Shown here: one piece after another, positions 1 to 64,000 of the stretch | Layout: every line of letters starts with the position of its first letter | Position numbering within the stretch: the first letter of the stretch is position 1 | DNA from: Streptomyces drozdowiczii | GTDB lineage: Bacteria > Actinomycetota > Actinomycetes > Streptomycetales > Streptomycetaceae | Reading direction: 5' to 3' | DNA length: 64,000 nt | NCBI RefSeq assembly: GCF_026167665.1 | Contig: NZ_CP098740.1 | Coordinates: 620,001-684,000, forward strand | Position numbers and translations under genes: made by a program | The notes under the pieces: model-generated | Told to the model about the DNA's origin: nothing | Seen by the model: only the letters and a program-made list of their open reading frames with translations | Database searches by the model: none

Positions 1-499
1 GGCGGCCGGTGGCGCGCGGGAGGAACCCGGCGAGCATGCCGACGAAGGCGCAGCCGAACATCTGGTACGGCATCCAGGGGCCGACTCCCCCGGTGATGAG
101 CGCGGACGCGAACAGCGAGGTGCAGCCGAGGGTGAAGCCGAAGCCGGGGCCGAAGACCCGGCCGGCGAGGACGAGGACGAAGAAGACGGTCTCGATGCCC
201 GCAGTGCCCGCGCCGAGCGGGCGCAGCGCGGCGTTGACGGCGGACAGGACGCCGAGCATGGCCAGGGCCTTCGAGTCGATGCCGCCCTCGGCGATCTCGG
301 AGAGCACGACGCACAGGATCAGGACGAGCAGTACACCGAAGATCAGGGGCGGCGCGTAGTTCGACCCGAAGGTCCCGGGTGCCACGACGAACGGCCAGAA
401 GAAGGCGACGATGCCTAGGAGCGCAGCCATGGCGATGACGACGGTGGCGCGCGGCACGAGCACGATCGCGGGCACGGTCGGTGCTGTCGGCTTGCTCAC
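1..499 (-). CDS. ECF transporter S component, partial (probable cobalamin-specific subunit)
   Basis: Membrane substrate-capture subunit of an energy-coupling-factor importer. Only the first 166 codons are in the window; the gene runs off the left edge. The GTG start overlaps the stop of the ATPase gene (GTGA), so the two are translationally coupled. The visible part is almost entirely hydrophobic, about five membrane segments, with the glycine-rich stretch LAGRVFGPGFGF that is usual in actinobacterial S components placed next to a CbiQ-type T subunit. The operon begins with a cobalamin riboswitch, so the cargo is inferred to be cobalamin or a corrinoid. The S subunit alone does not reveal the ligand, and cobalt cannot be excluded. 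Confidence 0.8.
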   Translation of the reverse strand, partial: MSKPTAPTVPAIVLVPRATVVIAMAALLGIVAFFWPFVVAPGTFGSNYAPPLIFGVLLVLILCVVLSEIAEGGIDSKALAMLGVLSAVNAALRPLGAGTAGIETVFFVLVLAGRVFGPGFGFTLGCTSLFASALITGGVGPWMPYQMFGCAFVGMLAGFLPRATGR

Positions 500-2142
500 G
501 GCTGACCGCCCTCCGGTCGAGGTGTGGCCAGCGCGGTGGTGACCTGGTCGACGGTGAGGAAGGGCAGCGGGGCCAGGATCTTCGCCGTCTGGGGCGCGAA
601 GACCGGGGAGGCGACGATGACGTCCGTGGTGGGCCCGTCGGCGACGATCTCGCCCTCGGCCATGACGACGACCCGGTCGGCGGCGCGTGCGGCGAACTCG
701 ACGTCGTGGGTGGAGACGACGATCGCGCGGCCTTCGGCGGCCAGGGCGTCGACCGTCTCCACGAGCCGGTTCTTGGCCCGGTAGTCGAGGCCCCGGGTCG
801 GTTCGTCCAGGAGCAGGACGTCCGGGGCCGCGGTGAGCTGGATGGCCAGGACGAGGGCGAGTTTCTGCCCTTCGGACAGGTCCCGCGGGTGGCTGCTGTC
901 GGGGATTCCGGGTGCGAGCCGGTCCAGGATCTCGCGTGCCTTCCGGCCGTTCGCGGATTCGGTGTCCGCCTGGGCGAGTTCCTGCCCGACGCTTTCCAGG
1001 TAGAGGAGGTCGGCGGGGGTCTGCGGGACGAGGCCGACCAGTTGCCGGGCCCGTGCGGCGGGCAGGGTGTGGGGGTCGGCGCCGCGTGGCGTGCCGTCGG
1101 CCACGGACACGGTGCCGGAGTGCCGGGGACCGGTGCCCTGGAGCGCCCACAGCAGCGAGGACTTACCGGATCCGTTGCGTCCCATCAGCGCGGTGACCTC
1201 GCCCGCGCGCAGGGTGAGGTCGACCTCGCGGACGGCGGGGACCCCCTTGTGGGCGACGGTCACCTTGCGGGCGGTGAGCAGGTCGGGCCGGTCGGGGCCG
1301 GGCGCCCGGCGGACGGGTGCCGGGGTGTGGCCGGTCAGTCGGGTGCGCAGCTCGCGGGCGGTGCGCCTGGCGTCGCGGATGGACAGCGGGAGGGGGTCCC
1401 ATCCGGCGGCTCGGCCCAGCTCCACAATGGGGGGTGCGATGGTGGAGCTGCGCAGGACGTCGGCGGGGGCGCCGATGCGGACGTGGCCGTCGCCGGGCAG
1501 ATGGAGTACGCGGTCGGCGTACTGGACGACGCGTTCGAGGCGGTGCTCCGCCATGAGGACGGTGACGCCGAGGTCGTGGACGAGGCGGGTGACGGCGGCC
1601 AGGACCTCTTCGGCCGCGGTGGGGTCGAGGGCGGACGTCGGTTCGTCCAGGACGAGGACGCGGGGGTGGCTCGTCAGGACCGAGCCGATGGCGACGCGCT
1701 GCTGCTGGCCGCCGGAGAGCTCGTGCAGGGCGCGGTGGCGGAGGTCGGCGAGCCCCAGCAGGTCCAGGGTCTCCTCGACGCGCTTGCGCATGGTGGCGGG
1801 CGGGACGGCCAACTGCTCCATGGCGTACGCGAGTTCCTCCTCCACGGTGTCCGTGACGAAGCCGTCCAGCGGGTCCTGGCCCACCACGCCGACGACGTCC
1901 GCGAGTTCGCGCGGAGGATGGTGAGCGGTGTCCCGGCCGTCGACGGTGACCCTGCCGTACAGGGTGCCGCCGGTGAAGTGCGGGACGAGGCCGTTGACCG
2001 CGCCGAGCAGGGTGGACTTGCCGACCCCGGTGTGGCCGACGACGAGGCACAACTCGCCCTCCTCGACCGTCAGGTCGACGTCGCGGAGCGCTGGGGCCGC
2101 CGCGTCGTCGTACTCGATGGTGACCTGGTCAAAGGTGATCAC
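496..2142 (-). CDS. ECF transporter energizing ATPase, two fused ABC domains
   Basis: Cytoplasmic ATPase of the ECF importer, with both ATP-binding halves in one 548-residue chain (an EcfA1-EcfA2 fusion). Domain 1 has Walker A GHTGVGKST, signature LSGGQQQRVAIG and Walker B VLVLDEPTSALD. Domain 2 has Walker A GRNGSGKSS, a degenerate signature LSEGQKLALVLA and Walker B VLLLDEPTRGLD. The GTG start at 2140-2142 is chosen because it overlaps the permease stop (GTGA) and begins directly at the ABC fold (VITFDQVTIEY); a much longer open frame upstream is the permease read out of frame. It lies between the T and S subunit genes, so the whole importer is one operon. Confidence 0.93.
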   Translation of the reverse strand: MITFDQVTIEYDDAAAPALRDVDLTVEEGELCLVVGHTGVGKSTLLGAVNGLVPHFTGGTLYGRVTVDGRDTAHHPPRELADVVGVVGQDPLDGFVTDTVEEELAYAMEQLAVPPATMRKRVEETLDLLGLADLRHRALHELSGGQQQRVAIGSVLTSHPRVLVLDEPTSALDPTAAEEVLAAVTRLVHDLGVTVLMAEHRLERVVQYADRVLHLPGDGHVRIGAPADVLRSSTIAPPIVELGRAAGWDPLPLSIRDARRTARELRTRLTGHTPAPVRRAPGPDRPDLLTARKVTVAHKGVPAVREVDLTLRAGEVTALMGRNGSGKSSLLWALQGTGPRHSGTVSVADGTPRGADPHTLPAARARQLVGLVPQTPADLLYLESVGQELAQADTESANGRKAREILDRLAPGIPDSSHPRDLSEGQKLALVLAIQLTAAPDVLLLDEPTRGLDYRAKNRLVETVDALAAEGRAIVVSTHDVEFAARAADRVVVMAEGEIVADGPTTDVIVASPVFAPQTAKILAPLPFLTVDQVTTALATPRPEGGQP

Positions 2143-3317
2143 GCGGTTCCGGCTTTCGGGTCGGTGCGGTGGGTCGCGGCGGGCGGCGGGGCGAGGAAGC
2201 CCGCCGCGCCGGCGAGCAGGATCGCCGAGGTCGGCACGAGCGGGAGGTCCGGCCAGGTGAGCGGGTAGAACGTCGGGTTGAGCTGCGCGGGGTCGTAGCC
2301 GAGGTTCACGAACAGCAGGACCGCCGAGAGCACACCGCTGCCGGCGACCAGCCACTCGGCGGCGCGCCAGAGGTCGGGCCGGTAGGTGGTGCGGGTGACA
2401 CGGCGGCCTCCGAGGCGGAGCCCGGCGACACACAGTGCCGCGCCGACGCCCATCGCGGGAAGCCCCAGGAAGGCGGGGGCGGTGGCGTCGAGGAGTCCGT
2501 ACGCCCCCGCGCACAGTCCGCACATGCCGAGGAGCATGAGGGCGCCGGTGACGCGCCGGGAGGTGCGGGTCGCGGTGCCGGCACGGCCGTAACCGCGTGA
2601 GTCCATCGCGGCGGCCAGGCGCAGCGACCGCTCCAGGGCATCCTCCAGGACGGGTACGACGATGCCGCGCAGGGCGCGCAGCCCCTGGGTCCGGCCGGCT
2701 CTCAGCTTCCGTGCCCGGGAGACGCGTTGGACGCTCTGCACCAGCTGCGGGGCGACGCTGATCGCGACGGTCACGGCGACGCCCAGCTCGTACAGCGCAC
2801 CCGGCAGGACCCGCAGGGCCCGTTTCGGGTTGGCGAGGGTGTTGGCGGCGCCGATGCAGCACAGCATGCACGCCAGGCGGAGCCCGTCCGTGGCCGAGGA
2901 GAGGACGGCCTCCAGCGACACCGGGCCGCCGAGCTGGATGCCCGCGTACCAGTCGGGGGTGGGGATGTGCGGGAGGGCGAACAGGAAGTGGTCGCGCGGG
3001 GTGATGCCGGTGGCGAAGACCGCGCGGAAGGTGACGCGGATCGCCACGACGGTCAGCGCCAGGAACAGGTAGTACTTGAAGCCCCGGGCCCAGGGCGCCG
3101 TGGTCCGGCGTGCGGTGACGACGTAGCCGAGGACGGCGAGCACCAGGAAGAGCAGCAGCGGGTTGGCGGTGCGGCTGACCGCGGTGGCGAGGGCGAGCGC
3201 CCAGATCCACCAGGCGAGCGGGTGCAGGCCGCGCGGCAGCCGCCGCCCGCCCCGGTCCGGTACGGGACCGGGCGGGCCGGGCTGCGCTTGCGCGGCGGTG
3301 CGGGCGACCGCGCTCAC
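2139..3317 (-). CDS. ECF transporter transmembrane (T) component, CbiQ family
   Basis: Integral membrane coupling subunit that links the S component to the ATPase. It has 392 residues with several hydrophobic helices (for example ALALATAVSRTANPLLLFLV near the N-terminus) and the coupling-helix motif AMDSRGYGR characteristic of CbiQ/EcfT, which contacts the ATPases. The GTG start at 3315-3317 overlaps the stop of the upstream surface-protein gene (GTGA). The C-terminal hydrophobic region is longer than in minimal CbiQ proteins, as in many actinobacterial forms. The substrate is inferred from the operon's B12 riboswitch, not from this subunit. Confidence 0.92.
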   Translation of the reverse strand: MSAVARTAAQAQPGPPGPVPDRGGRRLPRGLHPLAWWIWALALATAVSRTANPLLLFLVLAVLGYVVTARRTTAPWARGFKYYLFLALTVVAIRVTFRAVFATGITPRDHFLFALPHIPTPDWYAGIQLGGPVSLEAVLSSATDGLRLACMLCCIGAANTLANPKRALRVLPGALYELGVAVTVAISVAPQLVQSVQRVSRARKLRAGRTQGLRALRGIVVPVLEDALERSLRLAAAMDSRGYGRAGTATRTSRRVTGALMLLGMCGLCAGAYGLLDATAPAFLGLPAMGVGAALCVAGLRLGGRRVTRTTYRPDLWRAAEWLVAGSGVLSAVLLFVNLGYDPAQLNPTFYPLTWPDLPLVPTSAILLAGAAGFLAPPPAATHRTDPKAGTA

Positions 3318-4312
3318 TCGTGCGGCCTGCGGCGGGCGGCGTAGAAGGCGGCGCCCCCGATGAGCAGCACCAGGGCGGCGCCCGCGACGACCGGCAGGAC
3401 CGAACCGGAGTCGTGAGGTGCCTCGGCGGTCGGTTCGGCGTCGAGCACGGGCGTCTTGCCCTTGGCGGCGTCCGCGTCCGCGCTCGGGGTGTCCGAGGGG
3501 GTGGGAGTGTCCGAAGGAGAGGGCGACGGCGAGGGCGACTCGCTCTTCTCGGGTTTCTTGGACGCCTTCGGCTTCTTGGAGTGCGTCGGGGACGGTGTGT
3601 CCTCCTGGGTGGCGCCCTGCTCCGGGGCGGGGCCCGTGTCTACGTCCGGCGGCAGCTCGGGCGCCTTCTCGGTGGACGCGGGTGAACCGGCCCCGGTGGG
3701 CTTTGTGTTGTGGGCCCGCAGCTGGTCGGGGGTGACCTTGGGGCGGCCCTCGGTGCCCCCGATGTCGGTGCCGCCGAAGATCCACAGGTCGACGCTGCCC
3801 GGCTTCGGCCGGTAGAGCATGGCACCGAGCTGGCTGTACTCCCAGTCGTTGGCACCGGGGTTCGCGTGCCAGTACGACCAGTAGGCGGACGCCGGAGGGG
3901 TGAGGACGCAGTCCTCCTCGGACGTGGGCGGGAACTGCTTGCCGCTCCTGTAGCCGCTGAAGCCGATCCGGCAGATGAAGGCGGGCCCGTCGTGCCCGGT
4001 CCCCACCGTGCGCCAGCCGCCCTGGTTCAGCAGCTCGTAGCCGGTCGTCGGAGTCGTACCGCAGGCGCGGTAGATGGGCCCGCCCCAGTGGCTGAAGTCG
4101 ACGGCGAGGACCGCGCCCGACGTGGTGGTGCACCGGCCCATGGACTGCGGGTCGGCCGCCGCCGGGAACGCGGTCGCGCCGAGCCCCGCGAGGGTGAGGC
4201 CGAGCGCGGCCACCAGGCGTGCGAGGGTGCGCAGGACCGGCTTCAGCGGGACCGGCCTCGTCGGGACCGGCCTCATCGCGACTGGCCTCGGCGCGCGCAG
4301 GACCGGCCTCAT
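3314..4312 (-). CDS. Membrane-anchored surface protein with transcobalamin C-terminal-like (DUF4430-type) domain
   Basis: 332 residues, ATG start overlapping the upstream stop (ATGA). The N-terminus has an unusual Arg/Pro/Val run (repeats of RPV and KPV) before a hydrophobic signal segment ending near FPAAADP. Residues about 58-165 form a compact domain with cysteines and the motifs TTGYELLNQGGW, GPAFICRIG, YWSYWHA and WIFGGTDIGG. It closely resembles the N-terminal domain of the neighbouring large protein and, more distantly, the lid domain of transcobalamin/intrinsic factor. A Lys/Ser/Pro-rich wall-spanning linker follows, then one membrane helix and an RRRPHE tail with no clear LAXTG motif. 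The likely role is capturing or handing corrinoid to the ECF importer whose genes follow; this is inferred from context. Confidence 0.8.
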   Translation of the reverse strand: MRPVLRAPRPVAMRPVPTRPVPLKPVLRTLARLVAALGLTLAGLGATAFPAAADPQSMGRCTTTSGAVLAVDFSHWGGPIYRACGTTPTTGYELLNQGGWRTVGTGHDGPAFICRIGFSGYRSGKQFPPTSEEDCVLTPPASAYWSYWHANPGANDWEYSQLGAMLYRPKPGSVDLWIFGGTDIGGTEGRPKVTPDQLRAHNTKPTGAGSPASTEKAPELPPDVDTGPAPEQGATQEDTPSPTHSKKPKASKKPEKSESPSPSPSPSDTPTPSDTPSADADAAKGKTPVLDAEPTAEAPHDSGSVLPVVAGAALVLLIGGAAFYAARRRPHE

Positions 4313-7070
4313 CGCCCCGCCTCCGCAGCGACCCGGCGCCGGGCAGCGACGACGGCCCACCAGCCGAGGGCGGTGAGCAGCACGGCGAAGGCCGCCAGCG
4401 CGGTGACCTGGACACCGGTGGAGGCGAGGGCCCCGCCGCCGTCACCCCCGTCCGCGTCCACGATGCCGCCGCCCGAACCGGAGTTGTCGTCTCCCGGGGT
4501 GACGATCTGCGGGGTGCCGCCGGTGTCGTCGCTGGGGGTGGGCTGGGCGGAGGTGCCGTCGAGGCCGCGGTCCAGCTTCCCGAAGGAGATGCCGGTGGCG
4601 CCGCCCACGGCCTGGGTGGAGGCCCGCAGGTCGGAGCCCGGCTGGCCCTCCTTGGCGACCTTGAAGCCGCCGTCGGTGTTCTGCTGCCCGGCGAGGAACG
4701 TCAGCGCCGCGTCGATCTCCTTCCGGTACGTGGCCTTGTCGAGGGAGAGTCCTTGCACGGCGAGGGCCGCGGAGTTGACGGAGTTGCCCGCCGCGCCCGG
4801 GAATCCGCCGTCCGGGAGCTGCTTGGAGGCGATCCACTTCAGGGCCTTGCCGACCGCCGCGTCCGCCGTCTTCCCGCCGGCGAGGTCGAGGGCCATCGCG
4901 GCGATGGCGGTGGAGTCGACGTCGGAGTCGCCGGTCGGCGGGATCAGGCTCGGCCAGGCGCCGTTGCCGTCGTTCTGAAGGCTCTCCAGGTAGGCGAGCG
5001 GTGCCTGCGCGTTGTCCTTGTCCCCCGCGCGGAGCTGGGCCATGACGGCGAGCGCCTGCGAGAAGACGGACGGTGCGTAGGTGTAGGCGCCCTCGGCGGC
5101 GCAGGAGCGGTCCGGGGCGGTGCTCGCGGCGGGGCAGACCGCCTTGTCCAGGGCGGCGATCAGGTCGTGCCCGGCGAAGTCGCGCGGGTCGCGTCCGACG
5201 GCCTCGGCCAGCAGTGCGGTCTTGCCGATCGATCCGCCGGCGGCGTACGCGGTACCGGCGCCCGTCCAGTCGTTGACCGTCCGTCCTTCGCCGTCCTTGC
5301 CCCGGTCGTCCAGGAAGTCCACGATGCCGCGCAACTTGGCGTCGTTCAGGCCGGTGGCGGCGAGCGCGTAGGCGCCGTCGATGGTCAGGCCGAAGTCGGC
5401 GCGCCCGGACCCGGGGCCGACCGGGTAGTACCGGGCCTGCTTGAGCTGGGCCGCGCCCGTGAGGTAGGCCACGCCCTTCTTCAGGTCGGGGCCCTTGCCG
5501 GGGCCGGGGCCTCCGTGGTGGGAGGGGTGGTGGTCGGCGGGGCGGTGGGCTCGCTCTTCTCGGTGGTGAGCGTCGCGAGATCGGTACGCGCTCCGGCGAG
5601 TACGGCGACGGGGGTCGCGTACAGCGTGGGGTCGACGGCGTCCTGGTCGAACCCGAAGCCGCCGCCCTTGAGCTGGACGCGGGAGAGCCAGCCCTCGGCG
5701 GCGTCGGCCCGCTTCGTGGCGCCGAGCGCGCGCAGGGTCTGGGCGGCGTAGGCGGTGGCGATCACGTCGCCGGTGGTGGATCCGGCGTAGCCCGGGAAGG
5801 CCCCGGTGTCGAGCTGCGTCTTCGCGAGGTAGTCGCGGGCCTTGGCGACGGCGTCCTCGTGGCCGCCCGCCGTGTGCAGGACGAGTGCGATCAGACCGGT
5901 GGTGCCGGCGTCGCCCTCGCAGCGCTCGCCCGGTTGGATGAGGATGCTGGTGATGCCGCCGTCCTTGCACTGGACCTGGGCCAGCCGCTCGACCGATGCG
6001 GTCTGCGGCTTCTCGCCGGCGCGGAGGAGGGCGAGGACGGCGCGGGCCTGTTCGTCGGCGTAGGTGATGTCGCGGATGTCTCCGGCGGCCGTGCAGCCGT
6101 TGCCGGGGGCCCTCTCCGTACAGACGTTGCCGGTGAGGTCGGCGATGAGGTCCCGGCCGCCGAAGGAGCGCGCGTCGCCCTCGGTGGACTCCGCGAGCAG
6201 GGCGAGCCGGGCGGCGGCGCCGGTTGCGGGCGGTTGGTCCTTGCCGTTGGGCGCGACGTAGTCGTCGACGTGGCCGGCGAGGAACGAGGTGACCTTGTCC
6301 AGGGTGTCGCTCCTGCCGTCGGCGGCGGCCAGCGCGTACGCGGTCTCCGTGGTCAGCAGGTAGTTGGGGGCCTCGGCGCCCTCGTCCACGATGCGTTCAC
6401 TGTCGGTGAGGCCGTTTTTCAGCCAGCTCGCGGCCCCGGCGACGTCCACGCGGCCCGGTGCCCCGGTCGGTTCGCCGCCCGGGTCGGGGTTCGAACCGCC
6501 TCCGGCGCGTACGTCGTCGGGGCTGAAGGCGGGCCTGCCGGTGGTGCCGCCGATGTCGGTGCCGCCGTAGACCCAGGCGTCGACGTCGCCGTCCTTGAGC
6601 TTGCGGCCCATGGCCCCGTACTGGCTGTAGGACCAGTCGTCCTGTCCGGCCGAGGCGACCCAGTAGGACCAGTACGCGGTGGCCTGCGGGGTGAGGACGC
6701 AGGCTTCCTTGTCCGGAGTCGGGTACTGGGTACCGGAGTTGAAGGCGCCGTACCCGATGCGGCAGATGAAGGCCGGTCCGTCGTGCTGGGTGCCCGCGGT
6801 GGTGAACCCGCCTTCGTGCAGCAGCTCATAGCCGGTGGTGGGGGTCGTGTCGCAGCCGCGTTCGACCGTGCCGCCGAAGGGCCCGAAGTCGACGGCGACG
6901 ACGGCACCCTTGGTGGCGGTGCAGTCGCCGGCCGGAGCCGCGGCGGCGCGCGGGGCTCCGGGCAGGAAGGCGAAGCAGGCCGCTGCCAGGAGGCCGAGTG
7001 CGCAGAGCACGGCGGTGACCATGCCGTGCCGTCTTCGTGCGCCTGTGTCCGGACGCTGCGTGGTCCCCAC
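4309..7070 (-). pseudogene. Frameshifted wall-anchored transcobalamin-like protein with two prenyltransferase/squalene-oxidase-type barrel domains
   Basis: Two overlapping reading frames make one protein of about 920 residues if one G/C is added in the G-runs at 5500-5509. As given, frame 1 (7070-5481) stops after its Thr/Pro linker, and frame 2 continues the protein to 4309 without a plausible start of its own. The GTG start at 7070 has GAGGGGG upstream. Order: signal peptide (RRRHG then hydrophobic, about residues 1-45); DUF4430-like domain with TTGYELLHEGGF and YWSYWVA; helical barrel 1 (GGRDLIADLTGNVC, DTGAFPGYAG); PTTTPPTTEAP linker; homologous barrel 2 (GHDLIAALDKAVC, PDGGFPGAAG); then LASTG (4414-4428), a membrane helix and RRR, a class-E-type sortase signal. 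Barrel plus DUF4430 is the architecture of eukaryotic B12 carriers, so a corrinoid-binding surface receptor is inferred. It heads the riboswitch-controlled ECF operon. Confidence 0.85.
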
Positions 7071-7203
7071 CGGGCCCCCTCGGGTGTGGCCGATGCGGGG
7101 GTACGAAGACGTGGCAGCAGTACGCCGCCCGGATTCCCGAGGAACCGCGCGTCGTTACGGGTCGCACCACGCCGTAGTCCGCGACGGCGTCTGTTGCTGT
7201 GGA

Positions 7204-7298
7204 ACAAGCCCCAGGTACTCCGGCTCACCCGACCAGGTCGGGTCTACGGTTGCGGGTCAGCGCCGGACTTCGACCGGCTTCCCCTGGAACGGCTTGCG
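7204..7298 (-). promoter_or_regulatory. Cobalamin riboswitch controlling the ECF/surface-protein operon
   Basis: Read on the minus strand, the leader has the conserved B12 aptamer core: GGGGAAGCCGGT, then AGTCCGGCGCTGACCCGC and AACCGT, a variable hairpin (ACCCGACCTGGTCGGGT), and the 3' B12-box GAGCCGGAGTACCTG. A closing P1 helix forms between GCAAGCC (7297-7291) and GGCTTG (7210-7205). It lies about 135 nt upstream of the start at 7070. When B12 is bound it should reduce expression of the five-gene operon; whether by transcription or translation is not evident. Confidence 0.9.
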
Positions 7299-7403
7299 TA
7301 TCGGAGCGAGTGGAGCATGCGTGCGTACGGTCCGTCAAGGCTGCCCCTGACGTGACGGCGGGGCACGACCGGGCCCTGTGGCGGACTCCCCCGGCGTCGG
7401 GTA

Positions 7404-7512
7404 CTGTCCCGCACTGCCGAGTGGGGGAACCCGGTGGGAATCCGGGGCTGACGCGCAGCGGTGTGGGGGCATCGACCGCCCCCGAGCCCGAATGCCCAAG
7501 CGGTGATGGCTA
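7404..7512 (+). promoter_or_regulatory. Second, divergent cobalamin riboswitch controlling the secreted barrel protein
   Basis: The plus strand carries a separate B12 aptamer: GGGGAACCCGGTGGGAATCC, GGGGCTGACGCGCAGCGGTG, a hairpin GGGGGCATCGACCGCCCCC and the B12-box-like GAGCCCGAATGCCC. It precedes the start at 7621 by about 110 nt. It is similar to but not a copy of the minus-strand aptamer about 105 bp away, so both arms of this divergent locus sense the vitamin independently. The 5' and 3' limits are approximate. Confidence 0.88.
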
Positions 7513-7620
7513 TCCGGAAGTCGGTCCACGCGTTCACGGACGGCGGCCAAGTCCGCTGCGTGCGCTCGAAAAGGGCCGGTCACCGGGCGGGGCGGCGTCC
7601 CTTCACCCTGGAGCACGCCA

Positions 7621-9033
7621 ATGCCCCGTCCCGCCCTTCTCCACCGCACCGCCCTCACCGCGGTCGCCGCGCTGGGCGCCTTCGCGCTCACCACCCAGTC
7701 GGCCGCCGCGACCGCCACGCCCGCGCAGATCGCCACGTCCAAGGCGAACGGTGTGACGTACCTCAAGTCCCTTCAGCAGCCCGATGGTTCGTACGCGGGC
7801 ACGGGTCTGTCCAACGAGTGGGCCTTCAGCGCGCTCGCGGCGGCGGGCACCGCCGCAGTGGACGTCACCCCCGGCGGCGACACGACCAAGAACGCGCGCA
7901 CGGTCTACAGAAACCTCCTGGCCACCAGCGCCTGGCCGTCCGCGTCCCCGGTCGTCACCGATTACGAGCGGGCCGCGCTCAACGCCTACGCGGCCGGGAT
8001 CGACCCCGCACGCGTCTCGGCGGCACGCAATCTCGTCGCGGACATCTACCGCTACTGGCAGACCGCCGAGCCCGGCTACTTCGGCCCCTCCGCCAACTTC
8101 AACGGCACGGTGTTCGCGGCGCTCGCCCTGAACGGCGCCAGGACGACCACCGGCCAGATACGCGTTCCGCAGGCGCTGCGGAACGCGGTGATCAGCCGCA
8201 TCCGGGCCAACCAACACGACGACGGCGGCTGGAATTACAGCAAGGCCGAGGGGAATCCGGGACAGCTGGCCAGCGACAGCGACATCGACATGACCGGCGC
8301 CGCGATGGCCGCACTCTGTGTGTCGGGTGTCGCGAACACCGACCCGGACATCGTCCAGGCGAAGACATTCCTCAAGGGCAAGCTGATCGCCAACACCGGT
8401 GCGTTCGACGCCATGTTCGGCGTCAACACGGACTCCAACGGCTGGGCCGTCTCCGGCCTCAACGCCTGCGGGATCAATCCCCAGACCGGCGACTTCCTCA
8501 CCAGCAAAGGGAAGACCCCGGTCGACTTCCTCATCGGCCAGCAGTTCAACCCCGGTGGCGGATTCAAGTACCTCCCGTCCGACACCGCCCCGCAGGCGTA
8601 CGCGTCGATCGACGGACTGCGCGCGGTGGCCGGCGGCGGCTTCACGGCGACCCCGCCGACGCCGGTCACCTCGGGCGCGCCCCAGTGGGTGGGCCAGACC
8701 TCATTGACCTCGGGCACCGCGACGTCCTTCGCGCTGACCGTGGACGACGGCACGGGCAGCCCGAAGGTGTGCTCCGTCCCGCTCACCCCGACCGGATCCA
8801 CGACCACGCTCGGTGCGGTGCTCGACGCGGCCACGAGTGCGGCCACCCCGTCCGGCTGCGTCAGCGGGGTCACCCCGCCCTCCGGCACCGGACAGCTCAC
8901 CTCGCTCAACGGCAAGGCCAACAGCGGCTCCAACACCTGGAAGGCGAGCGTCGACGGCTCGGCCTTCACCACGGCCGCCCGCAACCGGTCCATCGGTGTG
9001 GGCGACACGATCGCCCTGCGCTGGGGCGCCTGA
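7621..9033 (+). CDS. Secreted prenyltransferase-repeat protein with C-terminal transcobalamin-like (DUF4430) domain
   Basis: 470 residues with a signal peptide (hydrophobic segment ending near QSAAATA). Residues about 35-345 are an alpha/alpha-barrel repeat region with QDG-type repeat motifs (SLQQPDGSYAGTGL, QHDDGGWNYSKA, NPGGGFKYLPS). Residues about 355-470 form a small beta domain (TLGAVLDAATS, LTSLNGKANSGSNTWKASVD, VGDTIALRW) matching DUF4430. This barrel-then-lid order is that of transcobalamin and intrinsic factor. There is no wall anchor, so it may be released as a soluble corrinoid scavenger (a corrinophore-like role, inferred). It is the only gene downstream of the plus-strand riboswitch. 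It ends in a hairpin shared with the convergent neighbour. Confidence 0.85.
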   Translation: MPRPALLHRTALTAVAALGAFALTTQSAAATATPAQIATSKANGVTYLKSLQQPDGSYAGTGLSNEWAFSALAAAGTAAVDVTPGGDTTKNARTVYRNLLATSAWPSASPVVTDYERAALNAYAAGIDPARVSAARNLVADIYRYWQTAEPGYFGPSANFNGTVFAALALNGARTTTGQIRVPQALRNAVISRIRANQHDDGGWNYSKAEGNPGQLASDSDIDMTGAAMAALCVSGVANTDPDIVQAKTFLKGKLIANTGAFDAMFGVNTDSNGWAVSGLNACGINPQTGDFLTSKGKTPVDFLIGQQFNPGGGFKYLPSDTAPQAYASIDGLRAVAGGGFTATPPTPVTSGAPQWVGQTSLTSGTATSFALTVDDGTGSPKVCSVPLTPTGSTTTLGAVLDAATSAATPSGCVSGVTPPSGTGQLTSLNGKANSGSNTWKASVDGSAFTTAARNRSIGVGDTIALRWGA

Positions 9034-9040
9034 GGCGCGG

Positions 9041-9535
9041 TCACACCACCGCGGGGGCGGCCCCCTCGCGGTGGTGGCGGCCGAGCCAGATTCCGGTGAC
9101 GGCGCTGACGTAGCGCGCGCCGCACCGGTCGGACGGGACGACGAGCTGGGTGCCCGCCTCGTCCAGGTCACGGCCGTCCATGCGGGTGGCGAGCAGGACC
9201 GGCGCGTTGCCGAAGTCCGCGTCGATCTCCGCCCAGGACAGCACGGCGTGGTGGCCGTCGCCGCCGCTCACCGCGAGCAGGAGCCGCGAGCGCTCCTTGC
9301 GGCGGAGCGGGGCGAATCGGGGCAGGGCGGCGGCCACCACCTCGCGCAGCAGCGGTCCGGCGAACGCATGGCGCTGCGGGCCGGAGGTCGCGCAGTCGAA
9401 GACGACGTCGGCCCGGTGCTGCTCCCAGTCGCGCCGCAGCCGGGCGACGGACAGGGTGACCGGATCGGCCAGGTCGCCCCAGAGCGCGAAGGTGCCCGGG
9501 GGCGTGGGACGCGGAGCGGTGCTCGGTCGGTTCAT
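9041..9535 (-). CDS. Small molybdopterin-dependent oxidoreductase-domain protein
   Basis: 164-residue cytoplasmic protein consisting of one sulfite-oxidase-like molybdopterin-binding fold. The segment DVVFDCATSGPQRHAFAG carries the cysteine at the place where such proteins ligate molybdenum, followed by LSWAEIDADFGNAPVLLAT and YVSAVTGIWLGR. It lacks the dimerisation domain, signal peptide and haem partner of full sulfite oxidases, so its substrate is unknown. The ATG at 9533-9535 is chosen because GAGGGG lies just upstream and the fold starts at once (GTFALWGDLADPVTLS). It is transcribed alone. Confidence 0.75.
   Translation of the reverse strand: MNRPSTAPRPTPPGTFALWGDLADPVTLSVARLRRDWEQHRADVVFDCATSGPQRHAFAGPLLREVVAAALPRFAPLRRKERSRLLLAVSGGDGHHAVLSWAEIDADFGNAPVLLATRMDGRDLDEAGTQLVVPSDRCGARYVSAVTGIWLGRHHREGAAPAVV
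9044..9076. terminator. Bidirectional hairpin terminator
   Basis: CACCACCGCGGGGG and CCCCCTCGCGGTGGTG form a near-perfect stem around CGG between two convergent genes. It overlaps the last codons of the molybdopterin-domain gene and starts 11 bp after the B12-locus gene. Confidence 0.7.
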
Positions 9536-9905
9536 CGTCGGTCCCCTCGCGGCGGTCGGTGCGGCGGCTGCGCGCAGTGATACCCGACCGCCGGAGCGGC
9601 GAACCGCGATTGCCATGCCGGATCGCCTCTTCGGCTCGCATTTCTGAGCTGTGTACGCGTACGGGCCTGGCATGGGCCTGGTGCGCCGAGCGGGCCGCCC
9701 GCCTGCCACCTGCTCACCGGCAGCGGACGCACCGTGTCCCCACCCGGCGGTGCGCCGCGCCTGCCCGTGCGCGTCGAGTCCGAGAGCATGGCCTTCGACA
9801 CCTGGTACCTGCACCTCCCCGAGGGTGATCGGGTGCCGCCCCGGGTCCTGGAGGAGATATCCGCTCGACCTGCGCACGGCGTTGCCGTGCTGGCGTACCG
9901 GCTGG
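9536..9905. other. Intergenic stretch with a possible gene remnant
   Basis: About 370 bp between two leftward genes. On the plus strand a GTG-started frame at 9734 runs into the 3' end of the alpha-galactosidase (to 9997). Its first part (MAFDTWYLHLPEGDRVPP and onward) has G or C in almost every third position, as real genes here do, then loses this property. It resembles no family I recognise and has no good ribosome binding site. It is either a decayed gene fragment or chance. A promoter for the molybdopterin-domain gene must also lie here. Confidence 0.3.
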
Positions 9906-11978
9906 TCAGCGGGTGCGGACCGCGTGCAGGACAAGCGCCGATTCCGGGTGCAGGCGCGGGAGTTCGAGGCCGATGTGGGCCAGGAACTCGCCGGTGATCC
10001 CGGCCTGTTCCGGGGACGGGCGGGGCGTCGGGCGTACCCCGTTCCCGGAGGGCGGGGGGCCGACCGGTGTGAGCCGGTAGACGCCTTCCGGGGCGAGGCC
10101 GGTGAAGCGGGCCCGGGACGGGATCTCCGCGCGGGTCGCGGTGAGTTGGACGTACGAGAGGAGCGCCTCGCCGCCGTCGGGGGCGACCACGGCGGTGAGC
10201 GAGGCGGCGTCGTCGTCGGGGCTCTCGTGGCGGAACAGACGGCCGGTGTGCAGCAGGGTGCGGTGGCGCTTGTACGCGGCGACCCACTCGGCGAGTTCGG
10301 CGCGCTCGGCGTCCGTGGCGGAGGTGATGTCCCACTCGATGCCGAAGTGCCCGAACAGGGCGGTCGCCGCGCGGAAGGCGAGCGTGTGGGTGCGGCCCGT
10401 GCTGTGGCAGGTGGTCGGTCCGACGTGGGCGCCGGTCAGTTCCAGCGGCAGCAGGAGGTTGGTGCCCCGCTGGATCTCCTGGCGTTCCAGGGCGTCGTTG
10501 CAGTCGGAGGTCCACACACGGTCGGTGTGTTCCAGGATGCCGAGGTCCATGCGGCCGCCGCCCGACGCGCAGCTCTCGATCTCCACTCCGGGGTGGCGCC
10601 CGCGCAACTCCGCCAGGAGCCGGTAGGCGGCGGTGGTCTGTTCGCGGACCGCGGCGCGGCCCTCGTGGCCCGGTTCGACCAGGTCGCGGTTGTGGTCCCA
10701 CTTGAGGTAGGCGATGTCGTACGTGGAGAGCAGGGTGTCGAAGCGCTCCAGGAGGTACGCGTAGACCTCGGGGCGGCACAGGTCGAGCACCTGCTGGTTC
10801 CGCCAGTCCGGCGGGAGCCGGTCGGCGGCGTGCAGCGCCCAGTCGGGGTGCTCGCGCAGGAGCCGGGAGTCGGGGTTGGCCATCTCCGGTTCGCACCACA
10901 GGCCGAACTCCATGCCGTGCGCCCGGACATGCTCGATCAGCGGGCCGAGGCCGTCCGGCCACACGTCCGGGTCGACGTACCAATCGCCCAGGCCGGCGGT
11001 GTCGTCACGCCGGCCGAGGAACCAGCCGTCGTCCAGGACGAAGCGCTCGACACCCGCCTCCGCCGCGCGCTCGACCAGCGGCATGAGGCGCCCCGGGTCG
11101 TGGTCGAAGTAGGTCGCCTCCCAGTTGTTGAGGACGACGGGGCGCGGCCGGACCTCGGGGTCGGGGTGGTGGGCGCGGGCACGCAGCCAGTCGTGGAAGC
11201 GGGGCGTGATGCCGTTGAGGCCGCTCCCGGAGTACGCGGCACAGAGCCAGGGCGTCACGTATTCCTCACCGGGCGCGAGGGCGCACTCGCCGGGCAGGAG
11301 CAGTTCGCCGGTGCCGATCACGCAGCCGGTGGACGGCATGCGTTCCGCGTAATAGCGCTGGTTTCCGCTCCACGCGAGATGCACCGACCAGACCTCGCCG
11401 TCGTCCCAGCCGAAGCCGGGGGTGCCGACGGACAGCAGGGCGGGGCTGTCGTGGCCGGGACGCCCCCGGCGGCTCTCCCGCAGATACGTGCCGTGGCTCA
11501 GCGGGTGGCGCTGCGGCTGGCGCTCCTTGGCCCACCGGCCGGTGAAGTCCATGGCCTCCACGGCGCGCGAGGGAATCGGCAGCACCGGTGTCAGCTCGTC
11601 CAGCTGGTAGGCGTCGGTGCCGGTGTTGCGCAGACCGTGGCGGAGGCGCAGCAGTCCGGAAGGGGTCAGTTCCAGCTCCGCCCGCCACTCCAGTCGGCTG
11701 TCCGGGTCCTCGGCGCGGACGGTGATCCGCGCGCCTTCGACGTGCACGGTGCGGGCGTGGGTGAACGACGGCGACCAGGCCGTGCCCGCACGGTGGCCGA
11801 TGAGACCCGGCCGGCCCTGGTGGACCTGGGCGTTCAGCGGGAGGAGGGAGGTGCCGGTCACCGTGTCGCCCAGGGTCCGAGCGGTGGTCTCGGAGAGTGC
11901 TCTTCCCCAGTGCAGGACGCGTCCGTCCGTCTCGTCGACGACCAGGCTGACGCCTGCGGCGGTCAGGTGAATGGGCAT
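9906..11978 (-). CDS. Alpha-galactosidase, glycoside hydrolase family 36
   Basis: 690-residue enzyme that releases alpha-1,6-linked galactose from raffinose-type sugars and galactomannan. There is no signal peptide, so it acts inside the cell. An N-terminal beta-sandwich (1-270) precedes a TIM barrel with the family motifs FVLDDGWF, FGLWCEPEM, YLKWDHNRD (nucleophile Asp428) and ESCASGGGRMDLG then TSDCNDA (acid/base Asp492). The ATG at 11976-11978 has GAAGGGAT upstream; the open frame continues further 5' without protein character. It is monocistronic and divergent from the alpha/beta hydrolase. No dedicated sugar transporter is adjacent. Confidence 0.93.
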   Translation of the reverse strand: MPIHLTAAGVSLVVDETDGRVLHWGRALSETTARTLGDTVTGTSLLPLNAQVHQGRPGLIGHRAGTAWSPSFTHARTVHVEGARITVRAEDPDSRLEWRAELELTPSGLLRLRHGLRNTGTDAYQLDELTPVLPIPSRAVEAMDFTGRWAKERQPQRHPLSHGTYLRESRRGRPGHDSPALLSVGTPGFGWDDGEVWSVHLAWSGNQRYYAERMPSTGCVIGTGELLLPGECALAPGEEYVTPWLCAAYSGSGLNGITPRFHDWLRARAHHPDPEVRPRPVVLNNWEATYFDHDPGRLMPLVERAAEAGVERFVLDDGWFLGRRDDTAGLGDWYVDPDVWPDGLGPLIEHVRAHGMEFGLWCEPEMANPDSRLLREHPDWALHAADRLPPDWRNQQVLDLCRPEVYAYLLERFDTLLSTYDIAYLKWDHNRDLVEPGHEGRAAVREQTTAAYRLLAELRGRHPGVEIESCASGGGRMDLGILEHTDRVWTSDCNDALERQEIQRGTNLLLPLELTGAHVGPTTCHSTGRTHTLAFRAATALFGHFGIEWDITSATDAERAELAEWVAAYKRHRTLLHTGRLFRHESPDDDAASLTAVVAPDGGEALLSYVQLTATRAEIPSRARFTGLAPEGVYRLTPVGPPPSGNGVRPTPRPSPEQAGITGEFLAHIGLELPRLHPESALVLHAVRTR

Positions 11979-12151
11979 GTGTGATCCCTTCCGGCGCCGA
12001 CTATATGGGGTGTCCGCCCGCCGCGGGCAGTGCGGTGTCCTTCCCCCACGTTGCGAAGGGCGGAACCAGCGCGAACGATGGAGTCGGGCCCGATTTTCGA
12101 GACGCGAGGCCGCGTGGACCGGGCGCTCGTGCGTCAAGACGTGGAGCCGAC

Positions 12152-13125
12152 ATGACTGATCTTCCTCCTCCGATCACCCCCTATCTGGAACCGGCCGCGA
12201 AGGAGCTGTGCGAGGCGACGGATCCGCATCCGCGGATCTACGAGGTCCCCCGGAGAAGGGCCGGGACATCCTGCTCGGTCTGCAGAGCGACGCGTCCGTC
12301 CCCCGGCCCGATGTGGACGAGGAATGGGTCGACGTGGACGCCGGTGAGTGGGGCACGGTCCGTACCCGCATCATCCGGCCCGCCGGGTCCACCGCGCCGC
12401 TGCCCGTGGTGTTCTACATCCATGGAGCGGGGTGGGTCTTCGGGGACGAGAAGACCCACGACCGCCTCTTCCGGGAGCTCACGGTCGGCGCCGGGGCGGC
12501 CGGCGTCTTCCCGGTCTACGACCGCGCGCCCGAGGCGAAGTACCCCACCCAGGTCGAGCAGAACTACGCCGTGGGGCGGTGGGTCCTGGAGCACGGCGCG
12601 GAGCACGGCCTCGACACCTCGCGGATCGCCGTCACCGGCGAGTCGGTCGGCGGCTGCATGTCCACCGTGTTCGCGCTGATGAACAAGGAGCGCGGCGGGA
12701 TCGACCTCAAGGCCCAGGCCCTGCTCTACCCGGTGGCCGACGCCGGCTTCGACACCCCCTCGTACCACCAGTTCGCCGAGGGCTACTACCTCACCCGGGA
12801 CGGCATGAAGTGGTTCTGGGACGCCTACACCACCGACGCCGCCCAGCGCGCCGAGCCCCACGCCTCACCGCTCCGGGCCTCCCTGGACCAGTTGAGGGGG
12901 CTGCCCAGGACTCTCGTCATCACCGATGAGGCCGACGTCCTGCGGGACGAGGGCGAGAGTTACGCGAACAAGCTGCGCGAGGCCGGGGTGGACGTGACCT
13001 CCGTCCGGGTGGCGGGCATGGTCCACGACTTCCTGCTCCTGGACAGCCTGCGCGACACCCGCGCCGCCAACGTCGCCCGCAAGCTCGCCGTGGACTTCCT
13101 CCACGCGGCGCTGCACGGCGACTGA
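12152..13125 (+). pseudogene. Alpha/beta hydrolase (HSL/acetyl-esterase type), split by a frameshift
   Basis: The ATG at 12152 (GGAG upstream) encodes MTDLPPPITPYLEPAAKEL to HPRIYEV, then the frame is lost at the C-run 12247-12251. Adding one C joins it to the long frame PPEKGRDILLGLQ through to 13125, giving 324 residues, normal for the family. Motifs: HGAGW (oxyanion hole, HGGG-like), nucleophile elbow GESVGG, catalytic Asp in TDEADVLRDEG, and catalytic His in GMVHDF. It is a cytoplasmic carboxylesterase of unknown substrate. If the sequence is correct, a product could only start internally and would lack the N-terminal cap. Confidence 0.85.
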
Positions 13126-13138
13126 TCCGGGCGACGGC

Positions 13139-13170
13139 CCGGCCTCCTCCCCGGGCGGGGAGGAGGCCGG
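13139..13170. terminator. Convergent hairpin terminator
   Basis: Perfect 14-bp stem CCGGCCTCCTCCCC / GGGGAGGAGGCCGG around GGGC, placed between the hydrolase and the convergent xylanase gene. It can serve both. Confidence 0.8.
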
Positions 13171-13185
13171 TGGTGTACGGCGGTG

Positions 13186-14764
<1,579 letters not shown>

Positions 14765-14821
14765 GAGGCCAGATGAACATCTAAGCCGGTTCCTGCAAGT
14801 GATGCGGCAGCTCACGCTGGC

Positions 14822-14835
14822 TGTAAGCGCTCACA
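14822..14835. promoter_or_regulatory. LacI-family-like operator TGTAAGCGCTCACA
   Basis: A 14-bp near-perfect palindrome centred on AGCGCT, the type of site bound by Streptomyces LacI-family sugar repressors such as CebR. It lies about 100 bp upstream of the xylanase -35 box and could contribute to its catabolite control. Confidence 0.45.
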
Positions 14836-14856
14836 TTCACACCTTCCGCCGACACA

Positions 14857-14896
14857 CTTCCGCGCCGTCTCGAAATATTTCGAGACGGCGCGGAAG
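14857..14896. terminator. 40-bp perfect palindrome: catalase terminator containing the xylanase operator core
   Basis: Left arm CTTCCGCGCCGTCTCGAAAT (14857-14876) is exactly complementary to the right arm through 14896, with no spacer. It begins 11 bp after the catalase stop, so as RNA it makes a long hairpin terminator. Its centre, CGAAATATTTCG (14871-14882), is identical to the operator at 14753-14764, 118 bp away. Confidence 0.7.
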
Positions 14897-14907
14897 GGCC
14901 GGTGGAG

Positions 14908-16566
14908 TCAGCGGGTGACGACGTGGCGTTCGTCGGGGACGCAGTGGGTCATCGTCAGGCCGGTGACGTCGCGCGGCGGGTTGTCGCCGAGACGGGAGAG
15001 GCGCTCCCGGTCCTCGTCGGTGAGGTTCTGGCCGGGCAGCGGCTCCAGGCCCTTGACGTCCGAGGGGGTGATGCGGAGCCCTTCGCCGATCTTGAGGCCC
15101 AGTTCGTTCTCCACGAGCAGGAAGTGCCAGACCATCCGCTCCTGGACCGGCCGGTCGCACTGCGAGAGCAGGTTGACGAGGTTGTGCACAAGGTCGTCCC
15201 GCTCCCACTGCTCCATCAGGAGGTAGCGCTGACCGGCCTGGAGGTAGTCGTTGGTCCGGGGGATGCGCTTGCGGGTGAGCCGGCCGCGCACCTCGGGGCC
15301 CACCTCGTCGTGCGTGGGGTAGTGCGCCTCGCGCAGACCGCCCGTGATGGACGGCTCGTAGTTGACGATCGGATTCCCGCCGCCGCCATCGACGTGGTAC
15401 GTCATCAGGCCGTCGCGCTGGTTGGTGCGCACGGTGGCGTTCTTGGCCTGGTTGACCGGCAGTTGCAGGTAGTTGGGGCCGACGCGGTAGCGCTGGGTGT
15501 CGCTGTACGAGAAGGTGCGGCCCACCAGCATCTTGTCGTCGGAGAAGTCGAGCCCGTCCACCAGCACCCCGGTGCCGAAGGAGATCTGGTCGTTCTCCGC
15601 GAAGTAGTTCTCCGGCATCCGGTCGAGGACCATCCGGCCCACCGCCCTGGGCGGGAAGTCCTGCTCGGGCCAGGTCTTCGTGTCGTCCAGCGGGTCGAAG
15701 TCCAGCTCCGGGTGGTCGTGGTCGTCCATCAGCTGGACGAGCAGTTCCCACTCCGGGTGGGCCCCGCGCCCCACCGCCTCGTACAGGTCCTTCGTGGCGT
15801 GGCCGAGGCTGTCGGCCTGTACGTTGGCCGCGTCCTCCTCGGTCATGCTGCGCACGCCCGCCTTCGGCATCCAGTGGTACTTCACCAGGAAGGACTCACC
15901 GGACTCGTTGACCCACTTGTACGTATTGACGCCGAAGCCCTGCATATGGCGGTAGTCCGCCGGGATGCCGCGCGGGCTGAACAGGTTCACCAGCATGTGC
16001 ATGGACTCGGGCGTCTGCGACATGAAGTCGAAGATGCGCCGGGGCTGCTGCTCGAACGTGACGGGGTCCGGCTTGAGCGCGTGGATCACATCGGGGAACT
16101 TGATCGCGTCCCGGATGAAGAAGACCCCCAGGTTGTTGCCGACGAGGTCCCAGTTGCCGTCCTCGGTGTAGAACTTCACCGCGAAACCGCGCGGGTCGCG
16201 CGCCGCCTCGGAGGAGTCACGGCCACCGATCACGGTCGAGAAGCGCACCGCGACGTCCGTGCGCCTGCCGCGCTCCTGGAAGAGCTTGGCGCGGGTGAAG
16301 CGGGCGATGGGCTCGTCGCCGAAGGCACCGTACGCCTCGAAGTACCCGTAGGCGGTCACGCCCCGGGCGTGCACGACGCGCTCGGGGATCCGCTCGCGGT
16401 CGAAGTGGCTGATCTTCTCCAGGAACTGGTAGTTCTCCAGCGTGGCCGGGCCCCGGGCGCCGACGGTGCGCTGGTTCTGGTTGTCGTAGACGGGATGGCC
16501 CTGCCGGTTGGTGAGCGTCTCGCGCTCGTCACCGGCTGCGGGGCCCCTGTTCGATACGTCCGTCAC
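14908..16566 (-). CDS. Monofunctional haem catalase
   Basis: 552-residue cytoplasmic enzyme that converts hydrogen peroxide to water and oxygen. It is a small-subunit (clade 1/3-like) catalase with the full active-site set: His in [16 protein letters not shown], Asn in [14 protein letters not shown] and the haem-ligand Tyr in [19 protein letters not shown]-binding-region residues are also present. The GTG start at 16564-16566 has AAGGAG upstream. It is monocistronic; no CatR/Fur-type regulator or obvious operator is adjacent. The downstream 40-bp palindrome acts as terminator. It serves oxidative stress defence. Confidence 0.96.
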
Positions 16567-16719
16567 GGGCGTCGACTCCTTCGGAACGTGTACGTATGCG
16601 CCTTTTCCTCAAGCTATGCGAGGTTGGGGCACCCGGCAGTGCGGGCCGCCCGGGCGGGCGCGCGGGCACGGCCTGCCCGCCTCTGACGGGTTCGGCCGTT
16701 CGGGTCGCCCCTCCGCGCG

Positions 16720-16965
16720 TCAGAGCAGCAGGATGATCGCGTACACGAGGAAGAACGCCGCGATGAGCAGTGTCACGCCGATGATCAGCGCCATCGGGGC
16801 CTTCGCCCAGCCCTTCGGCGGGTTGTACGTGATGTCCTCGGGCCCCGTACCCGACAGTCCGCTCTCGGCGGGCGGGGTCTCCCCGGGCGGCACGCCGCCG
16901 CCGGGTTCCAGTCCTGGGGTCTCGCGGGGTTCCGGGTCGGGGTCCGGGGTCTGGGAAGGAGTCAT
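16720..16965 (-). CDS. DUF6480-type small membrane protein
   Basis: 81 residues: a Pro/Glu/Gly-rich soluble N-terminus (TPDPDPEPRETPGLEPGG, then PPGETPPAE), the motif GPEDITYNPPKGWAKAP, and a single C-terminal membrane helix ending in AIILLL. This matches the small Streptomyces DUF6480 family of unknown function. The ATG at 16963-16965 has AAGGAG-like bases close upstream. It is the last gene in a run of small membrane-associated proteins, probably envelope or stress related (inference). Confidence 0.75.
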   Translation of the reverse strand: MTPSQTPDPDPEPRETPGLEPGGGVPPGETPPAESGLSGTGPEDITYNPPKGWAKAPMALIIGVTLLIAAFFLVYAIILLL

Positions 16966-17099
16966 GTGATCCACGTTCCCCGATGACCGCCGAGTTCGCC
17001 CGCCCACGGCCGGCGTGCGCCCGCCAGCAGGTCCTGGTACGCGGAGGGGGCCGGCTCCCGTCACCGGGTGCCGGCCCCCTCCGTCTCCACTGCGCGGCG

Positions 17100-17366
17100 T
17101 CAGCCCGGCCAGCTGCCGGTGAGGCGGCGGGCGGTCACCGCGCCGGAACGCTCTATCGCCGCCTTGACCACGGCGAAGATCGCGCCCTGGACGGCCGCGG
17201 CGAGCAGGATCTCCTTCCAGCGGCGGTCCTCGTCCATGGCGTCGGGGGCGTCGCCCTCGCCCTCGATGACCTTCCACACCTGCTTGAACGCCATGCCCGC
17301 GAGCATGCCGCCGGCGGCGCCGAGCACGAGCCCGACCGGCTTGTAGGCGATCTTGGCCGCGTTCAC
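17100..17366 (-). CDS. DUF4235 membrane protein
   Basis: 88 residues with a glycine-rich first membrane segment (KPVGLVLGAAGGMLAGMAFKQ), the family signature VWKVIEGEGDAPDAMDEDR, and a second hydrophobic helix (EILLAAAVQGAIFAVVKAA). The GTG start overlaps the DUF3618 stop (GTGA), so the two are coupled. The function is unknown; DUF3618/DUF4235/holin-like trios are common in actinobacteria and are often stress induced. Confidence 0.85.
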   Translation of the reverse strand: MNAAKIAYKPVGLVLGAAGGMLAGMAFKQVWKVIEGEGDAPDAMDEDRRWKEILLAAAVQGAIFAVVKAAIERSGAVTARRLTGSWPG

Positions 17367-17829
17367 CGGCGGTGGCCCCGGCTGCGGCGGACCAGGAGGA
17401 CGGCGGCGATCAGGGCACCGGCCGCGAGCAGCGGGGTGCGGTTGGCGCGGGCCGCGGTGGCAGCCTGGCCGGCGGTCTCGCGCAGCGGTTCGGGCGCCTT
17501 GTCCGCCGCGTACTGCCCGGCCTTCGCCGCGCTCTCGCGTACCTGGGCGGCGGCCTGGGCGGTCTTCTCCAGGACGGGGTCGGGGGTGCGCTCCCTCAGC
17601 TTCTGGGCGACCTGGGCCGCCTTGTCGCGCACCTGGCCGGTGGCCAGGGCTGCCTTCTCCGCGGTCTGCTGCTTCACAGCGGCCGTCCTCTCCTTCGCCT
17701 GCGCCTTGATGTCGGCCTTGGCGGCCAGCGCCTCGACGGTCATCCCGAGTTCGTCACGGGTTTGCTCGACCTGCCTGCGCAGGTCCTCGGGGTGGGGTTC
17801 TCGTTGTCGGTCCGGTGTGTGTCGCTCAT
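17363..17829 (-). pseudogene. DUF3618 family protein, frameshifted near its start
   Basis: The natural start is the ATG at 17827-17829, which overlaps the stop of the holin-like gene (ATGA) and encodes MSDTHRTDNENPTP. The frame is then lost at the G-run 17789-17792 (C-run on the coding strand). Adding one C restores EDLRRQVEQTRDELGMTVEA, the DUF3618 signature, and a 155-residue protein with a long Ala/Lys/Gln-rich helix (about 30-120) and one membrane helix (LLAAGALIAAVLLVRRSRG). As given, only an out-of-context upstream start could read the body. The function is unknown; it is coupled to its neighbours on both sides. Confidence 0.8.
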
Positions 17830-18239
17830 CGGTGTGCCTTTTCCTTGATCTCTGCCACATCGGCCTTGACGCTGTCGATGGTCTGCTCGGGTGCGGGCGT
17901 CCCGGCCTCGGTGATCTGCCGCTTCCCCGCCAGGGCGGCGACGGCGGCCGCGGCCGCCAGTACCGCCGTGACGACGAGCGCCGCCGCCCACACCGGCAGC
18001 ACCAGTGCGAGGGCGACGATGCACGTCGCGACCAGGGCCTGGGCCGTCAGGAAGCCCAGCAGGCCGGCGGCGCCGAAGAGGCCGCCGCCCTTGCCGTACC
18101 GCTTGCCCTTCTCGGTCATTTCCACCCGGGCGAGCTGCATCTCCTCCCGGACCAGCTCCGAGATCTGCTGCGAGGCACGCGAGACCAGCACGTTCACCGA
18201 CTCGTCGGTGCCGTGGGCCTGACGCTCCATGGTGCTCAT
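17826..18239 (-). CDS. Phage-holin-family / DUF1469 membrane protein
   Basis: 137 residues. The amphipathic N-terminus SVNVLVSRASQQISELVREE precedes EMQLARVEMTEKGKRYGKGGG and two membrane helices (FLTAQALVATCIVALALVL and a second Ala/Val helix), then a charged tail (DSVKADVAEIKEKAHR). This is the actinobacterial putative holin superfamily protein (PF07332), not a phage lysis gene: no endolysin or phage genes are near. It is first of the coupled set holin-like, DUF3618, DUF4235. Confidence 0.88.
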   Translation of the reverse strand: MSTMERQAHGTDESVNVLVSRASQQISELVREEMQLARVEMTEKGKRYGKGGGLFGAAGLLGFLTAQALVATCIVALALVLPVWAAALVVTAVLAAAAAVAALAGKRQITEAGTPAPEQTIDSVKADVAEIKEKAHR

Positions 18240-18358
18240 ACGAGGTCACCTTGCCTTCCTCGATCGTGCGAATCGCGGTCCGCGCCCATCCGTCCGGCGC
18301 AGCGGCGCGTGGGTCGGTCCCGGCACACGTACCCGGTGATCGGCGGGACACCCCTGGG

Positions 18359-19408
18359 TCATTCCGCCAGCCGGCGGCGGTCCTCCTCGCTCCAGGCGCG
18401 GGTGTCGCGGGGCCGCACGTACGGCTCCTCGTCCTCGGGCAGTCCGCCGGCGATGGCGCGCCGGCGGGCCATCTCGGCGTCGAATTCCAGGCCGAGCAGG
18501 ATCGCGAGGTTGGTGATCCACAGCCATACGAGGAACACGACGACGCCCGCGAGTGTGCCGTAGGTCTTGCTGTACGAGGCGAAGTTCGCGACGTAGAACG
18601 CGAAGCCGGCGGAGGCGGCCAGCCAGATGAGCATCGCCAGGAGGCTGCCGGGGGTGATCCACCGGAAGCCGCGGCCCTTGGCGTTCGGGGCGGCCCAGTA
18701 CAGCAGCGCGATCATGAGGATGACCAGGAGGACCAGAACCGGCCATTTGGCGATGGACCACACGGTCAGCGCGGTGTCGCCGATGCCGAGGGCGGTGCCC
18801 GCCTGCCGGGCGACGGCGCCCGAGAAGACGACGATGAGCGCGCTGGCGCAGGCGAGGACCATCAGCGTGACGGTGAGCGCGAGGCGCAGGGGCAGGATCT
18901 TCCAGACCGGCCGGCCCTCGGGCAGGTCGTAGACGGCGTTCGAGGTGCGGATGAACGCGGCGATGTAGCCGGAGGCCGACCAGACGGCGACGGCCAGGCC
19001 CACGATCGCCATGACCGAGCCGACGCCGGCGTTGCCCTGGAGCTGGCGCACGGCGTCGGTGAGGACGTCGCGGGCGGAGCCGGGCGCCAGTTGCCGCAGG
19101 TTGTCGAGGACCCGCCGGGTGGCGGACTCCCCCGCGATGCCCAGCAGGGACACCAGCACCAGCAGCGCGGGGAACAGCGACAGGACTCCGTAGTACGTGA
19201 GTGCGGCGGCCCGGTCGGCGAGTTCGTCGTCCTTGAACTCCCGAGCGGTCGCGCGCAGCACGGCGAGCCAGGACCGGCCGCTCAGCTGGGTCGGCTCGTC
19301 GGGGGCCCGCTCCTCCACTTCCTCACCGGGTCCCACGTCCGGCGCGGGTCCGTCGCCGCCGTGGTGCTGTTCTTCCCTGTCGGTGCCGGGGTGCGGTGTC
19401 CTTTTCAT
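18359..19408 (-). CDS. YihY/BrkB family inner membrane protein
   Basis: 349 residues with an acidic hydrophilic N-terminus and six membrane helices. Signature segments are LADRAAALTYYGVLSLFPALLVLVS near the first helix, SGYIAAFIRTSNAVYD, and FASYSKTYGTLAGVVVFLVWLW near the last. Once misnamed ribonuclease BN, the family is of uncertain transport function. The ATG is at 19406-19408. It sits upstream of the holin-like/DUF3618/DUF4235 set in the same direction, 119 bp apart, and may be co-transcribed. Confidence 0.92.
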   Translation of the reverse strand: MKRTPHPGTDREEQHHGGDGPAPDVGPGEEVEERAPDEPTQLSGRSWLAVLRATAREFKDDELADRAAALTYYGVLSLFPALLVLVSLLGIAGESATRRVLDNLRQLAPGSARDVLTDAVRQLQGNAGVGSVMAIVGLAVAVWSASGYIAAFIRTSNAVYDLPEGRPVWKILPLRLALTVTLMVLACASALIVVFSGAVARQAGTALGIGDTALTVWSIAKWPVLVLLVILMIALLYWAAPNAKGRGFRWITPGSLLAMLIWLAASAGFAFYVANFASYSKTYGTLAGVVVFLVWLWITNLAILLGLEFDAEMARRRAIAGGLPEDEEPYVRPRDTRAWSEEDRRRLAE

Positions 19409-19447
19409 ACGGTGCGGTTTGCCCGCCGGGCGGTACTCATGTGTGCG

Positions 19448-19485
19448 AGGGCCGGTCCGGGGGGTGAGGCTTCCCCGGACCGGCC
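19448..19485 (-). terminator. Terminator of the pectate lyase gene
   Basis: Perfect 14-bp inverted repeat GGGCCGGTCCGGGG / CCCCGGACCGGCCC with a 10-nt loop, 20 bp after the pectate lyase stop. Confidence 0.8.
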
Positions 19486-19504
19486 CGCTGTGCGGGAGGG
19501 GCCG

Positions 19505-21064
19505 CTATTCCGCGTACGTCTCGAACTCGGCGATCCTCGGTGTGCCACCGGCCGAGGTGATCTCGAAGGTGATCTTGCGCAGCGAGGTGGCCGGGACGGT
19601 GATCGTGCCGGCGCCGCTGCCGGTCTTGAGGACCGCGCCGGTGTCGGCGTTCAGCAGCCGCCAGGAGCCGGTCACCCCCTGGGCGCCCGCGGCCTCGCGG
19701 ATGGTGACGGCGGAGACCGTGGTGGCGGAGCCCCACTTGACGGAGACGGAGCCGGTCGAGCCGGCCGGGGACCAGTAGGTGTTCAGGTCACCGTCGCGCA
19801 CGTTGCCGTAGCTGGTTCCGCTCGCCTTGCTGGAGCCGTCGGCGCCTGCGCCGAGGCTGAGGTTGGTGCCGGTAGGTGTGGTCGGGTCGGTCGGGTCCGT
19901 GGGATCGGTCGGGTCGGTGGGGTCCGTCGGATCCGTCGGGTCGGTGGGGTTCGTCGTGGAGCAGTTGCCGTCGGAGACCTTGAGGCCCTTGTTGGCACCC
20001 GCGGTGCCGGTCACGATGGCGGGCACGCAGGAGGAGGCGTCGAGGGTGTAGGCGTAGGGGATGCTCACCGTGGTGTTGGACTGCGGGTTCGGTCCGGCGG
20101 GGTGGTTCTCCTCGCCGGGCTCGGACCAGGTGACGTTGTCGAAGGTGTTGCCGCTGACCTGCCAGTATCCGGTGGTGTCGGTGTAGAAGGTGCCGAGGAC
20201 GTCCTTGGAGTCCTTGAAGTAGTTGTTGTCCACCTTGGCGTGGGCGCCGGCCCGGGAGTTGATCCCGGACTTGTTCAGCTTCACGTAGTAGTTGTTGTAG
20301 ATGTGGGCGGTCCCGCCGCGCAGCAGCGGTGTGCGGGAGTCGACGTTCTCGTACAGGTTGTGGTGGAACGTGACGTAGCCGTTGTCGAGCTGGGTCTCGC
20401 TGGACCCGATGAGGCCGCCCCGGCCGGAGTTGCGCAGGGTGCTGTAGGACAGCGTCACGTACTGGGTGTTGTCCTTCATGTCGAAGAGGCCGTCGAAGCC
20501 GTCGTCCTCGCCGCCGGACGCCTCCAGGGTCGCGTGGTCGACCCAGACGTTGCGGACGTCGCTCTCCATGCCGATGGCGTCGCCGCCGTTGGAGGTGGGC
20601 GAGCCGGACTTCTTGACGTTCTTGACGGTCACGTTCTGGATGATGATGTTGCTGGACTGGCGTATGTGGATGCCCAGTTGATCGAAGACGGCCCCGCTGC
20701 CGACGCCGACGATGGTGACGTTGCTGATCTGCTTGAGCTCGATGACACCGGCCGCCGTGTTGCAGCTGTCGCCGGACACCTTGGCGGTGTTGGCGTGGTT
20801 GATGGTGCCCTCGACCTCGATGGTGATCGGCGTGCTGCTGCTGGCCCGGCCGCACAGGGCCTGGTGGATCTGGGTCCCGGTGGTGGCCCGTACGGTCTGC
20901 CCGCCCGCGCCGCCGGTGGTGCCGCCGTTCTGGCTCGCGTAGCCGGTGGCGCCGCCCGCGACGGCGGCGGATGCCTCGGGCATCGTGAGCACCGCTCCGG
21001 CCGCGGCCGCCAGGGCCATCGTGGACAGCGCCGCAGAAAGTCTCAGTGCGACTGGTCGCCTCAT
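19505..21064 (-). CDS. Secreted pectate lyase (PL1) with C-terminal F5/8-type carbohydrate-binding domain
   Basis: 519-residue extracellular enzyme that cleaves polygalacturonate by beta-elimination. The signal peptide ends near ASAAVAGG. The parallel beta-helix (about 60-350) has the PL1 motifs NVWVDHATLE, DGLFDMKDNTQYVTLSYS and TFHHNLYENVDSRTPLLRGG (catalytic Arg region). It is followed by a linker of seven Thr-Asp-Pro repeats and a C-terminal domain (NLSLGAGADGSSKASG, DGDLNTYWSP) of discoidin/F5/8 type for polysaccharide binding. The ATG at 21062-21064 is preferred over one 12 bp upstream, since only it has GGGAACG nearby. A GAAAGCGCTTTC palindrome lies in the leader. Confidence 0.94.
   Translation of the reverse strand: MRRPVALRLSAALSTMALAAAAGAVLTMPEASAAVAGGATGYASQNGGTTGGAGGQTVRATTGTQIHQALCGRASSSTPITIEVEGTINHANTAKVSGDSCNTAAGVIELKQISNVTIVGVGSGAVFDQLGIHIRQSSNIIIQNVTVKNVKKSGSPTSNGGDAIGMESDVRNVWVDHATLEASGGEDDGFDGLFDMKDNTQYVTLSYSTLRNSGRGGLIGSSETQLDNGYVTFHHNLYENVDSRTPLLRGGTAHIYNNYYVKLNKSGINSRAGAHAKVDNNYFKDSKDVLGTFYTDTTGYWQVSGNTFDNVTWSEPGEENHPAGPNPQSNTTVSIPYAYTLDASSCVPAIVTGTAGANKGLKVSDGNCSTTNPTDPTDPTDPTDPTDPTDPTDPTTPTGTNLSLGAGADGSSKASGTSYGNVRDGDLNTYWSPAGSTGSVSVKWGSATTVSAVTIREAAGAQGVTGSWRLLNADTGAVLKTGSGAGTITVPATSLRKITFEITSAGGTPRIAEFETYAE
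19881..19950 (-). repeat. 9-nt tandem repeats coding a Thr-Asp-Pro linker
   Basis: About seven imperfect GTCGGGTCG-type units on the plus strand, encoding (TDP)n between the catalytic and binding domains of the pectate lyase. Such repeats can vary in copy number. Confidence 0.85.
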
Positions 21065-21092
21065 GTTCGTTCCCATTCGTCGAAGAGAGATG

Positions 21093-21104
21093 GAAAGCGC
21101 TTTC
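21093..21104. promoter_or_regulatory. LacI-type operator GAAAGCGCTTTC before the pectate lyase
   Basis: Perfect 12-bp palindrome about 29 bp upstream of the start codon, with a half-site-like GGCGCTTTC further up (21164-21172). The position suits roadblock repression by a sugar-responsive LacI-family protein. The regulator is not in the window. Confidence 0.55.
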
Positions 21105-21353
21105 TGGATGGCGAGGATAGGGGCGGCCAGACTCGCCGTACAAGGATGTGAACACGAAAAGATGGCGCTTTCTTGATTTGGGCACGTCAAGACCAGGACG
21201 TTACGGGCTCAACCGGGGCGTCACGACCGTGGGCCGCGCCGACGCGGCACTCGCGCCCACGCCACGCGCACCGCCGCACCGTGGAGGGAACGTACGAATT
21301 TCCTACGCGGGGGTAGTGAGCGCGCGCCTCTTGCTATACCTTCCGTCTAACAG

Positions 21354-21378
21354 CTTGCTAGACGCCGCGTCTAACAAG
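21354..21378. promoter_or_regulatory. Inverted repeat upstream of the AurF-like gene (TetR-type operator candidate)
   Basis: CTTGCTAGAC and GTCTAACAAG form 10-bp arms (one mismatch) around GCCGC. A TCTAACAGC copy just upstream (21345 onward) repeats part of the motif. It lies about 95 bp before the start codon in an otherwise featureless 409-bp intergenic region. The repressor gene is not adjacent. Confidence 0.45.
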
Positions 21379-21473
21379 CGAGGGCGGCGTCCGACGGCCG
21401 GCGATCTCATCGGGCCTTGCGCGATGAGGGCCGGACGGCGCCGGGTCGATCTCTCGAGTCAAGGAGCCGCAGC

Positions 21474-22388
21474 ATGGCAAGCAGCACCGTTCGGCCGGAG
21501 GACCAGGACCGGGCCGCCGAGCAGGACGTCGCCCGGCGCCTGCTCGATTCGTCCGCGAAGCTCTCGTACGACCCCGCCACCGAGGTGGACTGGGACACCC
21601 CTCTGGACACCGACCACCACGGGGCGAGCCCCGAGTGGAGCACGCTCTACGCCACCGCGTACTGGGGCGAGCTGACGGAGGCTCAGCGCAAGGCGCTGAC
21701 GCGCCAGGAGGCCGCTTCGGTCGCCAGCACCGGCATCTGGTTCGAGATGATCCTCCAGCAGATGGTGCTGCGCGACATGTATGCCAAGGACCCGACCGAC
21801 CCGCGCTTCCAGTGGGCGCTGACCGAGGTCGCCGACGAGTGCCGGCACTCGATCATGTTCGCCCGGGGCGCGGCGAAGCTGGGCGCTCCGGCGTACCGGC
21901 CGCGCCGCCCGGTGCTCGAACTGGGCCGCGCCTTCAAGACCCTGGCCTTCGGCGAGGCGGCGTACGCGGCGATCCTCGTGGCGGAGGAGGTGCTCGACGT
22001 GATGCAGCGCGACTGGATGCGCGACGAGCGCGTCGCGCCGTTCGTCCGCACGATCAACAACATCCATGTGGTGGAGGAGTCCCGCCACATGAAGTTCGCC
22101 CGCGACGAGACCCGCAAGCGCCTGCGCGACGCGGGCCCGGTGCGCCGCCACCTCAACGCGCTCGTCGTCGCCATCGCCTCGTACTACATCGTCACCAGCA
22201 TGGTGAACCGGGACGTCTACGCGAACGCCGGCCTGGACGCCGCCCGGGCGCGGGCCGAGGCGAAGACCAACGAGCACCACAAGTCCCTGATGCGGTCGAG
22301 CTGTTCGGGGCTGATGGAGTTCCTGGCCTCGGCGCGTCTGCTGACGAAGCCGGCCCTGTTCTTCTACAAGCGCGCCGACCTGATCTGA
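21474..22388 (+). CDS. AurF-family diiron N-oxygenase-like protein
   Basis: 304-residue cytoplasmic diiron protein of the p-aminobenzoate N-oxygenase (AurF) family. The four-helix-bundle metal ligands are visible: Glu in IWFEMILQQMVLRDM, ADECRHSIMF, VAEEVLDVMQRDW and VVEESRHMKFARDE (the E-x2-H pairs). The ATG at 21474 has AAGGAG upstream. The next gene, 21 bp on, is a ferredoxin-NADP reductase fusion and is probably its electron donor. Family members oxidise amines to nitro compounds or act on other aromatic or fatty substrates. The substrate here is unknown, as no biosynthetic cluster surrounds the pair. Confidence 0.9.
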   Translation: MASSTVRPEDQDRAAEQDVARRLLDSSAKLSYDPATEVDWDTPLDTDHHGASPEWSTLYATAYWGELTEAQRKALTRQEAASVASTGIWFEMILQQMVLRDMYAKDPTDPRFQWALTEVADECRHSIMFARGAAKLGAPAYRPRRPVLELGRAFKTLAFGEAAYAAILVAEEVLDVMQRDWMRDERVAPFVRTINNIHVVEESRHMKFARDETRKRLRDAGPVRRHLNALVVAIASYYIVTSMVNRDVYANAGLDAARARAEAKTNEHHKSLMRSSCSGLMEFLASARLLTKPALFFYKRADLI

Positions 22389-22409
22389 CCCGAGCCGAGA
22401 GCCCGAGCC

Positions 22410-24044
22410 ATGACCTACGCCATCACCCAGACCTGCTGCAACGACGCCACCTGTGTCGCCGTGTGCCCCGTCAACTGCATCCACCCGACGCCGGAGGAAG
22501 CGGACTTCGGCCGTACGGAGATGCTGTACGTCGACCCGCAGACCTGCATCGACTGCGGCGCGTGCGCCGACGCCTGCCCGGTGGACGCGATCTTCCCGGT
22601 GGACAGCCTCTCCGGGGCGCGCGAGGAGTACGCCGCCATCAACGCGGCCTACTACGCGGACCGGGAGCCGGAGCCCGCCGCCGGGCCCAACTTCCATGCC
22701 TGGGGCGCCCCTTCGTTCACGCGGAGCCTGCCGTCCGACTTCGCGCCGATCCGGGTCGCGGTCGTCGGCACCGGGCCCGCCGGGATGTACGCGGCCGAGG
22801 ACCTGCTGCTGCACACCAACGCCGAGGTGACCCTGATCGACCGGCTCCCAGTGGCCGGCGGGCTCGTCCGGTACGGCGTCGCGCCGGACCACCCGGGGAC
22901 GAAGGGGGTCGGCGAGACCTTCGCACGGTTCCACGCCCACCCCAGGGTGCGGATGCACCTCGGGGTCGAGGTCGGTACGCACATCTCCGCCGAGGAGCTG
23001 TCGGCGCACCATGACGCGGTGGTCTACGCGGTCGGGGCGGGCGCCGACCGCCGGCTCGCCGTCCCGGGCGAGGACCTGCCGTCGAGCATCGCGGCGACCT
23101 CGTTCGTCTCCTGGTACAACGCGCATCCGGAGGTGGCGCCGGACGCGGTGGACCTGTCGCGGGCCGAGCGGGTGGTCGTCGCGGGGAACGGCAACGTGGC
23201 GCTGGACGTGGCGCGCATCCTCGTCGCGGACCCGGCGGGGCTCGCGGGCACCGACATCGCCGACCACGCGCTGGCCGCCCTGCGCGGCTCCGGGGTCCGC
23301 GAGGTCGTCCTGCTCGGGCGGCGCGGTCCGGAGGACGCCGCCTGCACGGCGTCCGAGCTGCTCGCGCTCAAGCATCTTCCGGGTGTGGAGCTGGTGGTGG
23401 ACGACCACGATCCGCGCATCGGCCCCGCGATCGAGGGCGCGGCGTCCGGGAGCGCGGCCGCCGTGCTGCGGGGCGTGCGCCGGGAGTCCGTGGACTGGGC
23501 GCGCCCGCCGGCGGAGGGGCGGCGCATCGTGCTCCGTTTCCACTCGGCGCCCGTGGAGATCACCGGCCGGGACGACGTGGAGGGCGTCCGGGTCACGGCG
23601 GCCGGGGGCGAGTCCGCGATACCGGCGCAGCTGTTCCTGCGGGCCATCGGCTATCGGGGGCTCGCGGTTCCCGGGCTGCCCTTCGACGAGGCGAGCGGCA
23701 CGGTGCCGCACGAGGGCGGCCGGGTGGCCGGTCTGGCCGGCACGTATGTGGTCGGCTGGATCAAGCGGGGGCCCTCCGGGGGCATCGGCGCCAACCGCAC
23801 CTGCGCCGCCGAGACGGTGGGCACGCTGCTGGCGGACGCGGTCGCCGGTGCGCTGCCCTCACCGGCCCACCCGGCCAGGGCGTTCGGCCGCCTGGTCCGG
23901 GGCCGCGCCCGCCAGGTGGTCGACGCCCGCGGTCTCGCCGCGATCGACCGGGCCGAGCGGGCGCGGGGCCGGGACGGCGGACGCCCCAGGGTGAAGTTCG
24001 GCACGGTCCCGGAGCTGGTCGCGGCGTCTAAGGGGCGCCGCTAG
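22410..24044 (+). CDS. Ferredoxin fused to ferredoxin-NADP(+) reductase (FprB-like)
   Basis: 544 residues. The N-terminal 7Fe/8Fe-type ferredoxin has cysteines in CCNDATCVAVCPVNC and CIDCGACADACPVDAI. From about residue 115 an adrenodoxin-reductase-like flavoprotein follows: FAD site VAVVGTGPAGMYAAE, RYGVAPDHPGTK, NADP site VVVAGNGNVALDVARIL and the C-terminal VGWIKRGPSGGIGANR. It moves electrons from NADPH to ferredoxin within one chain. Its position 21 bp after the AurF-like gene suggests it reduces that diiron centre. No membrane segment is seen. Confidence 0.95.
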   Translation: MTYAITQTCCNDATCVAVCPVNCIHPTPEEADFGRTEMLYVDPQTCIDCGACADACPVDAIFPVDSLSGAREEYAAINAAYYADREPEPAAGPNFHAWGAPSFTRSLPSDFAPIRVAVVGTGPAGMYAAEDLLLHTNAEVTLIDRLPVAGGLVRYGVAPDHPGTKGVGETFARFHAHPRVRMHLGVEVGTHISAEELSAHHDAVVYAVGAGADRRLAVPGEDLPSSIAATSFVSWYNAHPEVAPDAVDLSRAERVVVAGNGNVALDVARILVADPAGLAGTDIADHALAALRGSGVREVVLLGRRGPEDAACTASELLALKHLPGVELVVDDHDPRIGPAIEGAASGSAAAVLRGVRRESVDWARPPAEGRRIVLRFHSAPVEITGRDDVEGVRVTAAGGESAIPAQLFLRAIGYRGLAVPGLPFDEASGTVPHEGGRVAGLAGTYVVGWIKRGPSGGIGANRTCAAETVGTLLADAVAGALPSPAHPARAFGRLVRGRARQVVDARGLAAIDRAERARGRDGGRPRVKFGTVPELVAASKGRR

Positions 24045-24164
24045 GGCGTGTTTCGAAAGTAGCGCCGTCCGCCCGCAGGGCGGGCCGGGCGGGAAACGTA
24101 CGCCCGGGGCCCAGTCCATGCCCGGCGGCCGGAGCCCGCCCGGCCGCCGGGCCCCGGCGCCCCC

Positions 24165-24689
24165 TCAGAACTCCTCCGGCTCCGGCATCCGCGCCCGGGC
24201 CCGCTTGCCGACCACCGCCGCGGCCGCCGCCGCGCTGCCCGCGAAGGCCAGGGCGACCATCCACGGCTGGTCGAACACATGGCCCGTCGCGTGGTCGACG
24301 GAGTAGCGGCCGGGGCCGGTCAGGCCGATCGCGGCGGCGGTGAAGCCGAGGAACGCCGGGTATTCGTAGCCGCCGCCCTGCGCGAAGAAGCCCGCGGGGG
24401 CGTGGACGGCCACCGCGCCCGCCATCGCACCGGCCGCCGCGGCCCCGGCGGCCGGGGTGGCCAGGCCCAGGGCGAGGAGCACGCCGCCGCCCGCCTCGCC
24501 GAGCCCGGCGGCGAGCGCGCTGTGCTTCGGCGGATGGAAGCCCATCGCCTCCATCGCGGCGGTGGTCCCTTCGATCCCCCCGCCGCCGAACCAGCCGAGG
24601 AGCTTCTGCGCTCCGTGCGCGGCGAGCACCGCGCCGGTGCCGGCGCGCAGGACGAGCAGACCGAGGTCGTGACGGTTGACGCAGCCCAT
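24165..24689 (-). CDS. DoxX family membrane protein
   Basis: 174 residues with four membrane helices and the DoxX start NRHDLGLLVLRAGTGAVLAAHGAQKLLGWFGG. The central LGEAGGGVLLALGLATP and C-terminal AFAGSAAAAAAVV segments are also typical. It is a quinone/redox-associated membrane protein of poorly known role. The ATG is at 24687-24689. It is transcribed alone, convergent with the ferredoxin reductase gene. Confidence 0.9.
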   Translation of the reverse strand: MGCVNRHDLGLLVLRAGTGAVLAAHGAQKLLGWFGGGGIEGTTAAMEAMGFHPPKHSALAAGLGEAGGGVLLALGLATPAAGAAAAGAMAGAVAVHAPAGFFAQGGGYEYPAFLGFTAAAIGLTGPGRYSVDHATGHVFDQPWMVALAFAGSAAAAAAVVGKRARARMPEPEEF

Positions 24690-24848
24690 GGGGGTCTCCG
24701 GTGGGTCGTTCCGGGCCCCGCCCGGACGACGCGGGCCCCTCGATTCCGTACGTCACCACTCTCCGCGTCCCGCCGGGTGCGGGACTGCGGTGTTGCGCCA
24801 TCCGAGTGACCCGGCTCAGGGGCGTGAGCCGTGACACAGTGCGACGTA

Positions 24849-24878
24849 CGCCATTGTGCAACTTGTTGCACAATGGCG
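24849..24878. promoter_or_regulatory. 30-bp palindromic operator (PadR-type) before fadH
   Basis: CGCCATTGTGCAAC, spacer TT, GTTGCACAATGGCG: 14-bp perfect arms. It lies 47 bp upstream of the dienoyl-CoA reductase start. PadR repressors bind long dyads of this sort (ATGT/TTGCA-type), and a PadR gene is the second gene of the operon, so autoregulation is inferred. Confidence 0.75.
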
Positions 24879-24892
24879 CGGCGGTGGTCTAG

Positions 24893-26941
<2,049 letters not shown>

Positions 26942-26985
26942 ACCGGACGGCCGGGTCGCCCCCGGCCGTCCCTAGGATGCACCCC

Positions 26986-27522
26986 ATGTCACTGCCGCAC
27001 GCGATCCTCACCGCCCTGATGGAGAAGCCGTCGTCGGGACTCGAACTGACCCGCAGGTTCGACCGGTCGATCGGTTACTTCTGGTCGGCCACGCACCAGC
27101 AGATCTACCGCGAGCTGGGCAAGCTGGAGCAGGCCGGGCAGATCAGGGCGCTGGAGCCCGCCCAGCCGGCGCGGGGGCAGAAGAAGGAGTACGAGGTGCT
27201 GCCGGCGGGCCGCGAGGCGCTGTCCGCGTGGGTCGCCCGGCAGGAGGACCCCAAGCAGGTCCGCGATCCGCTGCTGCTGCGGATGCGGGCGGCGGCCGTC
27301 GTCGGGGCGCCCGGCCTCGACGCGGAGCTGCGCCGCCATCTGGAACTGCACCGGCGGCAGCTCGCGGAGTACCGGGCGATCGAGATCCGGGACTTCCCGC
27401 CGGAGCGGGACACGCCCGGGGACCGGCTGCGGCACCTGGTGCTGCGGGGCGGCATCGACCTGGAGAACTTCTGGATCGGGTGGATCACCCGCGCGCTGGA
27501 GGACTACCCGCAGCCGACGTGA
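26986..27522 (+). CDS. PadR family transcriptional regulator
   Basis: 178-residue winged-helix repressor: N-terminal domain MSLPHAILTALMEKPSSGLELT, DNA-contacting YFWSATHQQIYRELGKLEQ, and wing KKEYEVLPAGREAL, then a C-terminal dimerisation coiled region. The ATG at 26986 has AGGA eight bases upstream; an in-frame ATG at 26977 lacks a site. It follows fadH in the same direction and probably binds the 30-bp palindrome in front of fadH. The inducing ligand is unknown. Confidence 0.92.
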   Translation: MSLPHAILTALMEKPSSGLELTRRFDRSIGYFWSATHQQIYRELGKLEQAGQIRALEPAQPARGQKKEYEVLPAGREALSAWVARQEDPKQVRDPLLLRMRAAAVVGAPGLDAELRRHLELHRRQLAEYRAIEIRDFPPERDTPGDRLRHLVLRGGIDLENFWIGWITRALEDYPQPT

Positions 27523-27555
27523 GCGGGCGCCCCGTGGCGCGTACGGCGTACGGAA

Positions 27556-28490
27556 TCAGTGGCGCCCGGCGCCGACCCGGCGGCGCTGTTCGCGGCGCGC
27601 GACACGAGGGCTGCTGATGACCACCCGCGACGGGGCGGGCGGCGCGGCACCGGCCACCGCCGGCGCCGTCTGCGCCTGGGCGCGGGTCAGCAGGATCACG
27701 CCCCGGACCGCCGCCACCGTGCCGAGCAGCGCCGGGACGAGTCCGGCCGGTCCGCCCTGGAACCGCTCCCCCAGCAGGGCGAGGCCGATGGCCGCGGCGG
27801 CGACCGGATTGGCGAGGGTGACGACGGCGAGCGGGGCCCGAGCCCGCCCCGGTAGGCGGTCTGGGAGAGCAGCAGCCCGCTCATCGCGAAGGCGGAGACC
27901 AGCACGGCGACGACCACGACGCGGGCGCTGAGCAGCGGTCCGGTGTGGTCGGTCACCGCGACGGTCAGGGTCTGGGTGAGCGCGGAGGCGACGCCGGACG
28001 TGATGCCGGAGGCCGCCGCGTGCCGCAGCCCGGGGCGGGCGCCGGGGCGGCTGAGCCCGGCGACGAGCGCCATGGTGCCGGCGCCCACGGCGAGCGCCTC
28101 GGTCATGGTCAGGGTCTCGTGCGGGGCGGCGCCGCCCGCCGTCAGGAGCAGGGCGCCGAGGCCGAGCAGGGTGAGGAGCGTGCCGCGCCACTCGGTGGCC
28201 GTGACCCGGCGGCCCGCGGCCCGGGCGCCGAGCGGGACGGCCGCGACCAGGGTCAGCGCGCCGAGCGGCTGGACCAGGGTGAGCGGGCCGTACTTCAGGG
28301 CGGCCACGTGCAGTAGCGCGCCGCCCGCGTTGAGGCCGACCGCGCACCACCAGGCGCCGCGTCCGAGGAGCCGGAGCGTGCCGGTGCCGGGCGCGGTGCG
28401 GCCGGCCAGCCGGGCCTGGGCGACCGCCGCGGCGGCGTAGGCGGCGGCCGAGACGAGGGAGAGCGCGACGGCGGCCAGGGTGGCGTTCAC
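27556..28490 (-). pseudogene. EamA/DMT-family membrane exporter, frameshifted
   Basis: Begins at the GTG 28488-28490, which overlaps the PAP2 gene stop (GTGA). The first frame reads MNATLAAVALSLVSAAAYAA through eight hydrophobic segments to SQTAYRGGLG, then loses frame at the GGGGCCC run 27833-27839. Adding one G/C rejoins it to APLAVVTLANPVAAAAIGLA and LLGERFQGGPAGLVPALLG, the classic last two helices of the drug/metabolite transporter fold. The repaired length is 311 residues, normal for the family. The substrate is unknown. It is probably co-regulated with PAP2 by the divergent TetR protein. Confidence 0.85.
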
Positions 28491-29302
28491 CGGTGCGCCC
28501 CGGAGGCGGCGTACACGGCGGCGTGCTCCCGCTGCCCTACGACGGACGGCCACGGCTGCGGCGGGCGGACCGGTTCGGCGCGCGGGAGGCGGAGCGCGGC
28601 GAGCGTGACGGAGAGCAGGGCGGCCACCACGATCGAGTCGAGCCAGTAGTGATTGGCGGTTCCGACGATGACGAACAGGGTGATCGCCGGGTGCAGCAGC
28701 CACAGCCACCGCCAGCGGGAACGGGTGGCGACGACCAGGCCGACGCCGACCATGACGGCCCAGCCGAAGTGCAGCGAGGGCATCGCGGCGAACTGGTTGG
28801 TCATGGAGTCCGTGGCCGGCTGGGCCCCGTACACCGAGGGCCCGTACACCCGGCCGGTGTCCACGAGGTGGGTGGCGGCGAGCAGGCGCGGCGGGGCCAG
28901 CGGGAAGAGCAGGTGCAGGGCGAGCGCGGCGCCGGTGAGCGCGGCGAGGACGCGGCGGGCCCAGACGTAGTGGCGGGGGCTGCGCCAGTAGAGCCAGGCC
29001 AGGAAAAGCAGCGTGGCCGGGAAGTGCACGGTCGCGTAGTAGGTGTTCGCCAGGTGGATCAGCGTCTCGTCGTGGAGCAACAGGCCCTGGACCGCGCCCT
29101 CGCCGGGCAGGTGCGCGGCGCGCTCGACGTCCCAGACGTGGCCCGCGTTGCGGAATGCCTCGTCCACATGGCCGTTCGCGGCCTGGCGGCCGAGCTTGTA
29201 GATCAGGAAGAGCCCGACGACGAGAAGAAGCTCGCGGACCAGGGGCGGGCGGGCGAAGGTGTCCGGCTTCCGATCGGCGGGCGTGGTGCCGGCGTGCTTC
29301 AC
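28487..29302 (-). CDS. PAP2-superfamily membrane protein (inositol-phosphorylceramide-synthase-like)
   Basis: 271-residue polytopic membrane protein of the PAP2_3 type. The phosphatase/transferase motifs are AMPSLHFGWAV (catalytic His) and GTANHYWLDSIVV (second His and Asp). It acts on lipid phosphates or transfers phosphoinositol head groups at the membrane. The GTG start at 29300-29302 is chosen for the AAGGGG upstream; the open frame extends further but runs through the operator repeats. Divergent from a TetR gene, 148 bp away, with a large operator between. Confidence 0.88.
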   Translation of the reverse strand: MKHAGTTPADRKPDTFARPPLVRELLLVVGLFLIYKLGRQAANGHVDEAFRNAGHVWDVERAAHLPGEGAVQGLLLHDETLIHLANTYYATVHFPATLLFLAWLYWRSPRHYVWARRVLAALTGAALALHLLFPLAPPRLLAATHLVDTGRVYGPSVYGAQPATDSMTNQFAAMPSLHFGWAVMVGVGLVVATRSRWRWLWLLHPAITLFVIVGTANHYWLDSIVVAALLSVTLAALRLPRAEPVRPPQPWPSVVGQREHAAVYAASGAHR

Positions 29303-29345
29303 CCGGTGCCCCTTTGCTGCTGCGTTTCGGCGGACGTCCGCCCTT

Positions 29346-29415
29346 ATCGATACGCCAGTGTACCGATACGGCAGCGTATCGGTACACACGCGTATCGGTA
29401 CACTGGCGTATCGAT
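29346..29415. promoter_or_regulatory. Divergent TetR operator array
   Basis: A 25-bp perfect inverted repeat (29346-29370 against 29391-29415) around a 20-bp centre. The unit GTGTACCGATACG occurs at 29358-29370 and, inverted as CGTATCGGTACAC, at 29375-29387 and 29391-29403, giving three sites. It sits between PAP2 and tetR starts and probably represses both. Confidence 0.8.
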
Positions 29416-29450
29416 GGACCTCGTCGCAGAGTCGCAGAGAGGGAAGGCAC

Positions 29451-30080
29451 ATGTCGCCGCAGCAGACCGAGCAGGAGCAGCCCCCCGCGCAGCGCCGCTC
29501 GAAGATCACGCCGGAGCGGGCCCAGGAGCTCTACACCGCCGTGCTCGACATGCTGAGGGAGAACGGCTACGAGTCGCTGACCATGGAGGGGGTCGCCGCC
29601 CGGTCCCGCTGCGGCAAGTCGACGCTCTACCGCCAGTGGGGCTCGAAGCCCGAGCTGGTGGTGGCCGCCCTGCACGGCACCCGGCGCGGCGCCCTGCGGA
29701 AGATCGACACCGGCTCGCTGGCCGGCGACCTACTGGAGGCGGCCCGGGCCATCGGCGAGGGCGCGGGCCGCGACACGCCGCTGATGCTGGCGCTGAGCCA
29801 TGCGGCGTTGCAGAGCCCGGAGCTGCTGTGCGCCCTGCGCGAGTCGCTGATCCTGCCGGAGATGGCCGCGGTCGACGCGCTCGTACGGCGCGGAGTGGAG
29901 CGCGGCGAGGTGGCGCCGGACAATCCGGCGGCGGAGTTCGTCTCCGCGCAGCTGCTCGGCGTGATGCGGGCCCGCCCGATGCTGGCGGGCACCCACGCGG
30001 ACGAGAGCTACCTCGTCCGCTTCGTGGCGGGCGCGGTCCTTCCCGCACTCGGCCTGGACGCCCCGGCGTCCGGGTCCTGA
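29451..30080 (+). CDS. TetR/AcrR family transcriptional regulator
   Basis: 209 residues. The N-terminal helix-turn-helix is LRENGYESLTMEGVAARSRC then GKSTLYRQWGSKPELV, with a variable ligand-binding C-terminal domain (TetR_C_11-like). The ATG at 29451 has GGGAAGG just upstream. It is transcribed away from the PAP2/EamA pair, with an array of GTGTACCGATACG sites between. This arrangement suggests a local repressor of that pair and of itself. The exported or sensed compound is unknown. Confidence 0.92.
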   Translation: MSPQQTEQEQPPAQRRSKITPERAQELYTAVLDMLRENGYESLTMEGVAARSRCGKSTLYRQWGSKPELVVAALHGTRRGALRKIDTGSLAGDLLEAARAIGEGAGRDTPLMLALSHAALQSPELLCALRESLILPEMAAVDALVRRGVERGEVAPDNPAAEFVSAQLLGVMRARPMLAGTHADESYLVRFVAGAVLPALGLDAPASGS

Positions 30081-30161
30081 CAGACGTGGGCCGTCGTCCG
30101 AGCGGATGACGGCGGCCCGCCCGCGCCGCACCGTGGGGACGGGGGCGGCGCGCACCCGGCC

Positions 30162-30190
30162 GGCCGGTGACTTCTCCGAAGTCACCGGCC
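30162..30190 (+). terminator. Hairpin terminator after tetR
   Basis: GGCCGGTGACTTC / GAAGTCACCGGCC, a perfect 13-bp stem with TCC loop, 82 bp after the tetR stop. Confidence 0.75.
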
Positions 30191-30224
30191 GTTCGCGTAC
30201 CCGGAACCTCCTTTATTCGTCCTC

Positions 30225-30265
30225 TTGACGATAAGGCGGGATTCCGCTTATCGTCGTCATGACGA
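30225..30265 (+). promoter_or_regulatory. Promoter with overlapping dyad before the SPFH operon
   Basis: TTGACG at 30225-30230 overlaps GACGATAAG (30227-30235), which is mirrored by CTTATCGTC (30247-30255); with one bulged base the arms extend to 12 bp. A second 12-bp palindrome TCGTCATGACGA follows (30254-30265). The arrangement suggests a repressor occluding the promoter; the regulator is not identified. Confidence 0.6.
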
Positions 30266-30286
30266 AAACGACATCTGGGGGTTCCC

Positions 30287-31294
30287 ATGGCCGACATCAC
30301 CCGCCGCTTCGGCTGGCGCCATCTCCGCTCGGCGCCCACCGCGCACATCCGCCACCACAAGCGCGGCAAGCTGGCCCACGACGGGGCCGGACTGAGCTTC
30401 TGGTACCGGTCGCTGAGCGCCGCGCTCTCCGAGGTGCCGGTCAACGACCGCGAGCTGGCCATGGCGTTCCACGCGCGCACCTCCGACTTCCAGGACGTCA
30501 CGGTCCAGGCCACCGTCACCTACCGGATCAGCGACCCGGCCGAGGCGGCCGCCCGCCTCGACTTCTCCGTCGACCCGGACACCGGCGCCTGGCGCGGCGC
30601 CCCCCTCGAACAGATCGCCACCCTGCTCACCGAGACCGCCCAGCAGCACACCCTGGACGTGCTGGCCCGCACCCCGCTGGCCGGCGCCCTGGTCGACGGG
30701 GTCGCCGCCGTCCGCGAGCGGGTCGCGGCCGGTCTCGCCGCCGAGCCGAGGCTCCCCGCCACCGGCATCGACGTGGTCGCCGTCCGCGTCGTCGCCATCC
30801 GCCCCGAGGCCGAGGTGGAGCGCGCCCTGCGCACCCCCGCCCGCGAGCAGATCCAGCAGGAGGCCGACCGGGCCACGTACGAGCGGCGCGCCGTGGCCGT
30901 CGAGCGCGAGCGGACCATCGCCGAGAACGAGCTCGCCAGCCAGATCGAGCTGGCCCGGCGCGAGGAGCAGCTGGTCGAGCAGCGCGGCACCAACGCCCGC
31001 CGCGAGGCCGAGGAGGGCGCCGCCGCCGACGGGGTGCGCGCCGAGGCCGAGGCCGCCCGCACCGTGCGGCTCGCGGGGGCCGAGGCGGAGGCCGCCCGGC
31101 AGGTGGGCGCGGCACGCGCCGAGGCGCAGGCCGCCTGGCTCCGGGCGCACGGCGAGGTGGAGGCCGCGACGCTGCACGCGCTGGCGGCCACCCGGCTCGC
31201 CGAGAACCTGCCGCACATCGACAGCCTCACCCTCTCGCCCGATGTCCTCACCGGCCTGCTCAGCAAGCTGGGCCGGCCGGAGGCGGGGGCGTGA
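30287..31294 (+). CDS. SPFH/Band-7 domain protein
   Basis: 335 residues. The N-terminal SPFH (stomatin/prohibitin) domain runs to about 185 (ELAMAFHARTSDFQDVTVQA, VTYRISDPAEAAARL, TGIDVVAVRVVAIRPEAEVE). A long Ala/Glu/Arg coiled coil follows (185-290), as in flotillin-like proteins. There is no clear membrane helix, so membrane association is uncertain. The stop overlaps the start of the NAD-kinase-like gene (GTGA), so the two products are made together. SPFH proteins form ring-like scaffolds; the role here is unknown. Confidence 0.85.
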   Translation: MADITRRFGWRHLRSAPTAHIRHHKRGKLAHDGAGLSFWYRSLSAALSEVPVNDRELAMAFHARTSDFQDVTVQATVTYRISDPAEAAARLDFSVDPDTGAWRGAPLEQIATLLTETAQQHTLDVLARTPLAGALVDGVAAVRERVAAGLAAEPRLPATGIDVVAVRVVAIRPEAEVERALRTPAREQIQQEADRATYERRAVAVERERTIAENELASQIELARREEQLVEQRGTNARREAEEGAAADGVRAEAEAARTVRLAGAEAEAARQVGAARAEAQAAWLRAHGEVEAATLHALAATRLAENLPHIDSLTLSPDVLTGLLSKLGRPEAGA

Positions 31295-32190
31295 GCCTGG
31301 CCCCGCGGGCGGTCCTCGTCCACCGCACCACGGAGTACGAGGAGCTGCTCGCCCGCCACGGCACGCACGGCCAGGCCGCGTTCGTGCTGGGCGCACGGGG
31401 CCGGTCCATCGAGGAGGTGGCCCGGCGGCACGAGCGGACCCGGCAGGCCCTGGCGGATGTGGCGGCGGCCGTTCCGCTCACCTGGCGGCACTGCCGGGTG
31501 GAGCGGGCCGACCTGGACCGGTTCCTGTTCGCGCCCGAGGACGTGGTGGTGGTCGTCGGGCAGGACGGCCTGGTCGCCAACGCCGCGAAGTACCTCTCCG
31601 GCCAGCCGGTCATCGGCATCGACACCGACCCGGGCCGCAACCCCGGCGTCCTGGTGCGCCACCGCCCGGCCGACGCGGGGGCGCTGATGCGGGCGGCCGT
31701 GGCGCCGGCCGGGCGGGCCGACGCGCTGACGATGGTGGAGGCGGTGGCCGACGACACGCAGCGGCTGCTCGCCCTGAACGAGGTCTACCTCGGCCCGCCC
31801 GGCCACCAGACGGCCCGCTACCGGCTCGGGCCCGACACGGCGGACTCCCCCGCCGAGCCGCAGGCGTCCTCCGGCGTCCTGGTCGGCACCGGCACCGGGG
31901 CGACCGGCTGGCTGCGCTCGCTCTGGCAGGAGCGCCGCAGCACCCTCCCGCTGCCCGGGCCCGCCGATCCCCGGCTGCTCTGGTTCGTCCGGGAGGCGTG
32001 GCCCTCGCCGTCGACCGGCACGTCGTTCGTCTCGGGCGAGCTGGGGCCCGGGCAGGGGCTGCGGCTGACCGTGGAGTCGGACCGGGTGGTGGTGTTCGGC
32101 GACGGGATGGAGACGGACGCGCTGGAGCTGACGTGGGGGCAGAGCGTACGGCTCGGGGTCTCGGAGACCTCGCTGCGGCTGGCGGTATGA
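31291..32190 (+). CDS. NAD kinase-like protein coupled to an SPFH protein
   Basis: 299 residues with the NAD/diacylglycerol kinase fold. EDVVVVVGQDGLVANAAKYL corresponds to the GGDGT nucleotide loop of NAD kinases, with GQDG replacing GGDG, and VLVGTGTGATGWLRSL to the conserved second glycine-rich loop. A long insertion (SFVSGELGPGQGL and on) follows. The GTG start overlaps the SPFH stop. Housekeeping NAD kinases have GGDGT, so this divergent form may bind NAD without normal kinase activity. That is an inference. Confidence 0.75.
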   Translation: MSLAPRAVLVHRTTEYEELLARHGTHGQAAFVLGARGRSIEEVARRHERTRQALADVAAAVPLTWRHCRVERADLDRFLFAPEDVVVVVGQDGLVANAAKYLSGQPVIGIDTDPGRNPGVLVRHRPADAGALMRAAVAPAGRADALTMVEAVADDTQRLLALNEVYLGPPGHQTARYRLGPDTADSPAEPQASSGVLVGTGTGATGWLRSLWQERRSTLPLPGPADPRLLWFVREAWPSPSTGTSFVSGELGPGQGLRLTVESDRVVVFGDGMETDALELTWGQSVRLGVSETSLRLAV

Positions 32191-32245
32191 GGGCGGGGGC
32201 GGACGCGGCATCCCCATGAGGGCGGGGGGCGGACGCGGCATCCCC
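32187..32245. repeat. Tandem duplication of a 29-bp unit at the end of the NAD-kinase-like gene
   Basis: The unit beginning ATGAGGGCGGGGGCGGACG at 32187 is repeated directly from 32216, differing by one G in the G-run. The first copy contains the stop codon of the NAD-kinase-like gene. Confidence 0.85.
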
Positions 32246-32288
32246 GTAGGCTCGACGCCCGGACCCGATCGCCCCGCCGAGGAGCAGC

Positions 32289-32795
32289 ATGGCCACCGAG
32301 AGTTCCGCCGCCCCCTCCCGTAACACCCGACTGCCCAAGGCCCAGGCCGCGTTGGGGGTCGGGGTGATCGTGCAGGACGCGCAGGGCCGGATCCTGCTGG
32401 GCCGGCACCACAGCGGCACCTGGGAGCTGCCCGGCGGCAAGGTCGACCCGGTGCCGGAGTCCGTCGCGGCGGCGGCCGTGCGGGAGCTGCGCGAGGAGAC
32501 CGGGCTGGCGGTCCCCGAGGACGAGGTCACCGTCTTCGCGATGCTGCACGACGCCCTCGGCGGGATCAACCGCGTGACGATGGCCGCGCTGGTGCGCGTG
32601 GACAGCGGCACGGCACGGGTGACCGAGCCGCATCTGATCAGCACCTGGGAGTGGACCCCGCTCGACGCGCTCCCCTCGCCGCTCTTCGACCCGTCGGCGC
32701 AGATCCTCGCCACCTGGCGCCCGGACCTCGCCATCCCGCATCCGCCCGTGCACCGGCTCGCCCTCGCGCCCGAAGAGCCCCAGGTGAGCCCCTAA
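32289..32795 (+). CDS. NUDIX hydrolase
   Basis: 168-residue cytoplasmic pyrophosphohydrolase of MutT/8-oxo-dGTPase-like shape. The Nudix box reads GGKVDPVPESVAAAAVRELREETGL; its REL-REETG half is canonical while the first half has one extra residue between Gly and Glu (split here: GGKVDPVPES, then VAAAAVRELREETGL). An N-terminal strand VGVIVQDAQGRILLGRH and C-terminal EWTPLDALP agree. The start has GAGGAG upstream. It follows the SPFH/NAD-kinase-like pair by 98 bp and may join it in nucleotide metabolism. The substrate is unknown. Confidence 0.9.
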   Translation: MATESSAAPSRNTRLPKAQAALGVGVIVQDAQGRILLGRHHSGTWELPGGKVDPVPESVAAAAVRELREETGLAVPEDEVTVFAMLHDALGGINRVTMAALVRVDSGTARVTEPHLISTWEWTPLDALPSPLFDPSAQILATWRPDLAIPHPPVHRLALAPEEPQVSP

Positions 32796-32809
32796 CCGAA
32801 TTAATCGTT

Positions 32810-32828
32810 TGCCTAGGGGCCATAGGCA
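32810..32828 (+). promoter_or_regulatory. Promoter-overlapping dyad before the FBP gene
   Basis: TGCCTA / TAGGCA around GGGGCCA, 18 bp before the start codon. TTTGCCT could be the -35 element. No ribosome binding site is visible between it and the ATG, so the mRNA may have a very short leader. Confidence 0.35.
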
Positions 32829-32845
32829 GAGTTAGCTTCGTGGTC

Positions 32846-33340
32846 ATGAAGGCCCTGACCGAGCAGGACATCCGCTCATCGTTCGTGAATTGCTCCAAGG
32901 GGGAAGCCAAGCGCCTGCCGCTCCCCCGCGATTTCGAGGAGCTGCCGTGGGACGACCTCGACTTCCTCGGCTGGCGCGACCTGTCCGCGCCGGGACGCAG
33001 CTACATCGTCACCGAGCACGAGGGCGAGCCCGCCGGGATCTCGCTGCGCTTCCCGTCCCAGCAGCGCGGCTTCCTGCACCGGAGCATGTGCTCGCTCTGC
33101 CTGACCACGCACCCGGGCAGCGGGGTCTCCCTGATGACCGCCCGCAAGACCGGGCCCGCCGGGCGCGACGGCAATTCGGTCGGCCTGTACATGTGCACCG
33201 ATCTGGCCTGCTCGCTGTATGTGCGCGGCAAGAAGAAGGTGGACTCCGGGGCCCGGTTCAAGGAGAGCCTGACCACGGAGGAGCAGATCGCCCGCACCGT
33301 CGACAACCTCCACGCGTTCGTGGCGAAGCTCTTCAGCTGA
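32846..33340 (+). CDS. FBP-type elongation factor G-binding protein with C4 zinc finger
   Basis: 164 residues. The N-terminal half is helical; the C-terminal half is the treble-clef zinc finger of FusB/FBP proteins, with cysteines in MCSLCLTTHPGSG and MCTDLACSLYVRGKK. FusB-family proteins bind elongation factor G and free ribosomes stalled by fusidic acid. Actinobacterial FBP-domain proteins share this finger, and a general translation role is inferred. The ATG at 32846 is used; no strong ribosome binding site is present. It is monocistronic. An EF-G paralogue is encoded 25 kb away in this window. Confidence 0.8.
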   Translation: MKALTEQDIRSSFVNCSKGEAKRLPLPRDFEELPWDDLDFLGWRDLSAPGRSYIVTEHEGEPAGISLRFPSQQRGFLHRSMCSLCLTTHPGSGVSLMTARKTGPAGRDGNSVGLYMCTDLACSLYVRGKKKVDSGARFKESLTTEEQIARTVDNLHAFVAKLFS

Positions 33341-33387
33341 CCCCCGCGACGACATCGGACGGGTCGGCGCTATTCTGGCCGCCACAC

Positions 33388-33464
33388 CGGACACGGGGTG
33401 CCCCGCACGGGGCTGAGATCACACCCGTCGAACCTGAACCAGTTAGCACTGGCGGAGGGATGTC
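33388..33464 (+). promoter_or_regulatory. TPP riboswitch (THI element)
   Basis: The conserved thi-box is complete: CGGGGTGCC at its 5' side, GCACGGGGCTGAGATCACAC, then CGTCGAACCTGAACCAGTTA and GCACTGGCGGAGGGA. The 3' end includes the GGAGGG ribosome binding site of the downstream permease, so thiamine pyrophosphate binding should block translation initiation. Confidence 0.95.
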
Positions 33465-33467
33465 TTC

Positions 33468-34850
33468 ATGTCGTTGCCGTATGCCCAGGACGAGCGCGCC
33501 GCTTTCGGCGGGCGCATGCCCACCGCCCCCGGCGATCTGCGCATCGAGGCGAACGGGATAGCCCCGGTCCCCGAGGACCGCCGTTACGGCCGGGCGGGCC
33601 GGCTGTTCACCGTCTGGTTCGCACCCAACCTGACCATGACCGGCGTCTTCACCGGCACCGTCGGCATCGCGCTCGGCCTGGACTTCGGGACCGCCCTCGC
33701 AGCGGTCGTGCTCGGCACCCTCGTGGGCGCCGCGCCGACCGCGTATCTGGGCACCTGGGGCAGCCGTACCGGCTCCGGTCAACTTCCGCTGTCCCGACTG
33801 GCGTTCGGACCGGGTGTGGTGCTGCCGGGCGCCCTGCAATGGCTGTCGTCCATCGCCTGGGACGCCCTGATCGGCCTCTTCGGCGGGGACGCGCTGGCGC
33901 AGCTGTGCGGCTGGCCGTTCTGGCTGGGGGTGCTGGTCATGATGGCCGCGCAGGGTGCGCTCGGGGTGCTGGGTTACGAGGTGATCCACCGGCTCCAGAC
34001 CGTGATGACGTTCGCCCTGGCGGCCGCCTTCGCCGTGCTCGCCACCAAGCTCCTGCGCGGGGTGGACCCGGTGACCACCTCGACCGTGCACGGCGCCGAC
34101 CGGGCCGGGGCGTTCGTCCTGACCTGCACCATCGCCCTGAGCCTGGCGCTGTCCTGGGCGCCGTACGTGAGCGACTTCAGCCGCTATCTGCCGCGCGAGA
34201 CGTCCCGGACGCGCATGTTCTGGTGCACGCTGGGCGGGATCAGCGCCTCGTTCGTGGCGGTCCAGACGATCGGGCTGTGGGGCGCCTCGGTCTTCACGGA
34301 CCAGACCGCGCGCGGCATCGACTCCCTGCTCGGCGGGGGCGCGCTCGGGGCGTTCGGGCTGCTCGCGGTGGCGCTGGCCGCGCTGTGCAGCAACGCGATG
34401 AACGACTACAGCGGTTCGCTCGCGTTGCAGACCATGGGGGTGCGCCTGCCGCGTCCGGTGGCCGCGGCCCTCGCCGCCGCCCTCGGGTTCCCGCTGGTGC
34501 TCTGGATGCACGCGGCGGACACGACCGCCCGCTTCCAGAACGTGCTGCTGCTCGTCGGCTACTGGATCCCCGGCTTCGTGGCGATCGTGTCCGTGGACTG
34601 GCTGGTCCGCGCCAGGGCCCGGCGCGGCGCCCCCGTCGACCTCGCGGCCGAGCACGCCCGGCCGCGCCCGTGGTGGCCGGCGCTCGCCGCGTTCGCCGTG
34701 GCCTTCGCGGCGGCGGTCCCGTTCATGAGCACCGGCCTGTACGTGGGCCCGGTGGCCGAGGCGCTGCACGGGGCGGATCTGGCGTACGGGGTGGCGTTCC
34801 TGGTGGCGCTCGCGGTGTACGCCCCGCTGCGGATGCGCCGGGCCCGCTGA
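33468..34850 (+). CDS. cytX: NCS1-family permease for a thiamine precursor (CytX)
   Basis: 460-residue nucleobase:cation symporter-1 family permease with about 12 membrane helices. Family motifs are FTVWFAPNLTMTGVFTG near helix 1, SWAPYVSDFSRYLP in the middle and SNAMNDYSGSLALQTMG. NCS1 proteins under TPP riboswitch control are assigned as uptake systems for the hydroxymethyl-pyrimidine moiety of thiamine (CytX); the riboswitch just upstream is the main argument here. The ATG at 33468 lies eight bases after GGAGGG. It is a single-gene unit, convergent with the HTH/DUF2690 gene. Confidence 0.9.
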   Translation: MSLPYAQDERAAFGGRMPTAPGDLRIEANGIAPVPEDRRYGRAGRLFTVWFAPNLTMTGVFTGTVGIALGLDFGTALAAVVLGTLVGAAPTAYLGTWGSRTGSGQLPLSRLAFGPGVVLPGALQWLSSIAWDALIGLFGGDALAQLCGWPFWLGVLVMMAAQGALGVLGYEVIHRLQTVMTFALAAAFAVLATKLLRGVDPVTTSTVHGADRAGAFVLTCTIALSLALSWAPYVSDFSRYLPRETSRTRMFWCTLGGISASFVAVQTIGLWGASVFTDQTARGIDSLLGGGALGAFGLLAVALAALCSNAMNDYSGSLALQTMGVRLPRPVAAALAAALGFPLVLWMHAADTTARFQNVLLLVGYWIPGFVAIVSVDWLVRARARRGAPVDLAAEHARPRPWWPALAAFAVAFAAAVPFMSTGLYVGPVAEALHGADLAYGVAFLVALAVYAPLRMRRAR

Positions 34851-34870
34851 CTCACCCTCGGCCCCCGCCG

Positions 34871-35797
34871 TCAGGGCATCCGGGCCGTTCCCGTCGGCGC
34901 GCACTGCATCTGCTTCTCCGAGGGGATCTCCCCGCACACGCTCATGGCGTCGAGCGGAGCGTCCTCGGAGACCCCGAGCATCTTGGTGTACGAGTCGTGC
35001 TCGAAGCGGATGAAGGCGTCCAGCTCCATCCCCCGAGCGTCCTTGATGATCACCTTGTCGCCGACGGCGCCGCCCTCGATCCGGCCCCAGACCGCCTGGC
35101 AGGCGGCGCTGTAGCGGAGTTCGATCTGCATGCCGCGCAGATAGGTGCTCTTGGCGGTCTTCGCGTCCCACTGGCACTCCATGGCCTGGGGATCGTTGCG
35201 CCAACAGGCGTCCGACGTGCACTTGACCTCGATGTCGCCCGCGCGGGGCACGAGGTCCGCTCCCTGCCCGCCCGCCTTCTTGCTCTCGGTACGGGTCTTC
35301 GCCGGGTCCGGGCCCTGGGCCGCTCCCGCGAGGTACGGGGAGAGCAGTCCGGTCGCCACGGAGCCCATCAGGGCGCCGGCCGCGATGTAACCGATCACCG
35401 CGCAGCGCCGCCGCCACGACACCCCGGGCCGCTCGCCCGGGGCTCGATCCCCGGCGGCCGTGTCACCGGCAGCGGTGTGGGCCCCCGTAGTTCGGCCGGC
35501 CACGACCGGCACCGGCGCCGTGACCGGCGCGCCCGCTCTGGCCAGCAGGTCGAGCAGCGGTTCCGGCGGAGTGCCCGCCACGGCCGCCAACTGCTCGACC
35601 GCCACGGGGGTCGGCAGCTGCTTGCCGTTGAGAAACCTCTCCCACGAGGAGCGGCTGTAGTGCGTACGGTCGGCCAGCCCGCCGAAGCTGAGCTGAGCTC
35701 CCTCCTTGATCCTCCGCATCTCCGCGCCCAGTTGTGCGCGGGCCGCCGCCGTGGCATCCGGTGCCGGGTTCTTCGGATCCGACTTCGCGTTCGACAT
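34871..35797 (-). CDS. HTH (XRE-like) membrane protein with extracellular DUF2690 domain
   Basis: 308 residues. The N-terminal Cro/C1-like helix-turn-helix (about 20-75) contains GAQLSFGGLADRTHYSRSSWERFLNGKQLP. A Pro/Ala-rich linker and one membrane helix (CAVIGYIAAGALMGSVATGL) follow. The outer C-terminal DUF2690 domain has four cysteines (EVKCTSDACWRNDP, AMECQWD, SAACQAVWGR). It could sense an external signal and act on DNA or partner proteins inside. The ATG at 35795-35797 is preceded by GAGGGGG. Such proteins are multi-copy in Streptomyces and of unknown function. Confidence 0.88.
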   Translation of the reverse strand: MSNAKSDPKNPAPDATAAARAQLGAEMRRIKEGAQLSFGGLADRTHYSRSSWERFLNGKQLPTPVAVEQLAAVAGTPPEPLLDLLARAGAPVTAPVPVVAGRTTGAHTAAGDTAAGDRAPGERPGVSWRRRCAVIGYIAAGALMGSVATGLLSPYLAGAAQGPDPAKTRTESKKAGGQGADLVPRAGDIEVKCTSDACWRNDPQAMECQWDAKTAKSTYLRGMQIELRYSAACQAVWGRIEGGAVGDKVIIKDARGMELDAFIRFEHDSYTKMLGVSEDAPLDAMSVCGEIPSEKQMQCAPTGTARMP

Positions 35798-36022
35798 GCA
35801 AGACCCCCTCGTCATGTGCGCCCACGCGTCGTCTCCTCCCCCGGATCCGACGCGGCGCGAGGGACACAATAGATCGGGTATGTGACAGCTCCGCGACAGC
35901 TCAAGTGCGTGGCGCGGCGCGGACGCGGGCCTGCCGGTCCCCCGGCCACCGACCCCTTCGGGGCACCCGCGAAGGTCTGCGCGGGATGCCAGGAAAGGGT
36001 GCGCGCGATGCCAAGTTCCCGC

Positions 36023-37258
36023 TCACCCGCGCGGCCGGCCGAAGAGGTCGTCGATCCAGCGGGTGACGTCCGGCAGGGACGCCGACAGGACTCCGCGGTG
36101 GTCGGCCCCGGGGTAGGTGTACGAGGTGACGTGGACGCCGTTCGCCCGCAGTTGCTCGCCCAGGGCAGCGGTCCAGGCGGGCTGGATGACCGTGTCCTTG
36201 CCGCCCTGGGCGAGCAGCACGGGGACGCGCGGGGACAGCAGGCCCGGCTCGTTGTCGGCGAGCACCTTGTCGAGGGAGGTGAGGTCGGCGTCCTTGCGGA
36301 AGATCTCGTCGCTCTTCAACGAGCCCCAGGAGCCCGGGTCGCGGAGCTGGGCGCTGCACAGCCGGTCCGCGTCACCGGCCACCGCCAGGGCCTTCGGCGT
36401 GAAGATGTCCTTGTCCGGCACGGGGCGAACGGTCTGCGCGCCGCGGACGATCAGCGGGAAGAAGTCGCTCACCCCGGCGAGCGGCTGTTCGCGCAGCGCC
36501 GGCACGGCCTTGCTGAGCTGCGACCCGGGCGCCAGCGCGGCCGCCCCGACGAGCCGCAGTTCCGGCGTCCAGCGGTTGGCGAGGTCGGCGGCGAAGACCG
36601 CGGCGTGCCCGCCCTGTGAATGGCCGTACGCCACCCACTCGTTGCTCAGGTGGCGCGAGAGCTGGTGCGCGGCACGGGTCAGGTCGGCGGCGGCCCGGGC
36701 CTCCGCCTCGCCGACGAGGTAGCTGTGCGTGCCGTCGGTGCCCAGGCCCTGGTAGTCGGTCCGGGTCACCGCGTATCCGCGTGCCACCCAGGGGGCCACG
36801 GTGTCCTGCATCGCCTGGAGATAGTCGTGCGCCGGGCCGTTCGCGGTGTCCCGCGACGGGGCGCAGGCGTCCGCCACGCCCGTGGTGCCGTGCAGCCAGG
36901 AGAGCACCGGCCGGCCGCCCGCCGGGGGCCGCCCGTGCGGGATCGCGACCGTGCCGGAGACGGCCACCGCCCTGCCCTGCGGGGTCACCGAGCGGTACAG
37001 CACACGCCAGTTGTCGGCGCCCGCGAAGGCCGCGACCCCGGTCAGCCGCTGCGCCCGGATGAGCGTGCCGTGCCGTCCGTGCTCCACGAGCCCGCGGGAC
37101 GCGTGGTAGAAGCCTTCGCCGCGCGGCCCTTCGGGAACGCCGCCTCCGTGGCCCGCCGCCGCGGACGGTGTCGCGGCAAGCAGGGCCGCGAGGACACCGG
37201 ACGCGCAGCAGGCCGCGATCGACCTGGCGGTCCCCGAGTACATGCGTCGCTCAGCCAT
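36023..37258 (-). CDS. Secreted lipase / alpha-beta hydrolase (secretory lipase type)
   Basis: 411-residue exported esterase or lipase. The signal peptide (TARSIAACCASGVLAALLAA) ends near PSAAAGH. The alpha/beta-hydrolase core has RPVLSWLHGTTGVADAC, nucleophile elbow YGHSQGGHAA, an Asp in AQGGKDTVIQP and the catalytic His in YPGADHRGVL. It matches the LIP (PF03583) family. The start chosen is the ATG at 37256-37258, with GAGAGG upstream; another in-frame ATG at 37243 is possible. Monocistronic. A TGAAT/ATTCA dyad at 37344-37357 may belong to its promoter. Confidence 0.88.
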   Translation of the reverse strand: MAERRMYSGTARSIAACCASGVLAALLAATPSAAAGHGGGVPEGPRGEGFYHASRGLVEHGRHGTLIRAQRLTGVAAFAGADNWRVLYRSVTPQGRAVAVSGTVAIPHGRPPAGGRPVLSWLHGTTGVADACAPSRDTANGPAHDYLQAMQDTVAPWVARGYAVTRTDYQGLGTDGTHSYLVGEAEARAAADLTRAAHQLSRHLSNEWVAYGHSQGGHAAVFAADLANRWTPELRLVGAAALAPGSQLSKAVPALREQPLAGVSDFFPLIVRGAQTVRPVPDKDIFTPKALAVAGDADRLCSAQLRDPGSWGSLKSDEIFRKDADLTSLDKVLADNEPGLLSPRVPVLLAQGGKDTVIQPAWTAALGEQLRANGVHVTSYTYPGADHRGVLSASLPDVTRWIDDLFGRPRG

Positions 37259-37444
37259 GGGGGTTTCCGGCCTCTCTCCTGGGAAACGCTGTCGCCGGTC
37301 CCGCACGGCGCACCTGCTCGGCGCACCGGCCCGGGCGAAGCTCTGAATGATGATTCATTACTTCGTCCGCCCCTCGCAAGCCCCTGCGGCAGGCCATTGC
37401 CGCGCGCGATCGGCCGAGAACGGGGACAGCGGCCCCCGGACATG

Positions 37445-37484
37445 CCGAAGGGCGGTCCCGGATCTCTCCGGAACCGCCCTTCGG
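37445..37484 (-). terminator. Terminator after the LPFR gene
   Basis: CCGAAGGGCGGTCCCGG / CCGGAACCGCCCTTCGG with ATCTCT loop, nearly perfect 17-bp arms, 27 bp after the LPFR stop. Confidence 0.75.
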
Positions 37485-37510
37485 GCGCCCGTGGCGACGT
37501 CGGCGTGGGC

Positions 37511-37639
37511 TCAGTGGTGACCGTGGGCGGTGCTCGACGCACCGCTGAAGAGCCGCCCGACGGCCCGGAAGGGAAGCGTGACGACCGTGGCGATGGCGCC
37601 GCCGATGGAACGGAACACATCTGCAATCGCCTTCAGCAT
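37511..37639 (-). CDS. LPFR-domain microprotein
   Basis: 42 residues: MLKAIADVFRSIGGAIATVV then TLPFRAVGRLFSGASSTAHG and HH. The LPFR motif and amphipathic hydrophobic helix are those of a tiny Streptomyces family of unknown function. The ATG at 37637-37639 has GAGGAG upstream, and the gene has a strong terminator on each side, which supports it as a real independent gene. Possibly membrane associated (inference). The open frame extends upstream but has no coding character there. Confidence 0.8.
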   Translation of the reverse strand: MLKAIADVFRSIGGAIATVVTLPFRAVGRLFSGASSTAHGHH

Positions 37640-37755
37640 GGCTACTCCTCTGTTCGGTCGCACCCCTGCGCCGGAGTGCCGTGGTGCTCTGTGTCCGACC
37701 GGGTACCCGGGCATCCGAGGGAAAAACACCGGGGTGCGGTGCCGGACAAAGACCG

Positions 37756-37788
37756 AGGGCCGGTTTCGGTGATTCCGAAACCGGCCCT
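37756..37788 (-). terminator. Terminator after tRNA-Pro
   Basis: AGGGCCGGTTTCGG / CCGAAACCGGCCCT, a perfect 14-bp stem with TGATT loop, 19 bp past the tRNA 3' end. Confidence 0.85.
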
Positions 37789-37807
37789 GACCTGCGACTG
37801 CATCCAG

Positions 37808-37881
<74 letters not shown>

Positions 37882-37931
37882 CCGCCGCTCGCCCGGTCTC
37901 GCCGGGTGGCGGCTGCAGGGAAAACATTACC

Positions 37932-40565
37932 TCACTCGGTGGACCGGATCGACGCGCGTGCCTGCTGGGCGCGGGCGGCCAGTCCTTCCGCGCCGCAGGC
38001 GGTGGCCAGCTTGTGGGCGCGGGCCAGTTCGCGGGGCGAGCGGGCGGCGACGCCATAGTCGTAGAGCGCCTGGGCGAACTCGTAGCCGGAGGGGGACGCC
38101 TCCAGATGGCGAACCGCCTCGCCGAGGAGGTGTACGGACTCCTCCGGGCGCGCGAAGAGGGCCACGCAGCGCAGGGCCTCGCCGATGGCGGTCTCCGTGC
38201 CGAAGCGCTCCGCGTGGACCCGGGCCGTGTTGGCGAGCTGGGCGGCGCGGCCGGGGTCCTCGTCCGCGAGGGCGCGGGCCAGGTCGCCGGCCCAGGGGCC
38301 CCAGATGCCGTTGAACCTGCCGCGCGGTTCCAGCGAGCGCCCGGCCGCCTCCAGCTCGGTCACCGCTTCCTTCGTACGGCCTTCGGCCAGCAGCAGGCGG
38401 CCGCGGACGCACGGCGCGTCCGGCAGCACCATGGCGCTCGGGTAGGGCAGGCCGAAGTCGTACTGGTCGGCGACCTTGCGGGCCTCGGGGACCCGGCCCC
38501 GGGCGAGCAGGGTGTCGATGAGCAGGCACGCCGCGTCCCAGTGGACCGGGAGCCCGCTGCCGACGCGGTCCGCGAGGCGCAGGCCCTCGCGCAGGAAGCC
38601 CTCCGCCTCGGCGAGGCGGCCCCGGCGGCGGTGGACCAGGCCGAGCAGGGTGTGCGCGAAGGCCAGGTGGGCGCCGCTCCAGCCGGAGATCTCGAAGGCC
38701 CGGACCGCCTCGCCGAACAGCTCCTCGGCCCGGTCGAGCCGGTCCGTGAAGGCGTAGGTGATCCCGACCATGGCGGGGAGCTCGAAGCCCCACTCGGAGT
38801 CGGTCCAGCCCAGTCCGCGTGCGGGGTGGCCGTCCACGAGGGCGCGCTCGCAGAAGTCGACGATGATCTCGGCGTTCTCGCCGCGCAGCATGGCGTCGAA
38901 GGCGCGGAGGGTGAGCAGGGCGCGTTCGGCGTTGTCCCGGCCGGTGAGGTGGTCGGCGTTGGCGGCGAGCCGGCGCGAGCGGCCGGGGCCGTCCTCCTCG
39001 GTGGCCTGCATGCCCTCCCAGAGGAAGTGGGCGGCCTGGAGCCGCATCAGGCCGGGGCCGGGTGCGGTGCGTTCGGCCTCGGCCGCGAGGGCCAGGGCCG
39101 CCTCCTTGAGCTGGTTGTTGTGGGACAGCGCGGCGGCCAGCCGGAATGTGGCGTCGACCCGCAGCTCGTCCACGAGGCCGGGCATGTCCAGGGCGGCCCG
39201 CAGGTGCTGCACGGTGGTGGCCGGGGAGCTGAGCAGCGTCGCGCAGCCCAGCTCGTACAGCAGGGTGGCGCGTACGTCGTGGCGCGGCGGCTCTTCGAGC
39301 GCGCGCTCCAGGCAGCGCCGGGCGGCCTCGGGGGCGCCGACGGCGAGGTGCTGTTTGGCTGCGGCCCGCAGCTGTGCGACGAGTTCCTGGTCGTCGTCCG
39401 GGTGGACTTCGAGCAGGTGGCGGGAGGCCGCGGCGGGGCCGAGACCGGCGTCGGTGATCGCCCAGGCGGCGCGTCCGTGCATGGCGGTGCGGGTGGCCGG
39501 CGGGATCGAGCGGTAGATGGCGGAGGCGATCAGCGGGTGCACGAACTCCAGCGGGTCGAACCCGCTGACGATACGGGCCTCCCGCAGCCGGGCGGTGCAG
39601 TCCGCGGCCTCGGCCGGGCTCATCCCGGCCAGTCGCGCGGCGAGGTCCTGGGAGATGTCGGTGCCGAGGACGGCGGCCGCCCAGGCGAACCGGTTGGCGT
39701 TGGTGCCGAGCCGTTCGAGGCGGGCGACGAGGCCGCTGCCCCGCGCGGATGCGCCGAGTTCGCGCAGGAGCCCGGCGGACTCCTCCAGCGGGGCCAGCTC
39801 CTTGTCCTGGACCTTGGCGACGAGCTCGACCGCCTCGTAGGGATTGCCGCCGGTGACGGCCCAGACCTCGCGGCAGAACGGGTCGTCCGCGTGCTCTCCG
39901 AGGGTGGCACGGACCAGTTCGGCGGTGGCGTCCGGAGTGAGGGCGCGCAGGGCGACCCGGATCTGCGCGGGGTGGCCGTCGGCCGCGTTGCGCGCGGCCT
40001 CGCGGGCGGCCAGCTCCTCGGGTCGGTGGGCCTGGACGACCAGCACGCGCAGCTCGCCGAGGCGGGCGGTGAACGAGGCGAGCCAGGCGAGGGATTCGCC
40101 GTCCGCCCAGTGCGCGTCGTCGATGATCAGGAGCAGCGGGCGGTGGCTGAGCCGGGAGGCGAGCCGCCGCACGACGTAGTCGAGGCCGTCGCGCACACCC
40201 TGCGGATCGGGCTGCGGGCCGGAGGGCTCGGCCAGCCCCAGGGCCGGGGCGGCGCTGTCGAACCAGGGGCCGAACAGGGCCCGCATGTCGTCGGGCGGGA
40301 ACTGGCCCAGGGCCGGCTGGAGCAGCTGTCGTACGACGTGGAACGGCACCGAGGTGACCGTCTCACCGCCGCGCGCCGACCAGATGGTGCACCGGTCCGC
40401 CGCCATGGCCTGGATCTCCTCCAGGAGCGCGGTCTTGCCGATGCCTGCCTCGCCGCTGTAGATCAGCAGCCCGCCGGTGGCCTGTGCCCCGCAGAGCGCG
40501 TCGATGGCTTGTGCGGCAGTGGCGAGTTCCGGTTCGCGCTCATAAAGCGGCCGGGACGGCTTCAT
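37932..40565 (-). CDS. Large STAND-type ATPase regulator (LuxR/MalT-like) lacking a C-terminal HTH
   Basis: 877 residues. N-terminal AAA ATPase (about 1-330): Walker A GEAGIGKTALLEE, Walker B RPLLLIIDDAHWADGE. Then a long TPR-like helical region (400-870) with AFAHTLLGLVHRRRGRLAEA and similar repeats. It resembles the LAL family of large ATP-binding LuxR regulators, but ends at RAQQARASIRSTE with no LuxR helix-turn-helix. It may act through protein contacts, or be a truncated regulator. The ATG at 40563-40565 follows GGAGGG. Divergent from a DUF309 gene. Confidence 0.85.
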   Translation of the reverse strand: MKPSRPLYEREPELATAAQAIDALCGAQATGGLLIYSGEAGIGKTALLEEIQAMAADRCTIWSARGGETVTSVPFHVVRQLLQPALGQFPPDDMRALFGPWFDSAAPALGLAEPSGPQPDPQGVRDGLDYVVRRLASRLSHRPLLLIIDDAHWADGESLAWLASFTARLGELRVLVVQAHRPEELAAREAARNAADGHPAQIRVALRALTPDATAELVRATLGEHADDPFCREVWAVTGGNPYEAVELVAKVQDKELAPLEESAGLLRELGASARGSGLVARLERLGTNANRFAWAAAVLGTDISQDLAARLAGMSPAEAADCTARLREARIVSGFDPLEFVHPLIASAIYRSIPPATRTAMHGRAAWAITDAGLGPAAASRHLLEVHPDDDQELVAQLRAAAKQHLAVGAPEAARRCLERALEEPPRHDVRATLLYELGCATLLSSPATTVQHLRAALDMPGLVDELRVDATFRLAAALSHNNQLKEAALALAAEAERTAPGPGLMRLQAAHFLWEGMQATEEDGPGRSRRLAANADHLTGRDNAERALLTLRAFDAMLRGENAEIIVDFCERALVDGHPARGLGWTDSEWGFELPAMVGITYAFTDRLDRAEELFGEAVRAFEISGWSGAHLAFAHTLLGLVHRRRGRLAEAEGFLREGLRLADRVGSGLPVHWDAACLLIDTLLARGRVPEARKVADQYDFGLPYPSAMVLPDAPCVRGRLLLAEGRTKEAVTELEAAGRSLEPRGRFNGIWGPWAGDLARALADEDPGRAAQLANTARVHAERFGTETAIGEALRCVALFARPEESVHLLGEAVRHLEASPSGYEFAQALYDYGVAARSPRELARAHKLATACGAEGLAARAQQARASIRSTE

Positions 40566-40674
40566 GCCTACCCTCCCCAAAGTGGTGACCATGGTGGTCG
40601 AGCCTAGTCGCGCGCGGGGTCTTACGGACAGTGGTTCGGACAGTTCGCCGCAGGTGCGGGGCACAATCGGGGGC

Positions 40675-41169
40675 GTGAACGAGACACGCAGGGACCGGGA
40701 TTCCGAGGGACGGGCGCACAACGCGCGCCCCCGTGACGGGCTGGGGCGCCCGCTGCCGTACGGGGCACCGGGGGTGGAACGCCAGCCGGAGGGCGTCGAA
40801 CGCACTGCCGGTGAGACCGTCGGGGAGGCGCAGCGGCTGCTGGACGCGGGCATGCCGTTCCACGCGCACGAGGTCTTCGAGGATGCCTGGAAGGCGGGCC
40901 CGGAGGCGGAACGGGAGCTGTGGCGCGGGCTCGCCCAGCTGGCCGTCGGCCTGACCCATGCCGCCCGGGGCAACGCGACCGGCGGGGCGCGGCTGCTGCG
41001 GCGCGGCGCGGCGGCGCTGGAGGCGTACGGAGCGGGTGAGGCGCACGGGATGGGGCTCGGGGAGCTGACCGGCTGGGCGCGGGACCTGGCGGCGCGGGTG
41101 GAGCGTACGGGCGCGGGGCCGGTGGACGCGGCGGCGGAGGCACCGCGACTGCGGGCGGAGCAACCCTGA
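40675..41169 (+). CDS. DUF309 domain protein
   Basis: 164 residues. The N-terminus is Arg/Asp-rich; the C-terminal half is the DUF309 helical bundle (AQRLLDAGMPFHAHEVFEDA, then WKAGPEAERELWRGLAQLAV, THAARGNATGGARLL). The GTG at 40675 is chosen because GGGGGC precedes it and the longer frame lies in the promoter region shared with the divergent ATPase gene. The function is unknown; the fold suggests a small scaffold or hydrolase-like bundle. Confidence 0.85.
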   Translation: MNETRRDRDSEGRAHNARPRDGLGRPLPYGAPGVERQPEGVERTAGETVGEAQRLLDAGMPFHAHEVFEDAWKAGPEAERELWRGLAQLAVGLTHAARGNATGGARLLRRGAAALEAYGAGEAHGMGLGELTGWARDLAARVERTGAGPVDAAAEAPRLRAEQP

Positions 41170-41248
41170 GGCACAACTCGGCCTGCTTTCGACGGTGTTG
41201 GTTGACAACGGCGAACAGGCCGGGGTGGAGCCACTACGATCCCGCGTC

Positions 41249-41620
41249 ATGAGCACTTCTGACCAGGACCGAGCCGTGGACGCGCCGATAGCCGACGACA
41301 CCCCCGAGGAGGTCGCGGACGGTCTCGCGGACGACCTCGCGGAGGGTGAGGACACCGGCGAGCGGCGGCTGACCCCGCGCCAGGCCAGACGGCTGCGCAT
41401 CGTGCTCTCCTCGGTCGGCATGGTGGCGATGGCGGTGGTGCTCGGGCTGCGGCTCGCGAGCCGCGCGTCCGTGCTGGTGGTCGGGGTGTACGGGCTGGCG
41501 CTGATCCTCTGCGGGATCGTGATCGAGCTGAGCCGGAACGGGCGTACCCGGCTGGGCAGTTGGCTGTTGGCGGTCGGGCTGGTCGCCGCGATCGGCGCGG
41601 ACTGGCTGCTGATTCCCTGA
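41249..41620 (+). CDS. Small conserved membrane protein (DUF3017-like)
   Basis: 123 residues. The first 50 are acidic (APIADDTPEEVADGLADDLA), followed by LTPRQARRLRIVL and three hydrophobic helices (SSVGMVAMAVVLGLRLA; LVVGVYGLALILCGIVIEL; WLLAVGLVAAIGADWLL). The gene resembles DUF3017-type actinobacterial proteins, though I am not certain of the family. The ATG at 41249 fits the start of coding character. The function is unknown. Confidence 0.65.
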   Translation: MSTSDQDRAVDAPIADDTPEEVADGLADDLAEGEDTGERRLTPRQARRLRIVLSSVGMVAMAVVLGLRLASRASVLVVGVYGLALILCGIVIELSRNGRTRLGSWLLAVGLVAAIGADWLLIP

Positions 41621-41632
41621 GCGGTACGGGGA

Positions 41633-42844
41633 TCAGGCGACCCGGATGTGCACGGTGCCGCCCCGCGGGTCGACGCGGCCCAGCCAGTCGGCGGTGAGGG
41701 AGAAGGAGCGGCCTGGCGCGACGGACCGCGCCAGGCGCCCACGGTGCAGCAGTGCCCCGTCCTGGGCGACGACGAGCAGCGGTACGGCCAGTCGGCGGCC
41801 GGTCCGCAGCAGGAGCCTGCGCCCGCCCGGACCGGTGAGGTTGGGCGCGACCCACTCCAGCGGGGCGGCGACGGCGAGGGGCGGACCGCCGACCGGCCAG
41901 GTCCCGGCGCTGAGGTGGGCCAGCACGGGCCCCGTGGCGGCCCGGCCCTCGCGGGCGGCGGTGGCCGCGCTCTCCCCGCCGCGCAGGAGGTTCCCGACGG
42001 CGAAGACCCCCGGCCGTCCGGTGCGGAACGCGGGGTCGTGCGCGGGCCCCCTGGTGCCGGAATCCAGCGGGATGCCGCCGCGCCGGGCGAGTTCGTGGTC
42101 GGGGATCCAGTCGGCCGTGAAGACCACCGTGTCGCAGGCCAGGGTGGCGGTCCGCCCGTCCGCGTGGCGCACGCGGACGCCGGTGAGGCGGGGGCGGCCG
42201 GTCAGGGCGGTGACGGTGGTGCGGGTGAGCAGGGGTGCCCCGCCGGCCGGGCGGACGGCCGCGAAGGGGCGGGGCGGGTGCTCCGTGACGCGGGCGACGA
42301 GGTGGGCCCCGGCGGTGCGCAGTGTTTCGGCTGCGGCAAGGCTGACCGGTTCGTCGCCGATGACCACGGCGCGGGTGCCGATGGGCTGGTGGTGGAGGTG
42401 GACGGCCTGCTGGAGTTCGCCGGTGGTGTAGACGCCGTCCGGGCGGGTGCCGGGGACGAGCCGGGCGGCGCGGGGGCGTTCGCGGGCGCCGGTGGCGAGG
42501 ACGACGGCGCGGGCGGTGAGGCGTTCCAGGCCGTCGGGGCCGGTGGCGTCGAGGGTACGGGGCCCGGCCCAGCCGGTGACCGTGATGCCGGTGCGGAGCG
42601 TGGCGCCGGCCGCGCGTGCCTCGGCCGCGCACCGCAGGGCGTACGCGGGACCGGTGAGATCGCCGCTCGCGCGCGTACCGAATCCGCCGTGGGCACAGTG
42701 CCTGGGGATGCCGCCCGGCGCCTGGTCGCGCTCCAGCACCTCGACGCGCCGCACCCCGGCGGCGGCGAGACCGGCCGCCGCCGCGAGGCCGGCCGGTCCG
42801 GCGCCGACGACCAGCACGTCGACGAGGCGTTCGCAGCGGGTCAT
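41633..42844 (-). CDS. FAD/NAD(P)-dependent oxidoreductase (second subunit of a glycerol-phosphate-type dehydrogenase)
   Basis: 403 residues. N-terminal FAD site [20 protein letters not shown], a NAD(P) site around GTRAVVIGDEPVSLAAAETL, and the conserved GVYTTGELQQAVHLH and PGVFAVGNLLRGGESA. It belongs with the HcnB/GlpB-like flavoproteins that pair with a GlpA-like dehydrogenase. The ATG overlaps the stop of that dehydrogenase gene (ATGA), so they are translationally coupled. It is third of kinase, dehydrogenase, oxidoreductase. The electron acceptor is unknown. Confidence 0.85.
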   Translation of the reverse strand: MTRCERLVDVLVVGAGPAGLAAAAGLAAAGVRRVEVLERDQAPGGIPRHCAHGGFGTRASGDLTGPAYALRCAAEARAAGATLRTGITVTGWAGPRTLDATGPDGLERLTARAVVLATGARERPRAARLVPGTRPDGVYTTGELQQAVHLHHQPIGTRAVVIGDEPVSLAAAETLRTAGAHLVARVTEHPPRPFAAVRPAGGAPLLTRTTVTALTGRPRLTGVRVRHADGRTATLACDTVVFTADWIPDHELARRGGIPLDSGTRGPAHDPAFRTGRPGVFAVGNLLRGGESAATAAREGRAATGPVLAHLSAGTWPVGGPPLAVAAPLEWVAPNLTGPGGRRLLLRTGRRLAVPLLVVAQDGALLHRGRLARSVAPGRSFSLTADWLGRVDPRGGTVHIRVA

Positions 42845-44265
42845 GGGCGCGCCCCCTCGATCCGGGCGCGGAGCGCGGCCCCGCAGTGGAAGCCCTGGCA
42901 GCGTCCGTTGCCGGCCCGGGTCCGGCGGGCGAGCCCCGCTGCCGAACGGGGCGGGAGCGTCGAGGCGAGGGCGTCGCGGATCTCGCCCTCCGTGACGCGC
43001 TCGCAGTGGCAGACGACCGTGCCGTAGGCGGGGTCGCGCGCGATCAGGTCGGCGTCGAGGTAGGGGCGGACGGCCTCTTCGCCGAGACCGGGCATGGTGG
43101 GCGGGGCCGGTTCGGCGGGCTCTCCCGGGTCGAGTCCGGCGTCGGGGAGCAGCGAGACGACGTACTCGGCGATGGCCATGGACGCGGTGAGCCCGGTGGA
43201 GCGGATGCCGCCGACGGTGATGAGGGCCCGGTCCGGGTGGGCCGTGATCCGGTAGTCGTCCTGGCCGGTGGCGGCCCGCAGTCCCGCGTAGACGGCGGTG
43301 ACCTCTTCGTCGAGGAGCCGGGGCAGGACGCGGCGCCCCTTCTCGCGCAGCAGGGCGAGCCCTTCGGCGGTGGACTCGGTGGCGTCCTTGTCGTCCAGGT
43401 CCTCGGCGGTGGGGCCGAGCAGGACGTTGCCGAAGACGGTCGGCGCCACCAGGACGCCCTTGCCGGCGGCGGTGGGGACGGGCAGCAGGATGTGGTGGAC
43501 CAGGTCGCGGGCGAGCTTGTCGAAGACGATGAGCTGGCCCCGGCGCGGGCGCACGGTGAAGGTGTCGAGGCCCAGCAGCCGGTCGATCGCGTCGGCGTGC
43601 AGCCCGGCGGCGTTGATCAGCAGGCGGGTGCGCAGGGTGCCCCGGGCGGTGGTGAGGGTGTGCGGGCCCCCGGCGTACGCGATGTGCTGGACGGGGCAGT
43701 CGAGATGGAGGTGGACCCCGGCCCGGACGGCCTCGGTGGCGTAGGCGAGCGGGGTGGTCCAGGGACAGATGACGGATTCGTCGGGGATCTCCAGGGCGCC
43801 GAGCGCGCCGGGCCCGAGGTGCGGTTCGCGCGCGGCGGTCTCCTCGGCGTCGAGCAGCCGGGCCGCCCGGTATCCGTTGCGTTCGGCCTTGGCCGACAGG
43901 GCGGGCAGCGCTTCGAGTTGTTCCCGGTCCCAGGCGACGAGGAGGGCGCCGACGCGGGCGACGGGGATGCCCGTGCGGGCGGCGTACGCGGAGAGCAGGC
44001 GCTGCCCCTCGCGGACGAGGCGGGCTTCCAGGGTGCCGGGGGCGGCGTCGAACCCGGTGTGCAGGATCGCGGTGTTGGCCTTGGAGGTGCCGGTGCAGAT
44101 GTCGTCCGTGGCCTCGACGAGGGCGGTGCGCAGGGGGTGGCGGGCCAGTGCGCGGGCGATGGCGGTGCCGACGACTCCGGCGCCGATGACGGTGACGTCG
44201 TAGGGCGGGCCGTCGGGGAGCGGGTCTCCGGCGCGGGTGACAGTGGGCGGTGTCGCGGCTACCAC
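42841..44265 (-). CDS. FAD-dependent dehydrogenase with C-terminal BFD [2Fe-2S] domain (glycerol-3-phosphate dehydrogenase-like)
   Basis: 474 residues. The DAO-type FAD fold begins YDVTVIGAGVVGTAIARALAR, with SKANTAILHTGFDA and VGGIRSTGLTASMAIAEYV. The C-terminal BFD-like cluster domain has VVCHCERVTEGEIRDAL and GNGRCQGFHCGAALR, four cysteines for a [2Fe-2S] centre. This matches the GlpA-like subunit of membrane or NAD-linked glycerol-3-phosphate oxidation cassettes. The GTG at 44263-44265 is the best in-frame start after the kinase stop, but its ribosome binding site is weak, so the start is uncertain. Confidence 0.85.
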   Translation of the reverse strand: MVAATPPTVTRAGDPLPDGPPYDVTVIGAGVVGTAIARALARHPLRTALVEATDDICTGTSKANTAILHTGFDAAPGTLEARLVREGQRLLSAYAARTGIPVARVGALLVAWDREQLEALPALSAKAERNGYRAARLLDAEETAAREPHLGPGALGALEIPDESVICPWTTPLAYATEAVRAGVHLHLDCPVQHIAYAGGPHTLTTARGTLRTRLLINAAGLHADAIDRLLGLDTFTVRPRRGQLIVFDKLARDLVHHILLPVPTAAGKGVLVAPTVFGNVLLGPTAEDLDDKDATESTAEGLALLREKGRRVLPRLLDEEVTAVYAGLRAATGQDDYRITAHPDRALITVGGIRSTGLTASMAIAEYVVSLLPDAGLDPGEPAEPAPPTMPGLGEEAVRPYLDADLIARDPAYGTVVCHCERVTEGEIRDALASTLPPRSAAGLARRTRAGNGRCQGFHCGAALRARIEGARP

Positions 44266-44293
44266 GCCGGGCCTGTCCCGTGGGCCCGCGCGC

Positions 44294-45727
44294 TCACGAC
44301 CGCTCCAGCAGCGCGCGCACGGCCGCGCGGAAGACATCGAGGCGTTCGGCCGCCTCGTCCGGGCCGATGCGTGGTTCGTAGACCGCGGCCGGTTTCCAGT
44401 CGGGGACGGCCCGGGCGAGCGGGAGCGCGGGGTCGGCGCCCATGCGGGCCACCGCGCCGACGCCGAGCGCGGTGACGTCGGGGAGCGCGGACACCTCGAC
44501 CGGGCGTTGCAGCAGGTCGGCCTGGGTCTGCATGAGGAGGGCGGAGCGGGTGAGGCCGCCGTCGACGCGCAGGACGGACAGCGGTGTGCCCCGGTCGGCG
44601 GTGACCGCCGCGGCCAGCTCGACCACCTGGGCGGCGATCCCCTCGCACAGGGCGCGCACCAGGTGCCCGGCCGAGGTGTCCAGGCCGAGCCCGGTGACCG
44701 CGCCGCGCAGATCGCTCCGCCACCAGGGGGCGGCGAGGCCGGCGAGTGCGGGGACGAAGGTGACGCCGCCGGAGTCGGGAACGGTGGCGCCGACCGGGTC
44801 GAGGTCGGCGGCGCCGGCGATCACCCCGAGGTCGGTGAGCCAGCGGACGGCGGAGGCCGCCGTATAGACCTGGCCGTCCAGGCAGTAGCTGGTGCGCCCG
44901 CCGAGCCGCCAGGCCACGCAGCCGGCCAGCCCGCCGGTGCTGCGGCGCGGGGCGGCGCCGGTCCCGGCGAGGAGGAACGCGCCGGTCCCGTAGGTGCACT
45001 TGGCGACGGACGGGTCCGATGCGCTCTGGGCGAGCAGGGCCGCCTGCTGGTCGACCAGGAGCCCGGTGAGCGGGAGTTCGCCGCCGAACACGCCCGTCGT
45101 ACCGAAGGTTCCGGCGGCGTCGGTCACGGCGGGCAGCCGCTCGTCGCCGAGCCCGTAGGCGTCCAGCGCGTCCGGTGACCAGGCGACGCGGTCCAGGTCG
45201 AGGAGTTGGGTGCGTCCGGCGGTGGCGGCGTCCGTGACGAAGGCGCCGGTGAGCTGGTGGACGAGCCAGGCGTCGCTGGTGGTGACGACGCCCTCGCGGG
45301 TCCGTTCGCGGCGGATCCAGGCCATCTTCGGGGCGGCGAAGTAGGGGTCGAGCGGGAGTCCGGTGAGCCGGCGCAACTCTTCGCCCCGGGGCACGAGTTC
45401 CGCGCAGATTCCGGCGGCGCGGCGGTCCTGCCAGACGATCGCCTCGGTGAGCGGTCGCCCGGTGTCCGGGTCCCAGGCGAGGACCGTCTCGCCCTGGTTG
45501 GCGAGCCCGACGGCGTCGACGGTGGAGCCCGACGCGGCCAGGGCGCGGCGGCCGGCCGCGACGACCGATGCGAGTAACGCGGCCGGGTCCGTCTCGACGG
45601 CTCCGCCGGGACCGTACCGCGGCCGCACGGGGGCGGAACCGGAACCGATCACGCCGCGCTCGGGACAGATCACCAGCGCTTTCGTTCCCGATGTGCCCTG
45701 GTCGATTGCCAGCACCGGGCCTGCCAT
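44294..45727 (-). CDS. FGGY-family carbohydrate kinase (glycerol kinase-like)
   Basis: 477 residues. It starts with the phosphate-binding loop LAIDQGTSGTKALV and has EAIVWQDRR and the glycerol-kinase-like TYGTGAFLLAGTG and DGGLTRSALLMQTQADLL segments. It phosphorylates a polyol or sugar with ATP. The ATG at 45725-45727 has GGAG close upstream. With the two flavoprotein genes that follow it forms a kinase-dehydrogenase cassette for glycerol or a similar polyol. No facilitator or transporter gene is next to it, and housekeeping GlpK is probably elsewhere. Confidence 0.85.
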   Translation of the reverse strand: MAGPVLAIDQGTSGTKALVICPERGVIGSGSAPVRPRYGPGGAVETDPAALLASVVAAGRRALAASGSTVDAVGLANQGETVLAWDPDTGRPLTEAIVWQDRRAAGICAELVPRGEELRRLTGLPLDPYFAAPKMAWIRRERTREGVVTTSDAWLVHQLTGAFVTDAATAGRTQLLDLDRVAWSPDALDAYGLGDERLPAVTDAAGTFGTTGVFGGELPLTGLLVDQQAALLAQSASDPSVAKCTYGTGAFLLAGTGAAPRRSTGGLAGCVAWRLGGRTSYCLDGQVYTAASAVRWLTDLGVIAGAADLDPVGATVPDSGGVTFVPALAGLAAPWWRSDLRGAVTGLGLDTSAGHLVRALCEGIAAQVVELAAAVTADRGTPLSVLRVDGGLTRSALLMQTQADLLQRPVEVSALPDVTALGVGAVARMGADPALPLARAVPDWKPAAVYEPRIGPDEAAERLDVFRAAVRALLERS

Positions 45728-46057
45728 CGGTTCTCCAGCGGTACGCGGGCCCGGGGCCCGAACGGAATCGTGATCTTCGCTCGCGGCCACCCAGAGTGGA
45801 GCAGCCCAGCGGTTACGTCAAGCGGGCACCGGCGGTATGTCCGGAACCTTTCGAGGGTGGCGGGAAGGCGCCAACGCGAGTACGCGGTAAGCGACTTGGG
45901 TGGAATCAATGATTCGTTCGAGAGTTCCGCGCAAAGGGCTCTACACTCACCGCCGGGCAGCAAGCGGAAGCCCAAAAGCGGTTCGCACTTCAACTGTTTC
46001 TACGCCGCAATAATCCCTGAGGATCGATGAATTCAGCACCCCGTCCCGAGCGCGTCC
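45728..46057. other. Divergent intergenic region
   Basis: 330 bp between the FGGY kinase and an unknown gene, both reading outward, so it must hold two promoters. A GAATCAATGATTC palindrome lies at 45903-45915. Base composition is less GC-rich from about 45890 to 46030. No RNA gene or clear consensus promoter was recognised. Confidence 0.4.
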
Positions 46058-47044
46058 ATGGCCAACGGTGAATTCCGGCCGGTTTATCATCCGGCCGGCC
46101 ACGACAATGAACTCCGCGCGGCGTTACAGGACTTACGCACCGGCCGCTGGATCGCCATGCGCGACCTGCTGGGGCGCACCCCGGACTGGACGCTGTGGAC
46201 CCAGCGCACCCAGGTCCTCGGCGCGGTCGCGGCGGGGACGGACGCGATACGGACCTGGCTGACAGAGGAGCCGGAGAGCACCGCGGCGGCCGTGATGCGC
46301 GCCCGGGTCGCCGTGGAGCGCGCGGTGCGGGCCAACCGCTCGGGACACCCCAGCGGCCGGGAGCTGTGGCAGGAGGCGTGGGAGGCGTGCCGTTCGGCGG
46401 CGCACGCCGCACCGGCCGACCCGGTGCCCTGGGTGTGCCTCCTCGCGCTGTCCCAGCTGGACGACGGCCAGCGGCTCGCCGAGCACCGGCTCCCGCCGCC
46501 CGGCCCCATGCTGTTCCCGGGTCCGTGGGGGCTGCTGGCCGAGGCCGACCGGCGCGACCCGCACAACCGCGAGGCGTATCACCGGATGCTCCAGTTCGTG
46601 TACGCGCGCGGGGCGGGAGGCGCGCTCGTCGAAGCGGTGAACTTCGTTCAGTGGGCGTCGTCCACGGCGCCCGAGGGCTCGGCCCTCCATGTGCTGCCGC
46701 TGTACGTCCGGGTCGAGCGCTACCGCCGGGAGCACGACCACGACAAGGCCCTGGACCTGCACTGGGTCACCGAGGACGCCGAACGCGAGGCCCTGCGCGC
46801 GCTGGAGGTCTGGTACCGCCGCTCCCCCGCCGCCGCCCGGACCCTGCCCGACCTCAACCATCTGGCGCACGCCCTGTGGGGGGCGCTCCGGTTCGCCGAC
46901 GCGGCCGAGGTGTTCCGCGAGCTGGGCCCGTACTTCACCTCGCTGCCCTGGGCCTGCCGCTCCCGTACGCCCGAGGACCCCGGCGGTGCCGAGGAGGTCT
47001 TCGTGCGCGCCCGCGCCCGTGCGCTGGCGGCCGAATCCGGCTGA
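46058..47044 (+). CDS. Conserved hypothetical protein (TPR-like, helical)
   Basis: 328 residues, soluble, rich in Ala, Arg and Trp. Helical, TPR-like repeats are suggested by ELRAALQDLRTGRWIAMRDL, LAEADRRDPHNREAYHRML and LRFADAAEVFRELGPYF. I recognise no enzymatic motif or membrane segment. The start at 46058 gives MANGEFRPVYHPAGHDNEL. It is followed 52 bp later by an amino acid permease gene in the same direction, so the two may form an operon. The function is unknown. Confidence 0.75.
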   Translation: MANGEFRPVYHPAGHDNELRAALQDLRTGRWIAMRDLLGRTPDWTLWTQRTQVLGAVAAGTDAIRTWLTEEPESTAAAVMRARVAVERAVRANRSGHPSGRELWQEAWEACRSAAHAAPADPVPWVCLLALSQLDDGQRLAEHRLPPPGPMLFPGPWGLLAEADRRDPHNREAYHRMLQFVYARGAGGALVEAVNFVQWASSTAPEGSALHVLPLYVRVERYRREHDHDKALDLHWVTEDAEREALRALEVWYRRSPAAARTLPDLNHLAHALWGALRFADAAEVFRELGPYFTSLPWACRSRTPEDPGGAEEVFVRARARALAAESG

Positions 47045-47096
47045 GCACCCTCCCCTCGTCCCTTTCGCGTTGCCCATCCACCCCCAGGAGGTCCCC

Positions 47097-48626
47097 ATGT
47101 CCGTGTCCACCTCGCCCCGCAAGGGTGCCGGGCCCAGTGCGCCGAAGGACGAGGAGCAACGGCTCCGTGAGCTCGGCTACCAACCGGTCCTGGCCCGCCG
47201 CATGGGCGGGTTCGGCAACTTCGCGATCAGCTTCTCCGTCATCTCGATCCTGTCCGGGTGCATGACCCTGTACGGCTTCGGCATGTCGACGGGCGGCCCG
47301 GCCGTGATGCTGTGGGGCTGGGCCGGGGTCGGCCTGTTCGTGCTGTGCGTCGGGATGGCGCTCGCCGAGGTGACGAGCGCGTATCCGACGTCGGGGGCGC
47401 TGTACTACATGGCGGACCGGCTGGGTGGCCGCAAGTGGGGCTGGTACACCGGCTGGCTGAATCTGCTCGGGCTGCTCGGTGCCATCGCGGGCATCGACTA
47501 CGGCGCCGCGCTGTTCACGGGCGCGCTGATGAAGATCCAGTGGGGCTTCACGCCGACCCCGGGCAAGACGATGATCATCTTCGTCTGCATCCTGCTGCTG
47601 CACGCCGTCATCAACCTGTTCGGGGTGCGGCTCGTGAGCATCCTCAACTCGGTCAGCGTGTGGTGGCATCTGGTGGGTGTGGCGGTGATCGTCTCCGTAC
47701 TGGCGATCGTGCCCGCGCACCACCAGTCGCCCTCGTTCGTGTTCACCGAGTTCGTCAACGACACCGGCTGGCACAACCCGTTGTACGTGGCGGCGATCGG
47801 GCTGCTGCTCGCGCAGTACACGTTCTGCGGCTACGACGCCTCCGCGCACCTGTCGGAGGAGACCTCGAACGCCTCGGTGTCGGCGGCGCGCGGCATCGTC
47901 CGGGCGATCTGGGTGTCGTGGGTGGCCGGTTTCGTCCTGCTGGCCGGGCTCACCTTCGCCATCCAGGACTACGTGGGTACGCAGAAGACCGACACCGGTG
48001 TGCCGCCCGCGCAGATCCTGATCGACGCGCTCGGCACCTCCGGCGCGACGGCGATGCTGCTGATCGTGATCGCGGCGCAGCTGTTCTGCGGGAACGCCGA
48101 GGTCGCCGCCGCCAGCCGGATGGTGTTCGCGTTCAGCCGGGACAACGCGCTGCCCGGTTCCTCGCTCTGGCGGAAGGTGAGCGCGCGGACGCAGACGCCG
48201 GTTCCCGCGGTGTGGCTGTCGGTGATCGTGGCCGGGGTGCTCGCCCTGCCGTCGCTGTACTCGGCGACCGCGTACGGCGCGGTGACGGCGATCAACGTCA
48301 TCGGCATCACACCCGCGTACGCGATCCCGATCTTCCTGAAGCTGCGCGCCGGGGGCCGCTTCCAGCGCGGGCCGTGGCACCTGGGCCGGTGGTCGAAGCC
48401 GGTGGGCTGGATCGCGGTGGTGTGGGTGGCGATCGTGACGGTGCTGTTCCTGCTGCCGCAGTCGTCCCCGGTGACGATCGGCTCGATGAACTACGCCTCG
48501 GTCGCCCTGGTCGTCGTGCTGGTCCTGGCCACGGTGTGGTGGTTCGTCGCGCGGCGCTCGTACGGCACGCCGTCGGCGTACGGGAACGCGCGCGAGCAGG
48601 CGGAGATCGAGGAGGGCATCGTCTGA
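47097..48626 (+). CDS. APC-family amino acid permease
   Basis: 509 residues with about 12 membrane helices. Early motifs GFGNFAISFSVISILSGCMT, VTSAYPTSGALYYMADRLGG and WYTGWLNLLGLLGAIAGIDYG are those of the amino acid/choline transporter (BAT1/GABA permease-like) group; QYTFCGYDASAHLSEET is the conserved substrate-region helix. It imports amino acids or amines with protons. The ATG at 47097 has AGGAGG just upstream. The specific substrate is not deducible from sequence. A strong convergent terminator follows. Confidence 0.93.
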   Translation: MSVSTSPRKGAGPSAPKDEEQRLRELGYQPVLARRMGGFGNFAISFSVISILSGCMTLYGFGMSTGGPAVMLWGWAGVGLFVLCVGMALAEVTSAYPTSGALYYMADRLGGRKWGWYTGWLNLLGLLGAIAGIDYGAALFTGALMKIQWGFTPTPGKTMIIFVCILLLHAVINLFGVRLVSILNSVSVWWHLVGVAVIVSVLAIVPAHHQSPSFVFTEFVNDTGWHNPLYVAAIGLLLAQYTFCGYDASAHLSEETSNASVSAARGIVRAIWVSWVAGFVLLAGLTFAIQDYVGTQKTDTGVPPAQILIDALGTSGATAMLLIVIAAQLFCGNAEVAAASRMVFAFSRDNALPGSSLWRKVSARTQTPVPAVWLSVIVAGVLALPSLYSATAYGAVTAINVIGITPAYAIPIFLKLRAGGRFQRGPWHLGRWSKPVGWIAVVWVAIVTVLFLLPQSSPVTIGSMNYASVALVVVLVLATVWWFVARRSYGTPSAYGNAREQAEIEEGIV

Positions 48627-48648
48627 CCGGCCCCGCCGGTATACGCGA

Positions 48649-48684
48649 GACGGCCCTCGCGGACGCGTGTCCGCGGGGGCCGTC
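48649..48684. terminator. Convergent terminator
   Basis: GACGGCCCTCGCGGAC / GTCCGCGGGGGCCGTC around GCGT, a 16-bp stem with one G-U pair, between the permease and the convergent TauE gene. Confidence 0.8.
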
Positions 48685-48696
48685 GGCGTAACGCCT

Positions 48697-49464
48697 TCAG
48701 GTGAGCAGGAGTTGGAGGCCGCCGACGACGGTCGCGGCCAGGACGATGCGCTCGAAGAGCCGCTGATCGATGCGGTCCACGCACTTGCGGCCGATCCAGG
48801 CGCCCGGGAGGACGAACACCAGCAGGCAGGCGTCCAGCAGCAGGGAGCGCCCGTCGATCAGCCCGAGGCCCACGCTGAACGGCACCTTCGTGGTGTTCAC
48901 GATCAGGAAGAACCACGCCGAGGTGCCGAGGAAGCCCAGTTTCCGGAATCCGGCCGAGAGCAGGTAGAGCGACATCACCGGGCCGCCCGCGTTGGCGACC
49001 ATGGTCGTGAATCCGCCGAGCACCCCGTACGAACGTGCCTTGAGCCGTTCACCGGCGGTCGGCGGTCCCTCGTCGGCGCCGGGTTCGGCGACGGCCTGGG
49101 CCGTGCGGCGGCGCCGGACGGTGACCCCGGCCATGAAGACCAGGATCGCGCCGATCGAGATCCGCACGGTGGCGTCGTCGGCCCACATCATGAACAGCGT
49201 GCCCGCCACCACGCCCGCCGCGACGGCCGGGAAGAGCCGCAGCAGGGTCGGCCAGTGCGCGTGGCGCCGGTAGACGAGGACCGCGAGCACATCGCCGGCG
49301 ATCAGGAGGGGGAGCAGCACTCCGGTGGACTCGCGGGCGGGGAGAACCGCCGCGAAGACCGCGAGGCTGATCGTGTTGGCGCCGCTGACGGCCGTCTTGG
49401 AGAAGCCGACGAGTGCGGAGGCCGCGGCCAGTGCCGCCAGTTGCCCGAGGGTAAGTGTGTCCAT
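48697..49464 (-). CDS. TauE/SafE family anion exporter
   Basis: 255 residues with about eight membrane helices and the repeated TauE motif: LAALAAASALVGFSKTAVSG in the first half and SYGVLGGFTTMVANAGGPVM in the second. The family exports sulfite, sulfoacetate or similar organic anions. The ATG start is at 49464. It reads in the same direction as lutABC and lies 38 bp after lutC, so it may be a fourth gene of that operon. A role in lactate or other organic acid movement is only inferred. Confidence 0.9.
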   Translation of the reverse strand: MDTLTLGQLAALAAASALVGFSKTAVSGANTISLAVFAAVLPARESTGVLLPLLIAGDVLAVLVYRRHAHWPTLLRLFPAVAAGVVAGTLFMMWADDATVRISIGAILVFMAGVTVRRRRTAQAVAEPGADEGPPTAGERLKARSYGVLGGFTTMVANAGGPVMSLYLLSAGFRKLGFLGTSAWFFLIVNTTKVPFSVGLGLIDGRSLLLDACLLVFVLPGAWIGRKCVDRIDQRLFERIVLAATVVGGLQLLLT

Positions 49465-49501
49465 GCCAGGCAGAGAGCGTAATCCCGCCCGGCATGATCA
49501 C

Positions 49502-50134
49502 CTAAACGTCTGTGCGAATGACAACCGCGAGGGTACGCGGGCCGTGGACGCCCTCGACCCGCTCCAGTTCGATGTCGGAGGTGGCCGAGGGTCCGCTGAT
49601 CAACGTGGTCGGGCGCTCCGGCACCAGCCGGGCCACCGCCTCCGGCACTCCCACCTCCACGGTCGACAGGTCGACCACGCACACATGGAGGTCGGGGACG
49701 AGGGACAGCGCCCGTCGCCCCTGGTCGGGCGAGCCGTCCAGGAAGATGGTGCCGGTCTCGGCGCAGCTGACGGCGGACGCGGTGACGACCCCGTCGAGGG
49801 CGTCCAGGCGCGGCGCCGGGATCTCCGCGGAGTCCTGCTGGACCTCGCCGTCGTACGCGTCCAGCCACCCGGTGTCGAGCCCGGGGGGCACTCCGATGCG
49901 CGCGGCTCCCCGCTCCCGCAGCACCCCGGCGATCACCTCGGCGGTCCGGTCGGCGGTGCAGGGGTGGACCTGCGCCTTGTAGTCGACCAGCCGGTCGGTG
50001 AAGAGGGCGAGGCGTTCGTCGTCCGGGAGGGTGCGTCCGGTGCGGTAGGCGCGCGGGACGGGTGTCTCCCGGGCAGGTGCCAGGGCGAGCGCGTCCCGGA
50101 CGCGGCCGAGCACGGTGTCACGGGCGGTCGTCAT
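49502..50134 (-). CDS. lutC: LutC-family protein of L-lactate oxidation (LUD domain)
   Basis: 210 residues, one LUD domain: VVTASAVSCAETGTIFLDGS and PTTLISGPSATSDIELERVE with GVHGPRTLAVVI are the family signatures. It works with LutA and LutB to oxidise L-lactate to pyruvate in a flavin-independent, Fe-S complex. The ATG overlaps the lutB stop (ATGA), so the three lut genes are translationally coupled. Confidence 0.95.
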   Translation of the reverse strand: MTTARDTVLGRVRDALALAPARETPVPRAYRTGRTLPDDERLALFTDRLVDYKAQVHPCTADRTAEVIAGVLRERGAARIGVPPGLDTGWLDAYDGEVQQDSAEIPAPRLDALDGVVTASAVSCAETGTIFLDGSPDQGRRALSLVPDLHVCVVDLSTVEVGVPEAVARLVPERPTTLISGPSATSDIELERVEGVHGPRTLAVVIRTDV

Positions 50135-51669
50135 GCGCCGTCCTCCTGCTGCTGGTTGCGGGTGTGCTCGGCGGACGCCTCGCGCATGGCGGCCGCGCCC
50201 TCGGCCGAGGCCATCCAGGCGCGGAAGGTCTGCTTCGGCGGGGCGGGGGTGTCGCGGCTGTCGCTCCAGCCGTTCAGCGGGGGCGGCAGCGCCGGGAGCT
50301 TGCCGTCCCGGGCCAGGGCGCGGCCGAGCCGCGACGCCTTCTGGGCGGCGGTGTACGCCTTGGGGCGGCTCATCACCGCGCCGGCCGCCTTCATGGCCAG
50401 CTTCTCGGCGGTGGTGCCGGACTGCTCGGTGTGCTGGTGGCGCAGTTCGACGAGCAGCGAGGGGATGTCGATCTTGACCGGGCAGGCGTCGAAGCAGGCC
50501 CCGCAGAGGCTGGAGGCGTACGGCAGCGAGCTGTTGGGGTCGTCCTTGGCGGCGTCCATGCCGGCGAGCTGCGGGGTGAGTACGGCCCCGATCGGCCCGG
50601 GGTAGGTGGAGCCGTAGGCGTGCCCGCCGGCCCGCTCGTACACCGGGCAGACGTTGAGGCAGGCCGAGCAGCGGATGCAGTTCAGCGCCTCGCGGCCGAT
50701 GCGGTCCGCGAGGGCCGCGGTGCGGCCGTTGTCGAGGAGGACCAGGTGGAAGGTCCGCGGTCCGTCGCCGGGGGTGACGCCGGTCCACATCGAGGTGTAC
50801 GGGTTCATCCGCTCGCCCGTGGAGGAGCGCGGCAGGAGCTGGAGGAAGACCTCCAGGTCCTGGTAGCGCGGGAGGACCTTCTCGATGCCCATGACGGTGA
50901 TCAGCGTGTCGGGGAGGGTCAGGCACATGCGGCCGTTGCCCTCGGACTCCACGACGGAGAGGGTGCCGGTCTCGGCGATCCCGAAATTGGCCCCGGAGAC
51001 GGCCACCTTGGTGGTCATGAACTTCTCGCGCAGATAGGCGCGGGCGGCGGCCGCCAGGTGGGCGGGCACGTTGTCCAGGGCCGGGTCGACGCCGGGGATC
51101 TCGTTGAGGAAGATCTGCCGGATCTCGTCCCGGTTGCGGTGGATGGCGGGGACGAGGATGTGCGAGGGCTTGTCGTGGGCGAGTTGGACGATGAGTTCGG
51201 CGAGATCGGTCTCGTGCGCGGTGATGCCGAGGGATTCGAGGTGTTCGTTGAGCCCGATCTCCTGGGTGGCCATCGACTTGACCTTGATGACCTCGTCGCT
51301 GCCCGTCTCCTGGACGAGCCGCGCGACGATCTCGTTGGCCTCGACGCCGTCCCGTGCCCAGTGGACGGTGCCGCCGCGTGCGGTGACGTTGCGTTCCAGC
51401 TCCTCCAGGAGTTCGGGGAGCCGGTTCATGGTGTCGGTCTTGATGGCGGAGCCGGCGTCGCGCAGCTCCTCCCAGTCGGGCAGTTCGCCGGTGACGTTCA
51501 GGCGTTTGGCGCGGATGGTGTGGGTGGCGCGGCCGAGGTTGCGGCGCAGCTGCTCGTTGCGCAGCTCGTCGTGGGCGGCGGCGGGGAACTTCCGGTCGCC
51601 GCGCAGATGGCCCGTGCCGTACGGGGAGCGGGGCGGGGTCGCGGGCATGCCGAGAAACGTCGCGCTCAT
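50131..51669 (-). CDS. lutB: LutB-family iron-sulfur protein of L-lactate oxidation
   Basis: 512 residues. An N-terminal LUD domain (about 70-310, with AVSGANFGIAETGTLSVVES) is followed by two [4Fe-4S] binding motifs, CIRCSACLNVCPVY and CGACFDACPVKI, and a C-terminal helical tail. It carries electrons from lactate oxidation in the LutABC complex. The ATG at 51667-51669 overlaps the lutA stop. Confidence 0.96.
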   Translation of the reverse strand: MSATFLGMPATPPRSPYGTGHLRGDRKFPAAAHDELRNEQLRRNLGRATHTIRAKRLNVTGELPDWEELRDAGSAIKTDTMNRLPELLEELERNVTARGGTVHWARDGVEANEIVARLVQETGSDEVIKVKSMATQEIGLNEHLESLGITAHETDLAELIVQLAHDKPSHILVPAIHRNRDEIRQIFLNEIPGVDPALDNVPAHLAAAARAYLREKFMTTKVAVSGANFGIAETGTLSVVESEGNGRMCLTLPDTLITVMGIEKVLPRYQDLEVFLQLLPRSSTGERMNPYTSMWTGVTPGDGPRTFHLVLLDNGRTAALADRIGREALNCIRCSACLNVCPVYERAGGHAYGSTYPGPIGAVLTPQLAGMDAAKDDPNSSLPYASSLCGACFDACPVKIDIPSLLVELRHQHTEQSGTTAEKLAMKAAGAVMSRPKAYTAAQKASRLGRALARDGKLPALPPPLNGWSDSRDTPAPPKQTFRAWMASAEGAAAMREASAEHTRNQQQEDGA

Positions 51670-52433
51670 CGGGCGGCCTCCGTCAGGACGTGGGGCGAGG
51701 TGCGGGTGGAGGAGAGGATCTGGGCGAGGTGCAGGGTCGTCGTTCCGGCCTTGATACGGGAGAGCCCGCCGCCGATGTGCATCAGGCAGGAGGAGTCACC
51801 GGCGGTGCACACCTCGGCTCCGGTGGCGGTGATGTTGCGCATCTTGTCCTGGAGCATCGCGGTCGAGGTGTCGGCGTTCTTCACGGCGAAGGTGCCGCCG
51901 AACCCGCAGCAGGCGTCGGCCTCGCCCAGCTCGACCAGGTCGATCCCGTCGACGGCGCGCAGCAGCCGCAGCGGTTTGTCGCCTACCCTGAGCATGCGCA
52001 GCGAGTGGCAGGTGGGGTGGTACGTGACCCGGTGCGGGAAGTACGCGCCGACATCGGTCACCCCCAGCACGTCCACCAGGAGTTCGGACAGCTCGTACGT
52101 CTTCGCCTTGACGGTCGCAACGCCCGCGCGCAGCGCCGCGTCCCCGTACCGCTCGGCGACGATCTCGTGCTGGTGGCGGACCGATCCGGCACAGGAGCCC
52201 GACGGCATGACGACGGCGTCGATGGAGCTGTCACCGAACTGGGCGGCGAAGTTGCGGACCAGCGGGACGGGTTCGCGCTGGTAGCCGGTGTTGACGTGCA
52301 TCTGGCCGCAGCAGGTCTGGCCCGGCGGGAACACCACCTCGTGGCCCAGGCGGGCCAGCAGCACCGCGGTGGATTTCACCGCCTCGGGGAAGAGCGTGTC
52401 TCCCAGACAGGTGGCGAAGAGTCCGATGCGCAT
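51666..52433 (-). CDS. lutA: LutA-family iron-sulfur (CCG domain) protein of L-lactate oxidation
   Basis: 255 residues with two CCG cysteine-rich domains: FPPGQTCCGQMHVN and EADACCGFGGTFAVKN, plus CLGDTLFP near the start and THPTCHS-type cysteines (YHPTCHSLRML). First gene of lutABC. The start MRIGLFATC (ATG 52431-52433) is used; an in-frame ATG at 52448 is an alternative. A TGGTC/GACCA palindrome 50 bp upstream is the probable operator for the adjacent FadR-type regulator. Confidence 0.95.
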   Translation of the reverse strand: MRIGLFATCLGDTLFPEAVKSTAVLLARLGHEVVFPPGQTCCGQMHVNTGYQREPVPLVRNFAAQFGDSSIDAVVMPSGSCAGSVRHQHEIVAERYGDAALRAGVATVKAKTYELSELLVDVLGVTDVGAYFPHRVTYHPTCHSLRMLRVGDKPLRLLRAVDGIDLVELGEADACCGFGGTFAVKNADTSTAMLQDKMRNITATGAEVCTAGDSSCLMHIGGGLSRIKAGTTTLHLAQILSSTRTSPHVLTEAAR

Positions 52434-52482
52434 GGGTCTCCCGATCATGGCTCTGGGTGGGCGGGCGACGCGCGTCACCACT

Positions 52483-52497
52483 TATGGTCCGACCATA
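52483..52497. promoter_or_regulatory. FadR/LldR-type operator before lutABC
   Basis: TATGGTCCGACCATA, a perfect 15-bp palindrome carrying the GntR/FadR consensus TGGTnnnACCA. It lies 50 bp upstream of lutA and shares TGGTC/GACCA with the site in front of the regulator gene. Confidence 0.8.
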
Positions 52498-52532
52498 CTA
52501 CGCTCAGCCGCAGAAACTCCGTGGGTACGCGC

Positions 52533-52581
52533 AAGAGCCGCCGCGCGGACCCGGGCTTCGGGCATCGGCGCGGCGGCTCTT
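52533..52581 (-). terminator. Terminator after the FadR-type regulator gene
   Basis: AAGAGCCGCCGCGC (52533-52546) and GCGCGGCGGCTCTT (52568-52581), perfect 14-bp arms, just after the regulator stop. It isolates the regulator from lutA downstream. Confidence 0.75.
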
Positions 52582-52594
52582 CGGCGTACGGGGT

Positions 52595-53329
52595 TCAGGC
52601 GTCGGTGAACGGTTCGTCCACGAGGGTGCCGTGCAGCCCCCGGATGTGGGTCTCGACCAGGTCCGCGGCCCGCGCCCCGTCGCCCGCGCGGACCAGCCGC
52701 AGCAGGTCGGCGTGGTCCGCGTTGAGCGCGGCGGCGGTGGCCGGCCAGTCCGGCTCCGCCTCCAGCGCGCGCAGGATCAGCGGCCGGACGGACTCGCGGA
52801 CGGCGGAGGTGAGCGTCGAGGTCAGCGCGTTGCCGGAACTCCGGGCGATCCTGACGTGGAACCGGGTGTCCAGGTCGTTGAACTCGGGCACCCCGATGTC
52901 CGGCGCGCCCATGCGTGCGACCAGCTCCTCGGCCTCGTCCAGATCGGCCGGCTCGGCGTGCAGCGCGGCCGCCTCGAAGCTGGACCGCTCCAGCACGACC
53001 CGGGCCTCCAGCATGTCCCCGAGGCTGTAGCTGCCGAGCGCGAAGTGGAGCCGGAGCAGTCGGCCGAGCGCGTCGTCGGGGTTGCGGACGATGCGGGCGC
53101 CCGCGTCGGGCCCCCGGCCCGGCTGGGCGACCAGCACACCGATGGTCTCGAGCACCCGCAGCGCCTCGCGGAGGGCCGACCGGCTCACGCCGAGGACGGG
53201 GGCGAGTTCCCGTTCGGGCGGCAGGCGGTCACCGACCTTGAGATCGCCGGCGAACACCCGCTGCTCGATGCTCCGGAGCACCAGCTCGTGTGTGCGCGAC
53301 TGCCGTACGGGCTCCCAGTCGACGGGCAT
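52595..53329 (-). CDS. GntR/FadR-family regulator of lutABC (LldR-like)
   Basis: 244 residues. The N-terminal winged helix-turn-helix is LRSIEQRVFAGDLKVGDRLP then PERELAPVLGVSRSALREAL. The C-terminal FCD domain carries the metal-binding Asp/His residues (DTRFHVRIARSSGN, LNADHADLLRLVRAGD, VETHIRGLH). FCD regulators next to lut genes respond to lactate. The ATG is at 53327-53329. Palindromes with TGGTC/GACCA occur upstream of both this gene and lutA, so it probably controls both. Confidence 0.92.
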   Translation of the reverse strand: MPVDWEPVRQSRTHELVLRSIEQRVFAGDLKVGDRLPPERELAPVLGVSRSALREALRVLETIGVLVAQPGRGPDAGARIVRNPDDALGRLLRLHFALGSYSLGDMLEARVVLERSSFEAAALHAEPADLDEAEELVARMGAPDIGVPEFNDLDTRFHVRIARSSGNALTSTLTSAVRESVRPLILRALEAEPDWPATAAALNADHADLLRLVRAGDGARAADLVETHIRGLHGTLVDEPFTDA

Positions 53330-53340
53330 GGGCCATCCTC

Positions 53341-53393
53341 TGTTCCGGTCGGAACATCCCACTATGTCACACACGGTGTGTGGTCGGACCACA
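53341..53393. promoter_or_regulatory. Operator palindromes before the FadR-type regulator
   Basis: TGTTCCGGTCGGAACA (53341-53356, perfect 7-bp arms) and TGTGGTCGGACCACA (53379-53393, perfect around one base). The second matches the TGGTC/GACCA site before lutA and suggests autoregulation. The first is a different motif of unknown partner. Confidence 0.65.
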
Positions 53394-53409
53394 GGCCGGA
53401 GGCCATCCG

Positions 53410-54453
53410 TCAGTACGTCACGACGATGCGCCGGGCCACCCCGTCCACCCGGATCACGCCGCCGTACGGGATGACCACCTGCGGGTCCGTGTGGCCGCAG
53501 TCCACGTCGAAGACGGCCATGGTGTCGGGGGCGTACTCCGCGAGGGCGCGCAGCACCGCCTCCCGCTGCTCCCGGCGGTACAGCGCACCGGCTTCCGCGT
53601 CGAGCGGCTTGTCGAAGGACCAGTTCTTGGCGCGCCCCATCAGCAGGGCGGGGAAGCGCCGCAGCAGGCCCCGCTCCCCCATGTTGCGCAGGATGCGGTA
53701 CACCTCGTCGGCGCCGGGCAGCTCCTCGGAGGTTTCGAGGAACAGCACCCGGCCCTCGTAGGCCTCCGGGGGCTGGATCTCCCGGTCGGCCATCAGCATC
53801 CAGGCCAGGATCTCCAGGTTGCCGCCCCAGCTCGCCCCCTCGACCACCCGGTCCGCGTGGTGCCAGCTCCAGTCGTCGGCGGGGAGCAGGTCGGGCTCCT
53901 GCTCGAAGGTGCGCGGGTCCCTCCAGTCCCGGTTGGTGCTGCCGCTCTCCTTCGCCGGCGTCAGCTCGTACGCGCCGTGGGTGAAGAGCGCGGCCCGCAG
54001 GGACTCGGCCGTCTGCGGGTGCAGAGCGCCGGGCCTGCCGAGCTCGACCATGACCGAGCCGCCGTGGTAGCCCACGATGCCGAGGTTGTCGAGGAACACC
54101 AGCAGGTTGGTGTTGTCGCTGTAGCCGAAGAACGGCTTGGGGTTGGCGCGCAGCAGTTCGCGGTCCAGGTGGGGCAGCACGGTGATCTGGTCGTCGCCGC
54201 CGATGCTGGCTATGACGGCCTTGATCTCCGGATCGGCGAACGCGGCGTGCAGGTCGGCGGCGCGCTCCTGCGGGGTCGAGCCCATCTTCCGGGTGCAGGG
54301 GTACTCCACCGGCTCGAGGCCGAAGTCCTCGCGGATTCTGCGCAGGCCGAGTTCGTGCGGCAGCGGGAGGAGGCCGGGCAGTCCGGACGAGGGCGAGAGC
54401 ACGGCGACGCGGTCGCCGGGCCGGGGCTTGGCGGGGTAGCGGGAAGGTGTCAT
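53410..54453 (-). CDS. LD-carboxypeptidase family protein (peptidase S66)
   Basis: 347 residues. The S66 catalytic triad is visible: Ser in FFGYSDNTNLLVFL, Glu in LFLETSEELPGADEV and His in DVDCGHTDPQVVIPYGG. Family members trim the tetrapeptide of peptidoglycan (LdcA) or cleave microcin C-type nucleotide-peptide antibiotics (MccF). The conserved architecture here is compatible with the MccF-like branch. There is no signal peptide. The ATG is at 54451-54453, 10 bp from the NTF2-like gene upstream, so they may be co-transcribed. Confidence 0.92.
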   Translation of the reverse strand: MTPSRYPAKPRPGDRVAVLSPSSGLPGLLPLPHELGLRRIREDFGLEPVEYPCTRKMGSTPQERAADLHAAFADPEIKAVIASIGGDDQITVLPHLDRELLRANPKPFFGYSDNTNLLVFLDNLGIVGYHGGSVMVELGRPGALHPQTAESLRAALFTHGAYELTPAKESGSTNRDWRDPRTFEQEPDLLPADDWSWHHADRVVEGASWGGNLEILAWMLMADREIQPPEAYEGRVLFLETSEELPGADEVYRILRNMGERGLLRRFPALLMGRAKNWSFDKPLDAEAGALYRREQREAVLRALAEYAPDTMAVFDVDCGHTDPQVVIPYGGVIRVDGVARRIVVTY

Positions 54454-54462
54454 CGGGTGAGC

Positions 54463-54882
54463 CTACGCAGGTCCGCCGGGGCTGTCCGCCGGATATGCGC
54501 GGGCGGCCCCCGCCGGGCCGGCCGGGGTGCCCTGGTGGAAGTACATCCGCCACCGCTCACCGGTCCTGCGCCACAGCGAACTCCGCCTGAACAGCATGCC
54601 GTTGCGCTCGGTGACGTACGTCAGGTGGACCAGGTCGGGGGCGAGCAGGGTGCCGGACAGCTCGGAGACGTCCGGGCCGGGGTCGTCGTCCTCCACGGCG
54701 GACGTGACGGCGAGGACGGAGGCGCGGTCGTAGCGGCGTCCGGAGGCGCCGAACTCTGCGAACTCCGGGTCGAGCAGGTCCGTCACCGCCTCGGGCGACG
54801 CCCGTACCGCCGGGTCGAGCAGCCGCAGTTCGCCCGCCATGGCGGCCCGTACGGCCCGCCCTTCCTCGTCGCTGAGCTTCAT
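54463..54882 (-). CDS. NTF2-like / DUF4440 protein
   Basis: 139 residues with the cone-shaped NTF2 fold: LSDEEGRAVRAAMAGELRLLD, LLDPEFAEFGASGRRYDRAS, and LVHLTYVTERNGMLFRRSSL then WRRTGERWRMYFHQGTPAG. Members are small enzymes or ligand-binding proteins; no catalytic residues are clear. The ATG is at 54880-54882. It lies between a methyltransferase and an LD-carboxypeptidase gene, all leftward. Confidence 0.87.
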   Translation of the reverse strand: MKLSDEEGRAVRAAMAGELRLLDPAVRASPEAVTDLLDPEFAEFGASGRRYDRASVLAVTSAVEDDDPGPDVSELSGTLLAPDLVHLTYVTERNGMLFRRSSLWRRTGERWRMYFHQGTPAGPAGAARAYPADSPGGPA

Positions 54883-54914
54883 ACGGACCGACCTTACGTC
54901 GGCGGGGTGCGGGG

Positions 54915-55655
54915 TCAGGCCAGGACCAGCAGGTCCATCCAGCTCACGGCGGGGCGGTCCGGCTCCTGTTCGGCCGCCGTACGCAGCCGGCGCATCCCGC
55001 GCTCGAACTCGTCGTCGGCCAGGCCGCGCAGCTTCGCGTCGGTGTCCCGCCTGATCCGGTCCGCGAACGCGGCAAGGCTCGGCGCGCTCTCCTGCGGCAC
55101 CGCGTGCAGGGCGACACGGGAGAAGCCGGCCCCCGCGAACGCGGCGCACGTCTGCTCCACCGTGGGGTAGCCGTCCACGATGCGCTCGGCGCCGGGGAAG
55201 AAGCGCACCCGCAGGTCCCGTGCGCACCGGCCCGGAAACGAGTTGCGGATGAGCACGGGCGCGCCGGGCTTCAGGGCCCTGCGCAACTCCCGTGCGGCGG
55301 CGGGCAGATCACCGATGTGGTGGACGACCGAGCCCAGCCAGGCCGCGTCCGCGCAGCCGTCCGGCACCGGCAGCGCCTCGGCCCGCCCGTCCAGCGCCTC
55401 GATCAGCCCGTTCCGGGGGATCAGCGCCCGCATGGCGGCGGCCGGTTCCACGGCCAGGACCCGGACGCCGAACCAGTCGGCGAAAGCGGAGGCGAACGAG
55501 CCGGTGCCCGCGCCCACGTCCAGGACGGTGGCGCCCGGTGCGAGTTCCACCTCGGCGGCGACGGCGGCGCGCCATGCGGTCAGCCCGTCGCGCGGTATCT
55601 CCCGGGCGAGGCGGTAGTCCTCGGCGAAACGACGGTCGGGGGCGGTCGCTTCCAT
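54915..55655 (-). CDS. Class I SAM-dependent methyltransferase
   Basis: 246 residues. Motif I ATVLDVGAGTGSFASAFA binds S-adenosylmethionine, and LAVEPAAAM, AAWLGSVVHHIGD and RALKPGAPVLIR are the later motifs of the UbiE-like fold. The substrate is unknown. The ATG at 55653-55655 has GAGGGC upstream. It is 32 bp upstream of the NTF2-like gene and probably in the same transcript. Confidence 0.9.
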   Translation of the reverse strand: MEATAPDRRFAEDYRLAREIPRDGLTAWRAAVAAEVELAPGATVLDVGAGTGSFASAFADWFGVRVLAVEPAAAMRALIPRNGLIEALDGRAEALPVPDGCADAAWLGSVVHHIGDLPAAARELRRALKPGAPVLIRNSFPGRCARDLRVRFFPGAERIVDGYPTVEQTCAAFAGAGFSRVALHAVPQESAPSLAAFADRIRRDTDAKLRGLADDEFERGMRRLRTAAEQEPDRPAVSWMDLLVLA

Positions 55656-55822
55656 GGGGCCCTCACTTCTGGGCGCGGTCGGGCGGGTCCACCGCGCCTC
55701 GTCGGCGGATGCTAGCGACACCCCCACCACATGTCTAGACCAAGGAGGACGGCAGCTGCGGGCGGCGGGGCCGACCGGGAGCACCCACCCAGTTCATAGG
55801 ATTCTCAGGCAGTCCGGTTACC

Positions 55823-56740
55823 GTGTCGGGCGTGACCCAGACGAGCCCGCCCGGCTGGCATCCAGACCCCGGGTATTCAGGATTTGGCCCCCGCCACGAG
55901 CGCTGGTGGGACGGCACCCAGTGGACCGACCATCTGCGCGTACCGCCGGCGGCCGTCCGCAGTCGGCGCATACGCATCGGGGCGGGCATCACCGCCGCCG
56001 TCGTGGTGCTCGCCGCCATCGGGGGCGGTGTCTATCTGCTGACGGACGACTCGGACGGCAAGAGCGACACCGCCGCCACGGCCCCGTCCGCCTCCCCCTC
56101 CCCCGGACCCGACCGCCGGCGCGGCGGCGGCCGGGGCGGCGGCAACGGTGACGAGCGCGGCGACGGCGGTGGCAGCGAGTCGCCGGAGCAGGGGCAGCCG
56201 GAGGTCGAGGACGGTTACGCGACGGACCTGGCCAGCGGCATCAGCATCCCGGTCCCCGACGGCTGGAAGGGCGAGTCGGGCATGGGCGCCGGGGTGACCA
56301 CCGGGTCCTACGCCTGCCCCGGTGACACCGAGCAGAAGTGTGTGCGCGGCGGGGTGTTCTCCGCTCCGGCCGAGGCGCTGAAGCTCACCACCAAGACGGC
56401 GAAGGCCACCGCCGAGAAGGACATCGAGGCCAACGCCAACGAGTCCTACGGCGAGAAGATCTACGGCGGCATCACCTCGCACGAGGAGCTGAAGTCCGAG
56501 TCGGTCACGGTGGCCGGGCAGCAGGGCTACCGGGTGCGCTGGAAGGTGGTGACGAAGAACGGCGACGACGGCTATGTCGAGTCGCTGGCCTTCCCGTCCC
56601 CGCTGGCCAAGGACATGCTGGTGGTGATCCGCTCCGGCTTCGACATCAACAGCAAGGCGCCCGCGCTGTCCGTCCTGGACACGATCACGAAGGGCATCAA
56701 GGCGGCGTCCGGCGGCGGGGGCTCCGGCACCAACGCCTGA
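55823..56740 (+). CDS. DUF2510 membrane protein with extracytoplasmic domain
   Basis: 305 residues. DUF2510 at the N-terminus (PPGWHPDPGYSGFGPRHERW then WDGTQWTDH), a membrane helix (IRIGAGITAAVVVLAAIGGG), a low-complexity Ser/Pro and Gly/Arg linker, and an outer domain (SGISIPVPDGWKGESG; two cysteines in YACPGDTEQKCVRGG). DUF2510 is usually cytoplasmic next to one helix, and the outer part of these proteins is of unknown function. The GTG at 55823 or 55832 could start it; no ribosome binding site is obvious. Confidence 0.85.
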   Translation: MSGVTQTSPPGWHPDPGYSGFGPRHERWWDGTQWTDHLRVPPAAVRSRRIRIGAGITAAVVVLAAIGGGVYLLTDDSDGKSDTAATAPSASPSPGPDRRRGGGRGGGNGDERGDGGGSESPEQGQPEVEDGYATDLASGISIPVPDGWKGESGMGAGVTTGSYACPGDTEQKCVRGGVFSAPAEALKLTTKTAKATAEKDIEANANESYGEKIYGGITSHEELKSESVTVAGQQGYRVRWKVVTKNGDDGYVESLAFPSPLAKDMLVVIRSGFDINSKAPALSVLDTITKGIKAASGGGGSGTNA

Positions 56741-56842
56741 GCGTCCCCCAGGCGCACCGCACGGCCCGGCTGAGTATCCGGGCCGTGCGGTCTGAGTACG
56801 TCCCCCGATCCCGGTCCGGGGTGCCGCCGCTGGAATGGGGTC

Positions 56843-57142
56843 ATGGCTCCCGACCCGAAGCGCCTCCGCGTGCGCCACGTCACCAGTGCCGGCACCACTC
56901 TGGCCCTCTCGCTCGCCCCGCTCGTGATCGGTGTGCTGTTCGCGCGCACGATGGCCCTGGACCCGCACACCCCGGTGAACGCCCTGATCACCCGGGGCGG
57001 CCGGGGCGTGGGTCCGTCGCCCGCCGAGTGGCGCGACTGCGGGCGGAACGCCCTGCGCCGGTGCCGCAGCGCCTGCCGGCCGCTGGGCCCGGGACGCACC
57101 CGGCCGAAAAACCGGTTCCCCCGCGCGCCCCGCCTTCCCTAG
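56843..57142 (+). CDS. Small hypothetical protein with one membrane helix
   Basis: 99 residues: a basic start (MAPDPKRLRVRHVTSAG), one hydrophobic helix (TTLALSLAPLVIGVLFART) and an Arg/Pro/Cys-rich tail without structure. Only the first 55 residues look like protein; the tail may be out of frame or degenerate. I see no family. The ATG at 56843 lies after TGGAATGGGG. Low confidence as a functional gene. Confidence 0.4.
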   Translation: MAPDPKRLRVRHVTSAGTTLALSLAPLVIGVLFARTMALDPHTPVNALITRGGRGVGPSPAEWRDCGRNALRRCRSACRPLGPGRTRPKNRFPRAPRLP

Positions 57143-57209
57143 ACTCGCCCCACACCGCGCGCCGGCCCTGAGTCGGCGCGTCCGCCGTGACCGTTGAGGG
57201 GAGACCGCC

Positions 57210-57314
57210 GTGCGCCACCGCACCGCCGCCGTCGTCCCCCCGTCGCGGTTCGAGGTGATCCTGGTGTCTCGCGCCGCCCGGAGCCGGCTGCGCGGCCGGC
57301 CCCGGACCCCGTGA
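57210..57314 (+). CDS. 34-residue leader peptide before the EF-G paralogue
   Basis: GTG start at 57210 with GAGGGGAG at 57196-57203, an excellent ribosome binding site. The peptide begins VRHRTAAVVPPSRFEVILVS and ends ARSRLRGRPRTP, then TGA at 57312-57314. It contains R-L-R and R-P-R, the R/K-x-R/K pattern at which macrolide-bound ribosomes stall. It lies about 130 bp before the EF-G paralogue and just ahead of alternative hairpins, so it is a likely regulatory upstream ORF. Confidence 0.6.
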   Translation: MRHRTAAVVPPSRFEVILVSRAARSRLRGRPRTP

Positions 57315-57359
57315 CGAACACCCGGGACCCGCATCACTTCTGACGTCCAGTCATGTCAG

Positions 57360-57386
57360 TGGGCCTCACGGGCCCGTATCCGGGCC
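57360..57386 (+). promoter_or_regulatory. Alternating hairpins (attenuator candidate) before the EF-G paralogue
   Basis: Three segments A GGGCC (57361-57365), B GGCCC (57371-57375) and C GGGCC (57382-57386) allow A:B or B:C pairing but not both. They lie after the leader peptide stop and 60 bp before the gene. Such switching is usual in ribosome-mediated attenuation. The stems are short, so this is a suggestion. Confidence 0.4.
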
Positions 57387-57444
57387 GCTTCGTCCGGGGG
57401 TATCGCGCCGTCTTCTTCCGGATCATCCCGAAAGGCCACCGGCC

Positions 57445-59532
57445 GTGCGTACCCACCAGCACCGTTCTCCCGTCACCGCTCTCACCACCGTCCGCAACCT
57501 GGGCATCCTCGCCCATGTCGACGCCGGCAAGACCACCGTGACCGAGCGGATCCTCTACACCACCGGCACCACCCACAAGCGCGGTGAGGTCCACGACGGC
57601 ACGACCATCACGGACTTCGACTCGCAGGAGCGCGACCGGGGCATCACCATCTTCGCCGCGGCCGTCAGCTGCGCCTGGGACGGTCACCGGATCAACCTCA
57701 TCGACACCCCGGGGCACGTCGACTTCGCCGACGAGGTCGAGCGTGCGCTGCGGGTGCTCGACGGCGCGATCGCGGTGTTCGACGCGGTGGCCGGGGTGGA
57801 GCCGCAGAGCGAGTCGGTGTGGCACCAGGCGGACCGCCACTCCGTCCCGCGCATCGCCTTCGTCAACAAGCTGGACCGGGCCGGTGCCGACCTGGACAGC
57901 GCGGTCGCCTCCATCCGGGACCGGCTGCACACCGTCCCGCTCGTGGTGCAGCTGCCCATCGGCGCGGAGGACGCCTTCCGCGGGGTGGTCGACCTGGTGC
58001 GCATGCGCGCCCTGGTGTGGGCGGACGGCGCCGACGCGTACGAGGAGGGCGAGGTGCCCGAGAGGCTGTGCGAGGAGGCGGCCCGGCGCCGGCGGCTTCT
58101 GGAGGAGGCGGTGGCGGAGCTGCATCCGGCGGCCCTGGAGGAGTTCTGCGTACGCTCCGAGCTCTCGGAGGAGACGCTGACCGGGGCGCTGCGGGATCTC
58201 ACGCGCACCGGTGAGGGGGTCGTGGTGCTGTGCGGTTCGGCGTACCGGAACCGGGGTGTCGAACCGCTGCTGGAGGCGGTCGTCGCGTATCTGCCCTCCC
58301 CGCTCGACGTGCCGCCGGTACGGGGCGTGCTCGACGGGGCGGTGCAGGAGCGGGCGGCCGATCCCCAGGAGCCCTTCGCCGCGCTGGCGTTCAAGGTGAA
58401 CGCGACCGCGACGGGCCGGCTGACGTATCTGCGCGTGTACTCGGGAACGATCCGGAAGGGGGAGACGGTGCTGGACGCGACCACCCGGCGCGGTGAGCGC
58501 GTCGGGCGCATCCTGCGGGTCCAGGCGGACCGGCATGTGGACGTGGACGCGGCGGTGGCCGGGGACATCGTCGCGGTCATCGGCCCGAAGGCCGTCCGCC
58601 CGGGTGCGACGCTGTGCGCGCCCGGTGCCCCGCTGGTCCTGGAACCGCCCACGGTGGCCGACCCGGTCGTGTCCGTGGCGGTGGAGGCGCGGCGGAGCAC
58701 GGACACCGAGCGGCTGATGGCCGCCCTGGTGCGGCTGGCCGAGGAGGACCCGTCGCTCGTGGTGCGGACGGACCCCGAGACCGGTCAGACCGTTCTCTCC
58801 GGCATGGGCGAGCTGCATCTGGAGGTGGCCGCGGAGAAGATCCGCCGCGACCACGGTCTGGACGTCCGGGTCGGCCGACCGCAGGTCGCGCACCGGGAGA
58901 CGCTGGTGCGCGGGGTGTCCGGTCTGGTCTACCGGCACGTCAAACAGGACGGCGGGGCCGGGCAGTTCGCGCATGTCGTCATCGACGTCGAACCGCTGGA
59001 AGCCGCCGAAGGCGAGGCGGAGACGGCGGAGTTCGCGTTCCGTTCGGCGGTCGTCGGCGGCCGGGTGCCGCAGGAGTACGTCCGGGCGGTCGAGGCGGGC
59101 TGCCGGGACGCGCTGGCCGAGGGTCCGCTCGGCGGGCATCCGGTGACCGGGGTGCGGGTGACGCTGACCGATGGCGCGACGCATCCCAAGGACTCCTCGG
59201 AGATGGCGTTCCGCACGGCGGGGCGGTTCGCGCTCCGGGAGGCCCTGCGGGCGAGCGCGATGGTGCTGCTGGAACCGGTGGTCGAGGTGACGGTCACCGT
59301 GCCCGGTGACGCGGTCGGCGGGGTGCTCGGCGACCTGGCCGCCCGGCGCGGCCGGGTCTCCGGCTCCACCACGCGGGGCGGTGCGGCGGTGGTCACGGCG
59401 ACGGTGCCGCTGGCCGAGCTGTTCGGTTACGCGACGCGGCTGCGGAGCCGTACGCAGGGCCGGGGCACGTTCACCACCCGGGCGACGGGGTACGCCCCCG
59501 CCCCTGCCGTCACGGCCTCCGGGTCCGTCTAG
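57445..59532 (+). CDS. Elongation factor G paralogue / Tet(M)-like ribosomal protection GTPase
   Basis: 695-residue translational GTPase. G1 AHVDAGKTTVTERIL, G2 RDRGITIFAAAV, G3 DTPGHVDF, G4 FVNKLDRAG and G5 LCGSAYRNRG are intact. Later domains show MGELHLEVAAEKIRRD and KDSSEMAFRTAGRFALREAL. Its divergence and the adjacent leader mark it as the second EF-G of Streptomyces rather than housekeeping FusA (no rpsL/rpsG/tuf neighbours). It may assist translation under stress or protect ribosomes from an antibiotic. The GTG at 57445 has AAAGGCC upstream; the true start could be slightly downstream. Confidence 0.9.
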   Translation: MRTHQHRSPVTALTTVRNLGILAHVDAGKTTVTERILYTTGTTHKRGEVHDGTTITDFDSQERDRGITIFAAAVSCAWDGHRINLIDTPGHVDFADEVERALRVLDGAIAVFDAVAGVEPQSESVWHQADRHSVPRIAFVNKLDRAGADLDSAVASIRDRLHTVPLVVQLPIGAEDAFRGVVDLVRMRALVWADGADAYEEGEVPERLCEEAARRRRLLEEAVAELHPAALEEFCVRSELSEETLTGALRDLTRTGEGVVVLCGSAYRNRGVEPLLEAVVAYLPSPLDVPPVRGVLDGAVQERAADPQEPFAALAFKVNATATGRLTYLRVYSGTIRKGETVLDATTRRGERVGRILRVQADRHVDVDAAVAGDIVAVIGPKAVRPGATLCAPGAPLVLEPPTVADPVVSVAVEARRSTDTERLMAALVRLAEEDPSLVVRTDPETGQTVLSGMGELHLEVAAEKIRRDHGLDVRVGRPQVAHRETLVRGVSGLVYRHVKQDGGAGQFAHVVIDVEPLEAAEGEAETAEFAFRSAVVGGRVPQEYVRAVEAGCRDALAEGPLGGHPVTGVRVTLTDGATHPKDSSEMAFRTAGRFALREALRASAMVLLEPVVEVTVTVPGDAVGGVLGDLAARRGRVSGSTTRGGAAVVTATVPLAELFGYATRLRSRTQGRGTFTTRATGYAPAPAVTASGSV

Positions 59533-59541
59533 ACGGAAACG

Positions 59542-59572
59542 GGTCCCGCCCGCCCTCGCGGCGGGCGGGACC
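59542..59572. terminator. Convergent terminator
   Basis: GGTCCCGCCCGCC / GGCGGGCGGGACC with CTCGC loop, perfect 13-bp stem between the EF-G paralogue and the convergent GAPDH gene. Confidence 0.82.
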
Positions 59573-59581
59573 TGCCGTGCG

Positions 59582-61027
59582 TCAGGCGACCGGCACGGGA
59601 TACGTGGGGTACTCGACGCCGGAGACGTACTGCACGACCCGGATGACCTGGCACGAGTAGCCGAACTCGTTGTCGTACCAGAGGTAGAGGATCGCGTTGT
59701 CGCCGTCGACCTGGGTGGGGCCGGCGTCCACGATGGAGGCGTGGCGCGAGCCGATGAAGTCGCTCGACACCGCGTCGGGGGCGGTCGTGAAGTCGATCTG
59801 CCGCTTGAGCGGGGAGGTCAGCGACACCTCGCGGAGGTAGTCCAGCACCTCGGCGCGGGTGGTCTCGCGGCCCAGCTTCAGGCTGAGGATGGCGATCGAG
59901 ACGTCCGGCACGGGGACGCGGATCGAGCTGCCCGTGATCGTCGCCTCCAGGTCGGGCAGCGCCTTCGCGACGGCGGAGGCGGCGCCCGTCTCGGTGATGA
60001 CCATGTTGAGCGGTGCGGAGCGGCCGCGGCGGTCGGAGCCGTGGTAATTGTCCAGCAGGTTCTGGTCGTTGGTGAACGAGTGGATGGTCTCCACATGTCC
60101 GCGCAGCACGCCGTACTCGTCGGCCATCGCCTTCAGCGGCGGCACGATCGCGTTGGTGGTGCAGGAGGCGCAGGAGATGATCTGCTCGTCCGGCTTGATC
60201 ATGTCGTGGTTGACGCCGTGCACGACGTTGAGGACGTCGCCCTTGCCGGGGGCGGTCAGCACGACCTTGGCAATGCCGGGGCGCAGGTGCTTGGAGAGGC
60301 CCTCGCGGTCGCGCCACTTGCCGGTGTTGTCGATGAGGATGGCGTCGTCGATGCCGTAGGCGGTGTAGTCGACGGAGGTCGGGTCGTCCGAGTAGATGAC
60401 CTGGATCTCGTTGCCGTTGGCGACGATCCGGTTGTTGGCCTCGTCCACGGTGATCGTGCCCTGGAACTGGCCATGGATGGAGTCGCGGCGCAGCAGCGAG
60501 GCGCGCTTGACGATGTCCTGGCCCGCTCCCTTGCGGACCACGATGGCGCGCAGCCGCAGCCCGTTGCCGGAGCCCGCCTTCTCGATGAGGAGCCTGGCGA
60601 GCAGGCGGCCGATGCGGCCGAAGCCGTAGAGGACGACGTCGCGCGCCTCGCGGCGCTCGATCTTGTTGTCCCCGGTGGCACCGGCGACGGCCTCGGCGGT
60701 GAACTCCGCCGCGCTGAGGCCGCGGTCGTCGGCCTTGTGGGTGGCGGCGAGCATGCCGATGTCGATCTGGGAGGGGCCCAGGTCGAGGGTGGTGAGGGCC
60801 TGGAGGAAGGGCAGGGTCTCGGTGACCGAGAGCTCCGCGCCGTCGATCTGCCGGGCGAATCGGTGGGTCTTGAGGATGCTCACCACCGATTTGTTCACCA
60901 GCGAGCGGCTGTGCAGGAGGACGGTGACATCCCGCTCGCGGTGCAGCTTCCCGATGATCGGAATCATCGATTCCGCGATCTCCTCGCGGTTCTTCCAGTT
61001 GGTGAACGCGTCGTCATTGACAGTCAC
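59582..61027 (-). CDS. Glyceraldehyde-3-phosphate dehydrogenase, long form
   Basis: 481 residues, about 140 longer than glycolytic GAPDH. The first 125 residues form a helical extension (NDDAFTNWKNREEIAESMIP, MLAATHKADDRGLSAAEF). The core has VVLYGFGRIGRLLARLL for NAD(P) binding, the catalytic Cys in ISCASCTTNAIVPP and IDDAILIDNTGKW. The long form occurs as a second GAPDH in Streptomyces and other actinobacteria. It oxidises or reduces glyceraldehyde-3-phosphate; the physiological direction is unknown. The start is GTG at 61025-61027, with only a weak ribosome binding site. Confidence 0.93.
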   Translation of the reverse strand: MTVNDDAFTNWKNREEIAESMIPIIGKLHRERDVTVLLHSRSLVNKSVVSILKTHRFARQIDGAELSVTETLPFLQALTTLDLGPSQIDIGMLAATHKADDRGLSAAEFTAEAVAGATGDNKIERREARDVVLYGFGRIGRLLARLLIEKAGSGNGLRLRAIVVRKGAGQDIVKRASLLRRDSIHGQFQGTITVDEANNRIVANGNEIQVIYSDDPTSVDYTAYGIDDAILIDNTGKWRDREGLSKHLRPGIAKVVLTAPGKGDVLNVVHGVNHDMIKPDEQIISCASCTTNAIVPPLKAMADEYGVLRGHVETIHSFTNDQNLLDNYHGSDRRGRSAPLNMVITETGAASAVAKALPDLEATITGSSIRVPVPDVSIAILSLKLGRETTRAEVLDYLREVSLTSPLKRQIDFTTAPDAVSSDFIGSRHASIVDAGPTQVDGDNAILYLWYDNEFGYSCQVIRVVQYVSGVEYPTYPVPVA

Positions 61028-61108
61028 AGGTTTATCTTTCGAGCTAGGCGGCGCTCATATGGTAACCGGACGTTCATTCGACACCTCACCCCGGCCCGGT
61101 CCCCGCCC

Positions 61109-62098
61109 TCACTCCCCCACGCGCACCGGCCGCCCCGTGCGCCGCGACCGGTCGGCGGCCTCCGCGATCAGCAGTGCGGCCAGGGCGTCGGCCCCGGTGC
61201 AGGGGCTGGGCCGCAGACCCGCCGCGACCTCGGTGAAGGCCGCCATCTCGGCGACGTACGCGTCGTGGAACCGGCTGAGGAATCCGTCGTACGGGGCGGC
61301 GCCGGACGGCGTCCGGTCGTCGGTGGTCCGCAGCGGTGCGCGGTCGCCGTGTCCGGTGGCCAGCGTGGCCTGCGAGCCGGCGAGCTCCATGCGCGCGTCG
61401 TATCCGGCGCCGTTGTAGCGGGTGGCGGTGCAGCTGACGAGGGTGCCGTCGTCCAGCGTGAGGACGGCGGCGGCGGTGTCGACGTCACCGGCCGCCGCGA
61501 AGGAGCCGTCGCCCCGGTTGGCCCCGGTGGCGCTGACCTCCACGACCTCGCGGCCGGTGACCCAGCGCACGCTGTCGAAGTCGTGCACGGCGCAGTCCCG
61601 GAAGATGCCGCCGGACAGCGGCAGGTATCCGGCCGGCGGGGGCGCCGGATCGGCGGTGCACGCCCGTACGGTGTGCAGCCAGCCCAGCTCCCCGGTGGCG
61701 GCCGCGTTCCGCAGGGCGGCGTACCCGGCGTCGAAGCGGCGCTGGAAGCCGACCTGGAGCGGCACCCCGGCACCGGCGATACCGGCCAGCAGGGCGCGGG
61801 TGGCTTCGAGGCCGGCGGCGACCGGCTTCTCGCAGAAGACGGGGACCCCGGCGGTGACCGCCGCGCGGATCAGCGTGTCGTGGACCGCGGTGGGGGCGGC
61901 GATCACGACACCGTCCAGGCCGGAGCCGAGCAGCGCGTCCAGGTCCGCCGCCCAGTCGGCGCCCAGCTTCCCGGCCAGCTCGCGGGCCTGCTGCTCGACG
62001 GCGTCGTGCAGGACGAGGCGGTCGACGGCGGGCAGGGCGGCGAGGGTGGCGGCGTGGAACGCGCCGATGCGGCCCGTTCCGATGAGTCCGATGCGCAT
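61109..62098 (-). CDS. Gfo/Idh/MocA family oxidoreductase (inositol 2-dehydrogenase-like)
   Basis: 329 residues. N-terminal Rossmann fold RIGLIGTGRIGAFHAATLAA, the family motif VFCEKPVAA, then QVGFQRRFDAGYAAL and GGIFRDCAVHDFDSVRWVTG with catalytic Asp and His. It uses NAD(P) to oxidise a cyclitol or sugar, myo-inositol being likely. The ATG at 62096-62098 has GGAGG upstream. Divergent from a GntR regulator, 174 bp apart, which probably controls it. Confidence 0.92.
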   Translation of the reverse strand: MRIGLIGTGRIGAFHAATLAALPAVDRLVLHDAVEQQARELAGKLGADWAADLDALLGSGLDGVVIAAPTAVHDTLIRAAVTAGVPVFCEKPVAAGLEATRALLAGIAGAGVPLQVGFQRRFDAGYAALRNAAATGELGWLHTVRACTADPAPPPAGYLPLSGGIFRDCAVHDFDSVRWVTGREVVEVSATGANRGDGSFAAAGDVDTAAAVLTLDDGTLVSCTATRYNGAGYDARMELAGSQATLATGHGDRAPLRTTDDRTPSGAAPYDGFLSRFHDAYVAEMAAFTEVAAGLRPSPCTGADALAALLIAEAADRSRRTGRPVRVGE

Positions 62099-62192
62099 GC
62101 GCGGGTGCCTCCGGGGGCGGATGGGGGCCGGCTGGCCGACGCTCCTGATCTTCGTCTTTGTATCGTCGCCGATCGCAGCCGGTCAAGCATTT

Positions 62193-62215
62193 GTACTGAC
62201 ATATATACGTACTGA
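62193..62215. promoter_or_regulatory. Operator candidate between the Gfo/Idh/MocA and GntR genes
   Basis: Direct repeat GTACTGA (62193-62199 and 62209-62215) flanking the AT-rich palindrome-like CATATATAC. It sits in the only AT-rich part of the divergent promoter region, where the -10 elements should be. Probably bound by the GntR protein encoded alongside. Confidence 0.5.
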
Positions 62216-62272
62216 GCTGGACGCGGTTTACGGCATACTGAGGACGTGGCACGACGTTCCGAGGAGCCCGGC

Positions 62273-63016
62273 ATGGAACCGCTCACCAGACTGATCACCA
62301 TCGACCGGTCCAGCCCCGTTCCGCTGTACTTCCAGTTCGCGCAGCAGCTCCAACGCCTCATCGAATCCGGCGCGTTGGCACCCGGCGCCCGGCTGGAGAA
62401 CGAGATCGCGCTCGCGGACCGCTTCGGCCTCTCGCGCCCGACGATGCGTCAGGCCATGCAGCATCTGGTGGACAAGGGCCTGCTGTCGCGCAAGCGCGGG
62501 GTGGGCACCCGGGTCGTCAACAACCGGGTCCGCCGGCAGGTGGAACTGACCAGCCTCTACGAGGACCTGCAACGCGATGACCGCCGCCCGCGCACCGAGG
62601 TCCTGTCCCTGCGCGTCCGCCCCGCCGAGGGCCGGATCGCCGCCGCCCTCCAGCTCGAACCGGGCATGGACACCGTCGAGTTGCGCCGGCTCCGGTACGC
62701 GGACGACGAGCCGATGGCCCTCCTGGAGAACCACCTGCCCCTGGGCCTCGCGGACCTCAGCGAGGAGGACCTGGCGGCGCACGGGCTCTACGCACTGCTC
62801 CGGCGCTCCGGCATCGCGCTGCGCTCCGCCGAGCAGACCGTCGGCGCCCGCCGGGCCACGGCGGCCGAGGCCCGGCTCCTCGCGGAGGGGCGCGGCGGCA
62901 CCCTGCTCACCGTGGAACGCACGGTGCTGGGCGACGGGGGGCGTCCTGTGGAGTACGGCCGCCATCTGTACCGGGCATCGCGGTACTCCTTCGAGATGAC
63001 GCTCACGGCACCCTGA
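62273..63016 (+). CDS. GntR/HutC-family transcriptional regulator
   Basis: 247 residues. A GntR winged helix at the N-terminus (PLYFQFAQQLQRLIESGALA, then NEIALADRFGLSRPTMRQAM, SRKRGVGTRVV) is joined to a UTRA ligand-binding domain (VELRRLRYADDEPMALLENH, then HGLYALLRRSGI, TVERTVLGDGGRPVEYGRHL). The ATG at 62273 follows GAGGAG by six bases and is preferred over a GTG 27 bp upstream. HutC-type regulators sense sugars or amino acid metabolites; the divergent inositol dehydrogenase-like gene suggests a cyclitol signal. Confidence 0.93.
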   Translation: MEPLTRLITIDRSSPVPLYFQFAQQLQRLIESGALAPGARLENEIALADRFGLSRPTMRQAMQHLVDKGLLSRKRGVGTRVVNNRVRRQVELTSLYEDLQRDDRRPRTEVLSLRVRPAEGRIAAALQLEPGMDTVELRRLRYADDEPMALLENHLPLGLADLSEEDLAAHGLYALLRRSGIALRSAEQTVGARRATAAEARLLAEGRGGTLLTVERTVLGDGGRPVEYGRHLYRASRYSFEMTLTAP

Positions 63017-63059
63017 CGCGCCCGGGCAGCCGTTGAAGCGGAAGCTGTCCGCCCTGTTT

Positions 63060-63069
63060 ACATCGATGT
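63060..63069. promoter_or_regulatory. ACATCGATGT palindrome before the sialidase-like gene
   Basis: A 10-bp perfect palindrome in an AT-rich patch (TTTACATCGATGTATATCC) 80 bp upstream of the sialidase-like gene. It resembles the AT-rich site in the GntR promoter region, so the same regulator might act here. Confidence 0.35.
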
Positions 63070-63148
63070 ATATCCGGCTCTACTGTTTCGCCGTCAGCAG
63101 CCCCTCTCGGCCACCCCCACGCCTTCGTGCCCCCGAGGAAGGACGCCT

Positions 63149-64000
63149 GTGCTCTCCTTGCGCCGACCCCCCAGACCCGCACCCCACCCCTCCCCGCGAC
63201 GGCCGGCCGCCTCGCCCGCTGGGCGGCGCGTGCCGTCGCCCCGGTCCTGGCCGCCGCCATCGGGCTGTCGTTCGCCCCGGCATCGGCCGCACCCGCCGCC
63301 TCACCCCCCGCGCCCGCCGTCGCCGCCGCCAACGGCACCCCGCTGGGCAGCGGGACCGGCCTCTACCCGAGGGCGATCCGGCTGGAGCACAGCGGCGCCG
63401 CCAACGGCCGGGTGCTCGCGAGCGTCGTCAGCTTCAACGGCAACAACGGCATCGGTGCCATCCACGAGAGCACCGACGGCGGAGCCACCTTCCGGCAGGT
63501 GGGCAGCGTGGCCGACCCGGAGTCCTCGGGCGGGCAGGGCCTGTGCTGCTCCACCCTGTTCGAACTGCCGAGCCAGGTCGGCTCGTTGGCGCCCGGCACC
63601 CTGCTGTGGGCCGCCTCGTCCGGTGCGGACGAGCAGAACCGGCGTATGGCGCTGCGCGTCTGGCGGAGCAACGACGTGGGCCGCACCTGGTCGTACCTCT
63701 CCACCTGCGCCTCCGCGAACGGCACGGGCGGGCTGTGGGAGCCGGAGTTCTCCGTCGCCGCCGACGGGGCGCTCGTCTGCCACTACGCCGACGAGACGGA
63801 CCCCGCGCACAGCCAGAAGCTCGCGGCCGCCCGCAGCTACGACGGCGTCACCTGGCAGGACCGCCGCAACACGGTCGCCGGCTCCTGGCAGCCGGACCGG
63901 CCGGGGATGCCCATGGTGCGCCGGCTGCCGAACGGCACGTACTTCATGAGCTACGAGATCTGCAACCCGGGCGGCCAGTACCAGTGCGTCGTGCACTACC
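63149..64000 (+). pseudogene. Secreted exo-alpha-sialidase-like (BNR/Asp-box) protein, partial, frameshifted in the signal peptide
   Basis: The 3' end is outside the window. A GTG at 63149 (GGAAGGA upstream) encodes MLSLRRPP, then the frame is lost at the C-run 63167-63172. One added C continues as QTRTPPLPATAGRLARWAAR then AVAPVLAAAIGLSFAPASAA, a complete signal peptide, then GTPLGSGTGLYPRAIRLEHS. The body has two Asp-boxes, HESTDGGATF and RSNDVGRTWSYL, marks of a six-bladed beta-propeller sialidase-type glycosidase. The exact substrate is unknown. The main frame has no start of its own near this point, so the frameshift is the simplest reading. Confidence 0.8.

Follow-up and report, generated by a model that had tools for sequence, protein, structure and literature searches.

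A locus with paired cobalamin riboswitches in Streptomyces drozdowiczii probably encodes a corrinoid capture-and-import system

The window, i.e., the whole 64,000-nucleotide stretch of Streptomyces drozdowiczii DNA that was analyzed (NZ_CP098740.1, positions 620,001 to 684,000), starts with a divergent locus. Gene A occupies one arm, genes B and C followed by the T, ATPase and S genes of an ECF importer occupy the other, and two cobalamin riboswitches lie in between (Table 1). According to their coordinates, adjacent genes of the minus strand operon overlap by 4 bases, and the S gene extends about 370 bases outside the window. The matches to CbiQ, ABC_tran and PF12822 confirm the preliminary description of this DNA in its claim of a T-ATPase-S importer encoded in a coupled operon.

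Table 1 Features of the locus, with positions in the window.
Feature	Position	Strand	Evidence
ECF S component, 5' part, 289 aa	1..499	-	PF12822 34.2 bits, cut-off 30.7
Fused double ECF ATPase, 548 aa	496..2142	-	ABC_tran, two stretches, 171.5 bits
ECF T component, 392 aa	2139..3317	-	CbiQ PF02361 43.0 bits, cut-off 25
Gene C, 332 aa: exported DUF4430-like domain (tentative), Pro/Ser-rich linker, C-terminal TM	3314..4312	-	SCO2322_fam 21.7 bits, below cut-off 85
Gene B, second part: barrel 2, linker, LASTG + TM + Arg tail	4309..5508, start approximate	-	SQHop_cyclase_C 36.3 bits, cut-off 26.1
Gene B, first part: signal peptide, DUF4430-like domain (tentative), barrel 1	5481..7070, frame end 5481	-	SCO2321_fam 70.5 bits, below cut-off 300
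Cobalamin riboswitch 5' of B-C-T-ATPase-S	7220..7324	-	RF00174 28.7 bits, below cut-off 31.5
Cobalamin riboswitch 5' of gene A	7424..7497	+	RF00174 38.6 bits, cut-off 31.5
Gene A, 470 aa: secreted alpha/alpha barrel + C-terminal DUF4430-like domain	7621..9033	+	PF14478, predicted structure, Foldseek

The two riboswitches had been described as lying back to back. Both are present and they diverge, the plus strand copy pointing toward A and the minus strand copy toward B; the latter (E 2.6e-5 in an 801-base search) stays below the Rfam cut-off. Although below this cut-off in the window, the minus strand riboswitch is conserved among relatives. Using two peptide patterns, we collected 70 related loci, mostly from Streptomyces, and searched the 900 bases upstream of A for a riboswitch core pattern with up to 4 errors. 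Both cores were found in 68 of the 70 loci, and 23 copies of the minus strand riboswitch were aligned. When the Rfam cut-off was applied to seven of these loci, the plus strand copy was called in six and the minus strand copy in three. The locus is probably switched by vitamin B12.

Gene A encodes a signal peptide, recognized by eye, an N-terminal alpha/alpha barrel and a DUF4430-like C-terminus. This order, with a putative beta-grasp-like domain at the C-terminus of A, is also that of the mammalian carriers transcobalamin, haptocorrin and intrinsic factor. The C-terminus reaches 14.1 bits against PF14478 (cut-off 23.8), being the sole match to this model in the whole genome at E-values up to 1, and a DUF4430 profile comparison gave an E-value of 5.6e-4 at a probability of 30%. 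The structure of A was predicted with a pLDDT of 86.3 and a pTM of 0.86. The preliminary description had made its reading depend on a fold match to transcobalamin, and in a Foldseek search of the PDB with the A model, ranks 1-13 were all transcobalamin or haptocorrin (E 2.2e-7 to 6.3e-6). These alignments spanned 467-489 columns and covered both domains; intrinsic factor followed at ranks 15 and 34. The best 50 rows of a VIA-align comparison included intrinsic factor and did not include transcobalamin, which is no evidence against a transcobalamin fold. Unlike the match in structure, searches of PDB sequences revealed no homology of A to the carriers (phmmer at E up to 10, profile at E up to 1), a DUF4430 profile search of the same sequences matched no named corrinoid protein, and the barrel taken alone is closer to cyclases than to B12 carriers. 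The model suggests that A is transcobalamin-like in its two-domain order, with a putative ability to bind corrinoids.

Gene B encodes a DUF4430-like domain, two barrels and an LASTG/TM end, and is split between frames near position 5,500. Among the related loci B lies in a single frame in 66/68, or in 63/65 of the informative ones, as in three contig-end loci (L021, L029 and L072) the second match is weak and falls inside barrel 1; the exceptions are L076 and L077. One further sequence, L080, contains an X and was left out of the B alignment used for folding. The LAXTG-like motif, TM segment and basic tail form a sortase-type end, and in 28 orthologues the T and G of the motif are invariant, with L and A kept in at least 90%, suggesting that B is a sortase-anchored protein of the wall. 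The DUF4430-like domain of C is 55-61% identical to the N-terminal domain of B, and the C-terminus of C scores 23.6 bits against a sortase tail model (cut-off 27). Both B and C match NCBIfam models (SCO2321 and SCO2322) far below the cut-offs, the second part of B reaching 66.8 of the required 300 bits; the models carry no function, and a literature search for SCO2321-SCO2325 returned nothing relevant. Of the earlier claim of three exported proteins with DUF4430-like and/or barrel domains, the three proteins themselves stand, while the DUF4430 assignment is below the Pfam cut-off in A and the DUF4430 (SLBB) assignment remains tentative in B and C.

Terpene cyclases and further alpha/alpha enzymes have folds similar to the barrels of A and B, and the fold by itself would be compatible with an exported enzyme. 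The ECF transporter might accordingly import corrinoid alone, with the exported barrels acting as enzymes or structural wall proteins under shared control. We regard this as very unlikely given the signal peptides seen by eye, the transcobalamin order of the two domains of A and the linkage to the ECF genes in the 70 loci and in 12 of the 13 distant ones. Where enough sequence was available, the first part of B was kept beside A in 65/67 loci, C in 60/62, T in 57/59, the ATPase in 55/57 and S in 54/56. The full operon was kept in 53/56, a synteny that rules out a chance neighbourhood. Among 13 distant A-like loci of the same phylum, 12 combine a barrel, identified for one of the distant loci (L093) in a separate search, with at least the ATPase and S genes adjoining, and RF00174 was detected on the retrieved stretch in 10 of the 13. 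A molybdopterin-domain gene after A (9535-9041) was rejected as a part of the system, its relatives being found in only two of the 70 loci, directly after A in L011 and about 10 kb off in L015.

With a T component, two ATPase domains and an S component in a single operon, the importer is, by family assignment, a dedicated ECF module. Its cargo could in principle be cobalt for B12 synthesis. Cobalt importers also stand under B12 riboswitches, T and ATPase give matches of the CbiQ/CbiO type (ATPase against TIGR01166 cbiO 233.4 bits, cut-off 211.8; against TIGR04520 287.9 bits, below its cut-off of 315), and the host probably makes B12 itself, as CobN and CbiC are both encoded in its genome and the CobN gene lies behind a riboswitch. 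However, S matched PF12822 and none of the CbiM models, a metal ion would hardly call for large carriers of two domains, and the A model matches corrinoid carriers. Searching PDB sequences with S yielded three weak matches, of which two were FolT-type and none was CbrT; S components share little sequence.

The distribution of the S family likewise bears on the cargo. It occurs in 78 of 296 genomes of the phylum, all 78 of which encode a PF02310 B12-binding domain. CbiC is absent from 62 of these 78 genomes (62/69 outside the genus), which favours a corrinoid over cobalt, although the association between the S family and CbiC absence across the phylum genomes is not significant. Taken with the S and A matches, this renders cobalt a highly improbable cargo. 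CbiC is likewise absent from all 13 other A-bearing genomes of the phylum, whose assemblies are 82-99% complete. A further 49 phylum genomes have S and lack both CbiC and A. Thirty of them were picked by hand and examined for RF00174 near S, most of those omitted having either a less complete assembly or a weaker match to S. In 17 of the 30, RF00174 shares the strand of S and lies 3.4-7.1 kb upstream of it, eight times over the Rfam cut-off and nine times below. RF00174 exceeded its cut-off in every genome of two sets (40/40 and 30/30), for which the places of the hits were not used in the counts. Within the genus, A was present in 12 of 121 genomes, with a close S within about 10 kb in 11 of the 12 as read from listings, and a close S occurred in 14 of the 121, including one genome in pieces (G474).

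Scavenging of B12 has been proposed for Gram-positive SLBB/toroid proteins encoded beside CbiO/CbiQ (Burroughs et al. 2007, PMC1796856), so the kind of system is already known as a prediction. In that account, a bacterial origin of the human B12 carriers was proposed from sequence and structure comparison and gene context alone. The operons described there share with the window locus exported SLBB/toroid proteins (SLBB being tentative in B and C) and CbiO/CbiQ-like genes, as well as toroids on either side, several paralogues and cell-wall anchors. In contrast, their hosts are described as mainly low-GC Gram-positives, usually without key enzymes of B12 synthesis, and the word Streptomyces is absent from the main text. 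The present locus, by comparison, sits in a host that probably makes B12, and it has a double-barrel wall protein and a divergent pair of riboswitches. New are the actinobacterial three-protein form, the paired riboswitches and the probable B12-making host, together with a simpler paralogue. The cargo was worded in the same account as 'B12 or its precursors', a wording that would also cover a related molecule other than cobalamin or cobinamide, e.g., a lower-ligand precursor or another tetrapyrrole, captured in the same way. We consider such a cargo unlikely, as corrinoids are favoured both by the family of the riboswitches and by the fold of A.

A corrinoid cargo has precedent in ECF-CbrT of Lactobacillus delbrueckii, reported to import cobalamin and cobinamide (PMC5997447). 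Both are ECF transporters, the cargo being shown for CbrT and proposed for the window locus; the ECF module used by CbrT is described as serving further S components as well, whereas T, ATPase and S of the window stand in one operon with surface proteins. Cobalamin transport has also been proposed for an ECF module with cobalamin riboswitches in acI actinobacteria (PMC5301498). It likewise combines ECF genes and a B12 riboswitch in Actinobacteria, while its description names no surface binder, unlike the window locus with its three putative ones. By analogy, the locus may be likened to the BtuB/BtuF system.

The fold match, synteny, riboswitch conservation and distribution support the corrinoid capture-and-import reading given in the preliminary description, and we think it probable that the locus encodes such a system, repressed by B12. 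At low cellular B12, the paired riboswitches, judging from their family, would permit expression of both arms. Secreted A and the sortase-anchored double-barrel protein B would bind corrinoid outside the cell, membrane-tethered C may hand it to the S component, and the T/double-ATPase module would power uptake. A more specific relay of three stations is conceivable, if rather doubtful: A as a released corrinophore, comparable to hemophores fetching haem, B as a wall-anchored double-barrel receptor or reservoir, and C as the point of handover to S. If so, a host probably making B12 would save the cost of synthesis or take corrinoids from its neighbours.

To our knowledge, little is known of extracellular corrinoid capture by Gram-positive bacteria. 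In the present locus, riboswitches link a transcobalamin-like protein of two domains to an importer of its own, and the genera that carry it can be cultured. Ligand, order of handover and ancestry of the carriers thereby become directly testable. The simpler paralogue, for which a likely function would be gained as well, is a second copy at 4.93 Mb in the host genome that keeps the same gene order, and its S family is found in 114 of the 121 genus genomes.

Two matches to the cobalamin riboswitch family RF00174 lie back to back in the gap between positions 7,070 and 7,621 of the window, on the single contig of the 7.39 Mb host genome. Gene A is downstream of the plus-strand copy, while B, C, T, a fused double ATPase and S follow the minus-strand copy and are joined to their neighbours by 4-base overlaps, with the end of S ~370 bases past the window edge. 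The coupled operon of exported proteins and importer proposed in the preliminary description was borne out. Of the riboswitch pair described there, the plus-strand copy exceeds the Rfam cut-off but the minus-strand copy falls under it. A TPP riboswitch is also present in the window, at 33384-33477 (+, 69.2 bits).

Features of the locus and its left flank (window coordinates unless stated; L009, fetched locus)
Feature	Coordinates	Strand	Remarks
metE (B12-independent methionine synthase, by eye)	L009:11544-14093, window -3456..-907	+	cobalamin riboswitch, 88.8 bits
127-aa ORF, clustered cysteines	L009:14118-14501, window -882..-499	-	downstream of 46.6-bit riboswitch
Cobalamin riboswitch	genome 619548-619671, window -452..-329	-	46.6 bits; overlaps 3' end of S
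Cobalamin riboswitch RF00174	7324-7220	-	28.7 bits, under 31.5 cut-off
Cobalamin riboswitch RF00174	7424-7497	+	38.6 bits, exceeds 31.5 cut-off
Gene A	7621-9033	+	470 aa; alpha/alpha barrel behind a signal peptide (judged by inspection), then DUF4430-like C-terminal region

The description of the exported proteins as carrying barrel and/or DUF4430-like domains held for the barrels of A and B; the C-terminal region of A is the sole PF14478 (DUF4430) match genome-wide at E up to 1, but at 17.3 bits misses the cut-off of 23.8. B joins a DUF-like domain to two barrels and ends in LASTG-TM-Arg, which we take to be of the sortase type. C (332 aa) combines a TM end with a domain 55-61% identical to the N-terminus of B. 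T matches CbiQ, S matches PF12822 and the ATPase contains two ABC stretches, all exceeding cut-offs. As assembled, B shifts frame near 5,500 (window 5480-5510) in a GC-rich stretch, so that either the gene is genuinely split or the assembly is wrong there; B is a single open frame in 63 of 65 informative relatives (exceptions L076 and L077). After A, at 9041-9535 (-), lies a gene for a small protein with a molybdopterin-binding oxidoreductase domain (PF00174); having relatives at only 2/70 loci, it is probably unrelated.

Streptomyces were the named sources among the best 120 relatives of A listed, which marks the host genome as Streptomyces-type. In 70 named loci encoding A, a core pattern search found the two riboswitch cores in 68 cases, no more than 900 bases upstream of A; the other two (L060, L061) also lack B. 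Elsewhere in these loci the pattern matched 68 times in 1.32 Mb over both strands, a count that may include both real riboswitches and chance matches. Among loci with enough sequence, the strand opposite A carries the first (65/67) and second (62/64) parts of B, C (60/62), T (57/59), the ATPase (55/57) and S (54/56), the complete set being present in 53/56.

Of 121 genus genomes, 12 encode A and 114 an S-family gene. In 14 genomes S is close (>80% identical), though in pieces in genome G474; 12 of these 14 carry A, within ~10 kb of S in 11 (exception G377). A stretch in a genus genome (G408:C1:6485299-6485451, -) matches only the last 51 residues of A (E 1.5e-8, 95-aa frame), perhaps a solo DUF4430-type domain. 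A paralogous operon, viewed in the host only, lies at 4.93 Mb and runs from RF00174 through a barrel protein, a C-like protein, T and a fused ATPase to S. Because S-family genes are so widespread in the genus, this simpler version appears to be the core form, and the window locus would be a larger, accessory copy to which secreted A has been added.

A-like proteins occur in 14/296 phylum genomes including the host, the other 13 all outside its class. At least ATPase and S adjoin the A-like gene in 12 of the 13 distant loci (exception L089; for L093 the barrel is taken from the A-like protein search), and RF00174 is on the fetched stretch in 10. Relatives of the two clear DUF4430 proteins occur in 10, those two counted; in L089 and L092 their place is taken by a C-type protein without a Pfam match. 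L092 mirrors the window plan, with riboswitch, barrel protein and C-type protein divergent from T-ATPase-S. The contig of L081 begins at the ATPase and also bears a molybdenum/tungsten cofactor riboswitch (9877-10020, -). In L082 (1948-4491) and L087 (1759-4359), a protein with a PQQ-type beta-propeller and DUF5719, perhaps a further surface part, lies between cobalamin riboswitch and DUF4430 gene.

The S family (E up to 1e-10) is present in 78/296 phylum genomes, including all 14 A-bearing genomes, CbiC in 85 (84 exceeding cut-off) and the B12-binding domain PF02310 in 280 (78/78 with S versus 202/218 without). CbiC occurs in 16/78 S-bearing genomes, and in 7/69 outside the genus, an anti-association that is not significant (Fisher p 0.08), the genomes being non-independent and some incomplete. 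Of 30 genomes hand-chosen from 49 with S but neither CbiC nor A, 24 contain RF00174; in 17 it shares the strand of S and sits 3.4-7.1 kb upstream of it (8 over, 9 below the Rfam cut-off). This distribution fits corrinoid import by users unable to build the corrinoid and speaks against cobalt. A locus uniting riboswitches, exported proteins and an ECF importer is confirmed, and its proposed role in corrinoid capture and import is supported to the limits of computation; we infer the ligand and the order of handover.

Gram-positive bacteria have the transcobalamin SLBB domain, as Burroughs et al. 2007 (PMC1796856) reported, with a toroid fused on either side, often in several paralogues, and in operons including a CbiO-like ATPase and a CbiQ-like protein; scavenging of B12 or precursors was proposed. 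A 2017 study suggested that acI ECF modules preceded by cobalamin riboswitches transport cobalamin (PMC5301498), another demonstrated ECF-CbrT transport (PMC5997447), and a third mentions a B12-binder gene close to an ECF-like transporter in a Firmicute (PMC8941943). The present arrangement was not found in the available parts of PMC2667541 or PMC8941943, and no description of the Streptomyces arrangement was recognised among the open-licence papers that literature searches listed. On this basis the Streptomyces variant is new, the B12-scavenging type being already known as a prediction.

The host genome has 10 RF00174 matches, 9 exceeding cut-off, and carries CbiC and CobN, the latter behind one match. 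metE adjoins the importer just left of the window, forming a small B12-regulated island. Given CobN, CbiC and the riboswitch-preceded metE, the host is a probable B12 maker, for which the locus would serve to save on its own synthesis. The 127-aa ORF in this flank had no Pfam match over cut-off; with its clustered cysteines it resembles a 2Fe-2S ferredoxin-type protein.
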